Part shown: positions 1 through 64,000 of the stretch, piece after piece
How positions within the stretch are numbered: position 1 is the first letter of the stretch
How the letters are laid out: every line of letters begins with the position of its first letter
Source of the DNA: Shinisaurus crocodilurus
Taxonomy: Eukaryota > Chordata > Lepidosauria > Squamata > Shinisauridae
Reading direction: 5' to 3'
Assembly: GCA_021292165.1 (NCBI GenBank)
Contig: CM037876.1
Span: 35,733,075-35,797,074 of the forward strand
DNA: 64,000 nt
Notes under the pieces: generated by a model
What the model was told of the DNA's origin: nothing
Seen by the model: the letters and a program-made list of their open reading frames with translations, nothing else
The model's database searches: none
Program-made: the position numbers and the translations under genes

Positions 1-184
1 CAGAGAGATGTGTCACATTCTCCCTTCTCTGTAGTTTTAATTTTGGAATATAGACCTGGTTTGCACATCATGGTGGCAAATTGGGGGTTATTTCATGCTT
101 GCGAGCTGCTTCTGGTTTCTGTAAACAACCTCAGGTAAGCGTGATCTGAGGCTGGCAGCATGACATGTGAATTTGGACCGATGG

Positions 185-300
185 GTTGCTTAGGGGCTAA
201 ATAACCCAGTGGTTAAATCATGGTTTGTTGTTGGGTTAACTGCTGGGTTGTTTAGCGCAAGTCAGCCCCCGCATATCGTGGGTTAATTAACCCATGTGTT
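185..300. repeat. Possible fragment of the GGTTCA foldback family
   Basis: Alternating AACCCA / TGGGTT words (for example TTGTTGTTGGGTTAACTG and GTGGGTTAATTAACCCA) give local self-complementarity like that inside the foldbacks at 3187 and 52712. No clear terminal repeat or target duplication is visible, so the link is tentative. Confidence 0.3.
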
Positions 301-702
301 CCATTCTCCAAAGCCTGGGATGCCAAGGTTTGTGTCAGTTAGCAAGCAGAGACAAGGCCAACTCTAATAAATTTATATTTGTTTCTGCTAATGTTTGGGT
401 AGAAACCCAAAGTAAATTTGTTCCAGGCCTTCTTTGGACATGCATATATTGAAAAGATGAATTAAAATGTTGAAAAGATCAGTTTTCTATTCAGATAGAC
501 ATATCCTCAACATTATTATAGTTTAAATTTATATTTTCTCAATAGGTTCCAGTGTTCCAGTGTATTACTTCCTAAGGCTTCTGTTCTGTCCGCATGTTGC
601 TTGCTTCTTTGATCTTTCCTTGGTCAAGAATTATATTAGATATAAGAGGGACTCTGTATCTGGGTCTGGGAGCCTTTATCAGTAGGAGATAACAGCTGAT
701 GC

Positions 703-1109
703 TAGGGTGGCCAGGTGTCCTACTTAACAGGACAGTCCTCTATTTTAGATTGCTAGCAGAGGACAGTCCTCTGTTTAAAGGTGTCTTCTATTTGAAAGGG
801 TGACCAGTCTAAGTCTGGTTTAAAAGCAAAGAACCATAAGGAGGGAGATCAGATGCCTTAAAGTTGCCCAGCTGCAGCTAACACCTGCATTGCAGACTGA
901 GCAGGTACACAAATCACCTGGTCAGGCTTCTCCACTATGGTGAGATATATTGTGTTTCTATTGAAATTATACTATTTAACTATTTCTAAATTTTGCACCC
1001 ATACATGTAAATTTGCATATGTAAATGTTATGCAAACTGGCATCCTCTTTTGTCCTCTTTTTTGGCAATGCATTTCTTCTTTTTTGGGAATGCATAAGTG
1101 GCCACCCTA
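703..1109 (+). mobile_element. Complete hAT-type MITE (TAGGGTGG family), 407 bp
   Basis: The element starts TAGGGTGGCCA and ends TGGCCACCCTA. It is flanked by the identical 8-mer GCTGATGC at 695-702 and 1110-1117, the target-site length expected of hAT transposons. The interior has paired GAGGACAGTCCTC-type palindromic words and no open reading frame, so it is non-autonomous. Related copies lie at 57410, 60078, 44685, 45715 and, truncated, at 26770 and 33393. The perfect duplication suggests this copy is among the younger ones. Confidence 0.85.
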
Positions 1110-1117
1110 GCTGATGC

Positions 1118-2271
1118 TCAGTTTGAATTTAAATAAATAAATGGAAACATCTAAAATGATTATGAAGTTAATAGGTCACGAAGTAAGCCAGGCCTTTTTG
1201 GTAAATGCAGTATAATAATCTACAACTGGAATTTTGTTGTTTTTAAATTAAGCCTCTTGTGGTTATGTGGTCTTCCTCTAGCAGGAAAAGGCTTTTAAGT
1301 GGGATCCAGCAACCTTCCTCAGAAGAGCCGAGTATTAGACTGAGCCAAAAATCACTTTGAAGAAATGATATTTAACTTAAGGATGCCAGTATTACAGAGC
1401 ATTACAATTATAATATTCTTTCCCTCATAACTTTCCACAATGTATCACCACATATTTAACTGCTTTATATTTATCCATATCTAAATACCATATTAATTTT
1501 GTTGGGTTTCCACCAGCGGTGTAAGTGATGTTAGATGCTCTGTTCTGCATCTTCTCCATCTTAGTATTTGTGTATACCACATACCCCCCCCCCAAAAAAA
1601 ACAGAGGCTGTGTTTACACTAGCTCATGTTGCACTAGCACTTTCTTATTTGCTGGAAGTCTGTTGTTAAAACAGATTTACACCCTGATATCATGGGTTGG
1701 CTTTAGCAGCAGAGCTGCAAGTGGTGATCTCCAATGATACACCTAAACATAGACCCTATTCCTGGCATTAAATATGGTCAATAGGAGTTTGTGCTGGTCT
1801 CTGTAGCTCCTTCTTCTTATTCCTCCTACCAGAGGTTGGACATCATCATGGCTGAACAGTCTTTAGATATGGCTGCTCTAAACAATGATATTGTATTGCC
1901 CCCAACCCATTCTTTAAGGTTTTTCAGCCAAAACCTTCTTCTTCCTACACTTCTTTTCCCATTTACTTTCCCTTGTATAATCAGCTGCAACAGTCTATAG
2001 CTCCTAAGGACCACCAAAAACTCACAGAATATCATGAAAATTGGCAGGTGACAGACATAAGATTGGATTGTGTGTTTTGCCAGACATTTCATAATATTAC
2101 ATAGAACTCTAAACTCAGTGATGAATACCAATAAAATATTAATGTTTTGCCAGTATTCTGAACCTATCTATTCATTCCTATACATTTTCATCTGTGGCTG
2201 GAGGCATCCTGTGTTGTATTGCCTTCATCAGGGTATAACTGCCCTTATGTGGTACAGCTGTCCTCTGTTAC
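1118..2271. other. No recognised feature
   Basis: AT-rich DNA without a supported gene or repeat. The only local oddity is a C run followed directly by an A run near 1584-1601. Short open frames here show no recognisable protein family. Confidence 0.5.
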
Positions 2272-2712
2272 ATTGGCTTCGTTTGCACATAACAATAAGC
2301 CAGGCGTCCTGGATTATTCTCATTTACTGTGAATGAACAGCTTGCTGATGCATGCAGCCTGTTCACTTCTGCTTCACTCCTCCCTTCATGCCACTGGGTA
2401 AAACTAACCAGGAAGGGATAGCTTAATGTGAAGTCCAAACCTGGGATCCTGGTCTGTTGCTCCAAAACAAACCAGGGTTCATCATAAGCTAACAGCAAAC
2501 CCTGTGATGCTGCTGGCTTATGATCCATGCTTGTTTGGGAGCAACATATCAGGGAACAACAGGTTCAGACATCATGATAAGCTATCTTTTCCTGGTTAGT
2601 TTTAGCTGCTCATGTGAAGGGAGGAGTAAACGGCTGCATGTACCAGCAGGCTGCTTATTCACAGTAACTTAGCCAGGATTCTGGTTTATCATGTGTGAAC
2701 GCAGCCAGTGTA
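2272..2712. mobile_element. Long foldback element, arms about 200 bp
   Basis: The left arm (about 2272-2480) and the reverse complement of the right arm (about 2520-2712) share a long series of words in the same order: TTTACTGTGAATGAACAGC against TTACTGTGAATAAGCAGC, CATGCAGCC, CTCCTCCCTTCA, AAAACTAACCAGGAA and ATAGCTTA. Arm identity looks about 75-80 percent by eye. The word ACAGCTGT occurs just outside both sides (near 2255 and 2708) and may be a target duplication. The ends resemble the GGTTCACAC family at 52712. Confidence 0.6.
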
Positions 2713-3186
2713 ACAGCTGTAGGGCTGTGTCTGGTGATGGCGCAGAGGGAGGAATTATAACTTCATACAGGCTTTAGAAACCAAGCACATAGGCTCCATG
2801 TCTCTATTTACCTAGGACAGTCCCCATTGTTTTTTACCTGTTCCTATTTTGTTTTATTTTTTAAAATATCTAATAACAACAACAAGAACAAGGAAAAGCA
2901 CATAATAATGATGATCGAGAGGTTTATATTGTAAATAATATTATCATTGTTATTTGCTGCTTCTTTTTTCTTTGTGATATTATCATATATATTTTTACAA
3001 AATTATAAAAAGCTATAAAGTAAATTTGTTTTCTAATTCTAATTGTCATTCTTCTCTTTCACTTATATTATTCTTTATTGTTATTGTATGGATTATCTTA
3101 ACAAATTACTAATTGTGACTTTAAAAAAAAGTTTCATGATGTGAATTATGGGGCTACCTACCACCTATTTTGCAGGATAGGGACAT
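2713..3186. other. AT-rich stretch, no gene
   Basis: From about 2840 to 3130 the sequence is strongly AT-rich with A/T and CAA-type short runs. Nothing codes convincingly and no terminal repeats are visible. Confidence 0.5.
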
Positions 3187-3476
3187 AGTGACTGGGTTCA
3201 GACAACATGATAACCCACACTCAAGGGTTGGGTATGGGTTGAGTGTGGGTTGTTGTTGAAGCACGGGCTGTTGTTGAAACATGGGTTATCGTGTTGTCTG
3301 AACCCAGCTGTGCTAACAAGCCATGGCTTGTTAACCACGAACAACCCATGAAGAGAACCCATGGCTTGTTGTTGGGTTGTGAACTGTGGTTGTTCACCAT
3401 GATTTGTTATCTCAGCTGGGTTCAGACAACATGATAACCCTTGAGTGTGGGTTCATGTTCTCTGAACCCAGTCAGT
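3187..3476. mobile_element. GGTTCA-family foldback element
   Basis: It begins ACTGGGTTCAGACAACATG and ends TGAACCCAGTCAGTG. A third copy of the terminal word lies inside (TGTTGTCTGAACCCAG near 3291), followed by its inverse near 3418, so the element is a chain of inverted GGGTTCAGACAACA units. The middle holds an AACCCATGGCTTGTT-rich spacer. The same unit order, in the other orientation, occurs at 26527-26775 and 33150-33398. Confidence 0.65.
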
Positions 3477-3600
3477 GTTTTATATTGACTAAAACAAATA
3501 TCACCTAGCTCCACCAGCTCTGGAGGTTCACCAAATTTGTTCCATTGCTGATCTTCTCTACTAGATCAACCTAGCCAGCTGTGTGAATTTGGCCTAAACC

Positions 3601-3931
3601 AGGGATAGGGAACCTCCAACCCATAGGGGTTCCCCATCTGGCCAATGGGGGTTCCCTCCCAGGCCCCACCCATTCCCCCAGTTCTAGAGAAAAGCAGTCT
3701 TTCTCTAGCACTGAGTGGAAACCCACTCTTGCCTCTAAACACTGATCAGAGATAAGAGCAGGGTTTTCCCTGCTGCCTTCCTCTAGCACTAAGCAGACCT
3801 TTCTCCATGCACAGAGAAAGGGACTTATATGGCACCAGGGGGTGAGGCTTTGGGGGAAGTCAACAGGGCTTCAGGAGGAAGGGGTCCACCCTGATGTCAT
3901 CCAGCCCTTGGGGTCAGAACAGTACCCCACC
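3601..3931 (+). mobile_element. hAT-like MITE (GGGATAGGGAACC ends)
   Basis: The left end reads AGGGATAGGGAACC and the right end GTACCCCACC, resembling the short inverted ends of the common AGGGGTAGGGAACC miniature elements. The 8-mer CCTAAACC lies directly on both sides (3593-3600 and 3932-3939), as expected for a hAT target duplication. The exact end is ambiguous by a few bases because the duplication overlaps the C-rich terminus. Confidence 0.6.
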
Positions 3932-3965
3932 CCTAAACCATAAAGATAGACCCTAGCAGTGGTGA

Positions 3966-4110
3966 TATGAAATATTTATTTATTTGAAACGTTTTTATGC
4001 CGCTCTTCAGCCAAAAAGGCTCCCAGAGCGGCTTACTTATAATCAATTAACAAGACAGTCTCTGCCCACAGGTTTACAATCTAAAAAGACATGACACACA
4101 AGGAAAAAGG
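3966..4110 (-). repeat. LINE or SINE 3' tail fragment
   Basis: Begins ATTTATTTATTTGAAACG, then GCCGCTCTTCAGCCAAAAAGG, followed by a CGGCTTAC-type tail word. This is the antisense of a 3' end that finishes in A-rich TAAATAAAT and is widespread in squamate genomes. The exact parent LINE is not resolved. Confidence 0.5.
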
Positions 4111-4260
4111 AATGGGGAGGGAAGAAGGGGGGAAATTAATTAATACTTATGGCAGGACTGGTGGAATGGCCCTGCACTCCCTCTCATCCCCCTCTGCGCA
4201 GCCTGCTGGAATGGCTACTGGTGATGACAGTTGAGGGAGGAGGAGCCTTCATGAGGGAGG

Positions 4261-5504
4261 ATTAGGATTAGGTATGAAATAATATAGTGGTGTGAAATAG
4301 GATTAAGATATTCAAGCTGTGACATGGGAAGGCCAGTCCTAGTGCTTATCAGGAAGAAGAATCTGTTAAGGGGTTGGCTTACTGTTGAATCACAGTTTTA
4401 TGAGGTTAAGGAAGCAGAAGTGCCCTATTGCCTCCCTCGAGGAAGCGAATGGGGATGCGAGTTGCTTAAACCATATGAAAGTGTTTAGCGCTGTAGAAGG
4501 AAGGAGAGGTTCAGGCAGAGGCTTTCTCTTGCCAGTCAGGAGAAACTATTTTTTTGGCCTGGTGGTTATTGTCAAATTTCTTTTATAAATAGGTATATCA
4601 TTTTCACTAAGGAAGTACAGCCAACTAGATCACTTGACTTTGTAATTTCTGGCTGATCTTGAGTCCCGAATAACTACAGGCCATCTACCACACAAATGTA
4701 TTTCTTTTATTTCTGAGATGTTCAAAATATTAGTCTTTCATGAGTTTCCTGTAGTAATTATTATGTACTATGCAGTTGCTTTAGCGAGCCTCATGCTCTC
4801 CTGACCTCCTGGGGAATAACTTTTTTTCCTGTGGTATTTTCATGACACACAGAAGGCACAGCACTTAAGGATTTGTCAACCACAGAACAAAGATTGCTTC
4901 AGCTTGATCAGCAGTCCTACTTCTGGTCTTTTTCCTTTCATAACTCTGCTTCCCTAAGTGGCAAGTTTGGACCGGTGTCAATGGAATCCATTGTTTTGGT
5001 CCACATGCTTTGAAGAGCAAGTATTCATAAACCATTCCCTTTAGGTTGGTTTCCTCATAATCAAAAGACTATTTAAGTTAAGCCTCCATCAGAAGACATG
5101 TATTTTTAAGGGTTCAGATTCCATTCGGATTTGTAATAAGAAAAAGAGAGTAGATGACACAATGAGAATAGCTAGTTGACTAATATTTTTGAAATGCTCC
5201 CAATTTTCATGAAACAAATTTGTTCAAATATTATTCTTTCTACTTTCCTCTAAGTAATAGGCACTACTTCATTCATGGGTGATGGCTAACCTCCTTCAAA
5301 CCTTCAAAGGTTGCCTTCAAGCCTCCAACAACCTAATATAACCTCTTTTCTTTTTCACATATAAACTTTACACAACAACTGCCAACATTTGGGAAGGGGA
5401 GTGGGTTCAGTTTTAGACGGAGTACATGTCGTTACTTTAAAGATTTATTTATTTACTATTATCCACTTTAATTCTAACATGTCTTCAGAAGAACAAGCAA
5501 TAGA
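4261..5504. other. No recognised feature
   Basis: Mixed-composition DNA with short open frames only (at most 67 codons). No repeat family recognised by eye. Confidence 0.45.
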
Positions 5505-6010
5505 CAAGGGGTGAAGAACCTCTTTCAGCCTGAGGGCCATATACCATTTCATCGAAGCTCTCAGGGGCTGCATTAGAGTGGTGGGCGTAGCCAAAAGAAA
5601 AAGAGGCGGGACCAAAAGCATATGTGGCAAGTACCAAAAATGCCAGCATGGTTTAGTTTAAAGCTCTTATTGCCAAGAACTAAGCCTTAGGAGAAGCATT
5701 TCAACCTTTTAAAATGGGGGGGGGGGAACTGGGAAACCACTAAATGACCAGAGGATGTGGGAAAGGGGGTACGGCCAAGGCAAAGGAGTGTGGCCATCTG
5801 TGGAACCCTGGTGCATGGCTGGCTGGGGAATGCTGGGAGCTGTCGGACGTTTTTCTGTCTAAACATGCATAGGATTGCATCCTGAGTTAGGAATAGCCTA
5901 ATGTCCTGAACTCTGGCCTGGGGTGTGTGTGACATTAACATGTGAAACCCAGCCCTTCCCCCCCCCCCCAATCCTCCTAATAAACAAGAAAAGGGAGCCC
6001 TACAAAATTG
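5505..6010. repeat. Decayed hAT-like and GGATTGCA MITE remnants
   Basis: GGGGTGAAGAACCTCTTTC at 5506 is the end of a common hAT-type MITE family, seen again near 20690 as GGTTCTCCACCCCTG. Around 5845-5885 the words TTTTTCTGTCTAAACATGC and ATAGGATTGCA match one arm of the hairpin MITE at 16978-17086. Boundaries are uncertain. Confidence 0.45.
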
Positions 6011-6125
6011 CATATCAATGTATCATTCTCTGATAACTCTTATTCTATGTGGATGGCATTGGTTGCCAGTTGGGAACTTGTAATGTGGAATGGTAGTGCA
6101 TGGTAGCTTGAGTTGCATAGACTCT

Positions 6126-6375
6126 ATGGCCCAGTTTGCACGATCACTGCAGCCCATCCTGGCTTGTTTAAGCCATGGTGGGTTGCAGCGTGTGCTGCTG
6201 TGTGCCGGATGGTTTCTGAATATTCAAGCTGCGGCTGTGGCTTGTCGTGTTGTCCAAACCTGGGCAGTGGGGGTTGTGCGAGGGTTAAACAACCCTCACA
6301 TAACCCTAGAACAGGCCATGGGTTATGCGAGGGTTGTTTAAGCCATGGTGGCTTATTTGATCATCATGAACTGTC
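6126..6375. mobile_element. GGTTCA-related foldback element
   Basis: The left end CCCAGTTTGCACGATCACTG faces a right end TGATCATCATGAACTG. The interior carries inverted GAGGGTTAAACAACCCTC and TTGTTTAAGCCATGGTGG words that pair across the element. The imperfect flanks ACTCTATG and TCCCTATG agree at 6 of 8 positions. It is related in design to the copies at 24612 and 36555. Confidence 0.5.
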
Positions 6376-6615
6376 CCTATGTGCCTATTCCAGTTAATAG
6401 ACAAATCTGGGACTTAGATCCACCACTCTGCCACTGAGAGCTGTCCAGCTCCAAGGCAGTGGTCAAGCTGGAAGTAACCACAGCATAGGATACCATATCA
6501 TATCCATATTGCCTAAATAACACCTCTGCTAAGGGCATGTCCCTAACAGCTACAGATACAGTTCCATCCAGCTATATTGGACTGATGGGTCCAATTTTGT
6601 GAGGAGAGAAGGTGC

Positions 6616-6634
6616 AAAAAAAAAAAAAAAAAAA
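6616..6634 (+). repeat. Poly(A) tract, 19 bases
   Basis: An uninterrupted run of A. It could be the tail of a retroposed sequence, but no recognisable body lies upstream. Confidence 0.8.
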
Positions 6635-6925
6635 GTACCTGGAAGACTATACCTTCCAAAGACCCCAAACCTTAAATTAAGTTGTTAAAACTTGTGGATT
6701 TTTATCTTCTTATAAAAACACACCCACCCAGAGATAGAGACGTATGTAATTAAAAACTGATTACTGTCAGGATCAGTATAACAAGAGCCCAGTGTTTGTG
6801 CCTAATATCTGATTTTATCTCAGAAAGGAATAGCCTTGGAGCCTGAATGCATTTAATGCTGATTTAGTTTCCTCCCATACATAAATGATATTGATCAGGT
6901 TGAGATAATGTGTTACTGTTGCTTG

Positions 6926-6956
<31 letters not shown>
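6926..6956 (+). repeat. (GT)n microsatellite
   Basis: About 12 GT units, then one A interruption and three more GT units. Confidence 0.9.
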
Positions 6957-6957
<1 letters not shown>

Positions 6958-7166
6958 TAGAGAAGCTTTCTCTTTACCACTGCAAAATAAACTTTGGTGA
7001 AATGTTCCACTTTCCTGAAGGCAGATGGGGAAGGGGTTGTGATCATGGAGACAGAATGACAGCAGACCATAGCCCTGTTCCAGCATTCTAAAACAGTAAA
7101 AGAAATTCATGAGGAGGGGGAGTCCGTTACCTTTGCCCCTCTCTGTCTCTGTTTCTGTCATCCTCT

Positions 7167-7302
7167 ACATCTGGAGGGCAACTTTCTGAATGGGAGAGCC
7201 TCCATGCGATTTCAAATGCTGGAAAATCAGCACCTCAAATCACGTGGACCGCCCCTGTGGATACAGGAGGCTTCCTCCTTCAGAAAGTCACCCCTCCACA
7301 TA
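7167..7302. repeat. Short foldback, arms about 33 bp
   Basis: CTGGAGGGCAACTTTCTGAA near 7169 pairs with TTCAGAAAGTCACCCCTCC near 7280-7299, with the adjoining GAGCCTCC and GGAGGC words pairing too. It is probably a MITE of unknown family. Confidence 0.5.
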
Positions 7303-7533
7303 TAAACGGCGATGGAAATTATGATGGAGGGGACGGGACTAGCACAGTCCCCCTTTTAACATGTTTATTTTACTCAGATTTTATAATGCCTAAATAGGGC
7401 TTGTGCTTGGAACTGTTAACGAGTGCCCTCTCCAAACTCATGAATGAGCATACACACATTCCCAGATAGACATGTCAAAGGGATCTTTTCAAGCTGGCCA
7501 TAGTGCATCTCAGTAGATTTGTCCCAATGATAA

Positions 7534-7535
<2 letters not shown>

Positions 7536-7567
<32 letters not shown>

Positions 7568-7572
7568 GCGCG
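7536..7572 (+). repeat. (AC)n microsatellite with (GC) tail
   Basis: About 15 AC units run straight into GCGCGCG, an AC-to-GC transition inside one alternating purine-pyrimidine tract that could adopt Z-DNA. Confidence 0.9.
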
Positions 7573-8200
7573 TCTATTCCAAAGGGATTGATTTTTTTAA
7601 TACACAAGAAACAAGACATTTACACAATGATCACATTGGGAATTAGCATATTGGTAGAAGACAATATATGAATTCCAAGACTGCATTTATCAGTTCATAA
7701 ATAATCCTAGGCATATTAAAAGTATGAGGCAGAAAACCAAACAAATACCATAGACATCCATGCACAGGACTCAAAAGTGGGGACAGTAGCTTAAAAGCTC
7801 ACTCAGTGACTAAACTGAGGGCAGCTGTGCATGGACAGCCACAGACATGTGTGGATCTCAGTTGGCTGGACTATGGAGTATGAAGAAAGAACTGGGTTCT
7901 ATGGCTTTCTGGGAAAGGAAGAGAGAAGGAAAGAGAACCTCAGGCCCAAGAGAGAAAGGTTTTGTGGCAGTTTGTGTGGGGTATGTGTATAACCCAGGGG
8001 CTAGCTCTTATATTGGGTCTAACTTTTCAACACTCTCTCAAGCACACAATAGGAAAGCAGATAAAGGGAGTGGAAGCTACACTTCGTAGGGAAAGGACCT
8101 GCAGAAGATAGGATAGGGCTTGAAAGTAACCTCTCCAGAGGTCCCATTGGATCCTTCTTGAAGACAACACTGGGGCATGGGGAAAACTATGGTTGCTGTA
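7573..8200. other. No recognised feature
   Basis: Single-copy-looking DNA. The short open frames do not resemble known proteins. Confidence 0.4.
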
Positions 8201-8240
8201 TTTATTTATTATATTTATACCCCGCCTTTTTTCCTGCTGT
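8201..8240 (-). repeat. Sauria SINE / Bov-B type 3' tail
   Basis: TATTTATTTATTATATTTAT followed by ACCCCGCCTTTTTTCCTG is the antisense 3' end of the Sauria SINE seen in full at 11740 and 46757. Only about 40 bp remain, so this is a very short 5'-truncated retroposition product. Confidence 0.7.
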
Positions 8241-8540
8241 AGGAAAAGGAGCATTAAAAATGCTGTATCCAGATTGCCACTTCAGCAAAAGTAGGGACTT
8301 AGGGAACCAGAACTGGGTGTTCTGGGGAGAAGGCTTGACAAGGCTCTCTGGAAGAGCCCCAAGTTCTGTGGCTTGAAAGTGATTTCAGCACAGGAATACT
8401 GAGCTTGCCACATGCCAGGAATGTATGGTACCAGCACCTTGGAGTGGCCAGGAACACAGAACACTGGATTTTTCAATGCTATGTGGACAAAAGGAACCAT
8501 GTCCCTGGGTGAAATGAATACTACAAGAATAGTCATAGAT

Positions 8541-9310
8541 AGATAGATATTTATTTATGGTCTACCGACCACACCAATGTATAAATACAATACAAAATAA
8601 ATACACCAAAACTCATTATACACCCAGAATAAAAACATACAAAAATAAAAACAGAATCAGACAAGCATAGGTGGTCTAATCAGAATAGCAACATTCAAGA
8701 ATTTTGCAACTTCCTTAGTGATTGAACTATTTGAGCCATCAAGCAGAATAGTCAAAAGAGACTCTAAGGATCGTCCAGGGAAGGATTGTGTGATCGGGTG
8801 TATTAAAGTTTCTCTAGCCCCTCAATAAAAACTGCAGTTAAAAAGAACATGCATAACAGATTCCACCTCTTCATTATTGCAGGGGCAGCATCTATTATTC
8901 ACTGGGATTTTACTGTATCTACCGTCCAAAGGTTTGGAGAGTAGAACATTGAATTGAGCCAGAGAAAATGCTCCCCTGTATTTAGGGCTAGATAAGCAAT
9001 CTAAATACGTAAGACATCCCATTTTTAGGATAAGGGCCCGGCAGACCCAGCGACAGGGGTGAACATGGGTCTTGGGCGGCTGCATGGAGCTCTTGGAAAT
9101 CAATGTCAGTTAGCCTCTGCTTGACAAGAAATTTGGCTTTCTCCCAGGATATGGATAACAAATAAGAAGGTGATAGCCCAACTGAGGCAACCTTTTGCAC
9201 CACTGCTTTGTTCCAAGCTGACACATGGGAATCTGTCATCACCTGGGATACAAAAGAATTAGGCTTAAGCAAAAGGCAGCAGTGAAGCCAGAAGTGGAGA
9301 GTGTCATTTT
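8541..9310 (-). mobile_element. Old 5'-truncated non-LTR LINE, same family as 50335-51860
   Basis: Translated on the minus strand in two frames, it gives a reverse-transcriptase C-terminal region. FLVKQRLTDIDFQEL, CSPLSLGL, PKYRGAFSLAQFN and CCPCNNEEVESVMHVLF align in order with the intact frame at 50516-51853. A frameshift falls near 9100, so the copy is dead. The 3' end (plus-strand left side) carries a TAGATAGA and TTTATTTATGGTC tail. By eye the protein identity with the 50 kb copy is about 55-60 percent, so the two insertions are far apart in age. Confidence 0.75.
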
Positions 9311-9837
9311 GACACCTTGGAGGTTCTTTGTCTAAACCTAATCAGGCCAGGATATTCTGATGATTGTTGCACTTAAGGGTGGGACCTCTGCCCCTCTGCC
9401 CCTCCACCATTAGTAATTAACACCTTGGAGGTATGTGACTCTTTTCCTGGGGGTGTATTCATGCCTACCTCCTGATTGATGTGCATCATTCCATTATGAG
9501 CCACCCAATCTTAGTGTGGTTGATAGAGTCATGTTGCTGAATCTTGTGAGCATGTGACCATATTCTAATGACTCAAGAGGCACTCACTTCTTGCTCCTTT
9601 CAGCCAGAGATGCAAGCCTCGCAGGCATGTCATTTCAGAGGGTGCCAGGCTGAGCTTCTTAAAGTGACAACAACAATGTCACACAAAATACTGAGGCAAA
9701 GTGTCTTTAAGGCTCTTATGCCAGGTAGCTGCCAACAGAGTGCATGCAGCCAGAGAAGACCACATAAAAACATGTGTTGGGGTCTATAGAGACTCAAATT
9801 GATAAGAAAGATGAGGAGCCCTTCAGAAAAAAAGAGG
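9311..9837. other. No recognised feature
   Basis: No gene or repeat was identified. The short palindrome GTGTCATTTTGACACC lies at the LINE edge (about 9300-9316). Confidence 0.4.
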
Positions 9838-10025
9838 TAGCAACCCTAAGTCAGCACCACAAACATGGTTGAATGCACATTCAAACCCAGACTTTTAAGA
9901 GATAAACACTCAAAGTCCTGGGCCTGAGTGGATAAAAATGTCAGTCATGGTTTCTCCAACATTTGTTTAAATCTCAAGTTCTTTCCATATCCCATTTATA
10001 AAGATATTTGTGAAAAAATGAAATG
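9838..10025. repeat. Unclassified interspersed repeat, copy 1
   Basis: Words such as TTCAAACCCAGACTTTTAA, GCACTCAAAG-like and AAATCTCAAGTTCTTT recur in the same order at 42915-43145 and partly at 42672-42805. No terminal inverted repeats were found. Confidence 0.5.
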
Positions 10026-10164
10026 CTCTCCTGTCGCTAGCCTTGATAACATTCAGATTCTGTTACGGTAATGTGCTCTATGTAGGGTCTACCTCTGAAG
10101 ACAATAGGTACAAAGTATTGCAGTTAGACTACTAATGGATACTAAGGGATCCCATCATGACAGT

Positions 10165-10545
10165 ACATAAGAACATAAGAAGAGCCATTCTGGATCAGAC
10201 CAAGGGTCCATCAAGTCCAGCATTCTGTTCACACAGTGGCCAACCAGCTGCCCACGGGATCCCACAAGCAGGACATGAGTGCAACAGCACCTTCCTGCCC
10301 ATGTTCCCAGGCAACAGGAGTACATAGGCATACTGCCTCTGATCCTAGAGGTAGCATATAGCCATCAGGACTAATAGCCATTGATAGCCTTCTCCTCCAG
10401 GAATTTGTCCAATCCCCTTTTAAAGCCCTCCAAGTTGGTGGCCATCACTACATCTTGTAGAAGTGAATTCCATAGTTTAACTAAGTGCTGTGTGAAAAAG
10501 TACTTCCTTTTATCTGTCCTGAATCAGCTTCATGGGATGATCCTG
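10165..10545 (-). mobile_element. CR1-group LINE 3' end
   Basis: The plus-strand left edge CATAAGAACATAAGAAG is a tandem of the 8-mer CATAAGAA, the inverse of the short 3'-terminal repeats typical of CR1-group LINEs. The body (GGATCAGACCAAGGGTCCAT, GGCCAACCAGCTGCC, CCAATCCCCTTTTAAAGCC) is a frequently repeated sauropsid sequence. No open reverse-transcriptase frame remains. Confidence 0.65.
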
Positions 10546-10619
10546 GGTTCTAGCTTCATGGGATGATCCTGGGTTCTAGTATTATGAGAGACTCCTTCAA
10601 GAACCAATTTGTTTCTAAG

Positions 10620-11035
10620 CACAATTCAAAGCGGTCGTCTTAATCTTTACAGCCTTAAGTGGCTTGTGTGGCTATGGTATCTGAAAGGCTGCCTATTCCC
10701 ACATAAACCTGCCCAACCTTTGAGTTCTCTTCAGAGGTTCTGCTCAGAGTGCCACCATCTTCTGGAATTAGGTGGTTGTTAATAAAGAACAGGGCCTTTA
10801 TGGTTGTGGTGCCTTGCCTTGGGGATCCTGTGCATTCATCAGGCTCTCTTGCTACTGATACTAGGGGAAAATGCTGCTGCTTTCCTCTTCATTTAACATG
10901 ATTTGCTGTGGTTCTGGACTGTGATTTGTTGATTGATTCTTTTTTTGCTGACACTTCATGGTTTTGTGGTAATTTTAGATTTGTTAATCACCTAGATTAA
11001 GAGGCAGGATATAAATATTTTAAGTGACCATGTCT
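10620..11035 (+). mobile_element. L2-group LINE 3' end, degenerate
   Basis: TATCTGAAAGGCTGCCTATTC and ACCTGCCC-type words resemble the final coding region of vertebrate L2 elements. The segment ends in GAGGCAGGATATAAATATT, the usual L2-like 3' tail. It is heavily mutated. Confidence 0.5.
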
Positions 11036-11214
11036 ATAATGTCTGTGATTAAAGCCCATGGCCTGCAGAAAGGTCTTCGTAGTTGTTTGGACATTCTTTA
11101 TCCACTGGCTGTGAACTCACATATTCCTCCATCAAGTAGTGCAGGTCCAAAATCTGTGTGTCCGGCTAGAATGCTCTAGCAGTTACCTCATTTACCACAC
11201 CAGATTATTTGTAC

Positions 11215-11640
11215 TCAGTGGCAACTCCAGTTTAATTTTTTAATTTTTTTAATTTTTTGAGGGCCTTGGGCAACGCACCCTCAATAGCCCCGCTCCCTCA
11301 ATGAGTCTGCCTTTTCACCACCATCGTCACCAGCGGTTTTTGCACCTCATTCTCTTTCTCATCATTGCTACCACTGGCTTGTTGTTTGTCAAGCAGAGAG
11401 CCAGTGAGCAAGCACTGTAGCAGCATCTACTGCTCCTCCTCACCACCACTGTTGTCTGGGCCAGAGCAAGAGGCAGGTGAACAAGCAGGTTGCAACGGTG
11501 AAGAGAAGGAACAACTCCAGGGGGCTCTTGTCAGGGGGCCCTTGCTGGGGTGTGGGCCCTCAGCAGGTGCCTGGCCGTGCCTGATCTTGACACCAGCCCA
11601 AATTGTACTGATCTTATGGTGAAGATTCAGCAACTGGTTT
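11215..11640. repeat. Unclassified repeat-like segment
   Basis: A T-rich start (TTTTTTAATTTTTTT) is followed by GC-rich text with several GCCAGAGCAAGAGG and GGGGGCCC words. Opposing short open frames here look like composition effects. I suspect an old interspersed repeat, but no end is clear. Confidence 0.3.
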
Positions 11641-11739
11641 CCATAACACCCTTTTCACCCAACAGTACCAGGAAGGAAAAACAAAGATTAAGTGATTGTA
11701 TATGAGCAGCAAAAAATGAAATAGTGTAGTGTACACTGA

Positions 11740-11990
11740 GAGCCAGTGTGGCGTAGTGGTGAGAGTGTTGGACTGGGACTCGGGAGATCCGGGTTCTAGT
11801 CCCCGTTCAGCCATGAAACGCACTGGGTGACTTTGGGCCAGTCACTGACTCTCAGCCTAACCTACCTCACAGGTTGTTGTGGGGATAAAATGGAGAGGAG
11901 GAGGAGGATTATGTAAGCCACCTTGGGTTCCTTGCAGGAAAAAAGGCGGGGTATAAATCTAATAAAGAAAGAAAGAAAGAAAGAAAGCTA
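11740..11990 (+). mobile_element. Full-length Sauria-type SINE
   Basis: The tRNA-derived head contains a polymerase III A box (TGGCGTAGTGGTGAG, about 11750) and B box (GGGTTCTAGTCCC, about 11791). The conserved body follows (ACTTTGGGCCAGTCACTG, CCTAACCTACCTCACAGG), then the Bov-B-like tail (AAAAAGGCGGGGTATAAAT) and an (AAAG)n end at 11964-11987. Known biology: these SINEs are mobilised by Bov-B LINEs and occur in squamates, which is the strongest taxonomic clue in the window. Confidence 0.9.
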
Positions 11991-12508
11991 CAGCAGCTGA
12001 ACTGGCAAAGCACAGTTCATTTTTAAAGGATTTTAAAAAGAAATAGAAGTATAGACCTGCACAGAAGTAAGGAAGCCCACACCCTTTTGCACCTGGCAAC
12101 ATATGTCTTTTGTTAATTGGAAAAAATATAGCACCAAACAGGAGGACAAGGTCCATGTGAGAAGGCTTTACATTCTTGTCTTTTTTATTACTCCTGTAAC
12201 GATAGTAGGGATCAGATGGTTCTGTGAATGGGGAGAAGCTGTTCTGGGGAACACCAGCAGAGAACTGAAACCTAGGGCAGCAGCCATTTTGAATTGTTGT
12301 AGAAAGAATTACATAGCACTTATTAACGTTTGTTGTTCTACATTTCAGTCTCTTAAGTCATCATTTTCCTAAGTTTGCTGCAGCAAATATTACAGCATTT
12401 AAGATGAAAAACTGAAAGTAAAACAGTGAAGCAAAAATTGGACCAGCTAAAGACTTCAGGAAAGCTGATGTTTGACAGAAATCATATAGAGCACAGGATA
12501 AGGTGTTG

Positions 12509-12641
12509 CAGGAGTGGGCAACATGGCCCTCCAGATGTTTTGGCCTACAACTCCCATCAGCCCTAGCCAGTATAGCCAATGGTGAAGGATCATGGGAATT
12601 GTAGGCCAAAACATCTGGTGGGCTACAGTTGCCCACCCCTG
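12509..12641. mobile_element. hAT-type hairpin MITE (GGAGTGGGCAAC ends)
   Basis: The left end CAGGAGTGGGCAACATGGCC pairs with the right end GTTGCCCACCCCTG, and the inner TTTTGGCCTACAACTCCCAT pairs with its inverse. The flanks AGGTGTTG and GTGTATTG agree at only 5 of 8 positions, so the duplication is decayed or offset. It shares the TTGGCCTACAACTCCCA core with the 26281 family. Confidence 0.75.
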
Positions 12642-12649
12642 GTGTATTG

Positions 12650-14083
12650 CAAAATGGAGCAGATAAGAAAGATGAGAACTTTCAATTAACACTTTCAATC
12701 AACACTACTTCTTCATGTGGCAGATGAAGAAAAAAGAGCAATATTAAATCATCTTCAGTTTCATAAAAATGTAGATATGGTGAAAATCATTTCAAGTTTT
12801 GATTAATAAATTCAATGCATACTGTGCCCCTGACCATATCTTACATATGGAGGTCACAAATTCTTCACTAGAGCCCAAGAGTGAGGGAGAAAGTGTGACT
12901 GATTTCAAGCTCTTCCCACAAACTTGTGAATTTGGATAGCTTTGTGAATCACTCATTAAAGATCGCATAGTGTGTTTGCCATAAAGTCAGACAGAATGAG
13001 AGAGCCAGATTATCAAGAGAGACTGATTTAGCCCTGAAGCATGCAGGGAATATGTGCAGGGCAGAGGAAAATGGCTACAAAGCAGTTGAGTGGGCTGGAT
13101 TGCCTACAGTGCAAAAGCATTTTTAAAAAGCAAAAAGACTGCCTGGAATTCCCTAGAAGTATGTGAAGGAGGGTGCAATTAATCTGCTCTACAAGGTAAA
13201 CTTGTGAGGTTTGTAGACAACATACTTACAAAGAAATTAGTATTACTGTGATTTTAAAGATTTAACTGTCACCTTTCATTTATTTTTAAACTTCATCCAT
13301 CTTCTGCTTATCCTGAGGACCTTGTGCAAACAGTTTCTTCTTAAATTTATGAGGGAATCATCCAAACAGGGAGAAAGAAAATGCTGCTGTGGGGGAAAAA
13401 ATGAACCCACTATCTGTGGTGGTGGTGACGGTGGGAAATGTAACCTGTCAAACCTATGCAAACTATGGAAGGCAAATTTTGATGTAGGTATTACAGATAT
13501 TTTATTGGTTAAATCTGTGATGAATTCTTGTTGTTCAATATCTTAAATAAATCTCTGTGCTATCTTCTAATTCAAGTGTACTACCCAAAGCTAAAAGTAA
13601 ATGCCCTGATCCACATGCATAAGCAGGCATTCAAGTGCGCATTTATTTGAATGCACACCAAATGAAGCTACAGTCTATCTGCATTGCAGTGCTTTGAATG
13701 GGATGCACATTCCGATATGTATTCAAATGCAAAACTCTATCTACATCCTTGGGAAACTAGTTGTGCATTAACTAGAGTCCATGACCAGCGTTGGATTAGA
13801 GCCAAAGTTTATTAATAATCATTCTGATCTATGAAAGAATTATGAGCCTTTTAGAGACAAAGAGGTCTTATTCTAACTTTCAGAATGCTAGGACTAATCC
13901 AATGCAATTGTTTGCCAATAGATTCAGGATAAACAGCATATAGTATCTTCCTTATGCAATGCATAATTGAATGATAAAATACACTGGCACAAGAAAATGA
14001 TGATAATGACTAACTTTGATGGTGTGTTTATTATTCTTTAATTTTAAATGCATACTGTATAAATGTACAATTTAAAAATATTC
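12650..14083. other. No recognised feature
   Basis: About 1.4 kb of AT-rich DNA with no supported gene or repeat. It is one of the longest repeat-poor stretches, so it might hold single-copy non-coding sequence. Confidence 0.45.
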
Positions 14084-14107
14084 ATATATATATATATATA
14101 TATATAT
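14084..14107 (+). repeat. (AT)n microsatellite
   Basis: About 12 AT units. The words AATATTCATATAT and ATATGAATAT flank it symmetrically. Confidence 0.9.
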
Positions 14108-14219
14108 GAATATAGATAAGAATATTCATATATGGGAACTGCATAGGGATTTTTCTTAATATTAGTGGTATAGAAATAGTACAAATAAATAAGTAATATA
14201 TTTGTTATTACAAGTGCAA

Positions 14220-14740
14220 CTCTATTTCATCTCTACCATCAGCTATCTCAAGGACTTCTGTTCCTTCAGATAACTCTCTCTTGCTGCACCTTATCCCTGG
14301 AGCTGCCTCTCAGATCACCTCCTCTCTTACTTCCTTCAAATCCCTCCTCAAAACCCACCTTTTCTGTGAAGCCTTTTTGCAATGTAGCCTACATACACAA
14401 AACTGAAATAAGCACACGATCTTCCTCTGTCTACCCCAGCTCCCTCCCCTTCCGCTATCGTCTCCTCTGCATCAATTTTTATTTTTTATTTATTTATTAC
14501 ATTTATACCCCGCCTTTTTTCCTGCAAGGAACCCAAGGCGGCTTACATAATTCTCCTCCTCCTCTCCACTTTATCCTCACAACAACCCTGTGAGGTAGGT
14601 TAGGCTGAGAGTCAGTGACTGGCCCAAAGTCACCCAGTGAGTATCAAATGTTGGATTGTAAGCTCTTGGGGAAGGGATGTGCCATCTTGTACTTCATAAA
14701 GCACTGTGCACTTTGCAAAAACCAAAATGTCTTAAAAATA
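14220..14740 (+). mobile_element. CR1/L2-group LINE 3' region, split by a SINE
   Basis: The left part (CTTCAAATCCCTCCTCAAAA, CACCTTTTCTGTGAAGCC) and the right part (GGATTGTAAGCTCTTGGGG, AGCACTGTGCACTTTGC) form the familiar 3' region of an ancient vertebrate LINE. A Sauria SINE separates them at 14478-14640. No coding frame survives. Confidence 0.55.
14478..14640 (-). mobile_element. 5'-truncated Sauria-type SINE
   Basis: This is the antisense tail and body (TTTATTTATTACATTTATACC, then GAACCCAAGGCGGCTTACAT and AGTCAGTGACTGGCCC). The tRNA head is missing. The flanking words GCATCAATT (14469-14477) and GTATCAAAT (14641-14649) agree at 7 of 9 positions and look like the target-site duplication. 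Confidence 0.85.
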
Positions 14741-15200
14741 TGTAACACACCCACTGGACCAGTACATCTACTACTGTTACAATGATTAATAAAAAGTCAC
14801 CACTGAAAAACAAAAGAGTTCATTTTGTGTCTCCCTTCTTTCACTCTTTTACTCTTATGCAATCAACCAGTTTGGCCATCGCAGCAGAGTCATATATTGC
14901 ATATTCCCATTATGTAATACTGGGAGCTTTGTTTGTTTGCCACCACTTTGTGTTAAGGATCCTGGAAACAGTAGTCACCTATGCTATTAAGTCTTCAATT
15001 TTGTCTCTATATTTTTGGTATGCATAAGCAGGGGATGGAGACATATATTAAAATGGATTATTTTTATTTATTTGTCTCCTAATGTTTATTTAGTAACTAG
15101 TTGTCACTGGGCATGGGTGTCCACTATTTGTGGCAAAATGTACCAGTTTCACTCCCACATTTCCAACAGGTTATAATTGCTAATCACCGTTTGCAATTTA

Positions 15201-15449
15201 CAGTCATGCCTTGGATTGAGAGCATAATTCGTTCCGGAAACGTGCTTGTAATCCAAAACACTCATATCAAAACGAAATCCCCCCAAAAAAATTTGTAGAG
15301 ATTTTTAATTTAAGCCGTACTACAGTACTTGTATTGCAAGATGTCGCTTGTATATCAAGTTAAAAAAAATAATTAAATAAATATTTAAAAATTTGCTTGT
15401 CTTGCAAAACGCTCTCAAACCAAGTTACTTGCAATCCAAGGTATTACTG
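15201..15449. mobile_element. Pogo/Tigger-like palindromic MITE, copy 1
   Basis: Starts CAGTCATGCCTTGGATTGAG and ends CTTGCAATCCAAGGTATTACTG-like (last 20 bases used), with TA on both sides (15199-15200, 15450-15451). The inner CATAATTCGTTCCGGAAACG word is typical of pogo/Tigger-derived elements. Copies 25664, 55628 and, altered, 21329 share the same 250-bp plan. Confidence 0.8.
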
Positions 15450-15451
15450 TA

Positions 15452-16977
15452 TATGGAATAACCTACCATTGGAGTATTTGCTTAATACTTCTCTTAAATT
15501 TGGACATAAGGAAAATGTTATTGTCATAGCTCTCAAGCTGCCTTAACAGGAATACTTTTTCATTACTGATCTGATTTCCATCACTGAAATCCCAAATAAG
15601 CATCTAAAGAAGCTTAAAGTTTGAAAATCTCGGCAATAAAGGATAACTTTACCGTTGTAGCTCTCAAAGATCAACCAGTGTATTGATCATGATACCTTGG
15701 CTGGACACTGATGGAGACAATGACGACTAAAGGAAGAATCTTATGAGGGGTAGAATCCGCTGCAGAGCCGCCATCACATCCAGTGCCTTGCTAGCTTGCA
15801 TCAGCCAGGGCAGAAGGTGAGGGCGGCTTTTTTTGCCCTTCCTATTCCTCTGGTTTGTCTTTTTCATCAAGGCTCCCAGAGGTTTGGGAACCAATCTTGG
15901 AGCATGCTGGGGAAGTGAGCTGCCGTTGGATCTGGTAGAACTCTGGCTGCCCCCTGAACACCCAATTTATGGGCCCATGGAAACAGCATTGGCCGTAGAT
16001 CTACACCTATGGAGTTTTCCACACACATACCTGGTGCCTACACGGTGGACATGTCACCTCTCTGACGGAACTGCTCTCTACTGACAGAGCAACACTCCTG
16101 CCCCATCCTAACCCCTCCCCACCCCTCAGTCATTGCTCCCTATATGGCACTTTGGTCTGATGTAGTCGGGCAATTCTTAAGTTCATGTCTTCTTTTTCAC
16201 ATTGATGCAATGTGAAATTGGACTGCTATACGTTATGCTACAGTTTCCTCCAAAATATTATTTACTAGTTGTCCACTTTCAAATTATTGCTGAACAGCAT
16301 TCTAGAAGGAATCACGTGTATCAGGAATGCCACAGCTACAGGAGCTTGTTGGAAAACTGGAAACCCTTTCTAGACATCTTAGAAACAGTTGCTCCTAAGG
16401 AGTGTGTATCTGATCAAATATGATACCATGACAGATGGGCCAATAGTTTTGAAGGTTCCACTCAGAGGGTCACCAGATTGGTTGCCCTACTAATATGTTT
16501 ACTCAATTAGAATGGCGCCAGTTAGTCCCACCTGACTTGAAGCTGTGCCAGCATTCCTCACAATAAACTTTCATTTCTTAGTTTTATATCTGCCCATAAA
16601 ACATTGCTGCAGGCAAATCCATGGATGCGGCCTACTTGGTCCAAATATGGAAGGTTAAAAATAAACAGCCATTACGTATGAAATTCAAAGACTGCAATAG
16701 TTGTAATTCGGATGCTTCAACTGCACACTCTCTAGTGGCCTAAAGTAATGTTATGGCTGGATTGCAAGAACGGTCTTCCTGATAGCTCCTCCTGTCAGTG
16801 TAGCGCTCTAACAAGAAGCTGCACTTTCTGAATTTCCCCAAACCAATTGTAACACAGTTATACTTTGATATTTGCAGTTCTCCAAATTTTGCTATGCGGT
16901 TCCCCCATCAAAACATGTTCACAAAAATACCTTATGTATACTAGTGAAAATATTTTTTTTTAAATGCATTAAGCGTA
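15452..16977. other. No recognised feature
   Basis: About 1.5 kb without a supported gene. The open frames at 15833 and 16202 (83 and 73 codons) show no family signature and no convincing splice context. Confidence 0.45.
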
Positions 16978-17086
16978 TACTCCTATGCATGTTTAGGCAG
17001 AAAAAAGGCCTACAACTCCCAGTCCCAGCATGCTGGGAGTTGTAGCCCATTTTTTCTGTCTAAACATGCATAGGATTGCACCTTAA
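16978..17086. mobile_element. Hairpin MITE (CCTATGCATG / GGATTGCA ends)
   Basis: CTCCTATGCATGTTTAGGCAG pairs with CTGTCTAAACATGCATAGG, and the central CTACAACTCCCAGTCCCAG pairs with GGGAGTTGTAG. The same ends frame 35888-35996, and single arms occur near 5850 and 54290. Confidence 0.7.
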
Positions 17087-17089
17087 ATT

Positions 17090-18452
17090 AGGGGAAATTA
17101 CTTACAAAAAATATATTAAGCAAACACATACAAACATGCATATATTAGAAGAAAAGCACACAAAAATGCCTATGAATTTTTGTGTAGACTTTACAAAATC
17201 CCACAAACTGATGCAGAAACAGGGCAAAATTAACTTAAGACTGGAAAAATGAGCAACTGAAATTGACTGATTCATCCATCCCACTGTGTGAGCTGTTGCA
17301 CAAGCTCTTATGCAAGGATCCATGGAACAGTGCTAATGGCTATTTTCTTTTGACTGACAGTTATTTGGATCCAACTGAATGTTTGCTTGTGTTGGGTTAT
17401 TGCACAGTTGATTGATCTGCCAATTTTTTAAAAAAAATACTGCTCCTGTGCATTTAGCAGGAGCCTGGCATCCAAAGACTAAGCATCTAAAGGGTTTTTG
17501 TGTTATGAAGACATGTGGTGGGAAAATCTTGAACTACTTAACTTCAGCATGTAAGGCTGCTGTTAAAGACATAGGCACAAAGCCGGTAAAAGTTGGCAGC
17601 TCTTTGGAAGACATCCAATCTCCTGTTGTCCAAAGCTCCTTGATGTGAGAGTAGGATAGGAATATTTTAAAGAAGCAAAAACAAATAGATCAACTTCCAT
17701 GTTGTTCATCGCAGAGGTATTTTTTTTAATAGACTAATATCTGTTGGCAAAAGATTCACACAATGATTCACACTTTTGCTTTTGGAATAACTTGACTGCT
17801 TACTCTTTCATCAACAAAAGTTGGCCCTATAAAAGTTACCACACAATGACTTTTGCACACACAGTCTTTAACATCTGCAAACTGTCTTGTTGGGGGAAAA
17901 GAGTTGTCTGCTTCTGGTATTGGCTCATGTGTGCTCCAAGTTCATCTTTTGTCTGCGTGTATTTGACCACCTTCACTGGTCTTTAATCGATAATAGGGTT
18001 TAACAAGATAAACACAAACAGTGCTTCAAAAGGATTTCATTCTAATGCCTTAATTAAAGGGCACAAATTCATTAAAAAAAATAAATACCTGCTGCCCCAA
18101 GGCCAGCAAGGAAAGCTGTCCTTCCTGCTACAAGCTAATCTGGCTTTTATGCAGCTTTCCTTTTGCTTATCTTTGCAAAAATAGAACTTACAGCATCTTA
18201 CGTTTCCTATGTGCATGGTGCTCAAATTGTGTATTGGCAGGGTACACAATCAGTTCATTGCAAACTTTTCAGCGGCCTCTGCTTTGTCCAGTTCTCATGT
18301 GTTCCTTGAGGCTGATTCAAATTACCTTGCATTAAAGTGGGTTGAAATCTGCATTGCTCTGTCCTATGGCCAAGTTACAATTTCAGTGTGTGTACGGACA
18401 TTTTTAATGTGCTACCACCACAAAGATTTCTGTATGTTGGGACAAAGCAAAC
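17090..18452. other. No recognised feature
   Basis: Mostly AT-rich DNA. The short open frames show no known motif. Confidence 0.45.
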
Positions 18453-19208
18453 TACCGTATTTTTCCGTGTATAAGGCGCCCCCATGTATAAGACGACCCC
18501 CACTTTTCCAACCCAAAATTCAGAAATCAATATTTTGGGTGGGGTGTTTGTGAACGGGCAATTCAGCCCATGTTCGGCTTCCCAGAGGGCTGCTCGGGCT
18601 GGCCTGTTGGTCCAGATTTGCGCGGCTGCCAGTGCCTGGGCCTGCGGTGCGCAGCAGGACTGGGCCGGGCGGTGGGCGCGCCTGAGCCGCTCCCCTCGCG
18701 GGCTCCGCTCGGCCTCGCGGGCTTCTCCCTGCGCCCGCCCCCTCACGGCGGCACCACACTCACCCCTGCTCGCGGCCCTTCGCTCTCTCTGAGCCGCGGG
18801 GCGGCGCTTCACGGGGCGGCCACCAAGGCCGGCATCCCGCCGATCCCCGAGCACGCGCACAGCCTCCGCGGCGGTCCGCACCGCACAGGACCAGTGCCCA
18901 TCCTGCAGGGCTCCGGGCGGGCGAGGCTTAGGCTACCACGGGAGGCCTGCGCATCAGCCCTCGATGTCCCCAAGCACACGCGCAGCCTCCGCAGTGGTCC
19001 ACACTGCAGAAGAACAGAGGACGGGCATTTTTGGTGCTATATTTTCATGCAAATAGTAGAAGGTTGTGTCATGTGTGTGTTTTTAAAGGTTGTCATTGAT
19101 GTTTGAGCCTGGGGAGGGGAAGAGAGAGCCAGAGGGAGCACGAGACAACGCTCCCTTGATTGTTTGCCCTTCAGCTTCCATTTGGCAAGAGTGGCACAAA
19201 AAATACGG

Positions 19209-19243
<35 letters not shown>

Positions 19244-19538
19244 GGGAGACAGCAGCAACCCCAAGCAGCTTTTACAAATGAGTGACAAAGGCGATGTCCA
19301 TTCATAGCCTCTCGCACCAGCCAATCGCTGTCAGCAACCTGTGGAGAGGAGGCATATCGCTATAGCAACCAGTGGATGGGCCATATGCTTTGCCGCCAAC
19401 AGCAGGGGCTGCGTGCGGGCCAAGTCCGCCCAGGACCTGCGCCTCGGCATACCGTACTTCCGTGTATAAGACGACCCTCAATTTTTCGACTAACAATTTA
19501 ACGAAAAAGTATCGTCTTATACACGAAAAAATACGATA
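18453..19538. mobile_element. GC-rich unit bounded by TATAAGACG-type inverted ends
   Basis: The left end TACCGTATTTTTCCGTGTAT plus AAGGCG and the right end TATACACGAAAAAATACGAT are inverted copies of one terminus. The right 87 bp (19452-19538) fold back on themselves as well. The interior is very CpG-rich from about 18580 to 19010. It contains two diverged copies of a GCCTCCGC-centred unit about 123 bp apart (18851 and 18974) and a (GT)15 tract at 19210-19241. Overlapping open frames of 100-178 codons on both strands reflect the high GC and are not a gene I recognise. Confidence 0.55.
19210..19241 (+). repeat. (GT)n microsatellite
   Basis: About 15 uninterrupted GT units. Confidence 0.95.
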
Positions 19539-19539
19539 T

Positions 19540-20076
19540 GTGCTCACACTGAAAAGTCTGGATTTGGCTGGGTAGTGAAGCAATCACATATCTACTTTAT
19601 CAGATGCTCAGACTCAGTCCGCATTCCCTTAACCCACATTTTAGACCACTTCTAAGTTTGTATGAATAAGCCATATGAAATAGATCAAGAGCCAGAATAC
19701 TGACTGATAGTGGTATTCCCCCCAATCAGAGCCATGTGACACGTGCTCCATCACGTATTGTGTTGGTTTCTTTTCCTGGAGGACTCTTCCATAGTGACCT
19801 TAACTTATATGGTTATCATGTCTAGATCCTGGCTCTCCTTTCTTTCCATCATTCTGCCTGCCCCCAGAATAATCTGCAAGGTTCATACCTTTCAGTTGTT
19901 TCTTGTATTATTTCCAGAGAAGTAGCTATGTTAGTCTGGTGTAGCAGCAGGTTAAAGAACTGAAGCCAGATTGAAGCCTAAAATGCAGAAGAGGGAGTCA
20001 ACCAAAGCTCTCTAGGGAGGGAATTCTAGTATGGAGGTGCCACAGTAAAAAACTGTCTCTCTTTAATTTTTCTGAT
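19540..20076. other. No recognised feature
   Basis: Nothing supported between the GC-rich unit and the SINE. Confidence 0.4.
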
Positions 20077-20316
20077 CTTTCTTTCTTTCTTATTACATTG
20101 ATATCCTGCCTTTTTTCCTCCAAGAAACTTAAGGTGGCTTATGTGATCCTCCTCCTATCCATTTTATCCTTACAACAACCCTGTGAGGTAGGTTAGGCTG
20201 AGAGTTAGTGACCGGCACAAGGTCACCTAGTGAGTTTCATGGCCAAGTGGGAATTAGAACCCAAATCTTCTGAGTCCCAATCCAACACTTAACCACTACA
20301 CCACACTGGCTCCCTG
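20077..20316 (-). mobile_element. Near full-length Sauria-type SINE, older copy
   Basis: On the minus strand it runs from the tRNA-like head (GGGAGCCAGTGTGGTGTAGT near 20316) to the AAAG tail (20077-20091). Compared with 11740 it has many substitutions, for example AGTTAGTGACCGGCACAAGG in the body, so it is older. The A and B boxes are still recognisable. Confidence 0.85.
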
Positions 20317-20479
20317 GAGGTTTTTGGTTCTGTTGCTGTTTAACTACTTAGATGTTTTGCTCTGGTTCTCTGGATTATCTTTGCTGCTTTTACTTTGATT
20401 GTGTGCTTGTTTATTATTGGCAACCTTGGCCTAACTTCAAAAGCCCTCTGCAAGTGATAGGTTCAGACCTCTGGCAAAA

Positions 20480-20712
20480 GTGATCTTCCCTCCTCTGGCA
20501 GTCTGCTGGGCAGAGAGGAAGACAGAGAGAGATATAAAAGAGAGCATTAAAGAGAGAGGAGGGGGAGGGGACATCAGAGGGGAGAAAAGGGGTGGCCCCA
20601 CCCACTTTTTGCTCTGGCCATGCCCACTTTTGACTCGGGACCCTTCCAGCATGTGGCTGCCAACAGAATGTGGCCCTTGACAGAATAAAAGGTTCTCCAC
20701 CCCTGCTCTAAC
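20480..20712. mobile_element. hAT-like MITE right part
   Basis: Ends GGTTCTCCACCCCTG after AGCATGTGGCTGCCAACAG and a GA-rich interior. The opposite end is not clear near 20470-20480. It is related to the GGGGTGAAGAACC end at 5506. Confidence 0.5.
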
Positions 20713-21328
20713 ATGCGAGTGCTCTAAAATACGAGTAAGTGAGGAACTTGCATGCTTCTGTGCATAAAATACCCATCTGCAAATGAAGTGTGATCTATGA
20801 ACGATACACATGGTTTAAATTGCATAATAACATCAAGCACTCCCAACTGGTGATACCTCTGTTGTAAAATAGAAGGTCTGCTTAAGGTCTTACTGGTGCA
20901 GGCTTTAGAGTACAAGTCATCTTTTTGAGTCTAACAAGCTCCACCATCAAAGGGAGAAGGCAAAAGAGAAAGAATTATGGGTGTAATTTATAAAAATGTA
21001 GAAAACAGTAGAAAAGAGAAATGGTAAAAAAGAACAGTGTTTTCTCTTGGTGTACTACAAATCCTTCTGCCGTGTATGTGATTATGATTCAGTTGTCCCA
21101 GTGCCAGCCAAGGGAAGAGTAAGAGTTAGGGTTGGGCAGCCGGGCCGCAAGCCAGAACATAGTTAAGACATAATCAGATAGCACGTGGTTGAAGACAGTA
21201 TTATTAGCTGAACTTTATGCATTGCTCTGGCTTTCGCCAAGCTGCTTCAGTATAGCTAATAAAACCTTGTGTATATCTCTGAAAGGTAGACTCTGCTACT
21301 GAGACTATCTGTGAGATGATTGTTTTTA
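20713..21328. other. No recognised feature
   Basis: No gene or clear repeat seen. Confidence 0.4.
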
Positions 21329-21578
21329 CAGTAATACCTTGGATTGCAAGTAACTTGGTCTGAGAGCATTTTGCAAGACAAGCAAATTTTTAAAATAAAT
21401 TTCGACTTGATAAACAAGTGACGTCTTGCGTAGGGATGTAACCGCTCACCTCGAGCGGGCGTAGCGGGCCGAAATCGGCCCCACTCACACCCACCAGAGA
21501 CTCGCTTTGATATAAGAGTGTTTTGGATTACAAGCACGGTTCCGGAACGAATTATGCTTGCAATACAAGGTATTACTG
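21329..21578. mobile_element. Pogo/Tigger-like MITE with replaced GC-rich core
   Basis: The ends are CAGTAATACCTTGGATTGCA and CAATACAAGGTATTACTG, with TA on both sides (21327-21328, 21579-21580). The outer parts match copies 15201, 25664 and 55628. The central TTAAATTAAAAATCTC region of those copies is absent here. In its place, at about 21431-21504, is GC-rich text containing CGAGCGGGCGTAGCGGGCCG. Confidence 0.8.
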
Positions 21579-21580
21579 TA

Positions 21581-22360
21581 TTTTATTTTATTAGTAAAGT
21601 ATAAATGTTTCGAAATTCAAAAAACACTAAGACCAAAGGAGTGACTGCTGTAGGGGATGTGCTGCCAAAACTTCACATGCCATGTATAGGTGCATGACAT
21701 AATTGGGACCACAGAGTTGTGCCTCCTAGAGTAGACACTCTGTGGACATTACCCAGATGTCCTCCGGGGCAGGATGTGGGCGTAGCCAATGCCTTTTCTT
21801 CCTGCCCGGGAACAGAGTCTGAGCCATGAACTTGTAATTGCGGCATGTCTAAAGATGTAGCCGAGAGTAGCATGTCTGAACTTTTCCCAAGTTCAGAACA
21901 CGTCGACTACCAAATGATTCCTGCACAACTGTAAATACATTCTTAAGCCTGCCTGTATCCAATCTGCAAGATCTGAGTGAGTAAACTCTGTCTTTAACCT
22001 TCAAAAGACTGTTTGTTTTATTGGTAGTATAAGGGGGAAGCCAGGTAAAGATCCAGTCTGCCAAAAGGGCAGTCTGTAACCACTAATTGCTGATTCTGCT
22101 CTAACCAGCAGCTCTGCACGCTCACGTTTTTCCACTGTAGTTGGGGTCTGCTCTGTTGTGCTTGCAAACGCAACAAGGGAGAGATAATATCTCATAATAT
22201 CCTCTCCCACCTCTTTTATCAATCCCCAACAATTACTGAGTGCAAATAGTATTTCATGTAGCACTTTCACAGTCACAATATCCAAGGACTTACGGTACTT
22301 AAATTCTAGAGCAGCCTTCCCCAATCTGGTGTGCTCCAGATGTGTTGATAAACCAATACA
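21581..22360. other. No recognised feature
   Basis: An open frame of 125 codons on the minus strand (22001-22378) shows no known family. The CTTCCCCAATCTGGTGTGCTCC word near 22315 looks like one end of a hAT-type MITE. Confidence 0.4.
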
Positions 22361-22421
22361 GAGCTTTAGAAAGGCCAAATTTAGCTTGCTTTCAAATTAA
22401 ATTTGGCCTTTCTAAGGCTCC
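22361..22421. repeat. Hairpin, arms about 23 bp
   Basis: GAGCTTTAGAAAGGCCAAATTT pairs with AAATTTGGCCTTTCTAAGGCTC across a loop of about 15 bases, with one mismatch. Confidence 0.7.
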
Positions 22422-22489
22422 ATAGTAATTTGCTGGTATCTCTCGGTGGCAAACCAGTTCCTTTTGTTCTGGCTATGCTGCCAAATTCA

Positions 22490-23790
22490 TCAACACGGCA
22501 GTGGTGACAGAAGTGCAGTCCATGGGGGGCAGGGTGAGGTGGGTTGAAAGTGGCTCTGGACCCCCTGAAGTTGCCCACCCATTCCAGTCTGGGTTCAGGC
22601 CTGCTTTTGGGGGTGGAAATAGCCCTGGTCACTCTGATGGGTGATCTTTATTGGGGGAGAGATGGGGGAGTACAACCCTGTTGATTCTCCTTGATCTCTT
22701 AGCAGCTTTTGATACTATCAACCATGCTATCCTTGTGGACTGGATTTATAGGTTGGGGGTGGGAGGCACCATACTGCAATGGTTCCACTTCTACCTGCAG
22801 GACCAGCATCAGAGAATTGAATTGGGTGACTGTAGAATCATAGAATAGTATAGTTGGAAGGGGCCTGTAAGGCCATCGAATCCAACCCCCTGCTCAATGC
22901 AGGAGAACTGATGTGGGCAGTCCAGGCAGTCACCCATCCAAGCACTGACCCAGCTCATACCTGCTTAGCTTCAGCATGTGGCCTGCATTATGTGCTCTCG
23001 GCACCCCCTGTATGTCTGGCAGTTGCACTTTGGGGTGCCACAGAGTACTGTCTGGTTCCCAATGCTTTTTAACGTCTATATGAAGCTGTTGTGGCATGGT
23101 GCTGTCAGTATGCTGATATCTCCCAGCTCTATTTCACTGTGGCATCTGAGTCAGGTGTGTCTGTGCAGGACCTAGATCAGTGCATGGAAGCAATGCGACT
23201 GGGTGAGGGCCATAAGCTGAGGCTGAATTCTGATAAGACAGAGACACTGTAGGTGGGTGGTTCCTGCATCGGGGAATTAGGTACGTTACTTGTTTTGGAC
23301 AGGGTTGCACTCCCCGAAGGATCAGGTTCATAGTCTGGGGATTCTCCTTGAACTATCTTTGTCACTGGAGGCTCAGGTAGATTGACTGACTTGGAGTTAT
23401 TGACAGATAAGGCTCTAAACCACTTGGGACCTGAGGCTACCTAAGGGAACAGCTACTTCCATATCAACTGGCCTGTATGGTGAGATCTACAGATCAAGGC
23501 CTCCTGGTTGTCCTGTCGCCAGCACAGGTACCTCTGACAGCAACCAGGAGGAGGGCCTTTTCTGTTGTGGCCTCCAGCCTTTTTTCGCTCCCTCCATAGT
23601 GTGACAGGCACCATCCTTGATGGTTTTGGTGTGTATTAAAAATGTGTCTGTTTACCCAGGCATTTGTTGATTTTAATACCTAGCTTAGCAGATTTTTTGT
23701 TTGCTTTTAACTTTGTCTTTTATTTTAATTGTTGTTTGAATGAATTTTGTACACCACCCTGTGAATGAACAATGAAGGGCAGTATCATCA
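22490..23790 (+). mobile_element. L2 LINE relic (reverse transcriptase to 3' end), interrupted
   Basis: The plus-strand translation gives L2/jockey-type reverse transcriptase pieces: PFQSGFRPAF, LLDLLAAFDTINHAILVDW and LGVGGTILQWFHFYL before the break, then GVPQSTVWFPMLFNVYMK after it. The later coding region and a 3' part ending in CACCACCCTGTGAATGAAC follow. Frameshifts and stops make it non-functional. The reading is broken at 22836-23010 by the insertion listed next. Confidence 0.75.
22836..23010 (-). mobile_element. CR1 3' end joined to a 5S-rRNA-like segment, inside L2
   Basis: TAGAATCATAGAATAGTATAG and GGAAGGGGCCTGTAAGGCCA are the antisense 3' end of CR1. They are followed at about 22917-22978 by CAGGCAGTCACCCATCCAAG and CTGCTTAGCTTC, the reverse complement of the 5S rRNA internal promoter region. 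Both sit between L2 codons for LGDC and VALWGVPQ-type residues, so they arrived after the L2. Whether one insertion or two is unclear. Confidence 0.6.
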
Positions 23791-23799
23791 TTATGATGA

Positions 23800-24603
23800 C
23801 GAAAAGCAAGTCTGCAGGAATGAAAATTGATCTAGTTGTGTGCGTAATTCAAGAATTAAACATGGCCAATGGTCAGGGATGTTGTTATATGCCATCATAA
23901 ACAACTCTATCTGATTGAAAAGCATATGGGCAATGGTGTATATTTTGCCTTCATAGGGCAATACATATAGGTGCCTGTATGCATTTCTAGAAAATAGTTG
24001 CTTAGGATGGCACACACAAATTGTTGGCATGAAGGAATAAGGGTGCCAGCATGCTACAGAAATGCAGCAGGTTAAGCTTTTTCCCATTGTGGCATGAGCA
24101 CACTATGGCAAATGAATTATTGTTTGTCATATAGCCCTTCAAGTTTCACGAACTTTCCAAAAAGAAAGTGGGCTAACCTACATAACATTGAAATTGAGGA
24201 TGTACATAATCTTCTGGAACTGACTCAATCAACAAGATCCAAGAGAAATCTAGGACCCTGCTCCCAGATCCATCCTGGATAAATTATATGGAGATACTAG
24301 TGTAGTGCTGTCAAGCAATCCCTGTGTGAATTCATTAATGGAAAGTGGGGATATCAGAGCCTAAACAATATGATTGGATGGCCTAGTTCAGTCATGGTAA
24401 GAGTCTTGGGAGATTAGTCTTCCAGGAAGCACAAATGAGTGTGGACTTCTGCTCAACACAAAGACTGGTATAGCTTATGACAACGAGTCCATGAGACAAC
24501 AAGGTATTACAGGATCTAGAGGATGCATGAGTCCTGGATGCCTTGTGCATTTAGAAAGTGGACCTTTGCCCATCTGGGAAGCTGCAGAGGGTTCCATTGG
24601 GAA
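23800..24603. other. No recognised feature
   Basis: No gene or repeat identified. The 98-codon minus-strand frame (23791-24087) carries no recognisable domain. Confidence 0.4.
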
Positions 24604-24611
24604 ACAATGGG

Positions 24612-24974
24612 CTGGTTCACATGACATGGCAGCCCACAATGGCTTAACTGACCTGTGGAGGCTCTTGTGTCATCCCAGGCGCCTGCAGGCACAATTTTTG
24701 CATAATGCCCCTGGGTGCTGTGGCTTGCCGTGGCTTGTCGTGCCATGCGAACCCAGGCAGCAAGGGTTCTTTGAGGGTTAGGCAACCCTCAAAGAACCCA
24801 TAGCTTGTTTTGAGGTTATTTGAGGATTGTCAAACCCTCAATCAACCTCTGCTGCCTGGGTTCACATGACATGGCAAACCTCAGTAAGCTGGGTGCCCAT
24901 AGGTGCCCAGCACAATGTGACAGTCCCCCGGGATAAATTAAGCCACAGACGGCTGTTGTGTCATGTGAACCAGG
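24612..24974. mobile_element. GGTTCA-family foldback element, 363 bp
   Basis: Starts CTGGTTCACATGACATGGC and ends GTGTCATGTGAACCAGG. It is flanked by ACAATGGG (24604-24611) and TCAATGGG (24975-24982), an 8-bp duplication with one mismatch. The interior holds further copies of the terminal word in both orientations (CATGCGAACCCAGGCAGC near 24745, GCCTGGGTTCACATGACATG near 24856) and an AGGGTTAGGCAACCCTC hairpin. No coding capacity. Confidence 0.7.
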
Positions 24975-24982
24975 TCAATGGG

Positions 24983-25663
24983 TCAGAGAGCAAAATATAG
25001 CCTTCTCCTCAATATTGTTCTCTTTTTTAAATGAAGAAAGTGGAAGCCAACGGGTATTTTGCCTGGCCATTACAATATCATTTTATATGGGGACTCTAAA
25101 GTTTTGTTCATGACCATTTGTGGGAATTCATGGTGAAGTTTTTCAGAGGCTGATGCACTGTGGTGGGCTAGAGATTTAGAAAAATAAAATCCAGCTAGCG
25201 CCGCTGAGATTTTCAACTCCAAGTGACAGGCAGACACCTAGCACTGCTAATCCTCTTTTGATATCTTCCGTAGAGCTCTCTGACAAGGGTGTGTATGCAG
25301 GACAGGAAGTGCCTGTCAGGATTCAGCTTCAGCTTAAATCCTTCTAGCATAAATGAAGGAAACCAAGAACCGTCTTCTTCTTCATCCTGAAGGCCGTATG
25401 AACAGGGCAACCACCCCTGGCTTATCATGCACAGTACAATTCTTTCTCTCCCTGTGATGTGAAGAGACTCTCAGGCATCTGGCAGGAAACATATAGAATG
25501 AAAATGCAGGATTTGTATAAGCTGCAGAGCTGTTTAACTAGAGAGGAAGAGGCTTGGCAACATGGATGGAGACTGTCCTGAATTCCAGTGGAAACTGTGA
25601 CAGACTTCCTCCAAAGCCTCTATTCAGTAACAGTATCACCTCACGGTTTGGTAAAACAAAGTA
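24983..25663. other. No recognised feature
   Basis: No supported gene or repeat. Confidence 0.4.
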
Positions 25664-25901
25664 CAGTAATACCTTGGATTGCAAGTAACTTGGTTTGAGA
25701 GCATTTTGCAAGACAAGCAAATTTTTAAATATTTATTTAATATTTTTTTTTACTTGATATACAAGCGACGTCTTGCAATACGGCTTAAATTAAAAATCTC
25801 TGTACAAATTTTTTTGGGGGGATTTCGTTTTGATATAAGAGTGTTTTGGATTACAAGCACGTTTCCGGAACGAATTATGCTCTCAATCCAAGGCATGATG
25901 G
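25664..25901. mobile_element. Pogo/Tigger-like palindromic MITE, copy 3
   Basis: It is the inverse orientation of copies 15201 and 55628: it starts CAGTAATACCTTGGATTGCA and ends CAATCCAAGGCATGATGG, the last part mutated from CATGACTG. TA flanks the left side (25662-25663). The core AAATTAAAAATCTCTGTAC is intact, unlike 21329. Confidence 0.8.
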
Positions 25902-25903
25902 TA

Positions 25904-26272
25904 ATATAAGGGGACTAATCGTAAGGGCCTCTGCAAGGGTACAAGAAGTAGTTAAAGGCTAATCCAAGGCTGCTTCCACACTTGCACAGTGTATAGTGCT
26001 ACAGTAAACTTGAAGTGGAATTGAAACGGTGCTTCCACATGGCACTCCATTTAGTGCTATGTCCCCCATCCTGTTCCAATGGCAACAACAAAAGTCAGTG
26101 GCGCATTACTGTGTCAGGTGTAGCAATCTAAGCAAAAACTCCAAATTAACTAAAATTAAACATTTTCTTGTTGATTTTTTAAATTAATGAAACAAAACGA
26201 GAATGGAAAAAATTAAGAAAATTAAGAAAAAGGCAAATGCCAGCTGTTAAAAAGTAATGGGGAAGGGGCTGT
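25904..26272. other. No recognised feature
   Basis: No supported gene or repeat. Confidence 0.35.
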
Positions 26273-26280
26273 ATTTAAGG

Positions 26281-26418
26281 CAGTGTTCTCCAACCTTGGG
26301 TCCCCAGATGTTTTTGGCCTACAACTCCCAGCATGCCCCAGCTGGCAGCATAGCTGGCTGGGGCATGCTGGGAGTTGTAGGCCAAAGGCATCTGTGGACC
26401 CAAGGTTGGAGAACACTT
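26281..26418. mobile_element. hAT-type hairpin MITE (CAGTGTTCTCC family), donor copy
   Basis: Starts CAGTGTTCTCCAACCTTGGG and ends GGTTGGAGAACACT with a final G-to-T change. The arms, about 62 bp, are nearly perfect inverses around a GGCAGCATAGCTGG centre. The flanks ATTTAAGG (26273-26280) and ATATAAGG (26419-26426) match at 7 of 8 bases, so this is an independent insertion here. The right duplication is also present inside the copy at 32904. Confidence 0.85.
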
Positions 26419-26526
26419 ATATAAGGACATATAGACCAGGTTTGTACGGTTGAGGAAGGAAAAGAAGCCATGTTGGTTTGGATGATATGGCAACTTGTGT
26501 GTGGCATGGGCAATTATGGAAATGAG

Positions 26527-26870
26527 GCAGCTGTCTGAACCCAACCGAGATAACAAACCAAGGTGAAAAACCCACAGTTCACAGCCCAACAACAAAGCAT
26601 GGGTTCTCTTCAAGGGTTGTTCATGGTTAACAAGCAATGTCTTGCAGCGCAGCTGGGTTCAGACAACACAATAACCCACGTTTCAAGAACAACCTACGGT
26701 TCAACAACTCACACTCAATCCATACTCAGCCCATGAGTGTGGGTTACCATGTTGTCTGAACCCAGTCAGTGTCTTGGACTGGACAGCCCTTTAAACAGAG
26801 GACATGTTCAAATAGAGGATGGTCCTCTGGCAGCCTTTCAAATAGAGGACTGACTGTCAGCAACTATTTC
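26527..26870. mobile_element. GGTTCA foldback joined to a truncated TAGGGTGG hAT piece
   Basis: TGTCTGAACCCAACC (26532), GCTGGGTTCAGACAACAC (26652) and GTTGTCTGAACCCAGTCAG (26751) reproduce the chained inverted units of 3187-3476 in the other orientation. From about 26770, CTTGGACTGGACAGCCC and CAAATAGAGGACTGACTG match the GGACAGTCCTC interior of the hAT element at 60078. Both pieces reappear unchanged at 33150-33493. Confidence 0.6.
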
Positions 26871-26904
26871 ACAGATCACTCCTTTTCCTGGTGAGTCAAT
26901 AGCT

Positions 26905-27801
26905 CTTTGCCAATCCACACATGAACATGTGTGTTGAAAGTCAGAAAAATAACTACAAACCACTTCTCAAACCAGATAGCAACACAATGGGGGAAATAAA
27001 CAGGAATGCAACAGTTCACAGAGATATCAGCTTGATTCTAGGTAATAACTGAGTGTGGTCAAGTACAGAGAAAATGCCTAGTGTGGAAGCACTCTTAAGG
27101 AAAGTGGTAACAGACATTTTCTGCAAAGAAATTCACATTTTTCAGATGCTGATGTGAAAAAGGGAGACACAGTAATGTATGAATCAACATTTCCAGTCAC
27201 AGGACTATTTCTTCAAATGATTATCGTGCACAAATCTACCTTCCAAATCTGGAATAACACCCATACCATATATTGTCCATCATCTGGTCACGCTTTCTGG
27301 ATGCATGTTTTATAAATAGTTTGTGAATACACTTGTCATAACATTGCTTACGGAGCAACCTTGTGCTGGGCTGATCCAGCCAGAAGTGATTTTGGCTATG
27401 AGAGCGCATCCTTTAGCTCCATGTGTCTTTGGCCCATGTTCTGTGGTTGAACCACTTTTATGGAGCCACCCAGACTTCATAATTACAATCTCCTCTGCCT
27501 TAGCTAATCAGCCGCTGGGAAGGAGATAATTTGCTTAATTTACTGAATAAGCATGTAGTAGAGTTTTGTGGATACTCCTAAGGCAAAAAGGTAATCACGA
27601 AAAACAAAAGCGACCCCCCCACACACATTTATATCAATTGCCAGTATGAAACCGAAGACAGTAACAGTGCTAATTGTATAGAGTGTTTTTACATGGAACA
27701 CTTTTTACTTGTGCTTTAACAGCAAAACAATAATTTTGCTTCAGTAGCACTGATAGTCTAGGAGAGGTAATGGGAAGCTAACCCCATGCCCCCGATATTC
27801 A
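26905..27801. other. No recognised feature
   Basis: Unique-looking DNA starting exactly where the 624-bp duplication with 32904-33527 stops (after 26904). Confidence 0.5.
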
Positions 27802-27803
27802 TA

Positions 27804-28058
27804 CAGGCAGTCTCCAGGTTATTATGAATGAGTTCCGTTCTTAAGAATGTCTTTAAGTCAAATTTGTATGTAAGTCGGAACTGCATCGCGTTCTGTATAT
27901 TAAAACCGGCATTTACGCAAATTGCGTAAATTACACAAATTGCGTAGTATACTACGCTATGCACTCTATGTAAACGACGTAGCACCGGGGAACCCAGAAG
28001 TCCGTTCTTAAGTATGGGTTGTCTGTAAGTCAGATGTTCTTAACTCGGGTACTGCCTG
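27804..28058. mobile_element. Second pogo/Tigger-like palindromic MITE family
   Basis: Starts CAGGCAGTCTCCAGGTTATT and ends CTCGGGTACTGCCTG, flanked by TA (27802-27803 and 28059-28060). The inner arms (GAATGAGTTCCGTTCTTAAG, TTGTATGTAAGTCGGAACTG) match the ends of known Tigger-type elements. The centre contains a tight AAATTGCGTAAATTACACAAATTGCG-like inverted motif. No transposase. Confidence 0.85.
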
Positions 28059-28060
28059 TA

Positions 28061-29989
28061 TTTGGAATTAGTCATGTTTGGATGAGTTCAACAAATTTGC
28101 CTCAGTGAAGAAGTTGTGGGAACTTCATTTTCCTACTTTTGCTGGGTAATAATTGTTTCAGAAATCTGCTCATGAATGCACTTATTATCATATAAGATAA
28201 TTTCTGCGTAAAAGAAAAGTTCTGTCATTAGGTAGAGTTCTTTACTTAATAATATACTTTTTAAATTAAAATGGAGTTATATCACAAACTTGTCATACAG
28301 CTGTGCAATAAACTGCACTATCATGGGATATGTTCAGTTTACCATATACACTGCATGCTTTCTTCACACCAACCGCAGAGCAGGGTTTCTTGTTTTGACA
28401 CCTGAGCAGGGTCTCCATTTTAAAATCAGATCTGCTAAGTTGGGGGTTGGCTCTCTCAAGAGCAGTGCATCACCCAAAAAACAATCTGGCACAAGATCAG
28501 CCTTCAGCACTTTTGTTACTGTGAATTTCTATAAATAATTAGAAAATGTTGATATTCATTCCCCTGGTGGTGGTTCACATTCACCAAAATCCCCAGCATA
28601 GGAAGCAATTGATGCAGAGCTTCTCTGCCTTGTTACTATGCTGCTGTCAATGGCCCAGGCTGACCTAACTCCACTGCAGGATGACCAGAAAGCACCCTGG
28701 TCAGTGAAATACTATATGAATATGTACATGTTGCCCATGACAGGCTGTAGTCTCTTCTTCTGGGATATTTATGTAGGTTCTCTAACTCCTCATTCTCTTG
28801 TACTAATACATTTGACATTGGGGGGGTAGGCCTAGGCAGTATGAAAGGGTCAGCACTCAGCAGTGATCAGTGCTTAAAGTAAAACAAGATGCCATAAATG
28901 AGGGAAACTGAAGACATGGATCTGGGAGATCTCCGGAAACTGTTTATATGTTTCTGCAGTGGCATGGTATTCACTTACCTGTGGCTTCTCCCTGTGTGTG
29001 AAAACCAAGTGGGTTGAACATGGAATCTTCCCACCTGGCCTGGCCTGGTAGTTCCCTTCATCACAGTCTCCAGCACTTCCTGTTTTCAGAATTAAACACT
29101 GGCTTCACTCTGAAGTATTGCAGGGACCTTATTTTTAGCTATATATATATATATAGCTATATCCCTCCTCCCCCCTCACAGCTGGCGCGGAAAGAACCGT
29201 GCTGGCTGCTAATCTGAGGTCACAAAAGTGGGTGTTTAGTGGGTGTTCCAGGGGGCGGGGAGGAGAGGAGAGGAAACTGGCGTCACCAAGATACGATGTA
29301 TCCTGCTGGTGCCTCAGCCTCTTTCCCTCCCCCTCCAAAGTGCTGCAGTTGGGCAGCCGAGATCGGCTGTCTAGCAGTTTTGCACAGTGGGAGGAGAAGG
29401 GAGGCGACCTTCACCTCTGCACTCCTCCCACTCTGCATAGGATGCCCATAATCCTCTGCGTTCGGGGGGGGGGGTTATAGGCATCCCCATAGGACTGTGC
29501 CCTTAACTATGTTAATAATTGACCTTGATGTGACTGTCCTTGGCACTAAAGGATGAGAGAACGTTCCAGTACGGTTGTGGCTTAATTTATTAAGTTTGAG
29601 ATGACTAGCACTGAGTAACTCGAAGGTGTTTTCCATCTCCATCTTTCTCATAGTCTCTGAATTACATCACAATGGAAAGAAGCCAAAAAATACACCCTAG
29701 TTTTCTGGCAACTGAATGCTGAAAACTAGAGACCTGAAGCATATTACGTACTTTGCAGGAAATTCCCAGACTTTTATTCTAAGACAGGCAGGCACCATAC
29801 AAACTAATCTGAGGAGATAAAAATCTAATCTGTTTTGCATAGATGGCAAAAAGAAAAGAAAAAATAAATAAATGACTGTAGTTACCTTTCCCATAAATCA
29901 AGCAATTTTCTAGATTTCCTCTGTAGATTACTACTGCTGTGGCTGCTACTACTAGCACTTCTACAACACCCATTCTAGCAGCTATACCA
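28061..29989. other. Mostly featureless, with a short (TA)n
   Basis: AT-rich to 29100. A palindromic AGCTATATATATATATATAGCT block spans about 29137-29158. The segment 29160-29480 is more GC-rich and may be an unrecognised MITE, since TTATTTTTAGCTATAT and a G-run-TTATAGG word frame it. No gene is supported. Confidence 0.4.
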
Positions 29990-30215
29990 TTTTATTTTTT
30001 TAGTCCTTCAGTTTTGTGTATAAATGTGTCAATGCATTTTTAGATCTTTGCCCTGCTGCTGGTTTTTATTCTAGTTTTATTCTGTTTTAAACTTTGAAAG
30101 GTTTTACATTATGTTTTATTGTGTTGTATTTTAGGGTTTTAATTTCTGTGAACCACTCAGAAAAGATATTGGGTAGTATAGAAATTTAATAAGTAGATAA
30201 ATAAAATAAATAAAA
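29990..30215 (+). mobile_element. L2-like LINE 3' tail
   Basis: T-rich text leads to TTTCTGTGAACCACTCAGAA, ATTGGGTAGTATAGAAATTT and AATAAGTAGATAAATAAAAT. This is the usual 3' end of L2-like LINEs, which terminate in short A-rich repeats. Only the non-coding 3' region remains. Confidence 0.6.
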
Positions 30216-31014
30216 CATAAAATAGTGTAATCTTGCCCACTAAAATGTGTGATGCACCAGCTGTTGGACTGCAGGGGAAAACTGTTCACACAGAAGCCAT
30301 TTTGCACACATGGTTCCCCATTAAGTTGGGGAAGCCTGCTCAAGCTCATGTAATGCTTCTAGCTCGATCAGATAATCAGAATAAACACAAAAGGGAAGAA
30401 ACCTGGAATTCTGATTTGTTTTAGAACCACACCTCCCTATGGTAAAAGAAAAGTTTCTCTTCTGAAGTCAGTGAATCAGGTGTCATATTATTCAAACCAC
30501 TTGCCCATATACACAACCCAATAACCCTAGGGACAAGGAAACAGCATCAATCGTATTTTCCCTTCAATGGTCAGGTGGTCCATGTTATGATAAATTTCAG
30601 AAACACATATAATGTTGGCATTTACTGCTAATTCTTAACCTTTTTGTGGGGCGGGGAATCAGTGCAAAATGTCAAAACCCCTGACCTTTACCGGTAAATC
30701 TGACTACCATCAAGTGCCTATGGCTACCTAATTTCACCTCCTTTCTACCATTTACTAGTGAATCTTGACATTAAAAAAGGCACACTGGTAAATGTCTAAA
30801 ACAATTGTATTTGGCAATTGCCAGTAAATTTCAAGAACCACCAAAAGCTTTTGAGTAATGACATTTTATTTTCATTTTGATTGTTTCATTGTTTACCATG
30901 TGTGTATGTATGTACGTTTGTGTATCTATATCTTTATATATATTTCTCAGCATTTACTAAGGAAGCTTGGTAAATAACAAGCTTGAGTACACAATTATTC
31001 CTGACAATTACACA
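30216..31014. other. No recognised feature
   Basis: No supported gene or repeat. Confidence 0.4.
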
Positions 31015-31145
31015 GTGGGACTTACTTCTAAGTAAAAATGCACTGTATGGTTGCAATACTATCCACACTTACCTAGGAGTAAGCCCCATCACTGAACATA
31101 GTGGGACTTACTTCTGAGCAAACATGCATAGGATTGTGCTGTAAA
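31015..31145. mobile_element. Foldback MITE (GTGGGACTTACTTCT ends)
   Basis: CAGTGGGACTTACTTCTAAGTA (31013-31034) and TAGTGGGACTTACTTCTGAG (31101-31119) surround an inverted TTACCTAGGAGTAAGCCCC block and the terminal word CATGCATAGGATTGTG. It is related to the GGATTGCA family at 16978. Partial copies lie near 39770 and 54300. Confidence 0.55.
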
Positions 31146-31184
31146 TATTCTTTAGGAGAGGCCATCATTCAGTAGTCAAATGTC

Positions 31185-31345
31185 CCAGGATCATTCACTG
31201 TCATCATTCTCCAGGTAAAAAGATCACAGATTGAAGGTGCTGGGAAAGATCTTTGCCTGGGACCTTGCAGAGCCACTGCCAGTCAGAAAGAACATGACTG
31301 GGCTAGACAAAACAATAGACTTTCTTGGCATAAGGAAACTTTCTT
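31185..31345 (+). mobile_element. tRNA-Ala-type SINE, 3' part only
   Basis: AAAGATCTTTGCCTGGGACC, AGAGCCACTGCCAGTCAG and TGGGCTAGACAAAACAATAG align in order with 36300-36508, and TTGGCATAAGGAAAC is the tail word. The polymerase III head is missing. Confidence 0.65.
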
Positions 31346-31359
31346 TTAATTTTGTGAAT

Positions 31360-31645
31360 GGGCCCCGGGATGCCCGGAGCGGCTGTTTGTCCCTGCAGGC
31401 TGGAGCGGCGGCGGCTCCGGCCGCTCTGGGCTGCCGTCTCTGTGGGGACCCTGTGGGACGGCCGCCCGCTGTTCTGACGGCACGGTGACCGCGCGCGGCA
31501 GGGGCTTACCCCGCTACCGACCGTGGTCACTTTCCGTGGGTCCCGCCCGCGGCTGTCCCGCGGGGGCACCTCCAGTCGGCGTGCACACGACATGGGAACC
31601 GCGGGGGAGCAGTGCTCCCCCGCAGTTCCCGTGTCGTGTGAACCG
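31360..31645. repeat. CpG-rich segment ending in a near-perfect hairpin
   Basis: Very GC-rich with many CpG. At 31584-31640 the sequence CACACGACATGGGAACC then GCGGGGGAGC pairs with GCTCCCCCGC then GTTCCCGTGTCGTGTG over a 2-3 base loop. The outer word GTCGTGTGAACC matches the ends of the GGTTCA foldback family, suggesting a GC-rich member of it. Opposing long open frames here are composition effects. Confidence 0.55.
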
Positions 31646-31648
31646 GCC

Positions 31649-31653
<5 letters not shown>

Positions 31654-31679
<26 letters not shown>

Positions 31680-31705
31680 CCTGTGTGTGTGTACATGTAC
31701 ATGCG
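31654..31705 (+). repeat. (CT)n then (GT)n microsatellite
   Basis: About 13 CT units run into CCCTGTGTGTGTGTACATGTACATG. Confidence 0.9.
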
Positions 31706-32895
31706 TGAGGAGGGCCTGCGAGGGGAGCTAAAAATGAGAGAAAGGAGAGGCACCACGCACGCACCCATAAACTGGGAAGCTGAACTTCACATTGATTTGA
31801 AACAACCAGCCATATCTTTGGCTTCAGGCCTTTAGCTCTACTTTGTTTCCTCAGGCAAATTTTCTAGATGCAGGAGGAACCAATGAACTTAAGTTATGAA
31901 ATATGAAAGCTGGAAAGATCCCTCGAGAACTTTCCCCTGAAGCATCGTTCCAACTCATAGTTTACACTTCTTTGTTTTGTGCGCGTGTATGAATGAAATA
32001 ATTTTCCTGGTACTTTGGCACAACTTTGCCTTTCTGTTAACACACTCAGATGACTCATAATTAGAAAGAGCAAGCACACTTTGTTTGCTCTGTAGTGGTT
32101 ACGCTGAAACTCATTAAGTGTCACTGCATCCAAGTGCACAGTGTTTTATGTAAACAAGACCTCTGAAGAAGGTATAGTTGTGTAATGAAGATGAAAAGGA
32201 AAGCGGCTGACTAATGTTAGGACAAATTAATAATGCCCATGTCAAGTTCTGAAAGAAGAAAGCATTTGCTGTGCCATAATTGCACATTTCAAAGTAGAAT
32301 AGGAGAGAAGTTGCTAGCAGGAGGTTCGTCTAGGGGTAAGACTCACACAGAGAAGGTTAACTACTGATGTTAAAAATATCAAAATGGGTCAGCTCTAGTT
32401 CTGAAATTGTACTTTCTGAAATTAGTAATCATCACACTTGACTAGTCAATGAAAGTTTGGGGAACTTTTACAAACATCCTAAAGAATCTGTGGCAAATCT
32501 CAATTAAGCTTACCTGGGCTACAGCCTGACACACTGTTTTTAAGGCAGGAAATTCATACCACACTCTTAAAATGCTCTGGTTTTGCTGCACTCAGGCTGC
32601 ACCCTTGTCCCCTTAGGTACAATCCAGACTCTCCAATCCCTCTCTTTTCTTGGACTGATAAACCCTGCTGCAGGCCTGTGTTTAAGCACCTTCCCAGTTA
32701 GGCGTATAAAACCCTGTTAATTAATCCGTTAGTTACAAAAATTGTGTGGAACATGCCAAAGTTCAACAGACAATGCAGCCAGCTTTGTTCTATGATGGTC
32801 TTTGCTGTTTTAACCTACTCTTTTAGGAAAACTGTGAAAAAGAGCCCTTAAAAGCATGGGTCACTGACACCTCACTGTTAGGACCACCAAGTGTG
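31706..32895. other. No recognised gene; one repeat-like segment
   Basis: Around 32640-32740, CTGCTGCAGGCCTGTGTTTA and GTATAAAACCCTGTTAATTA resemble 55490-55545 (CTGCTGCAGGTCTGTATTAA, GTATAAAACCCAATTAC). This may be an unclassified repeat with a TATA-like box, possibly an LTR piece. The rest shows nothing. Confidence 0.4.
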
Positions 32896-32903
32896 TTCTA
32901 GAT

Positions 32904-33595
32904 CAGTGTTCTCCAACCTTGGGTCCCCAGATGTTTTTGGCCTACAACTCCCAGCATGCCCCAGCTGGCAGCATAGCTGGCTGGGGCATGCTGGGAGTTG
33001 TAGGCCAAAGGCATCTGTGGACCCAAGGTTGGAGAACACTTATATAAGGACATATAGACCAGGTTTGTACAGTTGAGGAAGGAAAAGAAGCCATGTTGGT
33101 TTGGATGATATGGCAACTTGTGTGTGGCATGGGCAATTATGGAAATGAGGCAGCTGTCTGAACCCAACCGAGATAACAAACCAAGGTGAAAAACCCACAG
33201 TTCACAGCCCAACAACAAAGCGTGGGTTCTCTTCAAGGGTTGTTCATGGTTAACAAGCAATGTCTTGCAGCGCAGCTGGGTTCAGACAACACAATAACCC
33301 ACGTTTCAAGAACAACCTACGGTTCAACAACTCACACTCAACCCATACTCAGCCCATGAGTGTGGGTTACCATGTTGTCTGAACCCAGTCAGTGTCTTGG
33401 ACTGGACAGCCCTTTAAACAGAGGACATGTTCAAATAGAGGATGGTCCTCTGGCAGCCTTTCAAATAGAGGACTGACTGTCAGCAACTATTTCACAGATC
33501 ACTCCTTTTCCTGGTGAGTCAATAGCTACGCTGGCTGGGGCATGCTGGGAGTTGTAGGCCAAAAACATCTGGGGACCCAAGGTTGGAGAACACTG
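32904..33595. mobile_element. Composite hAT element carrying captured flank DNA, 692 bp
   Basis: It starts CAGTGTTCTCCAACCTTGGG, ends GGTTGGAGAACACTG and is flanked by the identical 8-mer TTCTAGAT (32896-32903, 33596-33603). Bases 32904-33527 match 26281-26904 with 3 substitutions and no indel. They cover the hairpin MITE, its right target duplication ATATAAGG, unique-looking DNA, a GGTTCA foldback and a truncated hAT piece. The last 68 bp (33528-33595) are a clean hAT right arm not present at 26905. No transposase is encoded, so movement must have relied on an enzyme supplied in trans. Confidence 0.9.
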
Positions 33596-33603
33596 TTCTA
33601 GAT

Positions 33604-33922
33604 AAAGGCTTCTGTGTTCCAAGAGAGTGGGCATTTGTGGCTGGCCCTGGAAGAGATGGCACCCTGGCTTGCATGCTGCTGCTGTAAGGGGGTGTGGCTT
33701 GGGCTTTATAAGCCAGCTCCATGCCCCTCTGCAGCTGTGGTTGGTCGGTTGGTTGACATTGGAGCAAGGAAGCTTGCGATCAGTTGGGCCTATTGCAGCC
33801 TGCATTTGGAGCAACTGATTGTGGACTGTTCTGCTGGGCCCAATGCAGCCTGACCTGGCGGGCCTAGCTCATAGTGTGACCCCACTTTGGGGTCTTGCAT
33901 GGACTCAGTGCAAGGCCCCCCT
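33604..33922 (+). other. Promoter-like GC-rich DNA of unknown origin
   Basis: GGGGGTGTGGCTTGGGCTTT followed by ATAAGCCAGC at about 33688-33717 looks like a GC-box plus TATA arrangement, as in an LTR promoter. No coding frame with known motifs follows, and I cannot define its ends. Confidence 0.3.
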
Positions 33923-34102
33923 TTTGAGGCCTCACGTTCAGGCCTACCATTTGGAGGTTCAGGCACCACCTCTGGGCCCATTGAGGCCTTGTCTTCAGGC
34001 TGATTGAGGGCTCATTTCTGGGCCTACTGAGACCCTACCACTGGACTTATTAAGGCCTCACCCTATCTGGGCCTTGTCAACAGACCTAGTGAGGCCTTGC
34101 CC
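33923..34102 (+). repeat. Degenerate minisatellite, about 23-bp unit
   Basis: Successive units start TGAGGCCTTGTCTTCAGG, TGAGGGCTCATTTCTGGG, TGAGACCCTACCACTGG and TAAGGCCTCACCCTATC. The middle three are exactly 23 bases long, and outer units vary from 23 to 30. About seven units can be counted. Confidence 0.7.
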
Positions 34103-34854
34103 AGTTCAGCAACCAGTGGCGCAAGAATAGAATTCACACATAGCAGGATTGAAAGCAGAAGTGGAGGACAACATCTTGGGTCGTAGGCCCCAGGCTTGCA
34201 ACAGTGGGCCCCCCGGAAAGGCAAAAAGGGTTAGGTTAGAAGAGTTGCTTCCAAAGATGGTGTGTGCAAGAGTGACCCACCCCCCCACATACACACTCCA
34301 AAGCAGATTGAAAAACAGGAAAGGAACCACTACTGCCCTTTAAGCAGCCAAGGCATAGGAGCCACATGCTTGGTTTCACTTCTATTTAAGGGGATAGAGC
34401 CTCCCCCTCACATTCACACAAAGGGGCAAGGCAATAAGGGGGAAAGGAAGGCCAAGAAGCCTGTACCTAAGTGTCCTGCCCCACAGACTTCCTTGGACAA
34501 GGAAGAAGGGATTACATTGGCCATGATAATGTCATGGATTGACTCCCTAGAGAGGGAAGTGCAGTAGAGGCTGGTGGGGCAACTCCAGGGGCCAGTAGAA
34601 TAGCCTCAGACAGCTGAACTACCCTCAGTAATCCCTCTCACCCCAAACAGAGAGGTGCAAAGGACCAGACGGGTCACTAAAGCAGAAGTCCTGGCAGCTA
34701 TTCTCTCTCACTTAGAGGTGTTGGAAGGGACGAGTAGAAGCCCACAGCCACTGAGAAGGGATCCGGAGCCAGCAGAAGAACCACAGCAACCCCGCCAAAA
34801 ACAGAGCGATGGCGCTGGCGGCGTGACACGGCGTGCTGTGTGCGACGGCGATGG
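34103..34854. other. Unassigned segment, possible retroelement interior
   Basis: The plus-strand frame at 34262-34567 (101 codons) is rich in K, P and E, and another frame at 34655-35020 runs into the trinucleotide repeat. I recognise no family. Confidence 0.3.
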
Positions 34855-35066
34855 CGACGAGGTCGGCGGCGGAGGAGGAGGAGGAGGAGGTGAGGGCAGC
34901 GGCGGTGGCGGCGGCAGCGGCGGTGGTAGAGGCGAGGGCGGCGGCGGTGAGGTGAGGGCGGCGGAGGTGGAGGTGAGGGTGGTGACGGCGGTGGCAGAGG
35001 CGAGGGCGGCGGTGAGGTGAGGTGAGGGCGGCGGAGGTGGAGGTGAGGGTGGCGGCGGCGGCGGCG
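34855..35066 (+). repeat. GGC/GGA/GGT trinucleotide-rich tract
   Basis: About 210 bases dominated by GGC, GAG and GGT triplets, open in several frames as poly-glycine/glutamate or, on the minus strand, poly-proline/serine/histidine. These frames are low-complexity artefacts. The tract could form G-quadruplexes. Confidence 0.85.
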
Positions 35067-35067
35067 G

Positions 35068-35163
35068 CAGCGGCCCATGGAGGGAGCAGGAGGGTCTCCG
35101 CGGGAGAAAGGGCAGCTCTTCTTCCCCTCGCGGAGACCCTCCTGCTCCCTCCATGGGCTGCCG
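35068..35163. repeat. GC-rich hairpin, arms about 38 bp
   Basis: GCCCATGGAGGGAGCAGGAG plus GGTCTCCGCG pairs with CGCGGAGACC plus CTCCTGCTCCCTCCATGGGC around a loop of about 20 bases, with very few mismatches. It sits between the triplet tract and the ACTCGGG repeats. Confidence 0.8.
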
Positions 35164-35167
35164 CTTT

Positions 35168-35292
35168 GGGAGGGACTCGGGACTCGGGACCCGACTTGAG
35201 TCACCATTTTGGACCTCGGACTCTAGACTCGACTCTAGACTCGGGTCCAAAGACTCGGGACTCGACTCGGGACTCGGGACCAAGGACTCTTC
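35168..35292 (+). repeat. ACTCGGG-type short tandem repeats
   Basis: Irregular repeats of GACTCGGGACTCGGGACC and ACTCTAGACTCGACTCTAG, with units of 5-7 bases around ACTCG. Confidence 0.75.
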
Positions 35293-35539
35293 AACATCCC
35301 TGAAGGGGGGCTCCTGGTACCTGCCACGTAGGGTCTAGGGACTTGGGGCAGGGAAAGACCCCCTTTGGGGGCCCAAACGGGTCACCCAACTAGAATGTGG
35401 GGACTCAAGGGGTGGGGACTCAGGCAGGCACCCCTCAACATCTTAAGGTGTGTCAGGGGGTGGGGACAGCAGCTCAGCTGCATCCACCCTAGGGGCAGAT
35501 ATGCTCGCCCTTTAAGAGATCAGGTTCCCACACTGCTTT

Positions 35540-35656
35540 TCACCATTGCAGGTCAGCTTATATTAAGTTAATGTTGCTTAATAAAACTGTGGCTCTAGTT
35601 TACCCAACCTTCTGTGTTTCGTCTCTTTATTTTGTGGTTCGGTCGCAATTTGAACA
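35540..35656 (+). mobile_element. LTR-like 3' end with polyadenylation signal
   Basis: AATAAA at 35580-35585 is followed by GTGTTTCGTCTCTTTATTTT and GTGGTTCGGTCGC, the usual arrangement of signal, R-U5 and GT-rich element in LTRs, and the text may end at GAACA near 35656. The matching 5' end and target duplication were not found. An LTR origin for 33.6-35.7 kb is therefore a suggestion only. Confidence 0.35.
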
Positions 35657-35887
35657 CAGTCACTGCAAAAGTGTACCAAGAAAAGCACACTTGATGAATT
35701 TCTGTTTGACAAGAGCCACTGGCAGGAAAGAAGCTGGCAGCCTTGTCAGTATTATGATCTCTTATCTTTTCCTTCCTTCACTGTGTTCGTAGAAGAAATA
35801 CACAATTTGCTTGTAGAAAACTTTTGGAAGAATCAGCAGTACCCTATTCCTTCTTTAATGCTAATCAAGAGTAAACTTTTTCACTGT

Positions 35888-35996
35888 TAGGGCCTAATCC
35901 TATGCATGTTTAGACAGGAAAAAGTCCATGGCTAGCTGGGTCATGCTGGGAGTTGTAGGACTTTTTGTGTCTACACATGCATAGGCTTGCACCCTT
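35888..35996. mobile_element. Hairpin MITE (CCTATGCATG family)
   Basis: TAATCCTATGCATGTTTAGAC and AGGAAAAAGTCC pair with GGACTTTTTGTGTC and TACACATGCATAGGCTTGCA. Same family as 16978-17086, with a GCTGGGAGTTGTAG centre. Confidence 0.7.
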
Positions 35997-35999
35997 AGA

Positions 36000-36185
36000 T
36001 GCTTTGACACAAAGGTCACGTGCAGCGCCAGCCCAGGATATTTTGATGTCTTTAGTGGAGAAGGAAATGCCGCCCCCGCCCTCATGGTAAGGGGCATAGT
36101 ACCCCAAACCAACCAAATTATTTTGGCACCTGAGGCAGAGAATCCCACAAGCACCGCTCCCCCATTCCTGGCAGTAAAAATACAA
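36000..36185. repeat. Probable degenerate GCCGGCC-type hAT MITE
   Basis: CAGCGCCAGCCCAGGATATT and GGCACCTGAGGCAGAGAATC resemble the right half of the CAGGGCCGG elements at 39850 and 59423. Ends are not clear. Confidence 0.35.
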
Positions 36186-36299
36186 AAAACCCACACCAAA
36201 TTAACTAATGATTTGCAGCTCTTTTAAGATGCCCCAGATCAGCTGCCACATTCTGCCTGATGGTAGGGCTGGCTGTAGTCATGTGTATGATCAGTGTTC

Positions 36300-36508
36300 T
36301 GACAAGAGCTCAGTGGTAGCGTACATATGCGTGCAGATGGTGTTAGGTTCAGTCCCTGGGATCTCTGGATAAAAGAATCTCCGCTAATAGATGATGTGAA
36401 AGATCTTTGCCCGAGACCCTGAAGAGCCACCAACCAATCAGAGTAAGCAATACTAGGCTAAATAGACAAGTAGTCTGACCTGGCATAAGGCAGCTTCCCA
36501 CGTTCCTA
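36300..36508 (+). mobile_element. tRNA-Ala-type SINE, nearly full length
   Basis: The head contains an A-box-like AGCTCAGTGGTAGCG (36307) and a B box GGTTCAGTCCC (36346-36356), as in tRNA-Ala. The body (AGATGATGTGAAAGATCTTTG, GAGACCCTGAAGAGCC) and the tail CATAAGGCAGCTTCCC follow. Partial copies lie at 31185, 43440 and 47581. The 3' tail resembles the CR1-group end, which suggests that LINE mobilised it. Confidence 0.75.
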
Positions 36509-36554
36509 GCAGGGATGGAAAGAAGGTGGATTGGATCAACTGTAGATCTCAGTG

Positions 36555-36760
36555 ACCGGGTTTGCACGATCACCTTTCAACAGACCATGGTTTATTTGAG
36601 AGTTGTTTCCCCCTCCAGCAACCCCTGCCACCCAGATTCAGACAACATGGCAAACCTTGGTAAGCCTCCCCCCGCCCCCCGGCAGGTTGAATAGTCAAAA
36701 TCCCTGCCGTCACGTGCCGCAACGCGCCCCCCCCCCCGTGACCGTGCGAATTGGCTTCGT
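36555..36760. mobile_element. GGTTCA-related foldback, GC-rich copy
   Basis: The left end CCGGGTTTGCACGATCACC faces the right end GTGACCGTGCGAATTGG. An internal CCCAGATTCAGACAACATGG repeats the family terminal word. A run of 13 C lies at about 36727-36739. Confidence 0.5.
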
Positions 36761-37065
36761 GTGATCTGCTGTAGATCGACAAGGCTCACCAGCATCCAAT
36801 TGTTTAGCAATGAATTGCCATTTTTAGGTCTAAATCACAATCCTTGAGCTGTAGTAATTGAGATGCAGATTTATGCATGCAGGTCATCCCAATGTATGGC
36901 TCGTGGTGTGCGGTAGATCCTGCAAGCCGAAAATCTGCCATGCCATGAATTGGAGGGCCAATCACCCACAATCCACATGATTGGCAGGATTGCTCCCAAT
37001 TTTGATCACATATGGATTAGTAGGGGCAACACAGTGTTATGCCAAACAGCAACGGTAGCTCTAAC

Positions 37066-37122
37066 CCAGTGTTCTCCAACCTTGGGTCCCCAGATGTTTT
37101 TGGTCTACAACTCCCAGCAAGC
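37066..37122 (+). mobile_element. Half of a CAGTGTTCTCC hAT MITE
   Basis: CCAGTGTTCTCCAACCTTGG, then CAGATGTTTTTGGTCTAC and CAACTCCCAGCA, is one arm only. The other arm is missing, either by deletion or internal truncation. Confidence 0.75.
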
Positions 37123-37291
37123 CTCATGTGTGAGGTATTTTCTGTTTACTTACATTACTGATCCGAGTGATATCTGGAAGCACCACTGTGTGCTTAGAAT
37201 CCATACTTTCCAGAACTGCAGGCACATAATAAAATGTGTACCATGGGTTTGGGGATCCTGATGAATGGGGTGAACTCTGATAAGGTAGGAA

Positions 37292-37404
37292 GGGGGGATC
37301 CCTGGAAATCAGGCAGAGGCACCTTCCGTGAGCAGAGCCCCTCTGTCTAACAGAGGGGCTTTGCTCACGGAAGGTGCCTCTATCTGATTTTCAGGGGTCC
37401 TTCC
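37292..37404. mobile_element. Near-perfect hairpin, arms about 55 bp, 3-base loop
   Basis: CAGGCAGAGGCACCTTCCGT, then GAGCAGAGCCCCTCTGT, the loop CTA, ACAGAGGGGCTTTGCTC and ACGGAAGGTGCCTCTATC. About 5 mismatches over 55 pairs. It is probably a palindromic MITE. If transcribed, the RNA would be one long stem. Confidence 0.85.
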
Positions 37405-37783
37405 TCCACACCACCGTGTGTGTGCGCACGTGCGCAACCTGAGAATTTTCACCACGTTGCCATAGTACCTGAAAGACTTCAGTATATACATACTAAACTG
37501 AAAAGAGAGAGCAGGAAGAAGAGCTGGTAGTATTCTGAAAAATCATTGCAAGGAAATATGGGATCATCAACCAGGATAAAAGGTCAACAGTCATACCCTT
37601 GTCTACCAAGAGTAATTATAGTAGACCGGATATATGTGTGTGGACAGAATCAAAGTTTTCCCCCCTAACGACATGCCATTTGGCTTGCCTTTCTGCCATA
37701 ATTGATGTTCATGATCACAAATAGGTCCCTCAGTAGAGGAGGATATCAGAAAATACTCATATAGGTAGAAAGTTGCCTGAGAT

Positions 37784-37935
37784 CATGGCCTGGAGGTGCT
37801 TGATTCAACAACCTCTCTGAAGCTAAGCAGGTCTGGATAGGGGCAGTGCCTTGATAGGAGATTGTTTGGGAATGCTATGTATACCCCCTTCAGTGCCATC
37901 ATGGAAGGAGGGATAGAAATAATACAAATAAAAGT
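37784..37935 (+). mobile_element. 5S-rRNA-derived SINE
   Basis: CTCTGAAGCTAAGCAGGTCTGG, GTGCCTTGATAGGAGATTG and TTTGGGAATGCTATGTATAC follow the order of the 5S rRNA internal control region (AAGCTAAGCAGGGT, then TTGGATGGGAGACC, then GGGAATACC). The tail ATCATGGAAGGAGGGATAG then AAATAATACAAATAAAAG is A-rich and not 5S, which makes this a SINE and not a 5S gene. Confidence 0.75.
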
Positions 37936-39849
37936 AAGTGGCATAACTGTTTAACCTTTATAGCTATTTCCAATGAATATTTTACCATGAAGCCAACATA
38001 TTTGCATTCAATGACATTAAAATCTGAAAACTGTTTGATGCTTGGCTGTGAAATATATCTTGCTGTGAAATATATCAGTCTGAAAACCAAGATAACAAAC
38101 AACCAAAGCTAAAATCTAGTGGTTCTTTTGGAGCAAGTAAGTAGAACCCCTTCTTGTATTTTAAGAGTTTTCCATGAACACAGAACTCCCAACAAATAAA
38201 CTGAGAAAAAACCACCGGCAGTGGGCTTTAAAAAAATATTTAGGGTGATATTTTTTTAAAATTGTTTTTTGCCCGGTAGGGTTTTCTTCCCCTTTTACAA
38301 AGCACAGACCTTAATGAGTTCCATGGGGACAGTGGTCTGTCAATCAAAATAGACTTTTCAAGTATAGTCATCTCTGCCCTATCACAGAACCACAAGGCAT
38401 GAAATAATTAGAAAGCCCAGAGTAACTGCTCTGTTTTACAAGAGCAAAATCCTTGTGGATCATTTACATAAACTTGTCACTTCCCATTATGGTCCAAATA
38501 CAGGCTGGGTAATAATCATGGAACCGGAGGAAGGAAGGTATGCTCTTCCTCCATATTTGAAGCACAAGGTACTCATGTGTCCAGCTTTCCATTCCTCCCT
38601 TCCCCGCTTCCACTCACTGAATTAATATAAAGTATCTTTGATTTTTCCATTAAATAGGAACTATTCATGCTGCTATGGCAGCAGACCATGTGCAGCCTCT
38701 TCTCCTTAAGAGAGGAAAAAAGGCTTTTGCGTCAAGCCATTGTTAGGAGAGAATTCACTTTGAGGAGCATTTCAAAGCTGATCCGATTGGGGAAAGAATA
38801 ATGTTAAATATTGGGCATGAAATATTTATAAGACGGGCGCATAGGAGCAGCTGACAAAGTAACCTGGAAAATAAACACTCTCCCGCTTGGATGTTTTTTT
38901 TTATCTTTGTGTGTGCACATGTGCAGGAGTAGAAGAGCATGTGTGCATGCACAGGACAGATGTATATATGTATAAATACACCCCTTAACACCCCCTCCCC
39001 CTCCCCCAGATACACACACAAGCAGGCACTCAGTACCCGAATGGTCGAATGGCTTAATGGGATTTAGAGCAATCTGCATCTGAATTCTGCTCAAGTATGG
39101 TAGCAGTGACAGGTTGCTGGAGACAGTTTTAATCATTGTGAGCAGAAAAACCCAATAGCAAGGGGCACCCATAGAAAAATGGAAGTGTTTGATGCTGATG
39201 CAACTCCTATTTTCTTGCAAACATTTTTCCATAATTGTTTTTGAGACGCCTACGTAATTCATATTCTTGCAACACTAGTGCTTGTGTGAGTGTCTTTTGA
39301 GAAAGAGCAACCTTCCCTTACATGGTCTATTATAATATAAATCTTATATTGAAAGTCCAAAAATGTGGTGAATGTTGACATTCACATGTGAATGTTGACA
39401 ATCCCAGATGAATTTTGTATATCTATGAGTTTTCAGATTTTCATTAAAAAATTGTCTGGGCTTCTTGACAGTTGCCAATGTTAGCACATTCATTGTAGTT
39501 TGGAGATTAATTGAAGCCCTTTCAGAAAATAAGTTTCATCATATATGAAAAACATTTTTTAAAGTTTCATTGTAACAGACTATTCTTAATTGCAACTTAA
39601 CTCTCCACTGAACAGAAAGGGCGTCGTTTCCATACTTAGGACAGCTCAAGGTATTGTTTTATCACAATCAGCTAGTCCCTGTTCCCTGAGGGGCATTAAT
39701 TACTGGTTTCCTCTCATTATTTGTTGTTGTTGTCCACAACGTTGGGTTGGACCCAAATGTTAGTCATGACTAACTTAAGTTCTATTGATTCCAGTGGGTC
39801 TACTGTAAGTATGACCACTTCTGGCTCCTATGCCTCACTTTCAGAGGCA
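37936..39849. other. No recognised gene
   Basis: About 1.9 kb of mixed DNA. Near 39378, GAATGTTGACATTCACATG forms a small palindrome with GTGAATGTTGACA. Near 39750-39800, AGTCATGACTAACTTAAGTTC and CCAGTGGGTCTACTGTAAGT look like an old MITE. The 152-codon minus-strand frame at 38804-39262 has no domain I recognise. Confidence 0.4.
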
Positions 39850-39973
39850 TAGGGCAGTGGTGGCATCGAGGCCCATGGCCCTCCCAGTGGCAGGGCAAGT
39901 GGGATCTGCTGACCTTCCAGATCCGCCGCCTGGGGCAGAGGATTCACCCTGCCTCATGTGAAGGCCGGCCCTG
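39850..39973 (-). mobile_element. CAGGGCCGGCC-type hAT MITE fragment
   Basis: On the minus strand it starts CAGGGCCGGCCTTCACATGA then GGCAGGGTGAATCC, like 59423. The far end is unclear. Confidence 0.5.
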
Positions 39974-40185
39974 TGATGGGTAGGGTAGATTTAAACCTTC
40001 CTAAATTTGCTCCCCACCCCCATGCAGGAGCTATGCAGGGTGGGAAGCCCCCATGCTTTTTCTTTAGCTTCTGCATTGGGGAGGGACAAATTGAGTAAAC
40101 CAAACAGCTGAGAGGTTAAGGTTTAAACCTCCCCTACCCACATGTGGTGGTCTCAGTCCAGATCTGGGCCCCACATGCTTGCTTT

Positions 40186-40224
40186 AAGTAAGTAAGTAAG
40201 AGAGAGAGAGAGAGAGAGAGAGAG
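40186..40224 (+). repeat. (AAGT)n then (AG)n microsatellite
   Basis: Four AAGT units followed by about 13 AG units. Confidence 0.9.
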
Positions 40225-42671
40225 GATAAGCTGCACTCTACATATTTAACATATCATATAGGTTAGTCCCAAATGAGCAATGACTTTCCATTGATTCCAC
40301 AACAGATTAATTTTCTGGAAAGGTCCTCTTTCTCATCCTCTCCTCCCCATCTGAAGAATGGGAAGAGTTACAACCTCCTTAAACTTGTTGTAGGGGTAAA
40401 TATAGTAAAACAAACAAACAAACACCATAAAACGCTGGAGTGGGCTAAATGCCTTTGATCTGATCCATTTTATATGAAAAGTGCAGATGATGTCATTTAT
40501 CTTCTTTCTCTCAAATCTAACCCCTCTTTGAGTGGCAGAATTTGGAAGTTTAAGGGGAGAGGTAGGTTATAAACTGTGTCCAGCCTATGCTATTAATCTC
40601 CAAGATCTCCAGGAGAGAGAAAGCATTGTTGATGGATTAAAATCAGCTCTTTACCTCCCTTGCATGCAACAAAAGTCTAAATCCCATCTCAGGCCAGATT
40701 GCTCCATTTCACTGCATGGCTTAGGCAGATTGGGAAAACGGTTGTCATTCAGCTTTTCTCTGAAGCTAATCAGGAGATGCTGCTGGGGTGGTGGGATTTC
40801 AATGTTCAATGCATCTCCCTTTAATCAAATGGAGCAAATGACCTCCAAAAGCAGCTTCTTCTCTGTTGCTGCCGCCGCTGCTTCTGCTGCAATGCATGAA
40901 GACTGCTTATTTCTGCTGTCTCAAAAGGCAGTCAAATGATGCCTCACCGCAAGCATAAACAGAAAGATGTTGGGGATTTGAATCTAATATGTAGCACTTC
41001 ACACAGACCAACTTGATTTGGTCCACCAGAGCTGAACCCTTTTATTCTTTTATAACAAACTATGTTGTATAATGCAGGAGGTTGCTCTGAGCTGAATTTT
41101 GCATCTGTTGTTTCAGTTCCCTTGCTAAATTTGTCTAACAAACATTGGTTACAATGAATGGCTGTGTTAGGAGGGGAAGTATCTTGATGGATGTAACCCA
41201 CGGTTTTAGGATAATTTCCTTGGCCACACAACCTAGCCATTAAATGCATCAGGTACACTAGCATTTATAGACTGTAAATTCTGTAGCACCGGTCCAATGG
41301 CTCTGGGTGTACATAAGATTCCTGTGTACATTTAATGCCCCTGTTCTGTGTCAGTAAGATGGAACTTTTGAATTGATCAGTAGAAAGACTAACTGCACTC
41401 ATGAAAAACGAATCCCAGTTAGTACTGATAAGAGTCCAGGGTGAAGTTCCACATGACCTTGGACCAGGAATTGAAAGTGTTGAGATACTAGGGCTGCTAG
41501 TACCCATTGGGACTGGTGGGGCAGAGGGCAGGGCAGAGTAGCTAACCATAGGCAGAATCAAGGTGTCTTCTTCCTAGCAGGAATCTATTACACTGTAAGG
41601 GCCAACCGAGGCACGCAAGTTAACTTCGGAATCGTGAGTTAAATGCAAAAAGTTCAGGAGGGGTGTGTCTCTAACCCATACAGCAACACAGAAGCATTCC
41701 TTTGAGTCCACATATGTCTGCTCCACCAGCAAGCCACTGCACAGAAAAAGAGAATTTGTAATAAGTAATTTCAAGATAATGAGTGCAAAATAGAAATGAA
41801 AAATAGGAAAGAGAGAAATTGGGAAGGAAAACATAGAAAAATAGTGAGCTGTTGGGGGCTATCATGACATCTCCCGCAGACCCCATAATTTTTCCCAATA
41901 CCCCCATCACAATGTTAAAAAAAAGAAAAGAAAGAAAAAAGAAAAATTGGAAAAGCATTGGGGAGAAAATAGTAAGGGGATAGAAGCTCCACCACCACCC
42001 CGATCACTTGCATGCCCCCAGGTCTCCAGGCTAAAAAGAGATACAAGTTTTTAAAATTTAAAAAATAGCTAGGGATTCCCAGCCCCCTCCACACTCAATA
42101 CACACACAGATACACACTCAGTTGAAACTCAGGAAGGAAGCACAGAAAGATTTTTTTAAAAAACCCACCCAAGTACACTGATTGGCTGTGAGTCTCTGAA
42201 GGGCTGCCCATTTCGAATGCAAATACCTGGGCTCTGGGGGAACAGATCCGGACCAAATATGGAAATCCAACAGAGCGGTCCTTCTGCATGGCCTGCCTGC
42301 TGCTGAGTGAAGGGAGGAGGAGGAGACAGAGGCAGAGAGCTGGCAGCTATGCTTCTAAGCATCTACCAGCCAAGCCCCGCCCAGCCACTTGCCAGCACTA
42401 ATGGAGATCAAGAGGAGAGGAAAGGTGACCATAGACCAGTGCTGCACAGTCAGAGTAAGTGATCTGCTGTTCTCTGGGGAAGGGAGAGAATGGGCTTTGT
42501 TGCCCCCCCCATGTGCTTTTTAAGAAATTGCCTCTGTTGAAACATCACACACAATCCCATAAAATGCAACTGTTCCCCCCCCCCTTTACCATTGAGTATA
42601 TGCCCAGCATCTGCGGGAACCATGGCTGAGCATCTATCAGCATCCACACAGTGACAGGTGGCCCACCACAA
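40225..42671. other. No recognised gene
   Basis: About 2.4 kb without a supported repeat. The plus-strand frame 40532-40939 (135 codons) has a run of alanines near its end and no known domain. The minus-strand frames at 41265-41958 (86-98 codons) are also unassigned. This is the longest repeat-poor stretch and the most likely place for overlooked single-copy sequence. Confidence 0.4.
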
Positions 42672-43145
42672 GGATGGGCAAATCTTTCCGTTTCACTTTC
42701 TCCCACATTTGAATTTTTAAAATCTCAAATTCTTTTTCTCCTGAACATGAAGATCTCGGGTAATTTTGGTAAAAAATGAACTGAACTGAAACTCTCATCC
42801 GTCTGCACCAGCCAAATTCAATAGGTACAGCTATTCCCAGCATGGGGGAGGACCATGATGTATCTGCCTGTCCCGTAGCCATTAAAGATGAGCAGCCTGA
42901 CAGGAAAAAGAGTTGGGAACCCTAATTCAGCACAAACATGGCTGAATACACAGGGATTCAAACCCAGACTTTTAAAAGCTATGCACTCAAAGCCTTGAGC
43001 CTGGAGAGGCAAATCTGTCAGTTTAACTTTCTTCCATATTTGAATTCTTTAAATCTGAAGTTCTTTTTGTCCTGAATATGGAGATATTTGCTAATTTTGG
43101 TAAATTCTTACCAAAACTGAGCTGAAACTGAATTCTTACCCCCAC
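42672..43145. repeat. Unclassified interspersed repeat, two adjacent copies
   Basis: CACATTTGAATTTTTAAAATC, CAAATTCTTTTTCTCCTGAA and AACATGAAGATCTCGGGTAA (42703-42765) recur at about 43033-43090 as CATATTTGAATTCTTTAAAT and TTTGTCCTGAATATGGAGAT. The second copy also matches 9838-10025 upstream. Confidence 0.55.
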
Positions 43146-43439
43146 TCTCCACCAAGCAGATAAATCTACCAAAATTGCCACTGTGGCGAGGAGGAGAAGC
43201 AGCTGCTACTGCCACTCACCTGTCCTCTCCATCTGGTTTGGTTTTTTTTCCATGGAAGTGTTTGTGGTTCATGTGGGAACCATGTACCTTCTGTGAAAAC
43301 AAAACCCCAGAGGGAACCCATGAATATGTATGTGGAGTATTTGATGGCGGTAGCTGCTTCTCCTCCTTTGCCACCAGCCCACAAGCCTGTTCTCTTCCTC
43401 TGGCAATGAGTCCTAGCTCCATGTGCATGCATAAAGTCC

Positions 43440-43700
43440 CAGATTAAATTATTGGCATCTGCACTTAAAAGTATCTCAGGTAGCAAGTCTTGGAAAGGCC
43501 CATCCCTGAGCCCTTTGAGAGCTGCTGTTTGTTGGAATAGAAGAGTGGTAGGCAACCTAGTGCCCTCTGGAAGTTTTGGCCTACATTTTCCACAATCCCT
43601 GTCTAGTGGCCATGCTGGCTAGGTCTTATGGGAGTTGTAGACCAAAACACTTGGCTACAGGTTGCTTACCCCTAGAGTAGACACTACAGGGCTAGGTGGA
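43440..43700 (+). mobile_element. tRNA-Ala-type SINE body split by a hAT MITE
   Basis: The left remnant (GGCCCATCCCTGAGCCCTTT, GAGAGCTGCTGTTTG) and the right remnant (AGTAGACACTACAGGGCTAG, GTGGACCAATGGTCTGATG) join into the SINE order seen at 36300. Between them lies a hairpin MITE at about 43543-43672 with ends AGAGTGGTAGGCAACC and GGTTGCTTACCCCT. The flanks GGAATAGA and AGAGTAGA agree at 6 of 8 positions. Confidence 0.65.
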
Positions 43701-44394
43701 CCAATGGTCTGATGTGTAAAATGGGAGCTATGAACCTGTCCTGTTCTAGGTTGACATAGGGCTCCCAGGGGAGAATGGGTTGCAGTGGTAGTACTGCCTG
43801 GAAAGGCTGGATCATGTCTGGCATAACAAGGTCATGTCTGATGAGGCATCCAGTAAGGCAATGCAGGTTGCCAACAGGCAAGGCAAGGTCTGTCAGGACC
43901 CTGGACAGATCACTGACTGAAACTCGCCCACAAAGAGCAGTTGTCTGAGCATGCAGAGGCCTGCTGAAGGCTGGCAGGTCTGGACCTTCTGTTAACTTCC
44001 ACCTTCCTCTGAGGAGCATTCTACTTCTTAAAGGGCCATTGTCCGATTCTGCAGCCACACTTAAGGTGTGGGAATGGTGAGGACTGCATCATAGGGGTGC
44101 CTTCCGAGTCTGAGGAGCCTGGTAAAGACATGTCCTCTTGCCTGGAAGGTTCTAGAGTAGCAGGTTATGGGTTACTGGATGAAGCCTTCTCCCCCACTGT
44201 GTCCTTAAGCTGAGCCAGAGGGGAGATCCATATAACATAATAGAACCCTTCTGGGGGTGCCGCGGGGGAACCCAGACAGAAGAGTGTACTGAGTGAGCAC
44301 ATCGTGTCTGCTGCTGCTGTTACTGCTGCTCCTTCTCCCCTACTGTCAGCCTGCACCTGCACAGTTGCCGGTCCATTTTGTTGTGGCTCTTGGA

Positions 44395-44561
44395 CAGGAC
44401 CGGTGCAAGGCAGTTTGATGCCCTAGGCAAGATCAGATATTTAGCGCCCCCCCTTCCCACTTGAGAGCGCTGTATTTTTCCCCCCAAGGCATTTCTGGCA
44501 CCCCCTTTAGCCCTGCGCCCTAGGCGGCTGCCTAGTTGGCCTAATGGTAGCACCGGCCCTG
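44395..44561. mobile_element. hAT-type MITE (CAGGACCGGTGC ends), 167 bp
   Basis: Starts CAGGACCGGTGCAAGGCAG and ends AATGGTAGCACCGGCCCTG, with the identical 8-mer CTCTTGGA on both sides (44387-44394, 44562-44569). The interior holds CTAGGCAAG / GCGCCCTAGGCGGC inverted words. Confidence 0.9.
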
Positions 44562-44684
44562 CTCTTGGATGTAGTTCACACTCTTTCTCTGGCAGCAAGG
44601 AGGAGGAGCCGCTACTGACCAGGGTTTTGGGTCCCACTGATAGTGCTTTGCCTGAGCCTCCCACTTCCACAAGGCTGGCCTGTT

Positions 44685-44985
44685 ATGCATCACCAAAAAA
44701 AGAGGAAACACACCACCAAGAAAGAGGTCAGAGATTTGCATAAATGTGCATGTGCTAAATTACATGGACAGATGCACATTAAAAAAAAATAAATCACTCT
44801 AATTTAAATAGAAATACAATGCATCTCACCATAGAGGGGATAACTGTGACCAGGTGACCTGAATTGCTAAGGGTTGATGGGCAACTTCAAGGTCCCTGCA
44901 CTGGTTCTTTATCTTGAAATTGGACATGGAGCCTTCAAAGACAGGCCTGTCCTCTGTAAAGTGGGACAGATGGCCATCCTAACAA
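44685..44985 (-). mobile_element. TAGGGTGG-family hAT MITE, inverted copy
   Basis: GCATCACCAAAAAAAGAGG, TGACCAGGTGACCTGAATTG, GGGCAACTTCAAGGTCCC and AAGTGGGACAGATGGCCATC follow 703-1109 in reverse. The right end is decayed from TGGCCACCCTA to TGGCCATCCTA. Confidence 0.7.
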
Positions 44986-45420
44986 CCCAAATCCACCCAC
45001 CACCCTGCAATCCTTGAGCCTGCATTGATGTGGTTCAGGGAGTTTTTCCTGAGGCATATTAACAGCTCAAGCAAAGGAGAGATGAAGAAATAGGAGCGGT
45101 GGGAAAGAGACAGGAGATGAGCAGGAAAATCCATTTCTGTAAATTGGCCCACATGCCTTTTTTCTTTTTAAACAGCCAATTTAATTAAATAAAATTCCTT
45201 GCAGGCTGAGACTTCATATGATAAGATTCAGCCAAGATTCAGCCAAGATCCCCCCCCCTTAGCAGTTGTATTCAATCATAAACCCAATGTTTTCCTATCA
45301 CAACACAACATAGCACAACTGTGTGTATTAGGGATTGATTAGGAGTACCAAAGGAACAGGCATAAAGCAGCAGTATGATTGACTATCCAAGATCACTTTG
45401 GATGTGGCACTTAACTGCCA

Positions 45421-45441
45421 CACACACACACACACACACAC
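45421..45441 (+). repeat. (CA)n microsatellite
   Basis: About 10 CA units. Confidence 0.9.
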
Positions 45442-45714
45442 CATGCTTATGGTTGTCACGTAATGTTTGAATATTTTGAGATGGAGCATGCACAGCACAG
45501 GTGGACTCCAGTGGAAGATAATCTTGAGCTTACATGGGGCAGTATCCAATAGGGCTGTTGAGCAAGCAGCCCCTTCCCGCCAATTCCATTGCGCAAATGG
45601 GACCCATTGCGTACACAATGGAGATGTGATGCGTCCTTTAGGAAGCTCCAAAATGAGCTGAAATGCTCCTTTATGCAAGCTCTGCTGACCTGCCCCATTC
45701 CAGCATGTGTCATG

Positions 45715-45965
45715 TGTCCTACAGTTAGTACCTAGACAGCAGACTGAGCAGGCACACAGGTTACCTGGTCACTGTCTTCCCTACAGTGGTGCAATGTATG
45801 GTATTTCTCTTTAAATCATAGCAATTACTTCTAATTTTGCATCTATACATATACATTAGCATAGGCACATTTTATGCACATCTATGTCTTCCTTGCTCCT
45901 TTTTTGGGGTGTGTGTGTGATTTATTTCCTCTTTATGGCAGTGTGTAAGTGGCCACCCAAGGGTC
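45715..45965 (+). mobile_element. TAGGGTGG-family hAT MITE, 5' end lost
   Basis: ACCTAGACAGCAGACTGAGC, AGGTTACCTGGTCACTG and TAAGTGGCCACCCAAGGG follow the right two thirds of 703-1109. The left TAGGGTGG end is missing. Confidence 0.65.
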
Positions 45966-46530
45966 CCCTTGGGAGAGATAATGACTGTTAAACTAGGTAA
46001 GTGTATTGTGTAGATTTGGGGTCTTCAAAGAGGTGCCCATGGACACTGCTGATATTTATTTTATTTCTTAAGTTTTTTTTAAATGCATTTTGGCATATGC
46101 CTTCGTCAGGGGCTGTAATTCAAAATAATACATACAATTTTGTTAATAGTATAAAGTTATCCAGATAAATTCTTATTAAAATATTCACAAGCAGACCTTA
46201 CATGTTTGCAAAGCACAAAAAGACTCATTTACACCGTGATAATGACAAATCGTTATTACTGAAAAGTTAAATAAAAAAATAAAGTGCAAAATGCTTAAAT
46301 TAACACCTAATACAAAGTAACTCATGAATATTAAAACCATTTGAAAATGGAGTATGTATTCTGTATAAGCCTGCACATCAATCAAACCTGCCCATATTAA
46401 AGTTATTTGTTGTCATGATGGGTGCAGCTAAGTCCGTTTAACACTCAATTAGAATAACAATAATAAATGCTTTATCAAATATTTACAAATACTACATATT
46501 TAAACATATTTAACCACAAATTACATTTGA
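45966..46530. other. No recognised feature
   Basis: AT-rich DNA. No supported gene or repeat. Confidence 0.4.
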
Positions 46531-46740
46531 CAGTGGAAGCTGGTGATGCCTGTGTCAGTGGGGCTCCTTATCCGTTGCATCTTTTTGTTTGAGCTTTATG
46601 AGAGCTATCCACGGTGCTCCATGGTGGTGAACCTATTTTGGGGATTGAGTTCAGCACCATGGAGAGCTCCTATAAAGCTCAAGCAAAAAGATGCCATGGA
46701 TAAGGAACCCCACTGACATAGGAGTCACCAGCCTCCCCTG
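46531..46740. mobile_element. hAT-like foldback MITE, 210 bp
   Basis: Starts CAGTGGAAGCTGGTGATGCC and ends AGTCACCAGCCTCCCCTG. The arms, about 80 bp (GGGGCTCCTTATCCGTTGCA against ATGGATAAGGAACCCC, TTTGAGCTTTATGAGAGC against CTCCTATAAAGCTCAAG), are close inverses. The word CATTTGA lies directly on both sides (46524-46530, 46741-46747). Confidence 0.8.
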
Positions 46741-46756
46741 CATTTGAACACACACA

Positions 46757-46991
46757 CACATTTTTATTTATTATATTTATACCCCGCCTTTTTTCCTGCA
46801 AGGAACCCAAGGTGGCTTACATAATCCTCTTCCTCTACATTTTATCCCCACAACAACCCTGTGAGGTAGGTTAGGCTGAGAGTCAGTGACTGGCCCAAAG
46901 TCACCCAGTGAGTTTCATGGCCAAGCAGGGACTAGAACCCAGATCTCCTGAGTCCCAGTCTAACACTCTCACCACTACGCCACGCTGGCTT
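46757..46991 (-). mobile_element. Full-length Sauria-type SINE
   Basis: On the minus strand it begins AGCCAGCGTGGCGTAGTGG near 46991, carries the B-box word GGGTTCTAGTCCC (about 46933), and ends in TAATAAATAAAAATG. It is close to 11740 in sequence, so probably a younger copy than 20077. Confidence 0.9.
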
Positions 46992-47580
46992 ATATATAAA
47001 GCAAGAGGCATATAAATACTTGTAAAGTGATGAAGCTGCTAAACAATACTTTTAAACTGGGTATCAGGGAAGATGTATGGAGTTCTGTCCTATAAGGAGT
47101 ACTACATTGTTTCAGAACAATGTCTGCAAAATTATGTAGATAGGTAAAAGAGTACAATCTAGCAGTATCAGAGGAGTTAATCAGGTGACTACAGGCCTTT
47201 ATATGCAATCATGAGTGTTTGTGCAACACTTGTTTCACTTTTGCTGCACATGGACTTCATGTCTCAATTCAAATGTTGCAGGATATCACAGTTGCCCAAC
47301 ACTCTGGATACATTACACTGTGACTCAGAAAATGGGAAAGTTTTCTCCAGTAGTACAGCCTCCTGTCATGTCTTTGTAAAGGGCTGTTGTGTAAATGCCA
47401 TAGGAGTGTGTCCAGACCAGCTATTTTTTTTGCGTCATCTAAGGTTGATACTCCTTACAAGGAAGCAGAGCATTGCATAAACACCCATAATCTCTCAAAG
47501 TGCGTCATTTCACAGATAGCACAGTGAAAGCATGTCTCTCTGCTCCATTATTCTTAACGGAGGCTTGTTAAAGCTGATTT
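46992..47580. other. No recognised feature
   Basis: No supported gene or repeat. Confidence 0.4.
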
Positions 47581-48120
47581 AACAAGGATCAGGTCACAGG
47601 TGATACAAAAGACATCTTCCTGAGGCCCTGGAGAGCTGCTGCTACTCAGAGTGGGCAATCTATTCTTTCTTTATTTCTTTAAAACATGTATATACCACCT
47701 TTTATCAGAAATTTCAAGGCTGTTTATATATTGGGCTAGATCAGGGGTGGGCAACATGCTGCCTCCTGCTGTGGCTCCTGCTGTCCCCCCCCCAAATGGT
47801 AAAAAAACCAAAAACTAAAACTAATTAAATGGCATCCGGAGCAGACATTTTGACCGCTTTATGACCCTTTTGGTGTGCCACAGCTACTACGGAGCACCAA
47901 AAGGTTCCAAATTAGCTTGCAAACAAGTTAATTTTGACCCTTTTGGTGCTCTGCAGCTGTTTCAGATGCCTTAAAAAAAAATTGTGTTGCAGAGTGAAGG
48001 GGCGTGCTTCCCTCAGGGAGTCCAGGGTTGAAAATGGCCCCCAGAGCTCCTGAAGTTGCCCCCGCTATGGGCTGGATGGATAAATAATCTGACTTAGTGT
48101 AAGGCAGTTTTCTATGTTGT
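47581..48120 (+). mobile_element. tRNA-Ala-type SINE interrupted twice
   Basis: SINE pieces occur at 47581-47661 (GGTCACAGGTGATACAAAAG, CTGAGGCCCTGGAGAGCTGC), 47731-47741 (TTGGGCTAGAT) and 48070-48120 (GGATAAATAATCTGACTTAG, TAAGGCAGTTTTCTATG). The first gap (47662-47730) holds an antisense LINE-like tail starting TTTCTTTATTTCTTTAAAAC. The second is the hAT element below. Confidence 0.65.
47742..48069. mobile_element. hAT-type MITE inside the SINE, 328 bp
   Basis: Starts CAGGGGTGGGCAACATGC and ends GAAGTTGCCCCCGCTATG, mutated from GTTGCCCACCCCTG. The flanks GGCTAGAT (47734-47741) and GGCTGGAT (48070-48077) match at 7 of 8 bases. Removing the element restores the SINE word GGGCTAGATGGA, which confirms the boundaries. 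Confidence 0.8.
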
Positions 48121-48466
48121 ATGCAAGTAATGTATATATTTGTATGCAAATAATGAATGGAATCCAATAATTGAAGCCCTCCTCTCTGTGGCGAAAAGAA
48201 GTCAACTAATTTAAAGGCAATTGGGGTTCCATTCATGACTCATTTCCCAGGCACAGGAAAGAAATAAAACAGGTAGAAGCTGCAAGAAGGAAGCTACTAA
48301 TTAATGTTGCAGGGGACATGTGCTGAATGGGACTTACTTATACATAAACATTATAAAAGGATGTTTATCATGCAGATGCTTTAACTCTCTTAGACCTCTT
48401 TGAGATGTGCCATCCAGGGTGAGTACAAAACATATCGCAATAATTTCCCTTTCAAATATCTTTTGG
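48121..48466. other. No recognised feature
   Basis: No supported gene or repeat. Confidence 0.4.
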
Positions 48467-48515
<49 letters not shown>

Positions 48516-48533
48516 GAGAGAGAGAGAGAGAGA
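48467..48533 (+). repeat. (AT)n then (AG)n microsatellite
   Basis: About 9 AT units pass directly into some 24 AG units with two GGAG interruptions. Confidence 0.95.
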
Positions 48534-49129
48534 CTATTTCTTTGCCTACACTGCACTATAATTAAATCTCCTGCCACTGCCCTAGGACAAACTTGTCAAT
48601 GAAGTATTGCTCTGAAGGACATTTATTCTTAGGAAAAAAAATTGGGGGGAAAATTAAAACATTTTGAAGCTAACCAAGCCAACAAATGAGTCAAGAAATG
48701 GATCTTTGTGAAGAGCACTAGAGAAAGCAAGTCGTCCTGTCTTGTTTGGCTTGGCACTGAGGGAGCATAAATACGCGTCGAAGCTGCTACAACATGCCTC
48801 ACCTTTACCTGAAGACACAAAGTCTCCCCTGCCATGAGAAATGCTCCAGAGTATTGTATGGTGCAAAGATGTGTCTGCCAGATGACAAAAAAGTACACAA
48901 GCCGCCTAACAAACACAGGAGGCTGGGGTGGGGATTCCAAATAGAGACAAATCTCTGTCCCTCAGGGAATTTGCATTGGGTTGATCTGTGTAAGAGATAT
49001 TTCTCTGCTAATTAAGTCTTGATCCGTTGGCTGCACTTGAAAGAGATCAGGAGTGTATCAAGTGTTCTGAGCAGGTGCTGACTAGCTCAAAAGCACTGGT
49101 CCGTCAAACCAGGTATGGGATTTAACTAC
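48534..49129. other. No recognised feature
   Basis: The minus-strand frame 48629-48940 (103 codons) shows no known motif. Confidence 0.4.
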
Positions 49130-49152
49130 AGAGAGAGAGAGAGAGAGAGAGA
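49130..49152 (+). repeat. (AG)n microsatellite
   Basis: About 11 AG units. Confidence 0.9.
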
Positions 49153-49570
49153 CTCAAGTGATACATTCTATGGAACATGCTTCCAATTTAGTAATGCACT
49201 AATAATATTGTTATGGTGGTTTCCATTTGGTTTGGCTCCACGGAATAATTTCAGAATACTCTTCCCCTTGATGGTGAAAGATTTCTTTGCTTTCTCTTTC
49301 TCTGCCTGAAGAATACGGTACTTCAGAAACCAAGTTTAGATATGGTGGCAAAAAGAAGGGACGGTTTAGTTCGGCATGGGCTCACTTAGTCAGTGCAAAA
49401 CAAAAATGCAAGATTGTTGTCTAGCACCTTAATCCCATGGATCAAGTTAAGCTGCAGTACAGTAGTGCAAATCTAGAGACCTGAGCTGCTGCAGCTGAAG
49501 GCCAATCCTATACTGCGAGAACAAAGCAAAGCAAGCTAGCTCTGTTCTGCTTCCCAGGAAGTCTCCTTAT
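49153..49570. other. No recognised feature
   Basis: No supported gene or repeat before the LTR. Confidence 0.4.
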
Positions 49571-49575
49571 ACAGG

Positions 49576-50214
49576 TGTGATGGATTGAGGCCTACACAGG
49601 ATTGGGTTTGTTGAGGCCTACACAGGCTTCAGTTTGTTGAAGCCTGAAGGCCCAAACACTTCCCTCGAGTAGTTGAAGCCTGAAGGCCCAAACACTTGGA
49701 TGGGAGGGGGAGTTTGAGAGTTTTAAGTTACCCAATAGAAGTTAAGAATTAGATCTCCGATTCAAGGTCACATGATTATAACCTTCCATTCCTGGGAAGG
49801 CTATATATGTGGGGTGTGGTCAGCTAGCAGTCAGTGTGTGCTGGGAGAGAGCTGGAAGCAGCAGCAGAGAAACAGCAGAGAGAAGCAGAGAGAGAGAAAG
49901 AGAAACTGGCTGCATAGGAAATAGGTAGTCTGAAGTTATACTAGAGAACATTGGATTGTTTGTTTGTTTTATTTTATCATACTTGCTTTTGAATTATATC
50001 AACTCTATTAAGTAAAAACCCTAATATTATAAGTAAAGTGCTGTTGTTTACCCTGAGAGTTTGGAGTGACTTATTCACCACGCCTACAGCCTACACCCAT
50101 GCTATTGGAAGCTGTAAAAGGACTTGATCTCCTGGAACGGGAGGGGCTTTGAGGAGAGGCAGAGATCTCCCAAAGGAAGGTTAAGGGGTCCCTGCAGTAG
50201 TGGAACCTTGACAA
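49576..50214 (+). mobile_element. Solo LTR, 639 bp, with 5-bp target duplication
   Basis: Starts TGTGATGGATTG and ends GGAACCTTGACA, flanked by the identical ACAGG (49571-49575, 50215-50219). A 5-bp duplication fits Gypsy-type and some endogenous-retrovirus LTRs. The U3 part has two tandem duplications: GAGGCCTACACAGG twice about 26 bp apart, and GAAGCCTGAAGGCCC twice about 36 bp apart. A TATATAT box lies at 49802-49808. AGTAAA variants at 50011 and 50032 precede a GTGCTGTTGTTT stretch and may serve polyadenylation. There is no internal region, so the provirus was reduced by LTR recombination. Confidence 0.85.
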
Positions 50215-50334
50215 CAGGTAATTGGATCCTCTCACTGGGACCTATAAATCATTGCCTTAAGATAGTGGCTCATGGGGCCTGGCTATAAGCAGCTACGGTA
50301 ATGATTCCCTACTTGACTAGATGTATAGTTAAAT

Positions 50335-51860
50335 TATATTTTTATTAACAGTCAACAGACCATTTATAACACAATTAAAAACCCAGCTAAACAACAGCTG
50401 CGTAATACAATAAAAGGATAAAAGACCAATATATCTTTACATTTGTTTATATACATAAACAAATAGCACACATTAATAATGAAATTGACAAATCAATAGC
50501 CTAGCACACCAACATCTAGGGTGTAGTAGTGATGGCCAGGTTCAAATATTTCGCTACTTGCTTTGTAATTTGTTGGTTTGTGCCAAGAAGTAATATTGTC
50601 ACAAGAGACTCCATTGAGTGACCAGGGAACTTCTGTGTTATAGGAAGTATCAAATCTTTCCTTGCACCTTGGTAAAAGCTGCAATGAAATAATACATGTA
50701 GAATCGACTCTATCTCCATGTTGTTGCACGGGCAACATCTGGTGTTCCTAGGAGTTTTGCCATACCTACCCTCCAGTAAGCTTGAGGGGAGGGCATTGAG
50801 CCTTGCTAACGAAAAGGCCCTCCTATATTTGGGGATAGTTAGCCACTCCAAGTAAGACATTCCTTTACTTGGAGGGTATCTCAAAAGGCCCAATGACTGA
50901 GGGGAGCATGGACCCCGAGCTGCGCTTAGCAGCTCTTGGTTGTCTATATCTATTAATCTCTGTTTAACTATGAATTTGGCACTACCTAAATCCATAGAGA
51001 AAAGATAAGAGGGGGCAAGACCTATTGAAATGACTTTATTCTCTATAGCCTTTACCCACGGAGATTTATATGAATCTAACAAAACCTTAGACACCAGTGA
51101 ATCAGGAGGGAGTACCCGATGACAGCGAAGCCAAAAGTGGATAGAAAACATCCATGCCATGCATTGCAATGAATTAATTCCAGCCTCTAAATTAAGGGCT
51201 GCCCCTGCAACACACCTGGGAACACCAAATATTGCACTCAAAAAATAAGTTTGAATGCCCTCAAGTGAGTTCTTGGAGTAGGGAAACCATATAGGTGCTC
51301 CAAAAAGGGTCTGTGACCGAATCTTAGCTTTAAACACCCGAATGGCAGCAGGTAAATATTTCCCACCTTTCATAAAGAAAAAGCGGAGAATTGCGCCCAC
51401 ACTCTGAGCTGCATTTGATTTAATATAACTTCCCTGTACGCGCCATCTAATGGCCTGGTGGAACCATATGCCCAAATATTTATATGAGTCAACTTGTTCG
51501 ATTTTCTGGGACTCCACATACCATGAAAAACTGGTATTCCACTTTGAGAAGACCAATATTTTTGTAAAATTGATTATTAAACGATTGTTTTTACAATACT
51601 CCGTGAAGCCCTTCAGTAATCTCTTCAGACCCAATTGGGTCTGAGAGATCAATACTGCATCGTCTGCATAAAGAAGAATAAAAAATGTTGTGTGGGCAAT
51701 TTTAGGTGGATGAGACGAAATTGATGCCAACGTGGAGGGAAGGTCTGCCAGATATAAGTTAAATAAAATGGGGGCAAGGACACATCCTTGTCTTACACCC
51801 TGGGTAGAGGCAATCTCATTAGTGAAATGACCATGATGCTTACTTATGCACACTACCTAT
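50335..51860 (-). mobile_element. 5'-truncated non-LTR LINE with an open RT tail
   Basis: The element reads on the minus strand, with its 3' end at about 50335-50345. It carries the last 445 codons of ORF2, then about 180 bp of 3' region. It is truncated before the central reverse-transcriptase motifs, as expected from incomplete target-primed reverse transcription. It belongs to the same family as 8541-9310. The clade is not settled: the motif style suggests a jockey/Vingi-like non-LTR element and not L1 or RTE. The solo LTR lies only 120 bp away and in the opposite orientation. Confidence 0.8.
50516..51853 (-). CDS. Reverse transcriptase C-terminal fragment of a LINE (445 codons)
   Basis: The open frame spans half of a LINE ORF2. 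Around residues 19-24 GVRQGC precedes LAPILFNLYLADL, a conserved reverse-transcriptase motif. LYADDA at 61-66 carries the catalytic YADD aspartates. INFTKILVFSK follows near residues 94-104. The thumb and linker region continues to CCPCNN (from 373) and HVLFHC (386-391), which together look like a CCHC-type zinc knuckle. There is no frameshift or stop in 445 codons, so the copy is recent. The N-terminal endonuclease and the first reverse-transcriptase motifs are absent, so it cannot be an active enzyme. The chosen methionine is simply the first in frame and not a true start. Confidence 0.85.
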   Translation of the reverse strand: MCISKHHGHFTNEIASTQGVRQGCVLAPILFNLYLADLPSTLASISSHPPKIAHTTFFILLYADDAVLISQTQLGLKRLLKGFTEYCKNNRLIINFTKILVFSKWNTSFSWYVESQKIEQVDSYKYLGIWFHQAIRWRVQGSYIKSNAAQSVGAILRFFFMKGGKYLPAAIRVFKAKIRSQTLFGAPIWFPYSKNSLEGIQTYFLSAIFGVPRCVAGAALNLEAGINSLQCMAWMFSIHFWLRCHRVLPPDSLVSKVLLDSYKSPWVKAIENKVISIGLAPSYLFSMDLGSAKFIVKQRLIDIDNQELLSAARGPCSPQSLGLLRYPPSKGMSYLEWLTIPKYRRAFSLARLNALPSSLLEGRYGKTPRNTRCCPCNNMEIESILHVLFHCSFYQGARKDLILPITQKFPGHSMESLVTILLLGTNQQITKQVAKYLNLAITTTP

Positions 51861-51861
51861 A

Positions 51862-52465
51862 CACTCTGTCAGAATACTTTTGGGAATGGAATACTATTAT
51901 TGCACTTGTAATTTAGACTTTCATATATCCAGAAGTGAAGGGAGGGAATCTATAAGTCTGATTTTTGTGAATCTCTCCAAAAAGGTTCTTTGAGAAGGCA
52001 TTAGTGGTCAGCGTAAGATTCTCTGAAGCATAGCCGCAGTGGGCAACCAGGCAACACAGTAGCCAGATTCCGGCTAGATGGGCAATCTAGAAAAGAAATA
52101 CAATGAATAAATAAAATAAACACTGGGCTGGAGACAATGTTTCAGGTACAAGATCCTGGCATATAGCAATTCATGACTATCAATAAGTTTGTCATAAATG
52201 CTTTCTAGCTAAAAGTTACTCTACCAGGAATGTTGAAGCATTTGTGGTACAGGAACATGGTCCCCTCTAGAAGGAAGCAGAATCTCATGCTAAGTCAGAT
52301 TAATAGTCCATCTAGATCCCTACTGTCAGCAAGCTTCAAATCCAGTGCTCGTGTGTATCAACTGAGATCTTACCACATTGTGAAAAACAAAACAACGAAC
52401 CCCCTTTGCGGCTCACAGATCATGTTGTGGGCAAGATCAATATGTCCCTCTTACAGATGCAGTCA
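51862..52465. other. No recognised feature
   Basis: No supported gene or repeat between the LINE and the CR1. Confidence 0.4.
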
Positions 52466-53235
52466 TAGAATCATAGAGATGGAGGGGTGTTGTAGGCCAT
52501 GTAGCCCAACCCCGTGCTTGCTTGATGCAGAAAATGCAGAGCTAAAGCATCCCCAACAGATGGTTGTCCAGCCTCTGATTAAAGACTTCCAACAAGGGCT
52601 CCATTGTTGAACTGCTCTTACCATTAAGATGTTTATCCTAATGTTCAACTGAAATCTACTCGCCTGTTAGATCTAGTCCTGTCATCTGGAGCAACAGAGA
52701 ACAAGTCTTTGGGTTCACACAACATGACCAGCCAGAGTAAGGGTTAAGTATGGGTTGAGTGTGGGTTGTCATTGAACCATGATGGGTTGTTGTTGAATCA
52801 TGAGTTGATGTGTTGTGTGAACCCTGCCATGCCAACAAAACATGATTTGTTAGCCATGAACAACCCACAACTCACAACCCAACAACAAACCATGGGTTCT
52901 CTTTGTGGGTTGTTTGTGGTTTGTTAGCATGGCTGGGTTCACACAACACAACAACCCATGGTTCAGCAACAAGCCACACTCAACCCATACTCAACACGTA
53001 TTCTGGCTTGTCCTGTTGTGTGAACCCAGCCTTTGACTTCTTCTATGTGACAGCTCTTCAGGTATTTAAAGGGTGCTATCATGTCCCCACTCATGCTTCT
53101 CTTCTTCTGGCTAAACACACCCAGTTCCTTCAACCTTCTTCATGGGACTTTTTTTCCATACTCCTGACCATCTTCCTTCATGGCCTTCTACTGAATCCCT
53201 CATGGTTTTTTGAGGAATGCAAATGTAATTAATCT
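52466..53235 (-). mobile_element. CR1 LINE 3' region, split by a foldback element
   Basis: The 3' end AGTCATAGAATCATAGAGATG lies at 52461-52480, then GTAGCCCAACCCCGTGCTTG and AGCCTCTGATTAAAGACTTCC. The coding text resumes after the foldback with CTTCTATGTGACAGCTCTTC and GGTATTTAAAGGGTGCTATC. Rejoined, the order matches the undisturbed CR1 at 56655. Stops are frequent, so this is a relic. Confidence 0.8.
52712..53027. mobile_element. GGTTCA-family foldback inserted in CR1, 316 bp
   Basis: Starts GGTTCACACAACATGACC and ends CCTGTTGTGTGAACCC. The flanks AGTCTTTG (52704-52711) and AGCCTTTG (53028-53035) match at 7 of 8 bases, and removing the element restores continuous CR1. The whole length folds on itself: AACCATGATGGGTTGTTGTT pairs with ACAACCCATGGTTC, and inner GTGTGAACCC (about 52818) and GGGTTCACACAACACAAC (about 52935) form a second nested pair. 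This is the best-bounded copy of the family. Confidence 0.85.
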
Positions 53236-54169
53236 ATCACTATCATCCAGAGCAGTTTGCAGTTGAGCCACACACAAGGCTAACGGAAATATCCTGACAG
53301 TTGGCTGCTTTCTAACTGCCGTCTTCCCATCGTTGCCTCCCCCCAGATTAATATATAGCACCTCGAAGATCTGGAGAATTTCCAAATACTTGGGAGCTCA
53401 GACCCCCACACTTGAGCTAGGAGTAACCAACTGGCAATGGCAGCAGTGCACCCTTTGACTTCAGCATGGTTACAATCAGTTTCTTTGAAGTCCAAACCAT
53501 CATTTTATCTCTTGTTGCACATTGCCTGTGATACGCCGGTCCACTCCACACAGCTGTCACTGGGTAAGTCGGCAGGCATTTGAAGACGTGTCAGCTATCA
53601 TAGTGAAAAAGACAAGAGTTTTAAAAAGTGCTCCTCTTCAATGAAATTATTTGGATGCCTGATGAGAATATAATTCCTTATATTTGGTCCCATAAGGCCA
53701 GTGACATGACAAAATTGATTCTGAAAAACCCAGAGGCACCTGCCAAGGTCTCTGGTAGTTGGAATGGTAGAGAGGGGGAAAGAATTAAGGCCAGTGGCGG
53801 GTTGAGCAAAAAGGTATCACTTAATAAGGTGCTGTCTCAACAGATACTAAAATTGTTCATTGAACTTCCTACATTTCAGTGATGATGTCACATGAACTAA
53901 TATTATGCATGCACAAATGTTAGCATGAGTGTGGCTATAAAAATACCTGCTCATAGATATGCACACACTACTTGTGTATGTATGTGTGCGGGAGGCCACA
54001 TTCCCAGAAGAACAGCTTGGATGCCATTTCTCCTCGTGTTACAACTGGCAATAATCAGTAACCAGTAATGGGGATTTTAAAAGATCACATCCAATCCCAG
54101 GAGCAAGACAGCACATGCCCACTTGGTATTCAAATGAAACAGCCCACATTTCTAGGAACTATAGTTTGA

Positions 54170-54170
<1 letters not shown>
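53236..54170. other. No recognised feature
   Basis: No supported gene or repeat. Confidence 0.4.

Positions 54171-54202
<32 letters not shown>
54171..54202 (+). repeat. (TG)n microsatellite
   Basis: About 16 uninterrupted TG units. Confidence 0.95.
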
Positions 54203-54204
<2 letters not shown>

Positions 54205-55627
54205 CAAAATGGCATTCTCCTATACAGCACACCATACAAAATCAATCACATTAACTACTTCTGTCTTCTTTCTCAGGTTGAGGCTGTGTAGTCCTATGCA
54301 GATGTAGTTGGGAGTAACCTCCACTAAATTTTCAGCAAGACATGCTTCCATATAAGCATGCATAGGAACGGGCTATTAGAGACAAAAATGTATTATTCAC
54401 ATCACTTCTGAAAGTGCCCTTAATTTTTCAGTCTTGCGTTTCATTATGCTGGATAATGACCTCATTCATTGCTCTCCACTGAATTATTCAGTGTGTGTTT
54501 TTTCAACCTAAGAAATTTGTTGCTGAACATATAGAAACACTAAGGGTTGCAAAATCCCTTTAAGTGAACCAAATTCAGATCTATTCTGGCTCTACTTCTA
54601 TTGGCACAAACCATGAGAGGTTGGAGAAAAACTGAGACTACCTTTACATGTAGGCCCCAAAATGGACCAGGGTGTTGCTTCTTCTTCCTTCCCTTGCTTA
54701 AGAGGTGGAGCCCAGAATTTGTGAACAGATTAGTATATAGGCCCACACCCCTGTTCACACATTCCCTGACATCCAAACAGTCTCTCAAGCAATCTGGACA
54801 ACCAGGGCATGCTGGCCAAGATCCCAGTTTTCTCATTCAAAATCCCAGTTCTTCTCCTTTATCTTTTACTTTTCTCATCCTTGCACCACTGACTCTCCCA
54901 TGTACATTTCTATCACCTCAAAGTTGTGGGAAACTGGAAACATTTATTCTTCCTCTGGTATGTTTTCACAATATACACACAGTGAAATTAACATGTACCG
55001 GTAAATCTCTCACACGTTACATGGCCCAAGTGGGTACACCGAGGGTGGTATCCAGTGCTGCCACTTTGCTTATGCCATTGATGTAACACCTCTAGCGACC
55101 TTACATTGATGTAAGCGACCTCTAGCACAATGTCACTAGGTCACATTGCTATGGCAATGGCATAGTGCTGTATCAATGGCATAAACAGAGCAGCAGTGTT
55201 GGATACTGCCCCTAAACCTTTAACTTTAAACTTTAAAAATATAAATATGTGAAGAGGCCCTGAGTTTAAACATTCCTCTTAACCAAATTATGGACAGGGT
55301 GTCCTCACTTATAAATCCATTGTTGTGCTATTTAAGTCATGGTGGGGGGGTTTTGGCCAGCTGTCTTCCCTTTTGCACTAGGGCTCAGACAGAAGTTTCA
55401 TCTGACAAATCAAACTGTGTTGTATTTAGGGCAGGCATAGTGAACTAACTGTGTCCAAAAAGCTCCCTGCCCTTCATTAGGAAAAACTCTGCTGCAGGTC
55501 TGTATTAAGAGCCCTGAGAGGGGTATTGTATAAAACCCAATTACATGACCAATACCTGGGTGGATCCTGAATTCTTTATTTAAGGATCAACAGACAAGAC
55601 ACAAATGACCAAAAACAAAACAAACTA
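54203..55627. other. Mostly featureless; one MITE remnant
   Basis: GTAGTCCTATGCAGATGTAG and AAGCATGCATAGGAACGGGC (about 54288-54373) are arms of a CCTATGCATG-type MITE. Near 55030-55215 two AGTGCTGCCACTTTGCTTATG-like words lie in opposite orientation and form a weak foldback. The 161-codon frame at 54601-55086 has no domain I recognise. Confidence 0.4.
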
Positions 55628-55876
55628 CAGTCATGCCTTGGATTGAGAGCATAATTCGTTCCGAAAACGTGCTTGTAATCCAAAACACTCTTATATCAAA
55701 ACGAAATCCCCCCAAAAAAATTTGTACAGAGATTTTTAATTTAAGCTGTACTACAGTACTTGTATTGCAAGACGTCGCTTGTATATCAAGTCAAAAAAAT
55801 TAAATAAATATTTAAAAATTTGCTTGTCTTGCAAAACACTCTCAAACCAAGTTACTTGCAATCCAAGGTATTACTG
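55628..55876. mobile_element. Pogo/Tigger-like palindromic MITE, copy 4
   Basis: Starts CAGTCATGCCTTGGATTGAG and ends GCAATCCAAGGTATTACTG, with TA on both sides (55626-55627, 55877-55878). It is nearly identical to 15201-15449, including the CCCCCCAAAAAAATTTGTA core, so both moved recently from one source. Confidence 0.85.
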
Positions 55877-55878
55877 TA

Positions 55879-56294
55879 TAATCCTTTTAAAGAAAAACAA
55901 AGGGGATGGAGTAGAAAAGCCCACAGCAGTTAAGTTGTACATTTCTGCCAGACAAGGGTGATAACCTTGGCAAATAAAATAGACTCTGCAATATCCCCCG
56001 CCCCCTTTTGCTGTTCAAATGAACTGAATATGCTCTTGTATTTCATAGCTGGAGTGTGCTCCAGGAATTTGTAGTATGAAACCTGCCTACATCAGCATAC
56101 ACCATGTGCTTGGCCTCTTGGCAGACCAGATTACATTTTTAAAAAATATCTTGGAAGGCCTGCTGTCTTTGTTTAATATACATACATGCTTTCCTTCCAT
56201 GGCCACAGCAGCTGCTTTGTTATTGGAGATTTGAAGCTGAGGGAAGCTGTGTGCCTAGGCATAATCAATGAACAAAAGGTTCATTGGTCAGTAT
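55879..56294. other. No recognised feature
   Basis: No supported gene or repeat. Confidence 0.35.
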
Positions 56295-56475
56295 TTATTT
56301 TATTTTGTTTTCATCCCACTGTATTCCCAAGGAGCTGAGGGTGGCGTAAATGGTGCACAGCCTCCCCGCTCTTTATCTTTTAACCTGATAACGATCCTGT
56401 GAGGTAGGTCAGTCTGAGAGACAGTGGCTGTCCCAAGATCACCCAGTGCTTAATGGCTGAGTAGCAGGGTCAGCG
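56295..56475 (-). repeat. Old Sauria/Bov-B-related SINE
   Basis: ATTTATTTTATTTTGTTTTC, AACGATCCTGTGAGGTAGG, CAGTCTGAGAGACAGTGGC and AGATCACCCAGTGCTTAATG keep the Sauria SINE order in antisense but are strongly diverged. The tRNA-like head is missing. Confidence 0.6.
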
Positions 56476-56654
56476 GTTGGTGAGAGCGAGGCTTCAGCTA
56501 GAAAGCCCACACCGTTCCCACTCAGCTTTCATCCAAACAATTCATCCTTAAGGTCTGTTCATACTGGTCACATTTGGGGTGATCTCCTCTAGATCTGCTC
56601 TAGATCACACTAGCCACATTTGGGGCAATCTGCTCACTTGTCACATCTAATACT

Positions 56655-57150
56655 CCATAGAATAATAGAAAAGTAGAGTTGGAAGGGGCCTATAAGGCCA
56701 TTGAGTCCAACCCCTTGCACAACGCAGGAATCCAGGTCAAAGCATCCCTGACAGATGGCCGTCCAGCTTCACCTTGAATGCCTCCAGAGTGGGAGAGCTC
56801 ACCACCTCCCTAAGTAATTGGTTCCATTGTCTTATTGCTCTAACAGTCAGGAAATTTTTCCTGATGTTCAGGTGGAATCTGGGTTCCTGTAACTTGAGCC
56901 CATTATTCTGTGTCCTGCAAACTGGGATGATCGAGAAGAGATCCTGGCCCTCCTCTGTGTGACAACCCTTCAAGTACTGGAAGAGTGCGATCATATCTCC
57001 CCTCAGTCTCCTCTTCTGAAGGCTAAACATTGCCCAGTTCTTTCAGTCTCTCCTCATAGGGCCTTGTTTCCAGTCCCTTTATCATCTTTGTGACCCTCCT
57101 CTGACCCCTCTCCAGACACCATTTGTTTCCCAATACTGCAGGGGGTGGGG
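56655..57150 (-). mobile_element. CR1 LINE, C-terminal ORF2 region and 3' end
   Basis: The minus-strand frame (56737-57030) reads RRLRGDMIALFQYLKGC, HTEEGQDLFS, RFHLNIRKNFLTVRAIRQWN and REVVSSPTLEAFKVKLD. This is the standard end of CR1 ORF2. GAATAATAGAAAAGTAGAG at 56659-56677 is the antisense 3' end. The frame is open for 97 codons only. Confidence 0.85.
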
Positions 57151-57164
57151 CCACAAGACCTGCC

Positions 57165-57245
57165 ATGACTGGTATTGTCTTTTTGTTTTCAACATTTCTA
57201 TCCTGCCTTCCTATAAAATTACATGACATGCACACATAGCAGCAA
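57165..57245 (-). repeat. LINE-like 3' tail fragment
   Basis: TTTTTGTTTTCAACATTTCT then ATCCTGCCTTCCTATAAAAT resembles the antisense tail of L2/Sauria-type elements. It is short and diverged. Confidence 0.4.
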
Positions 57246-57409
57246 ATCGCATAACGAGAAATTGATATCACAACATCATCCTGTTGTGATTTCCATTCTA
57301 CTCTCAAATTAACACAAATATCTGTATACTACACAAAATGCAAACTTTACTGTGCTGTACTTTACCAGTAGCAAAGGTCATTTAGAGAATCATTTTGCTT
57401 TTCCAGTGT

Positions 57410-57837
57410 TAGGGTGGTCACGTGTCCTACTGCACGGAGGACAGTCCTCTATTTGAAGATGTCTATCTTGAAGGGCTGTCCAGTCCCAGTCCAGTTTAAA
57501 ACCAAAGGACCTTAAGGAGGAACAGCATGTGCCTTGAAGTTGCCCATCAACAGTTAGCACCTGGACAGCAGAACTGAGCAAGCACATAGGAAGTCTGTCT
57601 TCTCCACTATGGTGGGTGACATTGACATATATTGTTTTTCTGTTTAAGTCTGGGGTAGGGACCGGTGGTCCTTCAGATGTTGTTGGAATCCAATTCCCAT
57701 CAGGGATGGTGGGAGTTGTACCCCTGATTAAATTATAGTATTTTTTTTCTACATTTGCAACCATACATATAAATTAGCACATACATATATTATTCAAATC
57801 TGCATCCTTTTTGTCCTCTTTTTTGGTGGTGGTGGTG

Positions 57838-57881
<44 letters not shown>

Positions 57882-57967
57882 TTATTTATTTATTTACGGT
57901 CATAGACCAAAACCCTTTTTTGGTGGTACATTTTCTCTTTTTTGACAATGCATAAATGGCTACCCTA
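57410..57967 (+). mobile_element. TAGGGTGG-family hAT MITE with two later insertions
   Basis: Starts TAGGGTGGTCACGTGTCC and ends AATGGCTACCCTA. It follows 703-1109 but is longer, because a half hAT hairpin (about 57650-57727, GGGGTAGGGACCGGTGG to GTACCCCTG) and a LINE tail (57831-57915) sit inside it. Flanking duplication not clear. Confidence 0.75.
57831..57915 (-). mobile_element. Very short LINE 3' end with (AAT)n tail
   Basis: The antisense of GGTCTATGACCGTAAATAAA is followed by an (ATT)n stretch at 57840-57880. The 12-mer TTTTTTGGTGGT occurs exactly on both sides (57819-57830, 57916-57927), so this is a target-primed insertion truncated to about 30 bases of body. The 3' word resembles the tail of the LINE at 8541. 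Confidence 0.75.
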
Positions 57968-57974
57968 TCAGTAG

Positions 57975-58320
57975 TGCCACCAACTTTATATAATTCCCTC
58001 CACAGGGAGGCTGCCTGGCCCCAATAAAATCAGGCAAAACCTGGATTATCAAGAAGGCCTTTGGAATAAATTGATTTGTATATTGTTGCTCATCTGCTGC
58101 TGCAATAGTGGGGTTATTCCCTCATTTTAATTTACTCTTGCTATTTAATTCTGTTGTGCTATTTTACATCTTTGATTTTGCAGTTTTGCTGCTATTATTC
58201 CAGAACATTAGTTTGTAGTTTGTCATTTATTGTCACAATGATTTTGTTGTTAGCTGCTTTTGTTGTTACAGTTCATGTGAATTGAAAGTGGTATATAAAT
58301 GTTTAGATTAAATAAATGAC
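57975..58320 (+). mobile_element. L2-like LINE 3' end
   Basis: TCCACAGGGAGGCTGCCTGG and CAAAACCTGGATTATCAAGA resemble the L2 C-terminal coding text. The segment ends GAATTGAAAGTGGTATATAA then ATGTTTAGATTAAATAAAT, the typical tail. Confidence 0.65.
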
Positions 58321-58336
58321 GGCATATTTAAGAACA

Positions 58337-59102
58337 TCTACCGGTATATAAAAGAAGGTGTCCTGACTGACTGACTGATCAACGCCCAGCTCAAACCGTT
58401 TAATCTAGGAACGTGAAATTTTGAAGGAACATTGCTTTTATGATGTAGACCCCCACTAAAGAAGGATTTTGGGAAATTCCGTCCCTAAGGGGGTAAAAAA
58501 AGGGGGCAAAATTGCCCCACTCTCATATCTGCAATTCTGCAAATAGGCCCCACCTCATAATTGCTGCAGGAGCCAACTTGCTGCAGGAGCCAATAGCAGT
58601 AGTTATGCAAATAGCCCATACGACACTTCGAATGTTCGTATGAATTCCTGCAAGGGCCAATCGGGCTGGGTATGCAAATCTCCCCTAGGCCATTTAGAAT
58701 GTTCTCTGAGGGGGTGAAAACTTTTTACATGACGGGGTGAAAAGGGAGGGAAACTTTAAATGACTGACTGACTGTTGTGTCAAAGGCAGCCCCCTGTACG
58801 GTGCATTTCAGATTTAGCAGGGTACTTATCTGGGGGGCATTGTCGCATAGGCTCCATCACATTTAGACGGATCTACCCCAAACTTGGCATGCTCACTCTT
58901 CATCACCTGTAGACTCTCAGGATTAACCTAATTTTTCTTTAAAAACAGATATTTCTGTCACAAAAGATTTCTGCTGCCAGCACCCAGCCTAAACGTTACA
59001 CTTTCAGTCAGAGACACTGCATCTTTTCCATACATGTTTCTTTTAAAAACAATTATACCAAATCCTAAAATCCACGCAAGCGCAGCCTCAGGCAACAGCT
59101 AG
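58337..59102 (+). mobile_element. Non-autonomous Helitron, 766 bp
   Basis: Starts TCTACCGGTATATAAAAG and ends GGCAACAGCTAG, inserted between A (58336) and T (59103), as Helitrons require. The left part has TGACTGACTGACTGATCAACG and CAAACCGTTTAATCTAGGAA, typical of vertebrate Helitrons. A GC-rich CGCAAGCGCAGCC stretch lies just before the end. There is no Rep/helicase frame. A 54-bp segment (58781-58834) is an exact copy of 59346-59399 outside the element. Confidence 0.85.
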
Positions 59103-59149
59103 TAATAACATAAAAAGAGCCATGCTAGATCATACAGGTGGATTCCTGT

Positions 59150-59400
59150 GGGAGAAGGGCATCCTCAATGTACTCAGGTCCCAAGCTGCTTAGAGAAATT
59201 AAAAGTTGAAACCAGTACTTTTGAATTGCACTCGGAAACAGTCTAGGAATCAGTGTAGCTGTTCTGAGATATTTTTGCTTCGCCCAGCCCCAGTCAATAA
59301 TTTAGCTGCTGTTTTGTGACCCAACTGCAGTTTCTGAGCAGTGTTCAAAGGCAGCCCCCTGTACGGTGCATTTCAGATTTAGCAGGGTACTTATCTGGGT
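59150..59400 (-). repeat. LINE-derived repeat segment
   Basis: GGTCCCAAGCTGCTTAGAG, CTTTTGAATTGCACTCGGA and CAACTGCAGTTTCTGAGCAG form a common squamate interspersed repeat, probably from a LINE 5' or internal region. Parent and orientation are uncertain. Confidence 0.45.
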
Positions 59401-59422
59401 GCACACGAATTTGGCACCATAT

Positions 59423-59699
59423 CAGGGCTGGCCCTACCATGAAGGAGAGTGAGGCGGCTGCCTCAAGCAGCAGATGTCAGGAGAGAGGGACCAGCAGCAA
59501 GGTGTTGGGAGGACAGAGCTTTGTGTGCCATACAGGCTGCCCTGTATTCTCTAAGCAAGCCTGCTGCCCTCAGGTGCACTGTCTCATTGCCAGTATGGAA
59601 ATAAGATGCAACTGCCAGTCTGGTCAGTTTGTGTACATGAAATGGAGGACCCCATCCTGTCCTTCACCTTAGGCAGCAAAATGTCTTGGGTTGGCTGTG
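59423..59699. mobile_element. hAT-type MITE (CAGGGCTGGCC ends), 277 bp
   Basis: Starts CAGGGCTGGCCCTACCATG and ends CTTGGGTTGGCTGTG, mutated from GGGCCGGCCCTG. The flanks CACCATAT (59415-59422) and TGCCATAT (59700-59707) match at 6 of 8 positions. Same family as 39850. A 118-codon frame crossing it (59316-59672) is a by-product. Confidence 0.65.
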
Positions 59700-60077
59700 T
59701 GCCATATCAAATCAAATTCTGAATATGTCTGCACATGGAAAGAATACTCTTCTTGTTTGGGGGAAAGGAAGCCTGGATGTCCTGTGAATGTGGTGTGAAA
59801 TGTAAGTGCTATGTAGCCCACTGCATGGAGTCATTAAGGAATAATTAAATTTGCAACACATTTACTATTTATGCTTTTCAGCTCTTCCAAAGTTTGGGCC
59901 GGAATCCAAAGGCCTATATGGGAACTTCTGTATGTGCAACAGGGCTTCTGACACCTCTCTCCTAACCACACAGACCCTGGCCACCTGAACAAACCACCTC
60001 CAAAATGTAGGATTGGTATCTAACACCTATGTCAAACAGGGGAACGACAATATAAGAAAAAAGTCAGAAGCCACAGT

Positions 60078-60708
60078 TAGGGTGGCCACTTGTGCATCAG
60101 CAAACAAGAGGAAATGCATCACCAAAGAAATTGCATAAAAGCTACAGCTATGGATGCACATTTAGAAATCATTAGTATAATTTAATTTAAATAGAAATAA
60201 AATGCATCTCCCCATAGTGGGGAAGACTGTGACCAGGTGATCCGTGTGCCTGCTCAGTCTGCTGTCCAGGCGCGAGCTCGATGCCACTCTTCATTATATA
60301 AACTGGAGTTGTTACTGTTGCTTTTATTTTAAATGTTTTATGCTGCTGCTTTAGTTAATTGTATTTTTTATATTTTATTATTTTGTCTTGTAAACTGCCT
60401 TGAGAAGGCTTTGCCTCAAAAGGCATTATAAAATATACATATAAATTTAAAATAAAATAAGCAAACTGTTGTTGGGGAGCTTCAGGGCCTTTGCAATCCC
60501 TTCTTATAGTTCTTTATCTTTAAACCAGACTTGGACTGCACAGCCCTTCAAACAGAAGACAATCAAATATGAGGATAAAATGGAGAGAAAGATGAGGATT
60601 ATGTAAGCTGCCTTGGGTTCCTTGCAGGAAAAAAAGGCAGGATATAAATATAATAAATAAATCAAAGAGAGGGCTGTCCTCTGTAAAGTAGGGCACATGG
60701 CCACCCTA
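60078..60708 (-). mobile_element. TAGGGTGG-family hAT MITE with nested insertions, 631 bp
   Basis: Starts TAGGGTGGCCACTTGTGC and ends CACATGGCCACCCTA. The flanks GCCACAGT and GCCACGGC agree at 6 of 8 positions. An L2-like tail (about 60255-60460, ending AAATTTAAAATAAAATAAG) and a Sauria SINE fragment (60572-60660) have landed inside it. Confidence 0.75.
60572..60660 (+). mobile_element. 5'-truncated Sauria-type SINE
   Basis: GAGGATAAAATGGAGAGAAAG to GGCAGGATATAAATATAAT is the 3' half of the SINE. AATCAAA occurs on both sides (near 60562 and 60659) as the likely target duplication. Confidence 0.75.
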
Positions 60709-60716
60709 GCCACGGC

Positions 60717-61754
60717 ACATGTGTGGGAGCACCTGCTCATGACTAAGAGCTCTTTGGATGCAGACCCTTGTGAATCAATGGGTGGGAAATTGCCAGATAC
60801 ATACTTTTCTCCAACACTGATATCAGTGTCACATTGGGAAGCAAGTTAACAAAGGTGTTACAAAAGAGGGATGCAAATGGAAACTTGGACTTCTAACCCA
60901 TGATAATCTCCACCACATCTCTCTTGGTCTGACAGGCTTTAATGGGCAGTTGCTCTGAGAGATTTGTGTTTGCCTCTGGGTCTGTGGGTCTGTCACGGGG
61001 TAATGCTATTTCCGTTGATGCTGAATTTACTGAGAAGCAGCAGAACACACTTTCACACAATTTGTGCCACTCTCTTGTGTCATTCATATGTCATACAGGA
61101 CCCTTTTATGGCTTTTAAAAAAAGTGTTTTCCCATGACCACAGTTTAATGCGATGTAAATCTATGATCTCCCAGCAACTCTTGTGTAACAAGAGTATTTT
61201 TCATCTGAAATAAACTAGCTGAAATGTTGGCCATCTACGAAAAAGCGTGCAAAGTAGCAAAAACTTGTATATAAACATTCGTTTCTAGAGCAAACCCTAA
61301 TTCATAAAATGCAGGGAGACATTGTTTTTGAAAGTCTGCTGCCATGACTAATTATTGCAATCAGTAGGGATCCCTGTGATGGAGCTATTAAGATTACTAG
61401 TAGTAAATATTGGAGGTTGCCTTCTTACCACAAAATAATATGGTAATTTTAATATGGTAAGTCTCAATGTATGGTCAGGTACCATTGAGCAGATATTATC
61501 TGGTATGTAATATTGCAGAAATTATATACTGCACAAATCAATGGCTTTTCTTGCCTGAGAAAGTTGTAAAGTATTTCAAATGCACAATGCAAATAAATAA
61601 AACTGTTCTCTGGAGCAGAAAATTATCTCTACCACAAGCACCAAAGAAATATATCATCCTGTCTTTGAGCAGGCAGTACTGGAAATGGGAGAAGTCTCTT
61701 CCTCATGAAAAGGGCAACACTTACGGTACTTAATTTGCACAAGCCCTGACTCTA
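60717..61754. other. No recognised feature
   Basis: About 1 kb without a supported gene or repeat. Confidence 0.4.
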
Positions 61755-61870
61755 GACCAGATGCTTTGGCCTACAACCCCCATCATGCCTCACAGTTGGC
61801 CATGCTTGCTAGGGCTGATGGGAGCTATGGGTCAAAACATCTGGATGGCCACAAGTTGCCCACCCCTGCA
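61755..61870. mobile_element. hAT-type hairpin MITE, left end lost
   Basis: ATGCTTTGGCCTACAACCCC pairs with GGGAGCTATGGGTCAAAACATC. The right end GTTGCCCACCCCTG is intact and the left end is deleted. Same group as 12509. Confidence 0.7.
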
Positions 61871-62121
61871 CAGTGAGTGGGAGGAAATAACCAATACTGG
61901 ATACCCTCCTCCACTGATGGAGAATGGGGACTTTAAATCTGTATCTAGCAGTTACGTGTTGTTGTTGTTTTCATTTTTACTCTAGAGTAGGTGCAGGGCC
62001 CCCAATCTTGATCATAGAAAAGCTGGGTTTCAGACTTACAGAGCAATCCTATGGTCCCTGAAAGAGCATCCCAGGTACATAGTATATTGTGGATTTCCTC
62101 TCCTGAGGCCATAGTGTAGAC

Positions 62122-62220
62122 CAGTGTTCTCCAACCTTGGGTCCCCAGATGTTTTTGGCCTGGGGCATGCTGGGAGTTGTAGGCCAAAAACATATGGGGA
62201 CCCAAGGTTGGAGAACACTG
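62122..62220. mobile_element. CAGTGTTCTCC hAT MITE, internally deleted, 99 bp
   Basis: Starts CAGTGTTCTCCAACCTTGGG and ends CAAGGTTGGAGAACACTG. The flanks GTGTAGAC (62114-62121) and GTCTAGAC (62221-62228) match at 7 of 8 bases. Part of the left arm and the loop are missing relative to 26281-26418. Confidence 0.85.
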
Positions 62221-62336
62221 GTCTAGACACATCAGGAGGTGTGATACCAATGGGGATTCCTCCCCACACCCACAAACAGACACACATTCCTCCCACCCCT
62301 CTCAGCTGCTCCTGTAAGAATCTGGAAGGGAAGAGG

Positions 62337-63428
62337 CTAGAACATTATTTTTGAATTAATCCTTCCTAAAGAGTCAAACCTGGAAATGGGGCAAGCCAAA
62401 GGCAGGAAAACATGACAGGATAACAAGCCAAGCAATTCTATCCACAGCCTAGCATTTCTAAAGGTCACATATGAAAGGCTAAATTTAGCAACATCAATCA
62501 AATCAGAACTGCAGTACCTAACCAAAAGCTCCTGGGTTGGGTAAGCAATAATTGGATTACCATATAGGCAAGCATATTTCAGCCCTGGAGTGAACTGCCC
62601 CAGGTATAATCTAATCACAGGTCCTGTTGCAGGACTGGGAATTTCCCAACTTTTGGGGGGTAGGTCACAACTTTGATTAAGCACAGCACTGCCTTGATTA
62701 GTTTTGCCCATCCTAGCTCACCCTATTGACATTCATGATGACTCTTGCAGTGAGTGATCCCCCAACTTTTGCGAGTAGCCCAACTACAGTTGAGAGTCTT
62801 CCTTTCAGGCTGTGTGCTATTGTTATGTTGGATCTGTCACCTATGGTCCCTTTGAAGACTTTGTTTTTACCCTGTAAGCCTTCAGTGGTCCAAGCTCTCA
62901 GTGTTCCTTGGCACCCAAAGGCAAGGTCGCATTTCATTATGTAAACCCACCGAGTTCCTCACCATCCAGAGGCAAGTTTCCATGCTGCTGAAATCACTTA
63001 GTTTCCTGGCCACCCCACAGAAGCAGGTTATCATAACCTTTTCACCCAGACTACTAGAGTCTGGCCACCTATGTCTCTTCTTAGTGAAAGCAGTGACTTG
63101 TTTTTCAAAGGACCTATTTTTCTTCATTGAAACCTCAGGAGTTTTAATTGTTCTCCATCCAGCACCATTCTTCAGGAAGGATCTATCGAGATCCAAGGAG
63201 AGGTGTCTTTCAAGCCCCATCTTATCTTCTGGAGGTCCTCCCTCTACAAATTGTAGCCTCCACCCCTGCACCCACTTTTCTATCATGTGCTTGTTTAGCA
63301 ATTTGATCTCTTCAAACCAGCTTTTGGTTGAAAGCTTAGCCACTTCAACTGGTGTGAGTACTCTGAATTTAGCTGCCTCAAATATTAGGGTCTCTCCTTT
63401 TGTCACAGTGACCGTGCACAAGGACTAG
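62337..63428 (-). other. Unassigned series of open frames
   Basis: The minus strand holds a 179-codon frame (62882-63421), then 74 codons (62713-62937) and 124 codons (62337-62711). A 175-codon frame runs on the plus strand over the same place (62901-63428). The minus frame is rich in K, W and L (WFEEIKLLNKHMIEKWVQGW) but has no zinc knuckle, protease or other motif I know. A frame this long is about the longest expected by chance in 64 kb. It could equally be a decayed retroelement gene. Confidence 0.25.
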
Positions 63429-64000
63429 CCATTACGCACCACCTGTTGTTAAATGAGCTCTTGAGCTCATGAGCTCTTTTTCCTCCCTCTTCATGCAATC
63501 TCACTCTCCTGAGCCTCTTTCTCCATTTCTCTCACCCAGTAATGTTAGTGGCTCAATTTGCTTAGCCCCGACCTCCCTGACTTCCTGATAGCCATAGTCT
63601 AGCCCTTTCCAACCCAAATGCTTCATGTGTGTCCGTGGCCTAGACTTCTGTACACAGTAGCCCTCAGTTTAGACTCTGAGTGGACTTTTGAGCCAATTTC
63701 CCCCACAACTGGAACTTGGTGCATGCATGGATCTTTACAGCATCCAGGTAACCCTTTGTCTTGTGTACTTATTTTGCATTGGTATGTCTGTACTCTATGA
63801 ACATTTTGGAATTAATAGAAATGCCTATAGACAACTAGCTAATTCCCAAAACATAATAATTGTATATATTTTTGTGTGTTTAATAAAATTTCCCCTTTTT
63901 CAAAGAAACCTGTGTGTGTATCATTGGGTCACTTATGTGAAGATGCACTATTGCCAAAGTTAAAAAGTTCATTAACAAGGGTGTATCTTGGAATGTGTGC
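63429..64000. other. No recognised feature
   Basis: No supported gene or repeat up to the window end. Confidence 0.4.

Follow-up and report, generated by a model that had tools for sequence, protein, structure and literature searches.

How did one stretch of DNA come to stand twice in this region, once as a short hairpin element followed by its own neighbouring sequence and once inside a longer element with transposon ends? The question concerns two sites at about 26 and 33 kb of the window, the 64,000-nucleotide stretch of the Shinisaurus crocodilurus genome that was analysed. The original prediction held that the 26 kb site is donor-like and the 33 kb site derived, with flanking DNA carried along. 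Our analysis supports this direction and points to in-place repair of a broken MITE as its probable cause.

Two related MITE loci

At the 26 kb locus we distinguish the following features:

26273..26280 (+): left 8-bp target duplication of the 26 kb MITE, ATTTAAGG (sequence; of the nnnTAnnn form, as in the family)
26281..26418 (+): donor palindromic hAT-type MITE, a hairpin with the terminal base CACTT, not CACTG (alignment, fold)
26419..26426 (+): right-hand target duplication at the 26 kb MITE, ATATAAGG, present as a copy in the 33 kb unit (sequence, alignment)
26427..26904 (+): flank of the donor, likewise copied in the 33 kb unit, with AGCT at its end (26901-26904) (alignment, genome searches)

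The corresponding features of the 33 kb locus are:

32896..32903 (+): left target duplication of the 33 kb MITE, TTCTAGAT (sequence, alignment)
32904..33041 (+): left part of the unit, a copy of the whole 26 kb hairpin (138/138 identical to 26281-26418)
33042..33049 (+): copied inner target duplication, ATATAAGG, a tag of the donor locus (alignment)
33050..33527 (+): copied 26 kb flank with 3 substitutions, ending at the AGCT junction 33524-33527 (alignment)
33528..33595 (+): right half of a MITE, from the palindrome centre; the recipient's own in the favoured reading (alignment)
33596..33603 (+): right target duplication of the 33 kb MITE, TTCTAGAT (sequence, alignment)

Alignment reproduced the predicted collinearity of 26281-26904 with 32904-33527: 624 bp at an offset of 6623, with 3 mismatches (26448, 26599 and 26719), no gaps and an abrupt loss of similarity at both edges of the block. 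The body of the 33 kb unit is 99.4% identical to 26425-26904. The duplication expected on both sides of the 33 kb copy is perfect (8/8) and brackets a unit of 692 bp (32904-33595). The 26 kb hairpin had been assigned a target duplication of its own; its flanks agree at 7 of 8 bases (probability of a match this good or better by chance, 3.8e-4), both have TA at positions 4-5, and the right one alone recurs inside the 33 kb unit, as anticipated. Likewise, the clean right arm at 33528-33595 is real and is missing from the 26 kb locus.

The sequence 26281-26417 folds as one long hairpin (z -17.6). The loop and changed end of the 26 kb hairpin reappear in the 33 kb copy; in both copies the right-end terminal base departs from that of the family. 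Among the other family members scored, the best reaches 96% identity over 137 bp. The right half of the 33 kb unit, by comparison, has the family consensus and another centre. The outer left arm may be either the recipient's own or copied, the two being indistinguishable. The donor remains in place, which points to copying and not to movement.

The closeness and near-identity of the pair, together with duplicated blocks elsewhere on C1, might suggest an assembly artefact or a segmental duplication. This is highly improbable: the tested flanks (26000-26280, 26880-27300, 32600-32903 and 33604-33900) are mutually unrelated between the sites except for the copied end, the edges of the block fall on transposon ends and on perfect duplications, and either copy departs from the repeat majority at a site of its own.

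The MITE family and the copy number of the unit

MITEs of the hAT superfamily have short terminal inverted repeats starting with CAG, generate 8-bp duplications and are too short to encode a transposase; an nnnTAnnn target is a Buster-like preference. The family found here has the same CAG-starting short terminal inverted repeats, 8-bp duplications and non-coding size, and differs in being a near-perfect palindrome throughout, which would make its centre fragile. Its target duplications match at 7 or 8 of 8 positions in 24 of the 28 loci examined (exactly in 20), and 23 of those 24 have TA at positions 4-5. These duplications, the short inverted-repeat form and the high copy number are those of a hAT-type MITE: the 49-bp arm has 49,116 exact copies (24,549 + 24,567) in the 2.19 Gb genome.

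Could the 692-bp unit itself be an ordinary MITE family, of which the 26 kb copy is a truncated member? The left 624 bp are indeed common to both copies, and the original prediction had recognised that many full copies of the unit would speak for such a family. No further full unit was found in searches that scored the best 40 candidates, and among the scored candidates the body has two copies only, those at 26 and 33 kb. Two places carry its first 113 bp at 99-100%, followed by a match of 89% that covers half the length; its ends are likewise found at two places only, while its middle is a common old repeat (86-89%). Other scored places align with the 26 kb flank solely in an old repeat, ending at about 26849-26857. 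As the 26 kb hairpin moreover has its own target duplication, an ordinary family is scarcely credible.

The junction at the palindrome centre

The right half of the 33 kb unit starts at the centre of the palindrome, where it exactly matches another family centre and not the 26 kb hairpin. The original prediction had offered a template switch that copied an arm, pointing to ATAGCT both at 26899-26904 and in the 26 kb loop. Both occurrences are present and a junction with microhomology stands; however, ATAGCT fails as the junction word because the continuations differ, the 33 kb arm reading ACGCTGGCTGGGG and the 26 kb loop GGCTGGGG. The usable word common to both sides is AGCT (4 bp), which fits the centre type CCAGCCAGCTACGCTGGCTGG found in L051 and L085. 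The hairpin's own arm also fails as the source: had the right half come from the left arm at 26 kb, a substitution and a 3-base gap would be needed, and although the outer 62 bp agree, they agree equally with the family consensus, while the inner bases differ.

The other mechanism originally proposed was composite transposition, with a second nearby MITE acting as the right end. In the form considered here, the transposase would have skipped the changed 26 kb right end (CACTT) in favour of that of another, half MITE located past 26904. The changed terminal base in both copies suits this, and end bypass is described for P elements in excerpts of PMC8277862. However, the half-arm needed at 26904 is absent from the donor locus: there is no hairpin-family match between 26905 and 32903 (BLAST, E 1e-3), and among the best 40 of 1511 candidates, those that were scored, 26905-27100 has no match elsewhere. 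Another allele would first have needed a half MITE at this point that began exactly at the centre. We retain this mechanism as a rival, but repair of a MITE present at 33 kb beforehand is the more economical account, and composite transposition is rather improbable.

Probable repair in place

We favour, with a probability of roughly 0.6, the reading that the 692-bp element is a palindromic hAT-type MITE that broke at its centre, was mended where it stood with 26281-26418 and the following 486 bases as the template, and was rejoined to its own right half via AGCT. An ordinary MITE would first have sat at TTCTAGAT at 33 kb. A double-strand break at the palindrome centre would then have opened it, and its left end would have found a homologous partner in the left arm of the MITE lying 6.6 kb upstream. 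As the sequence shows, the copy contains the hairpin, the 26 kb right target duplication and 478 bp of further flank; it stops at AGCT, a word situated at the centre in family members, and the clean right half comes next. Pairing at AGCT could have produced this join. Copying was likely started by MITE-MITE homology: the inclusion of the sister MITE and its target duplication suggests a beginning by long homology on one side. An intact donor 6.6 kb away on the same chromosome supports repair in place. Against it counts the shortness of the junction word, as a 4-bp match at a given point arises by chance about once in 256.

Alternatively, in a FoSTeST-like process, template switching during replication could have built the chimera, either at the 26 kb MITE or at some other site, with the transposase then inserting the whole at TTCTAGAT. 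The perfect outer duplications suit a fresh insertion, the family looks very young on account of its 49,116 exact arms, and such a model is proposed for multicopy Pack-TIRs in excerpts of PMC8277862. Nevertheless, the unit is single-copy as far as searched, two events are required against one for repair in place, and capture followed by a jump, taken alone, gives no reason for the joined half to begin at the palindrome centre. We regard it as unlikely.

Recurrence in the genome

A second case resembling in-place repair is L050, on C7. Within outer duplications GGTTAGAG it has a full MITE, then CTTTAAGG with 23 bp of flank, and then a half hairpin from the centre. With up to 2 mismatches allowed, a 28-base piece of this flank recurs at a single further place in the genome (1 mismatch), 701 kb away, directly adjoining a MITE with its own duplications CTTGAAGG/CTTTAAGG. 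The join shares GCT on both sides, at the same centre spot as the 33 kb join. Composite transposition does not explain this locus more simply. Counting against the parallel, the loop of its full hairpin differs from that of the donor MITE; hence only the right end and flank can derive from that donor, and two switches are needed.

Among 17 distinct sampled loci, six have one arm reduced to at most 51 of 68 positions (five of them to at most 17), and in all six the opposite arm covers 65-68 of 68 positions and so extends to the centre; this is no rate for the family, as the sample was chosen for having one exact arm only and favours damaged elements. Two loci considered as captures were set aside. 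L008 has outer duplications CAATAGTG with about 665 bp inside, but the insert is a high-copy repeat (at least 41 matches at 93-100%, itself included, with the best 40 of 2406 candidates scored) and has GGGGC on both sides, so that it resembles an LTR-type element inserted into a MITE. L052 is instead a local duplication of at least 116 bp. L018 is a half arm with no mate in 3.07 kb upstream, and no clear duplications were seen at the detected ends of L042 (5/8), L043 (6/8) and L045 (4/8). The flanks of L090 are unrelated.

Genome-wide, we counted places where a MITE end is followed by 8-17 bp and then a family 10-mer, with a reversed control alongside. Returns at the centre numbered 166 (75 + 91; control 0 + 0), in the right arm 82 (43 + 39; control 1 + 1) and in the left arm 73 (29 + 44; control 0 + 0). 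The centre is preferred about twofold over the right arm in this raw count, but not exclusively: the 82 right-arm places mean that returns are not confined to it, which weighs against the favoured reading. Some of the 166 centre places may be nested insertions. TA stands at the target-duplication place in 29 of 45 centre texts (44 distinct; drawn from 100 of the 166, about one per array or cluster) and in 17 of 37 right-arm texts (drawn from the 82, about one per array or cluster, with array variants dropped). Read by eye, the majority of left-arm texts resemble insertions into a related arm, at a target similar to TCTAGATG or TCCAGA, and many of these carry GGACTACAACTCC, unlike the GGCC of the hairpin MITE family; about five resemble returns to the left arm of the family itself.

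More tentatively, and at somewhat less than even odds, palindromic MITEs of this family might act as self-targeting copy machines, which break at their centres, land on thousands of sister MITEs, copy outward into adjoining unique DNA and return to their own centre by microhomology. The resulting duplications would be stamped with the donor's target-site tag, and repeated returns to one and the same element could start half hairpins off as tandem arrays, their periods being about 70-80 bp. If the favoured reading of the 33 kb unit is true, such hairpin MITEs are a source of new DNA duplications. As the copied target duplication names the donor locus, each event would record the recipient, the donor, the copy length and the return point, providing a natural read-out of palindrome break repair across a family with 49,116 exact arms.

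Comparison with known systems

Rearrangement of palindromes through a break at the centre was reportedly described by Cunningham et al. in 2003. In PATRR translocations, as presented in excerpts of PMC4255720, breaks fall at the palindrome's centre of symmetry and are repaired with little homology. In the favoured reading the 33 kb unit is alike in both respects; however, here DNA of a sister element would have been copied in, whereas in those cases the centre is only deleted or chromosomes are joined.

A close likeness is to the single-copy Pack-TIRs that arise by transposition-independent gap filling (Tan et al., 2021; PMC8277862), for which the excerpted text gives nearness to the parent, microhomology and inward breakpoints as published features. 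The 33 kb unit shares hAT-type ends on both sides, a unique parent nearby (6.6 kb), junction microhomology (AGCT here, GCT in L050), an internal breakpoint and a single copy. By the definition in that text it holds internal DNA between the two ends of one TIR element, and its unique parental copy lies above the 90% identity required (99.4%). It differs in that the parent adjoins a same-family MITE, and in that the copied stretch takes in this MITE together with its target duplication. FoSTeST, in the same excerpts, similarly involves template switching from a TIR element into other DNA, but its product then moves, while the 33 kb unit is known as a copy only.

We found no earlier report of such sister-MITE flank copying in the open-licence full-text literature. 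According to the same excerpts, the Pack-TIR pipeline discarded candidates with a TE within 100 bp of the parent (PMC8277862), and the parent here directly follows a same-family MITE. The 33 kb unit points to a class of transposon-made duplications left out by design of the published screen.

The captured unit and its presumed donor

The collinearity of the 26 kb and 33 kb stretches put forward in the original prediction was borne out by pairwise alignment: across 624 bp they differ by three substitutions and need no indel, and the likeness ends sharply on both sides. The exact 8-bp duplication around the 33 kb copy and the separate target duplication of the 26 kb hairpin were likewise recovered. 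The relevant features of the window are:

26281-26418: palindromic hAT-type MITE (the 26 kb hairpin, presumed donor), single stem-loop fold (z -17.6), target duplications ATTTAAGG left and ATATAAGG right; right flank to 26904
32904-33595: 692-bp element (the 33 kb unit) of hairpin copy, copied 26 kb flank and right half MITE, between exact TTCTAGAT repeats
33155-33394: common old repeat of ~240 bp with inverted parts, inside the captured body; also at 3189-3428
37067-37126: lone left arm of the MITE family, preceded by CTCTAACC; right end not found within ~5 kb
62122-62220: further family MITE, arms of 40 bp (left) and 61 bp (right), duplications GTGTAGAC/GTCTAGAC

Of the two duplications that flank the 26 kb hairpin, only ATATAAGG is present in the 33 kb unit, as an internal passenger. 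The remaining flanks tested at the two sites are unrelated; hence, the pair does not resemble a segmental duplication. Two of the differences between the copies fall inside the old repeat, which is 86-89% identical to its other copies (38 further places among those scored). When compared with 28 of these, 20 agree with the 26 kb copy at position 26599 and 25 with the 33 kb copy at 26719; thus, both copies seem to have changed after separating.

Many genome copies of the 692-bp unit would have made it an ordinary MITE family, and the two-copy results of the unit, body and flank queries speak against this among the limited candidates scored per search. The full-unit query (84 rows; best 40 of 10,188 candidates) recovered itself plus the 26 kb locus; its remaining rows are the old repeat and short arm matches. 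The 113 bp that directly follow the hairpin gave two copies at 99-100%, with the next at 89% over half the length (best 40 of 41 candidates), while 26780-27100 found a full match solely at 26 kb (best 40 of 1511), the 33 kb copy matching its first 125 bases.

Origin of the right half and a second case

The palindromic family of the 26 kb hairpin is ~135 bp long (134-141 in 28 loci); a 137-bp query drew 1613 candidates (best 40 scored), and, in 2.19 Gb, exact copies of a 49-bp arm number 24,549 in forward and 24,567 in reverse orientation. Among 28 loci chosen by similarity to a whole hairpin, target duplications are alike at 7 or 8 of 8 positions in 24 (exact in 20), and 23 of these 24 have TA at positions 4-5. 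The complete hairpins at L090 (1265-1399) and L042 (1500-1634) have poorly matching flanking 8-mers, and are possibly products of exchange between MITEs. An LTR-like high-copy insert inside a MITE (L008, 670-1335), with GGGGC at both sides, was set aside.

The right half of the 33 kb unit reads AGCT-ACGCTGGCTGGGG. In the 26 kb hairpin, the loop is ATAGCT-GGCTGGGG and the left arm, reverse-complemented, is AGCTATGCTGCCAGCTGGGG. The centre (symmetry point) of two other family loci, L051 and L085, is CCAGCCAGCTACGCTGGCTGGGG, which fits the right half exactly and points to another member as its source; most simply, the half would come from such a member cut at the centre. Of the predicted template switch, the microhomology at the join therefore stands, AGCT being common to donor flank and MITE centre, but not the origin of the arm in the 26 kb hairpin itself.

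Of the 28 loci, whose choice by similarity means that no rate can be derived, one (L050) is built likewise, in the order GGTTAGAG, a complete MITE, CTTTAAGG with 23 bp of flank, a half hairpin starting at the centre, and GGTTAGAG. A 28-base piece of this flank occurs at two genome places with up to 2 mismatches allowed, L050 and 701 kb off on the same contig, the latter directly behind a MITE that is flanked by duplications of its own, CTTGAAGG/CTTTAAGG. The join shares GCT and has the same centre position as in the 33 kb unit. In L050 the full hairpin lacks the loop of its flank donor, so copying from that donor would have started in the right arm.

Possible breaks and returns at the centre

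From the first listed 49-bp-arm loci on contig C1, 20 with a single exact arm were taken and two with two exact arms skipped; three duplicate pairs leave 17 distinct loci. One arm is clearly shortened or lost in 6 of these 17, which is no rate, since taking single-arm loci enriches for damaged elements: 51 of 68 positions are left in L084, 17 in L078, 12 in L094 and 11 in L087, and in L075 and L092 the second arm was not found within the 1.4 kb examined. The surviving arm extends to 65-68 of 68 positions in all six; the choice of loci by a 49-bp arm left room for arm ends nearer to or farther from the centre to appear. Outer repeats are exact in L094 and alike at 6/8 in L087. In three further loci (L076, L077 and L089) the arms measure 56 and a little is missing around the centre. 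Three of these C1 loci appear again ~306-310 kb later on the contig, alike in the flanks close to the element (L077/L080, L078/L081, L079/L082), which reflects either a segmental duplication or an assembly that left a haplotype unmerged.

A MITE end followed after 8-17 bp by the centre-adjacent 10-mer occurs 166 times in the genome (reversed control 0), many of the 100 places listed sitting in tandem runs spaced ~69-79 bp. The right-arm version gives 82, many being direct joins without target duplication, and the left-arm version 73, which by eye mostly look like insertions into a related arm. Hence, the centre has about a twofold lead over the right arm, without being exclusive. Half MITEs form satellite-like arrays, each MITE end leading through a few bases to a half hairpin from the centre (period ~70-79 bp), at C1:313719643-313720617, C4:284144003-284144239, C6:696495-696735 and C2:18259394-18259563 (G000).

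Mechanism and relation to known systems

The most economical reading is in-place repair by copying the 26 kb MITE and its flank. A plain MITE already at 33 kb would have been opened by a break at its centre. Its left end would then pair with the 26 kb sister MITE, and synthesis would run through that MITE and 486 bases beyond, until it rejoined the right half of the recipient at AGCT. Breakage at palindrome centres is known from human PATRR translocations (PMC4255720). Template switching followed by transposition (FoSTeST) is a possible alternative route to the unit, as is end bypass, in which the transposase uses the right end of a second element.

Repair in place would bring the unit close to the Pack-TIRs, TIR elements with captured DNA. 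Tan et al. (2021; PMC8277862) report 370 of these, of which 208 are hAT; the 370 are mostly single-copy and often near the parent, show microhomology and inward breakpoints, and are argued to arise by gap filling without transposition. Their screen dropped any parent that had TEs within 100 bp, and they state that parent-linked TE cases may be missed. The 33 kb unit appears to work alike, but unlike those Pack-TIRs it fails the 100-bp TE rule; it also adds an entry that was probably led by homology, and a tag of the donor.
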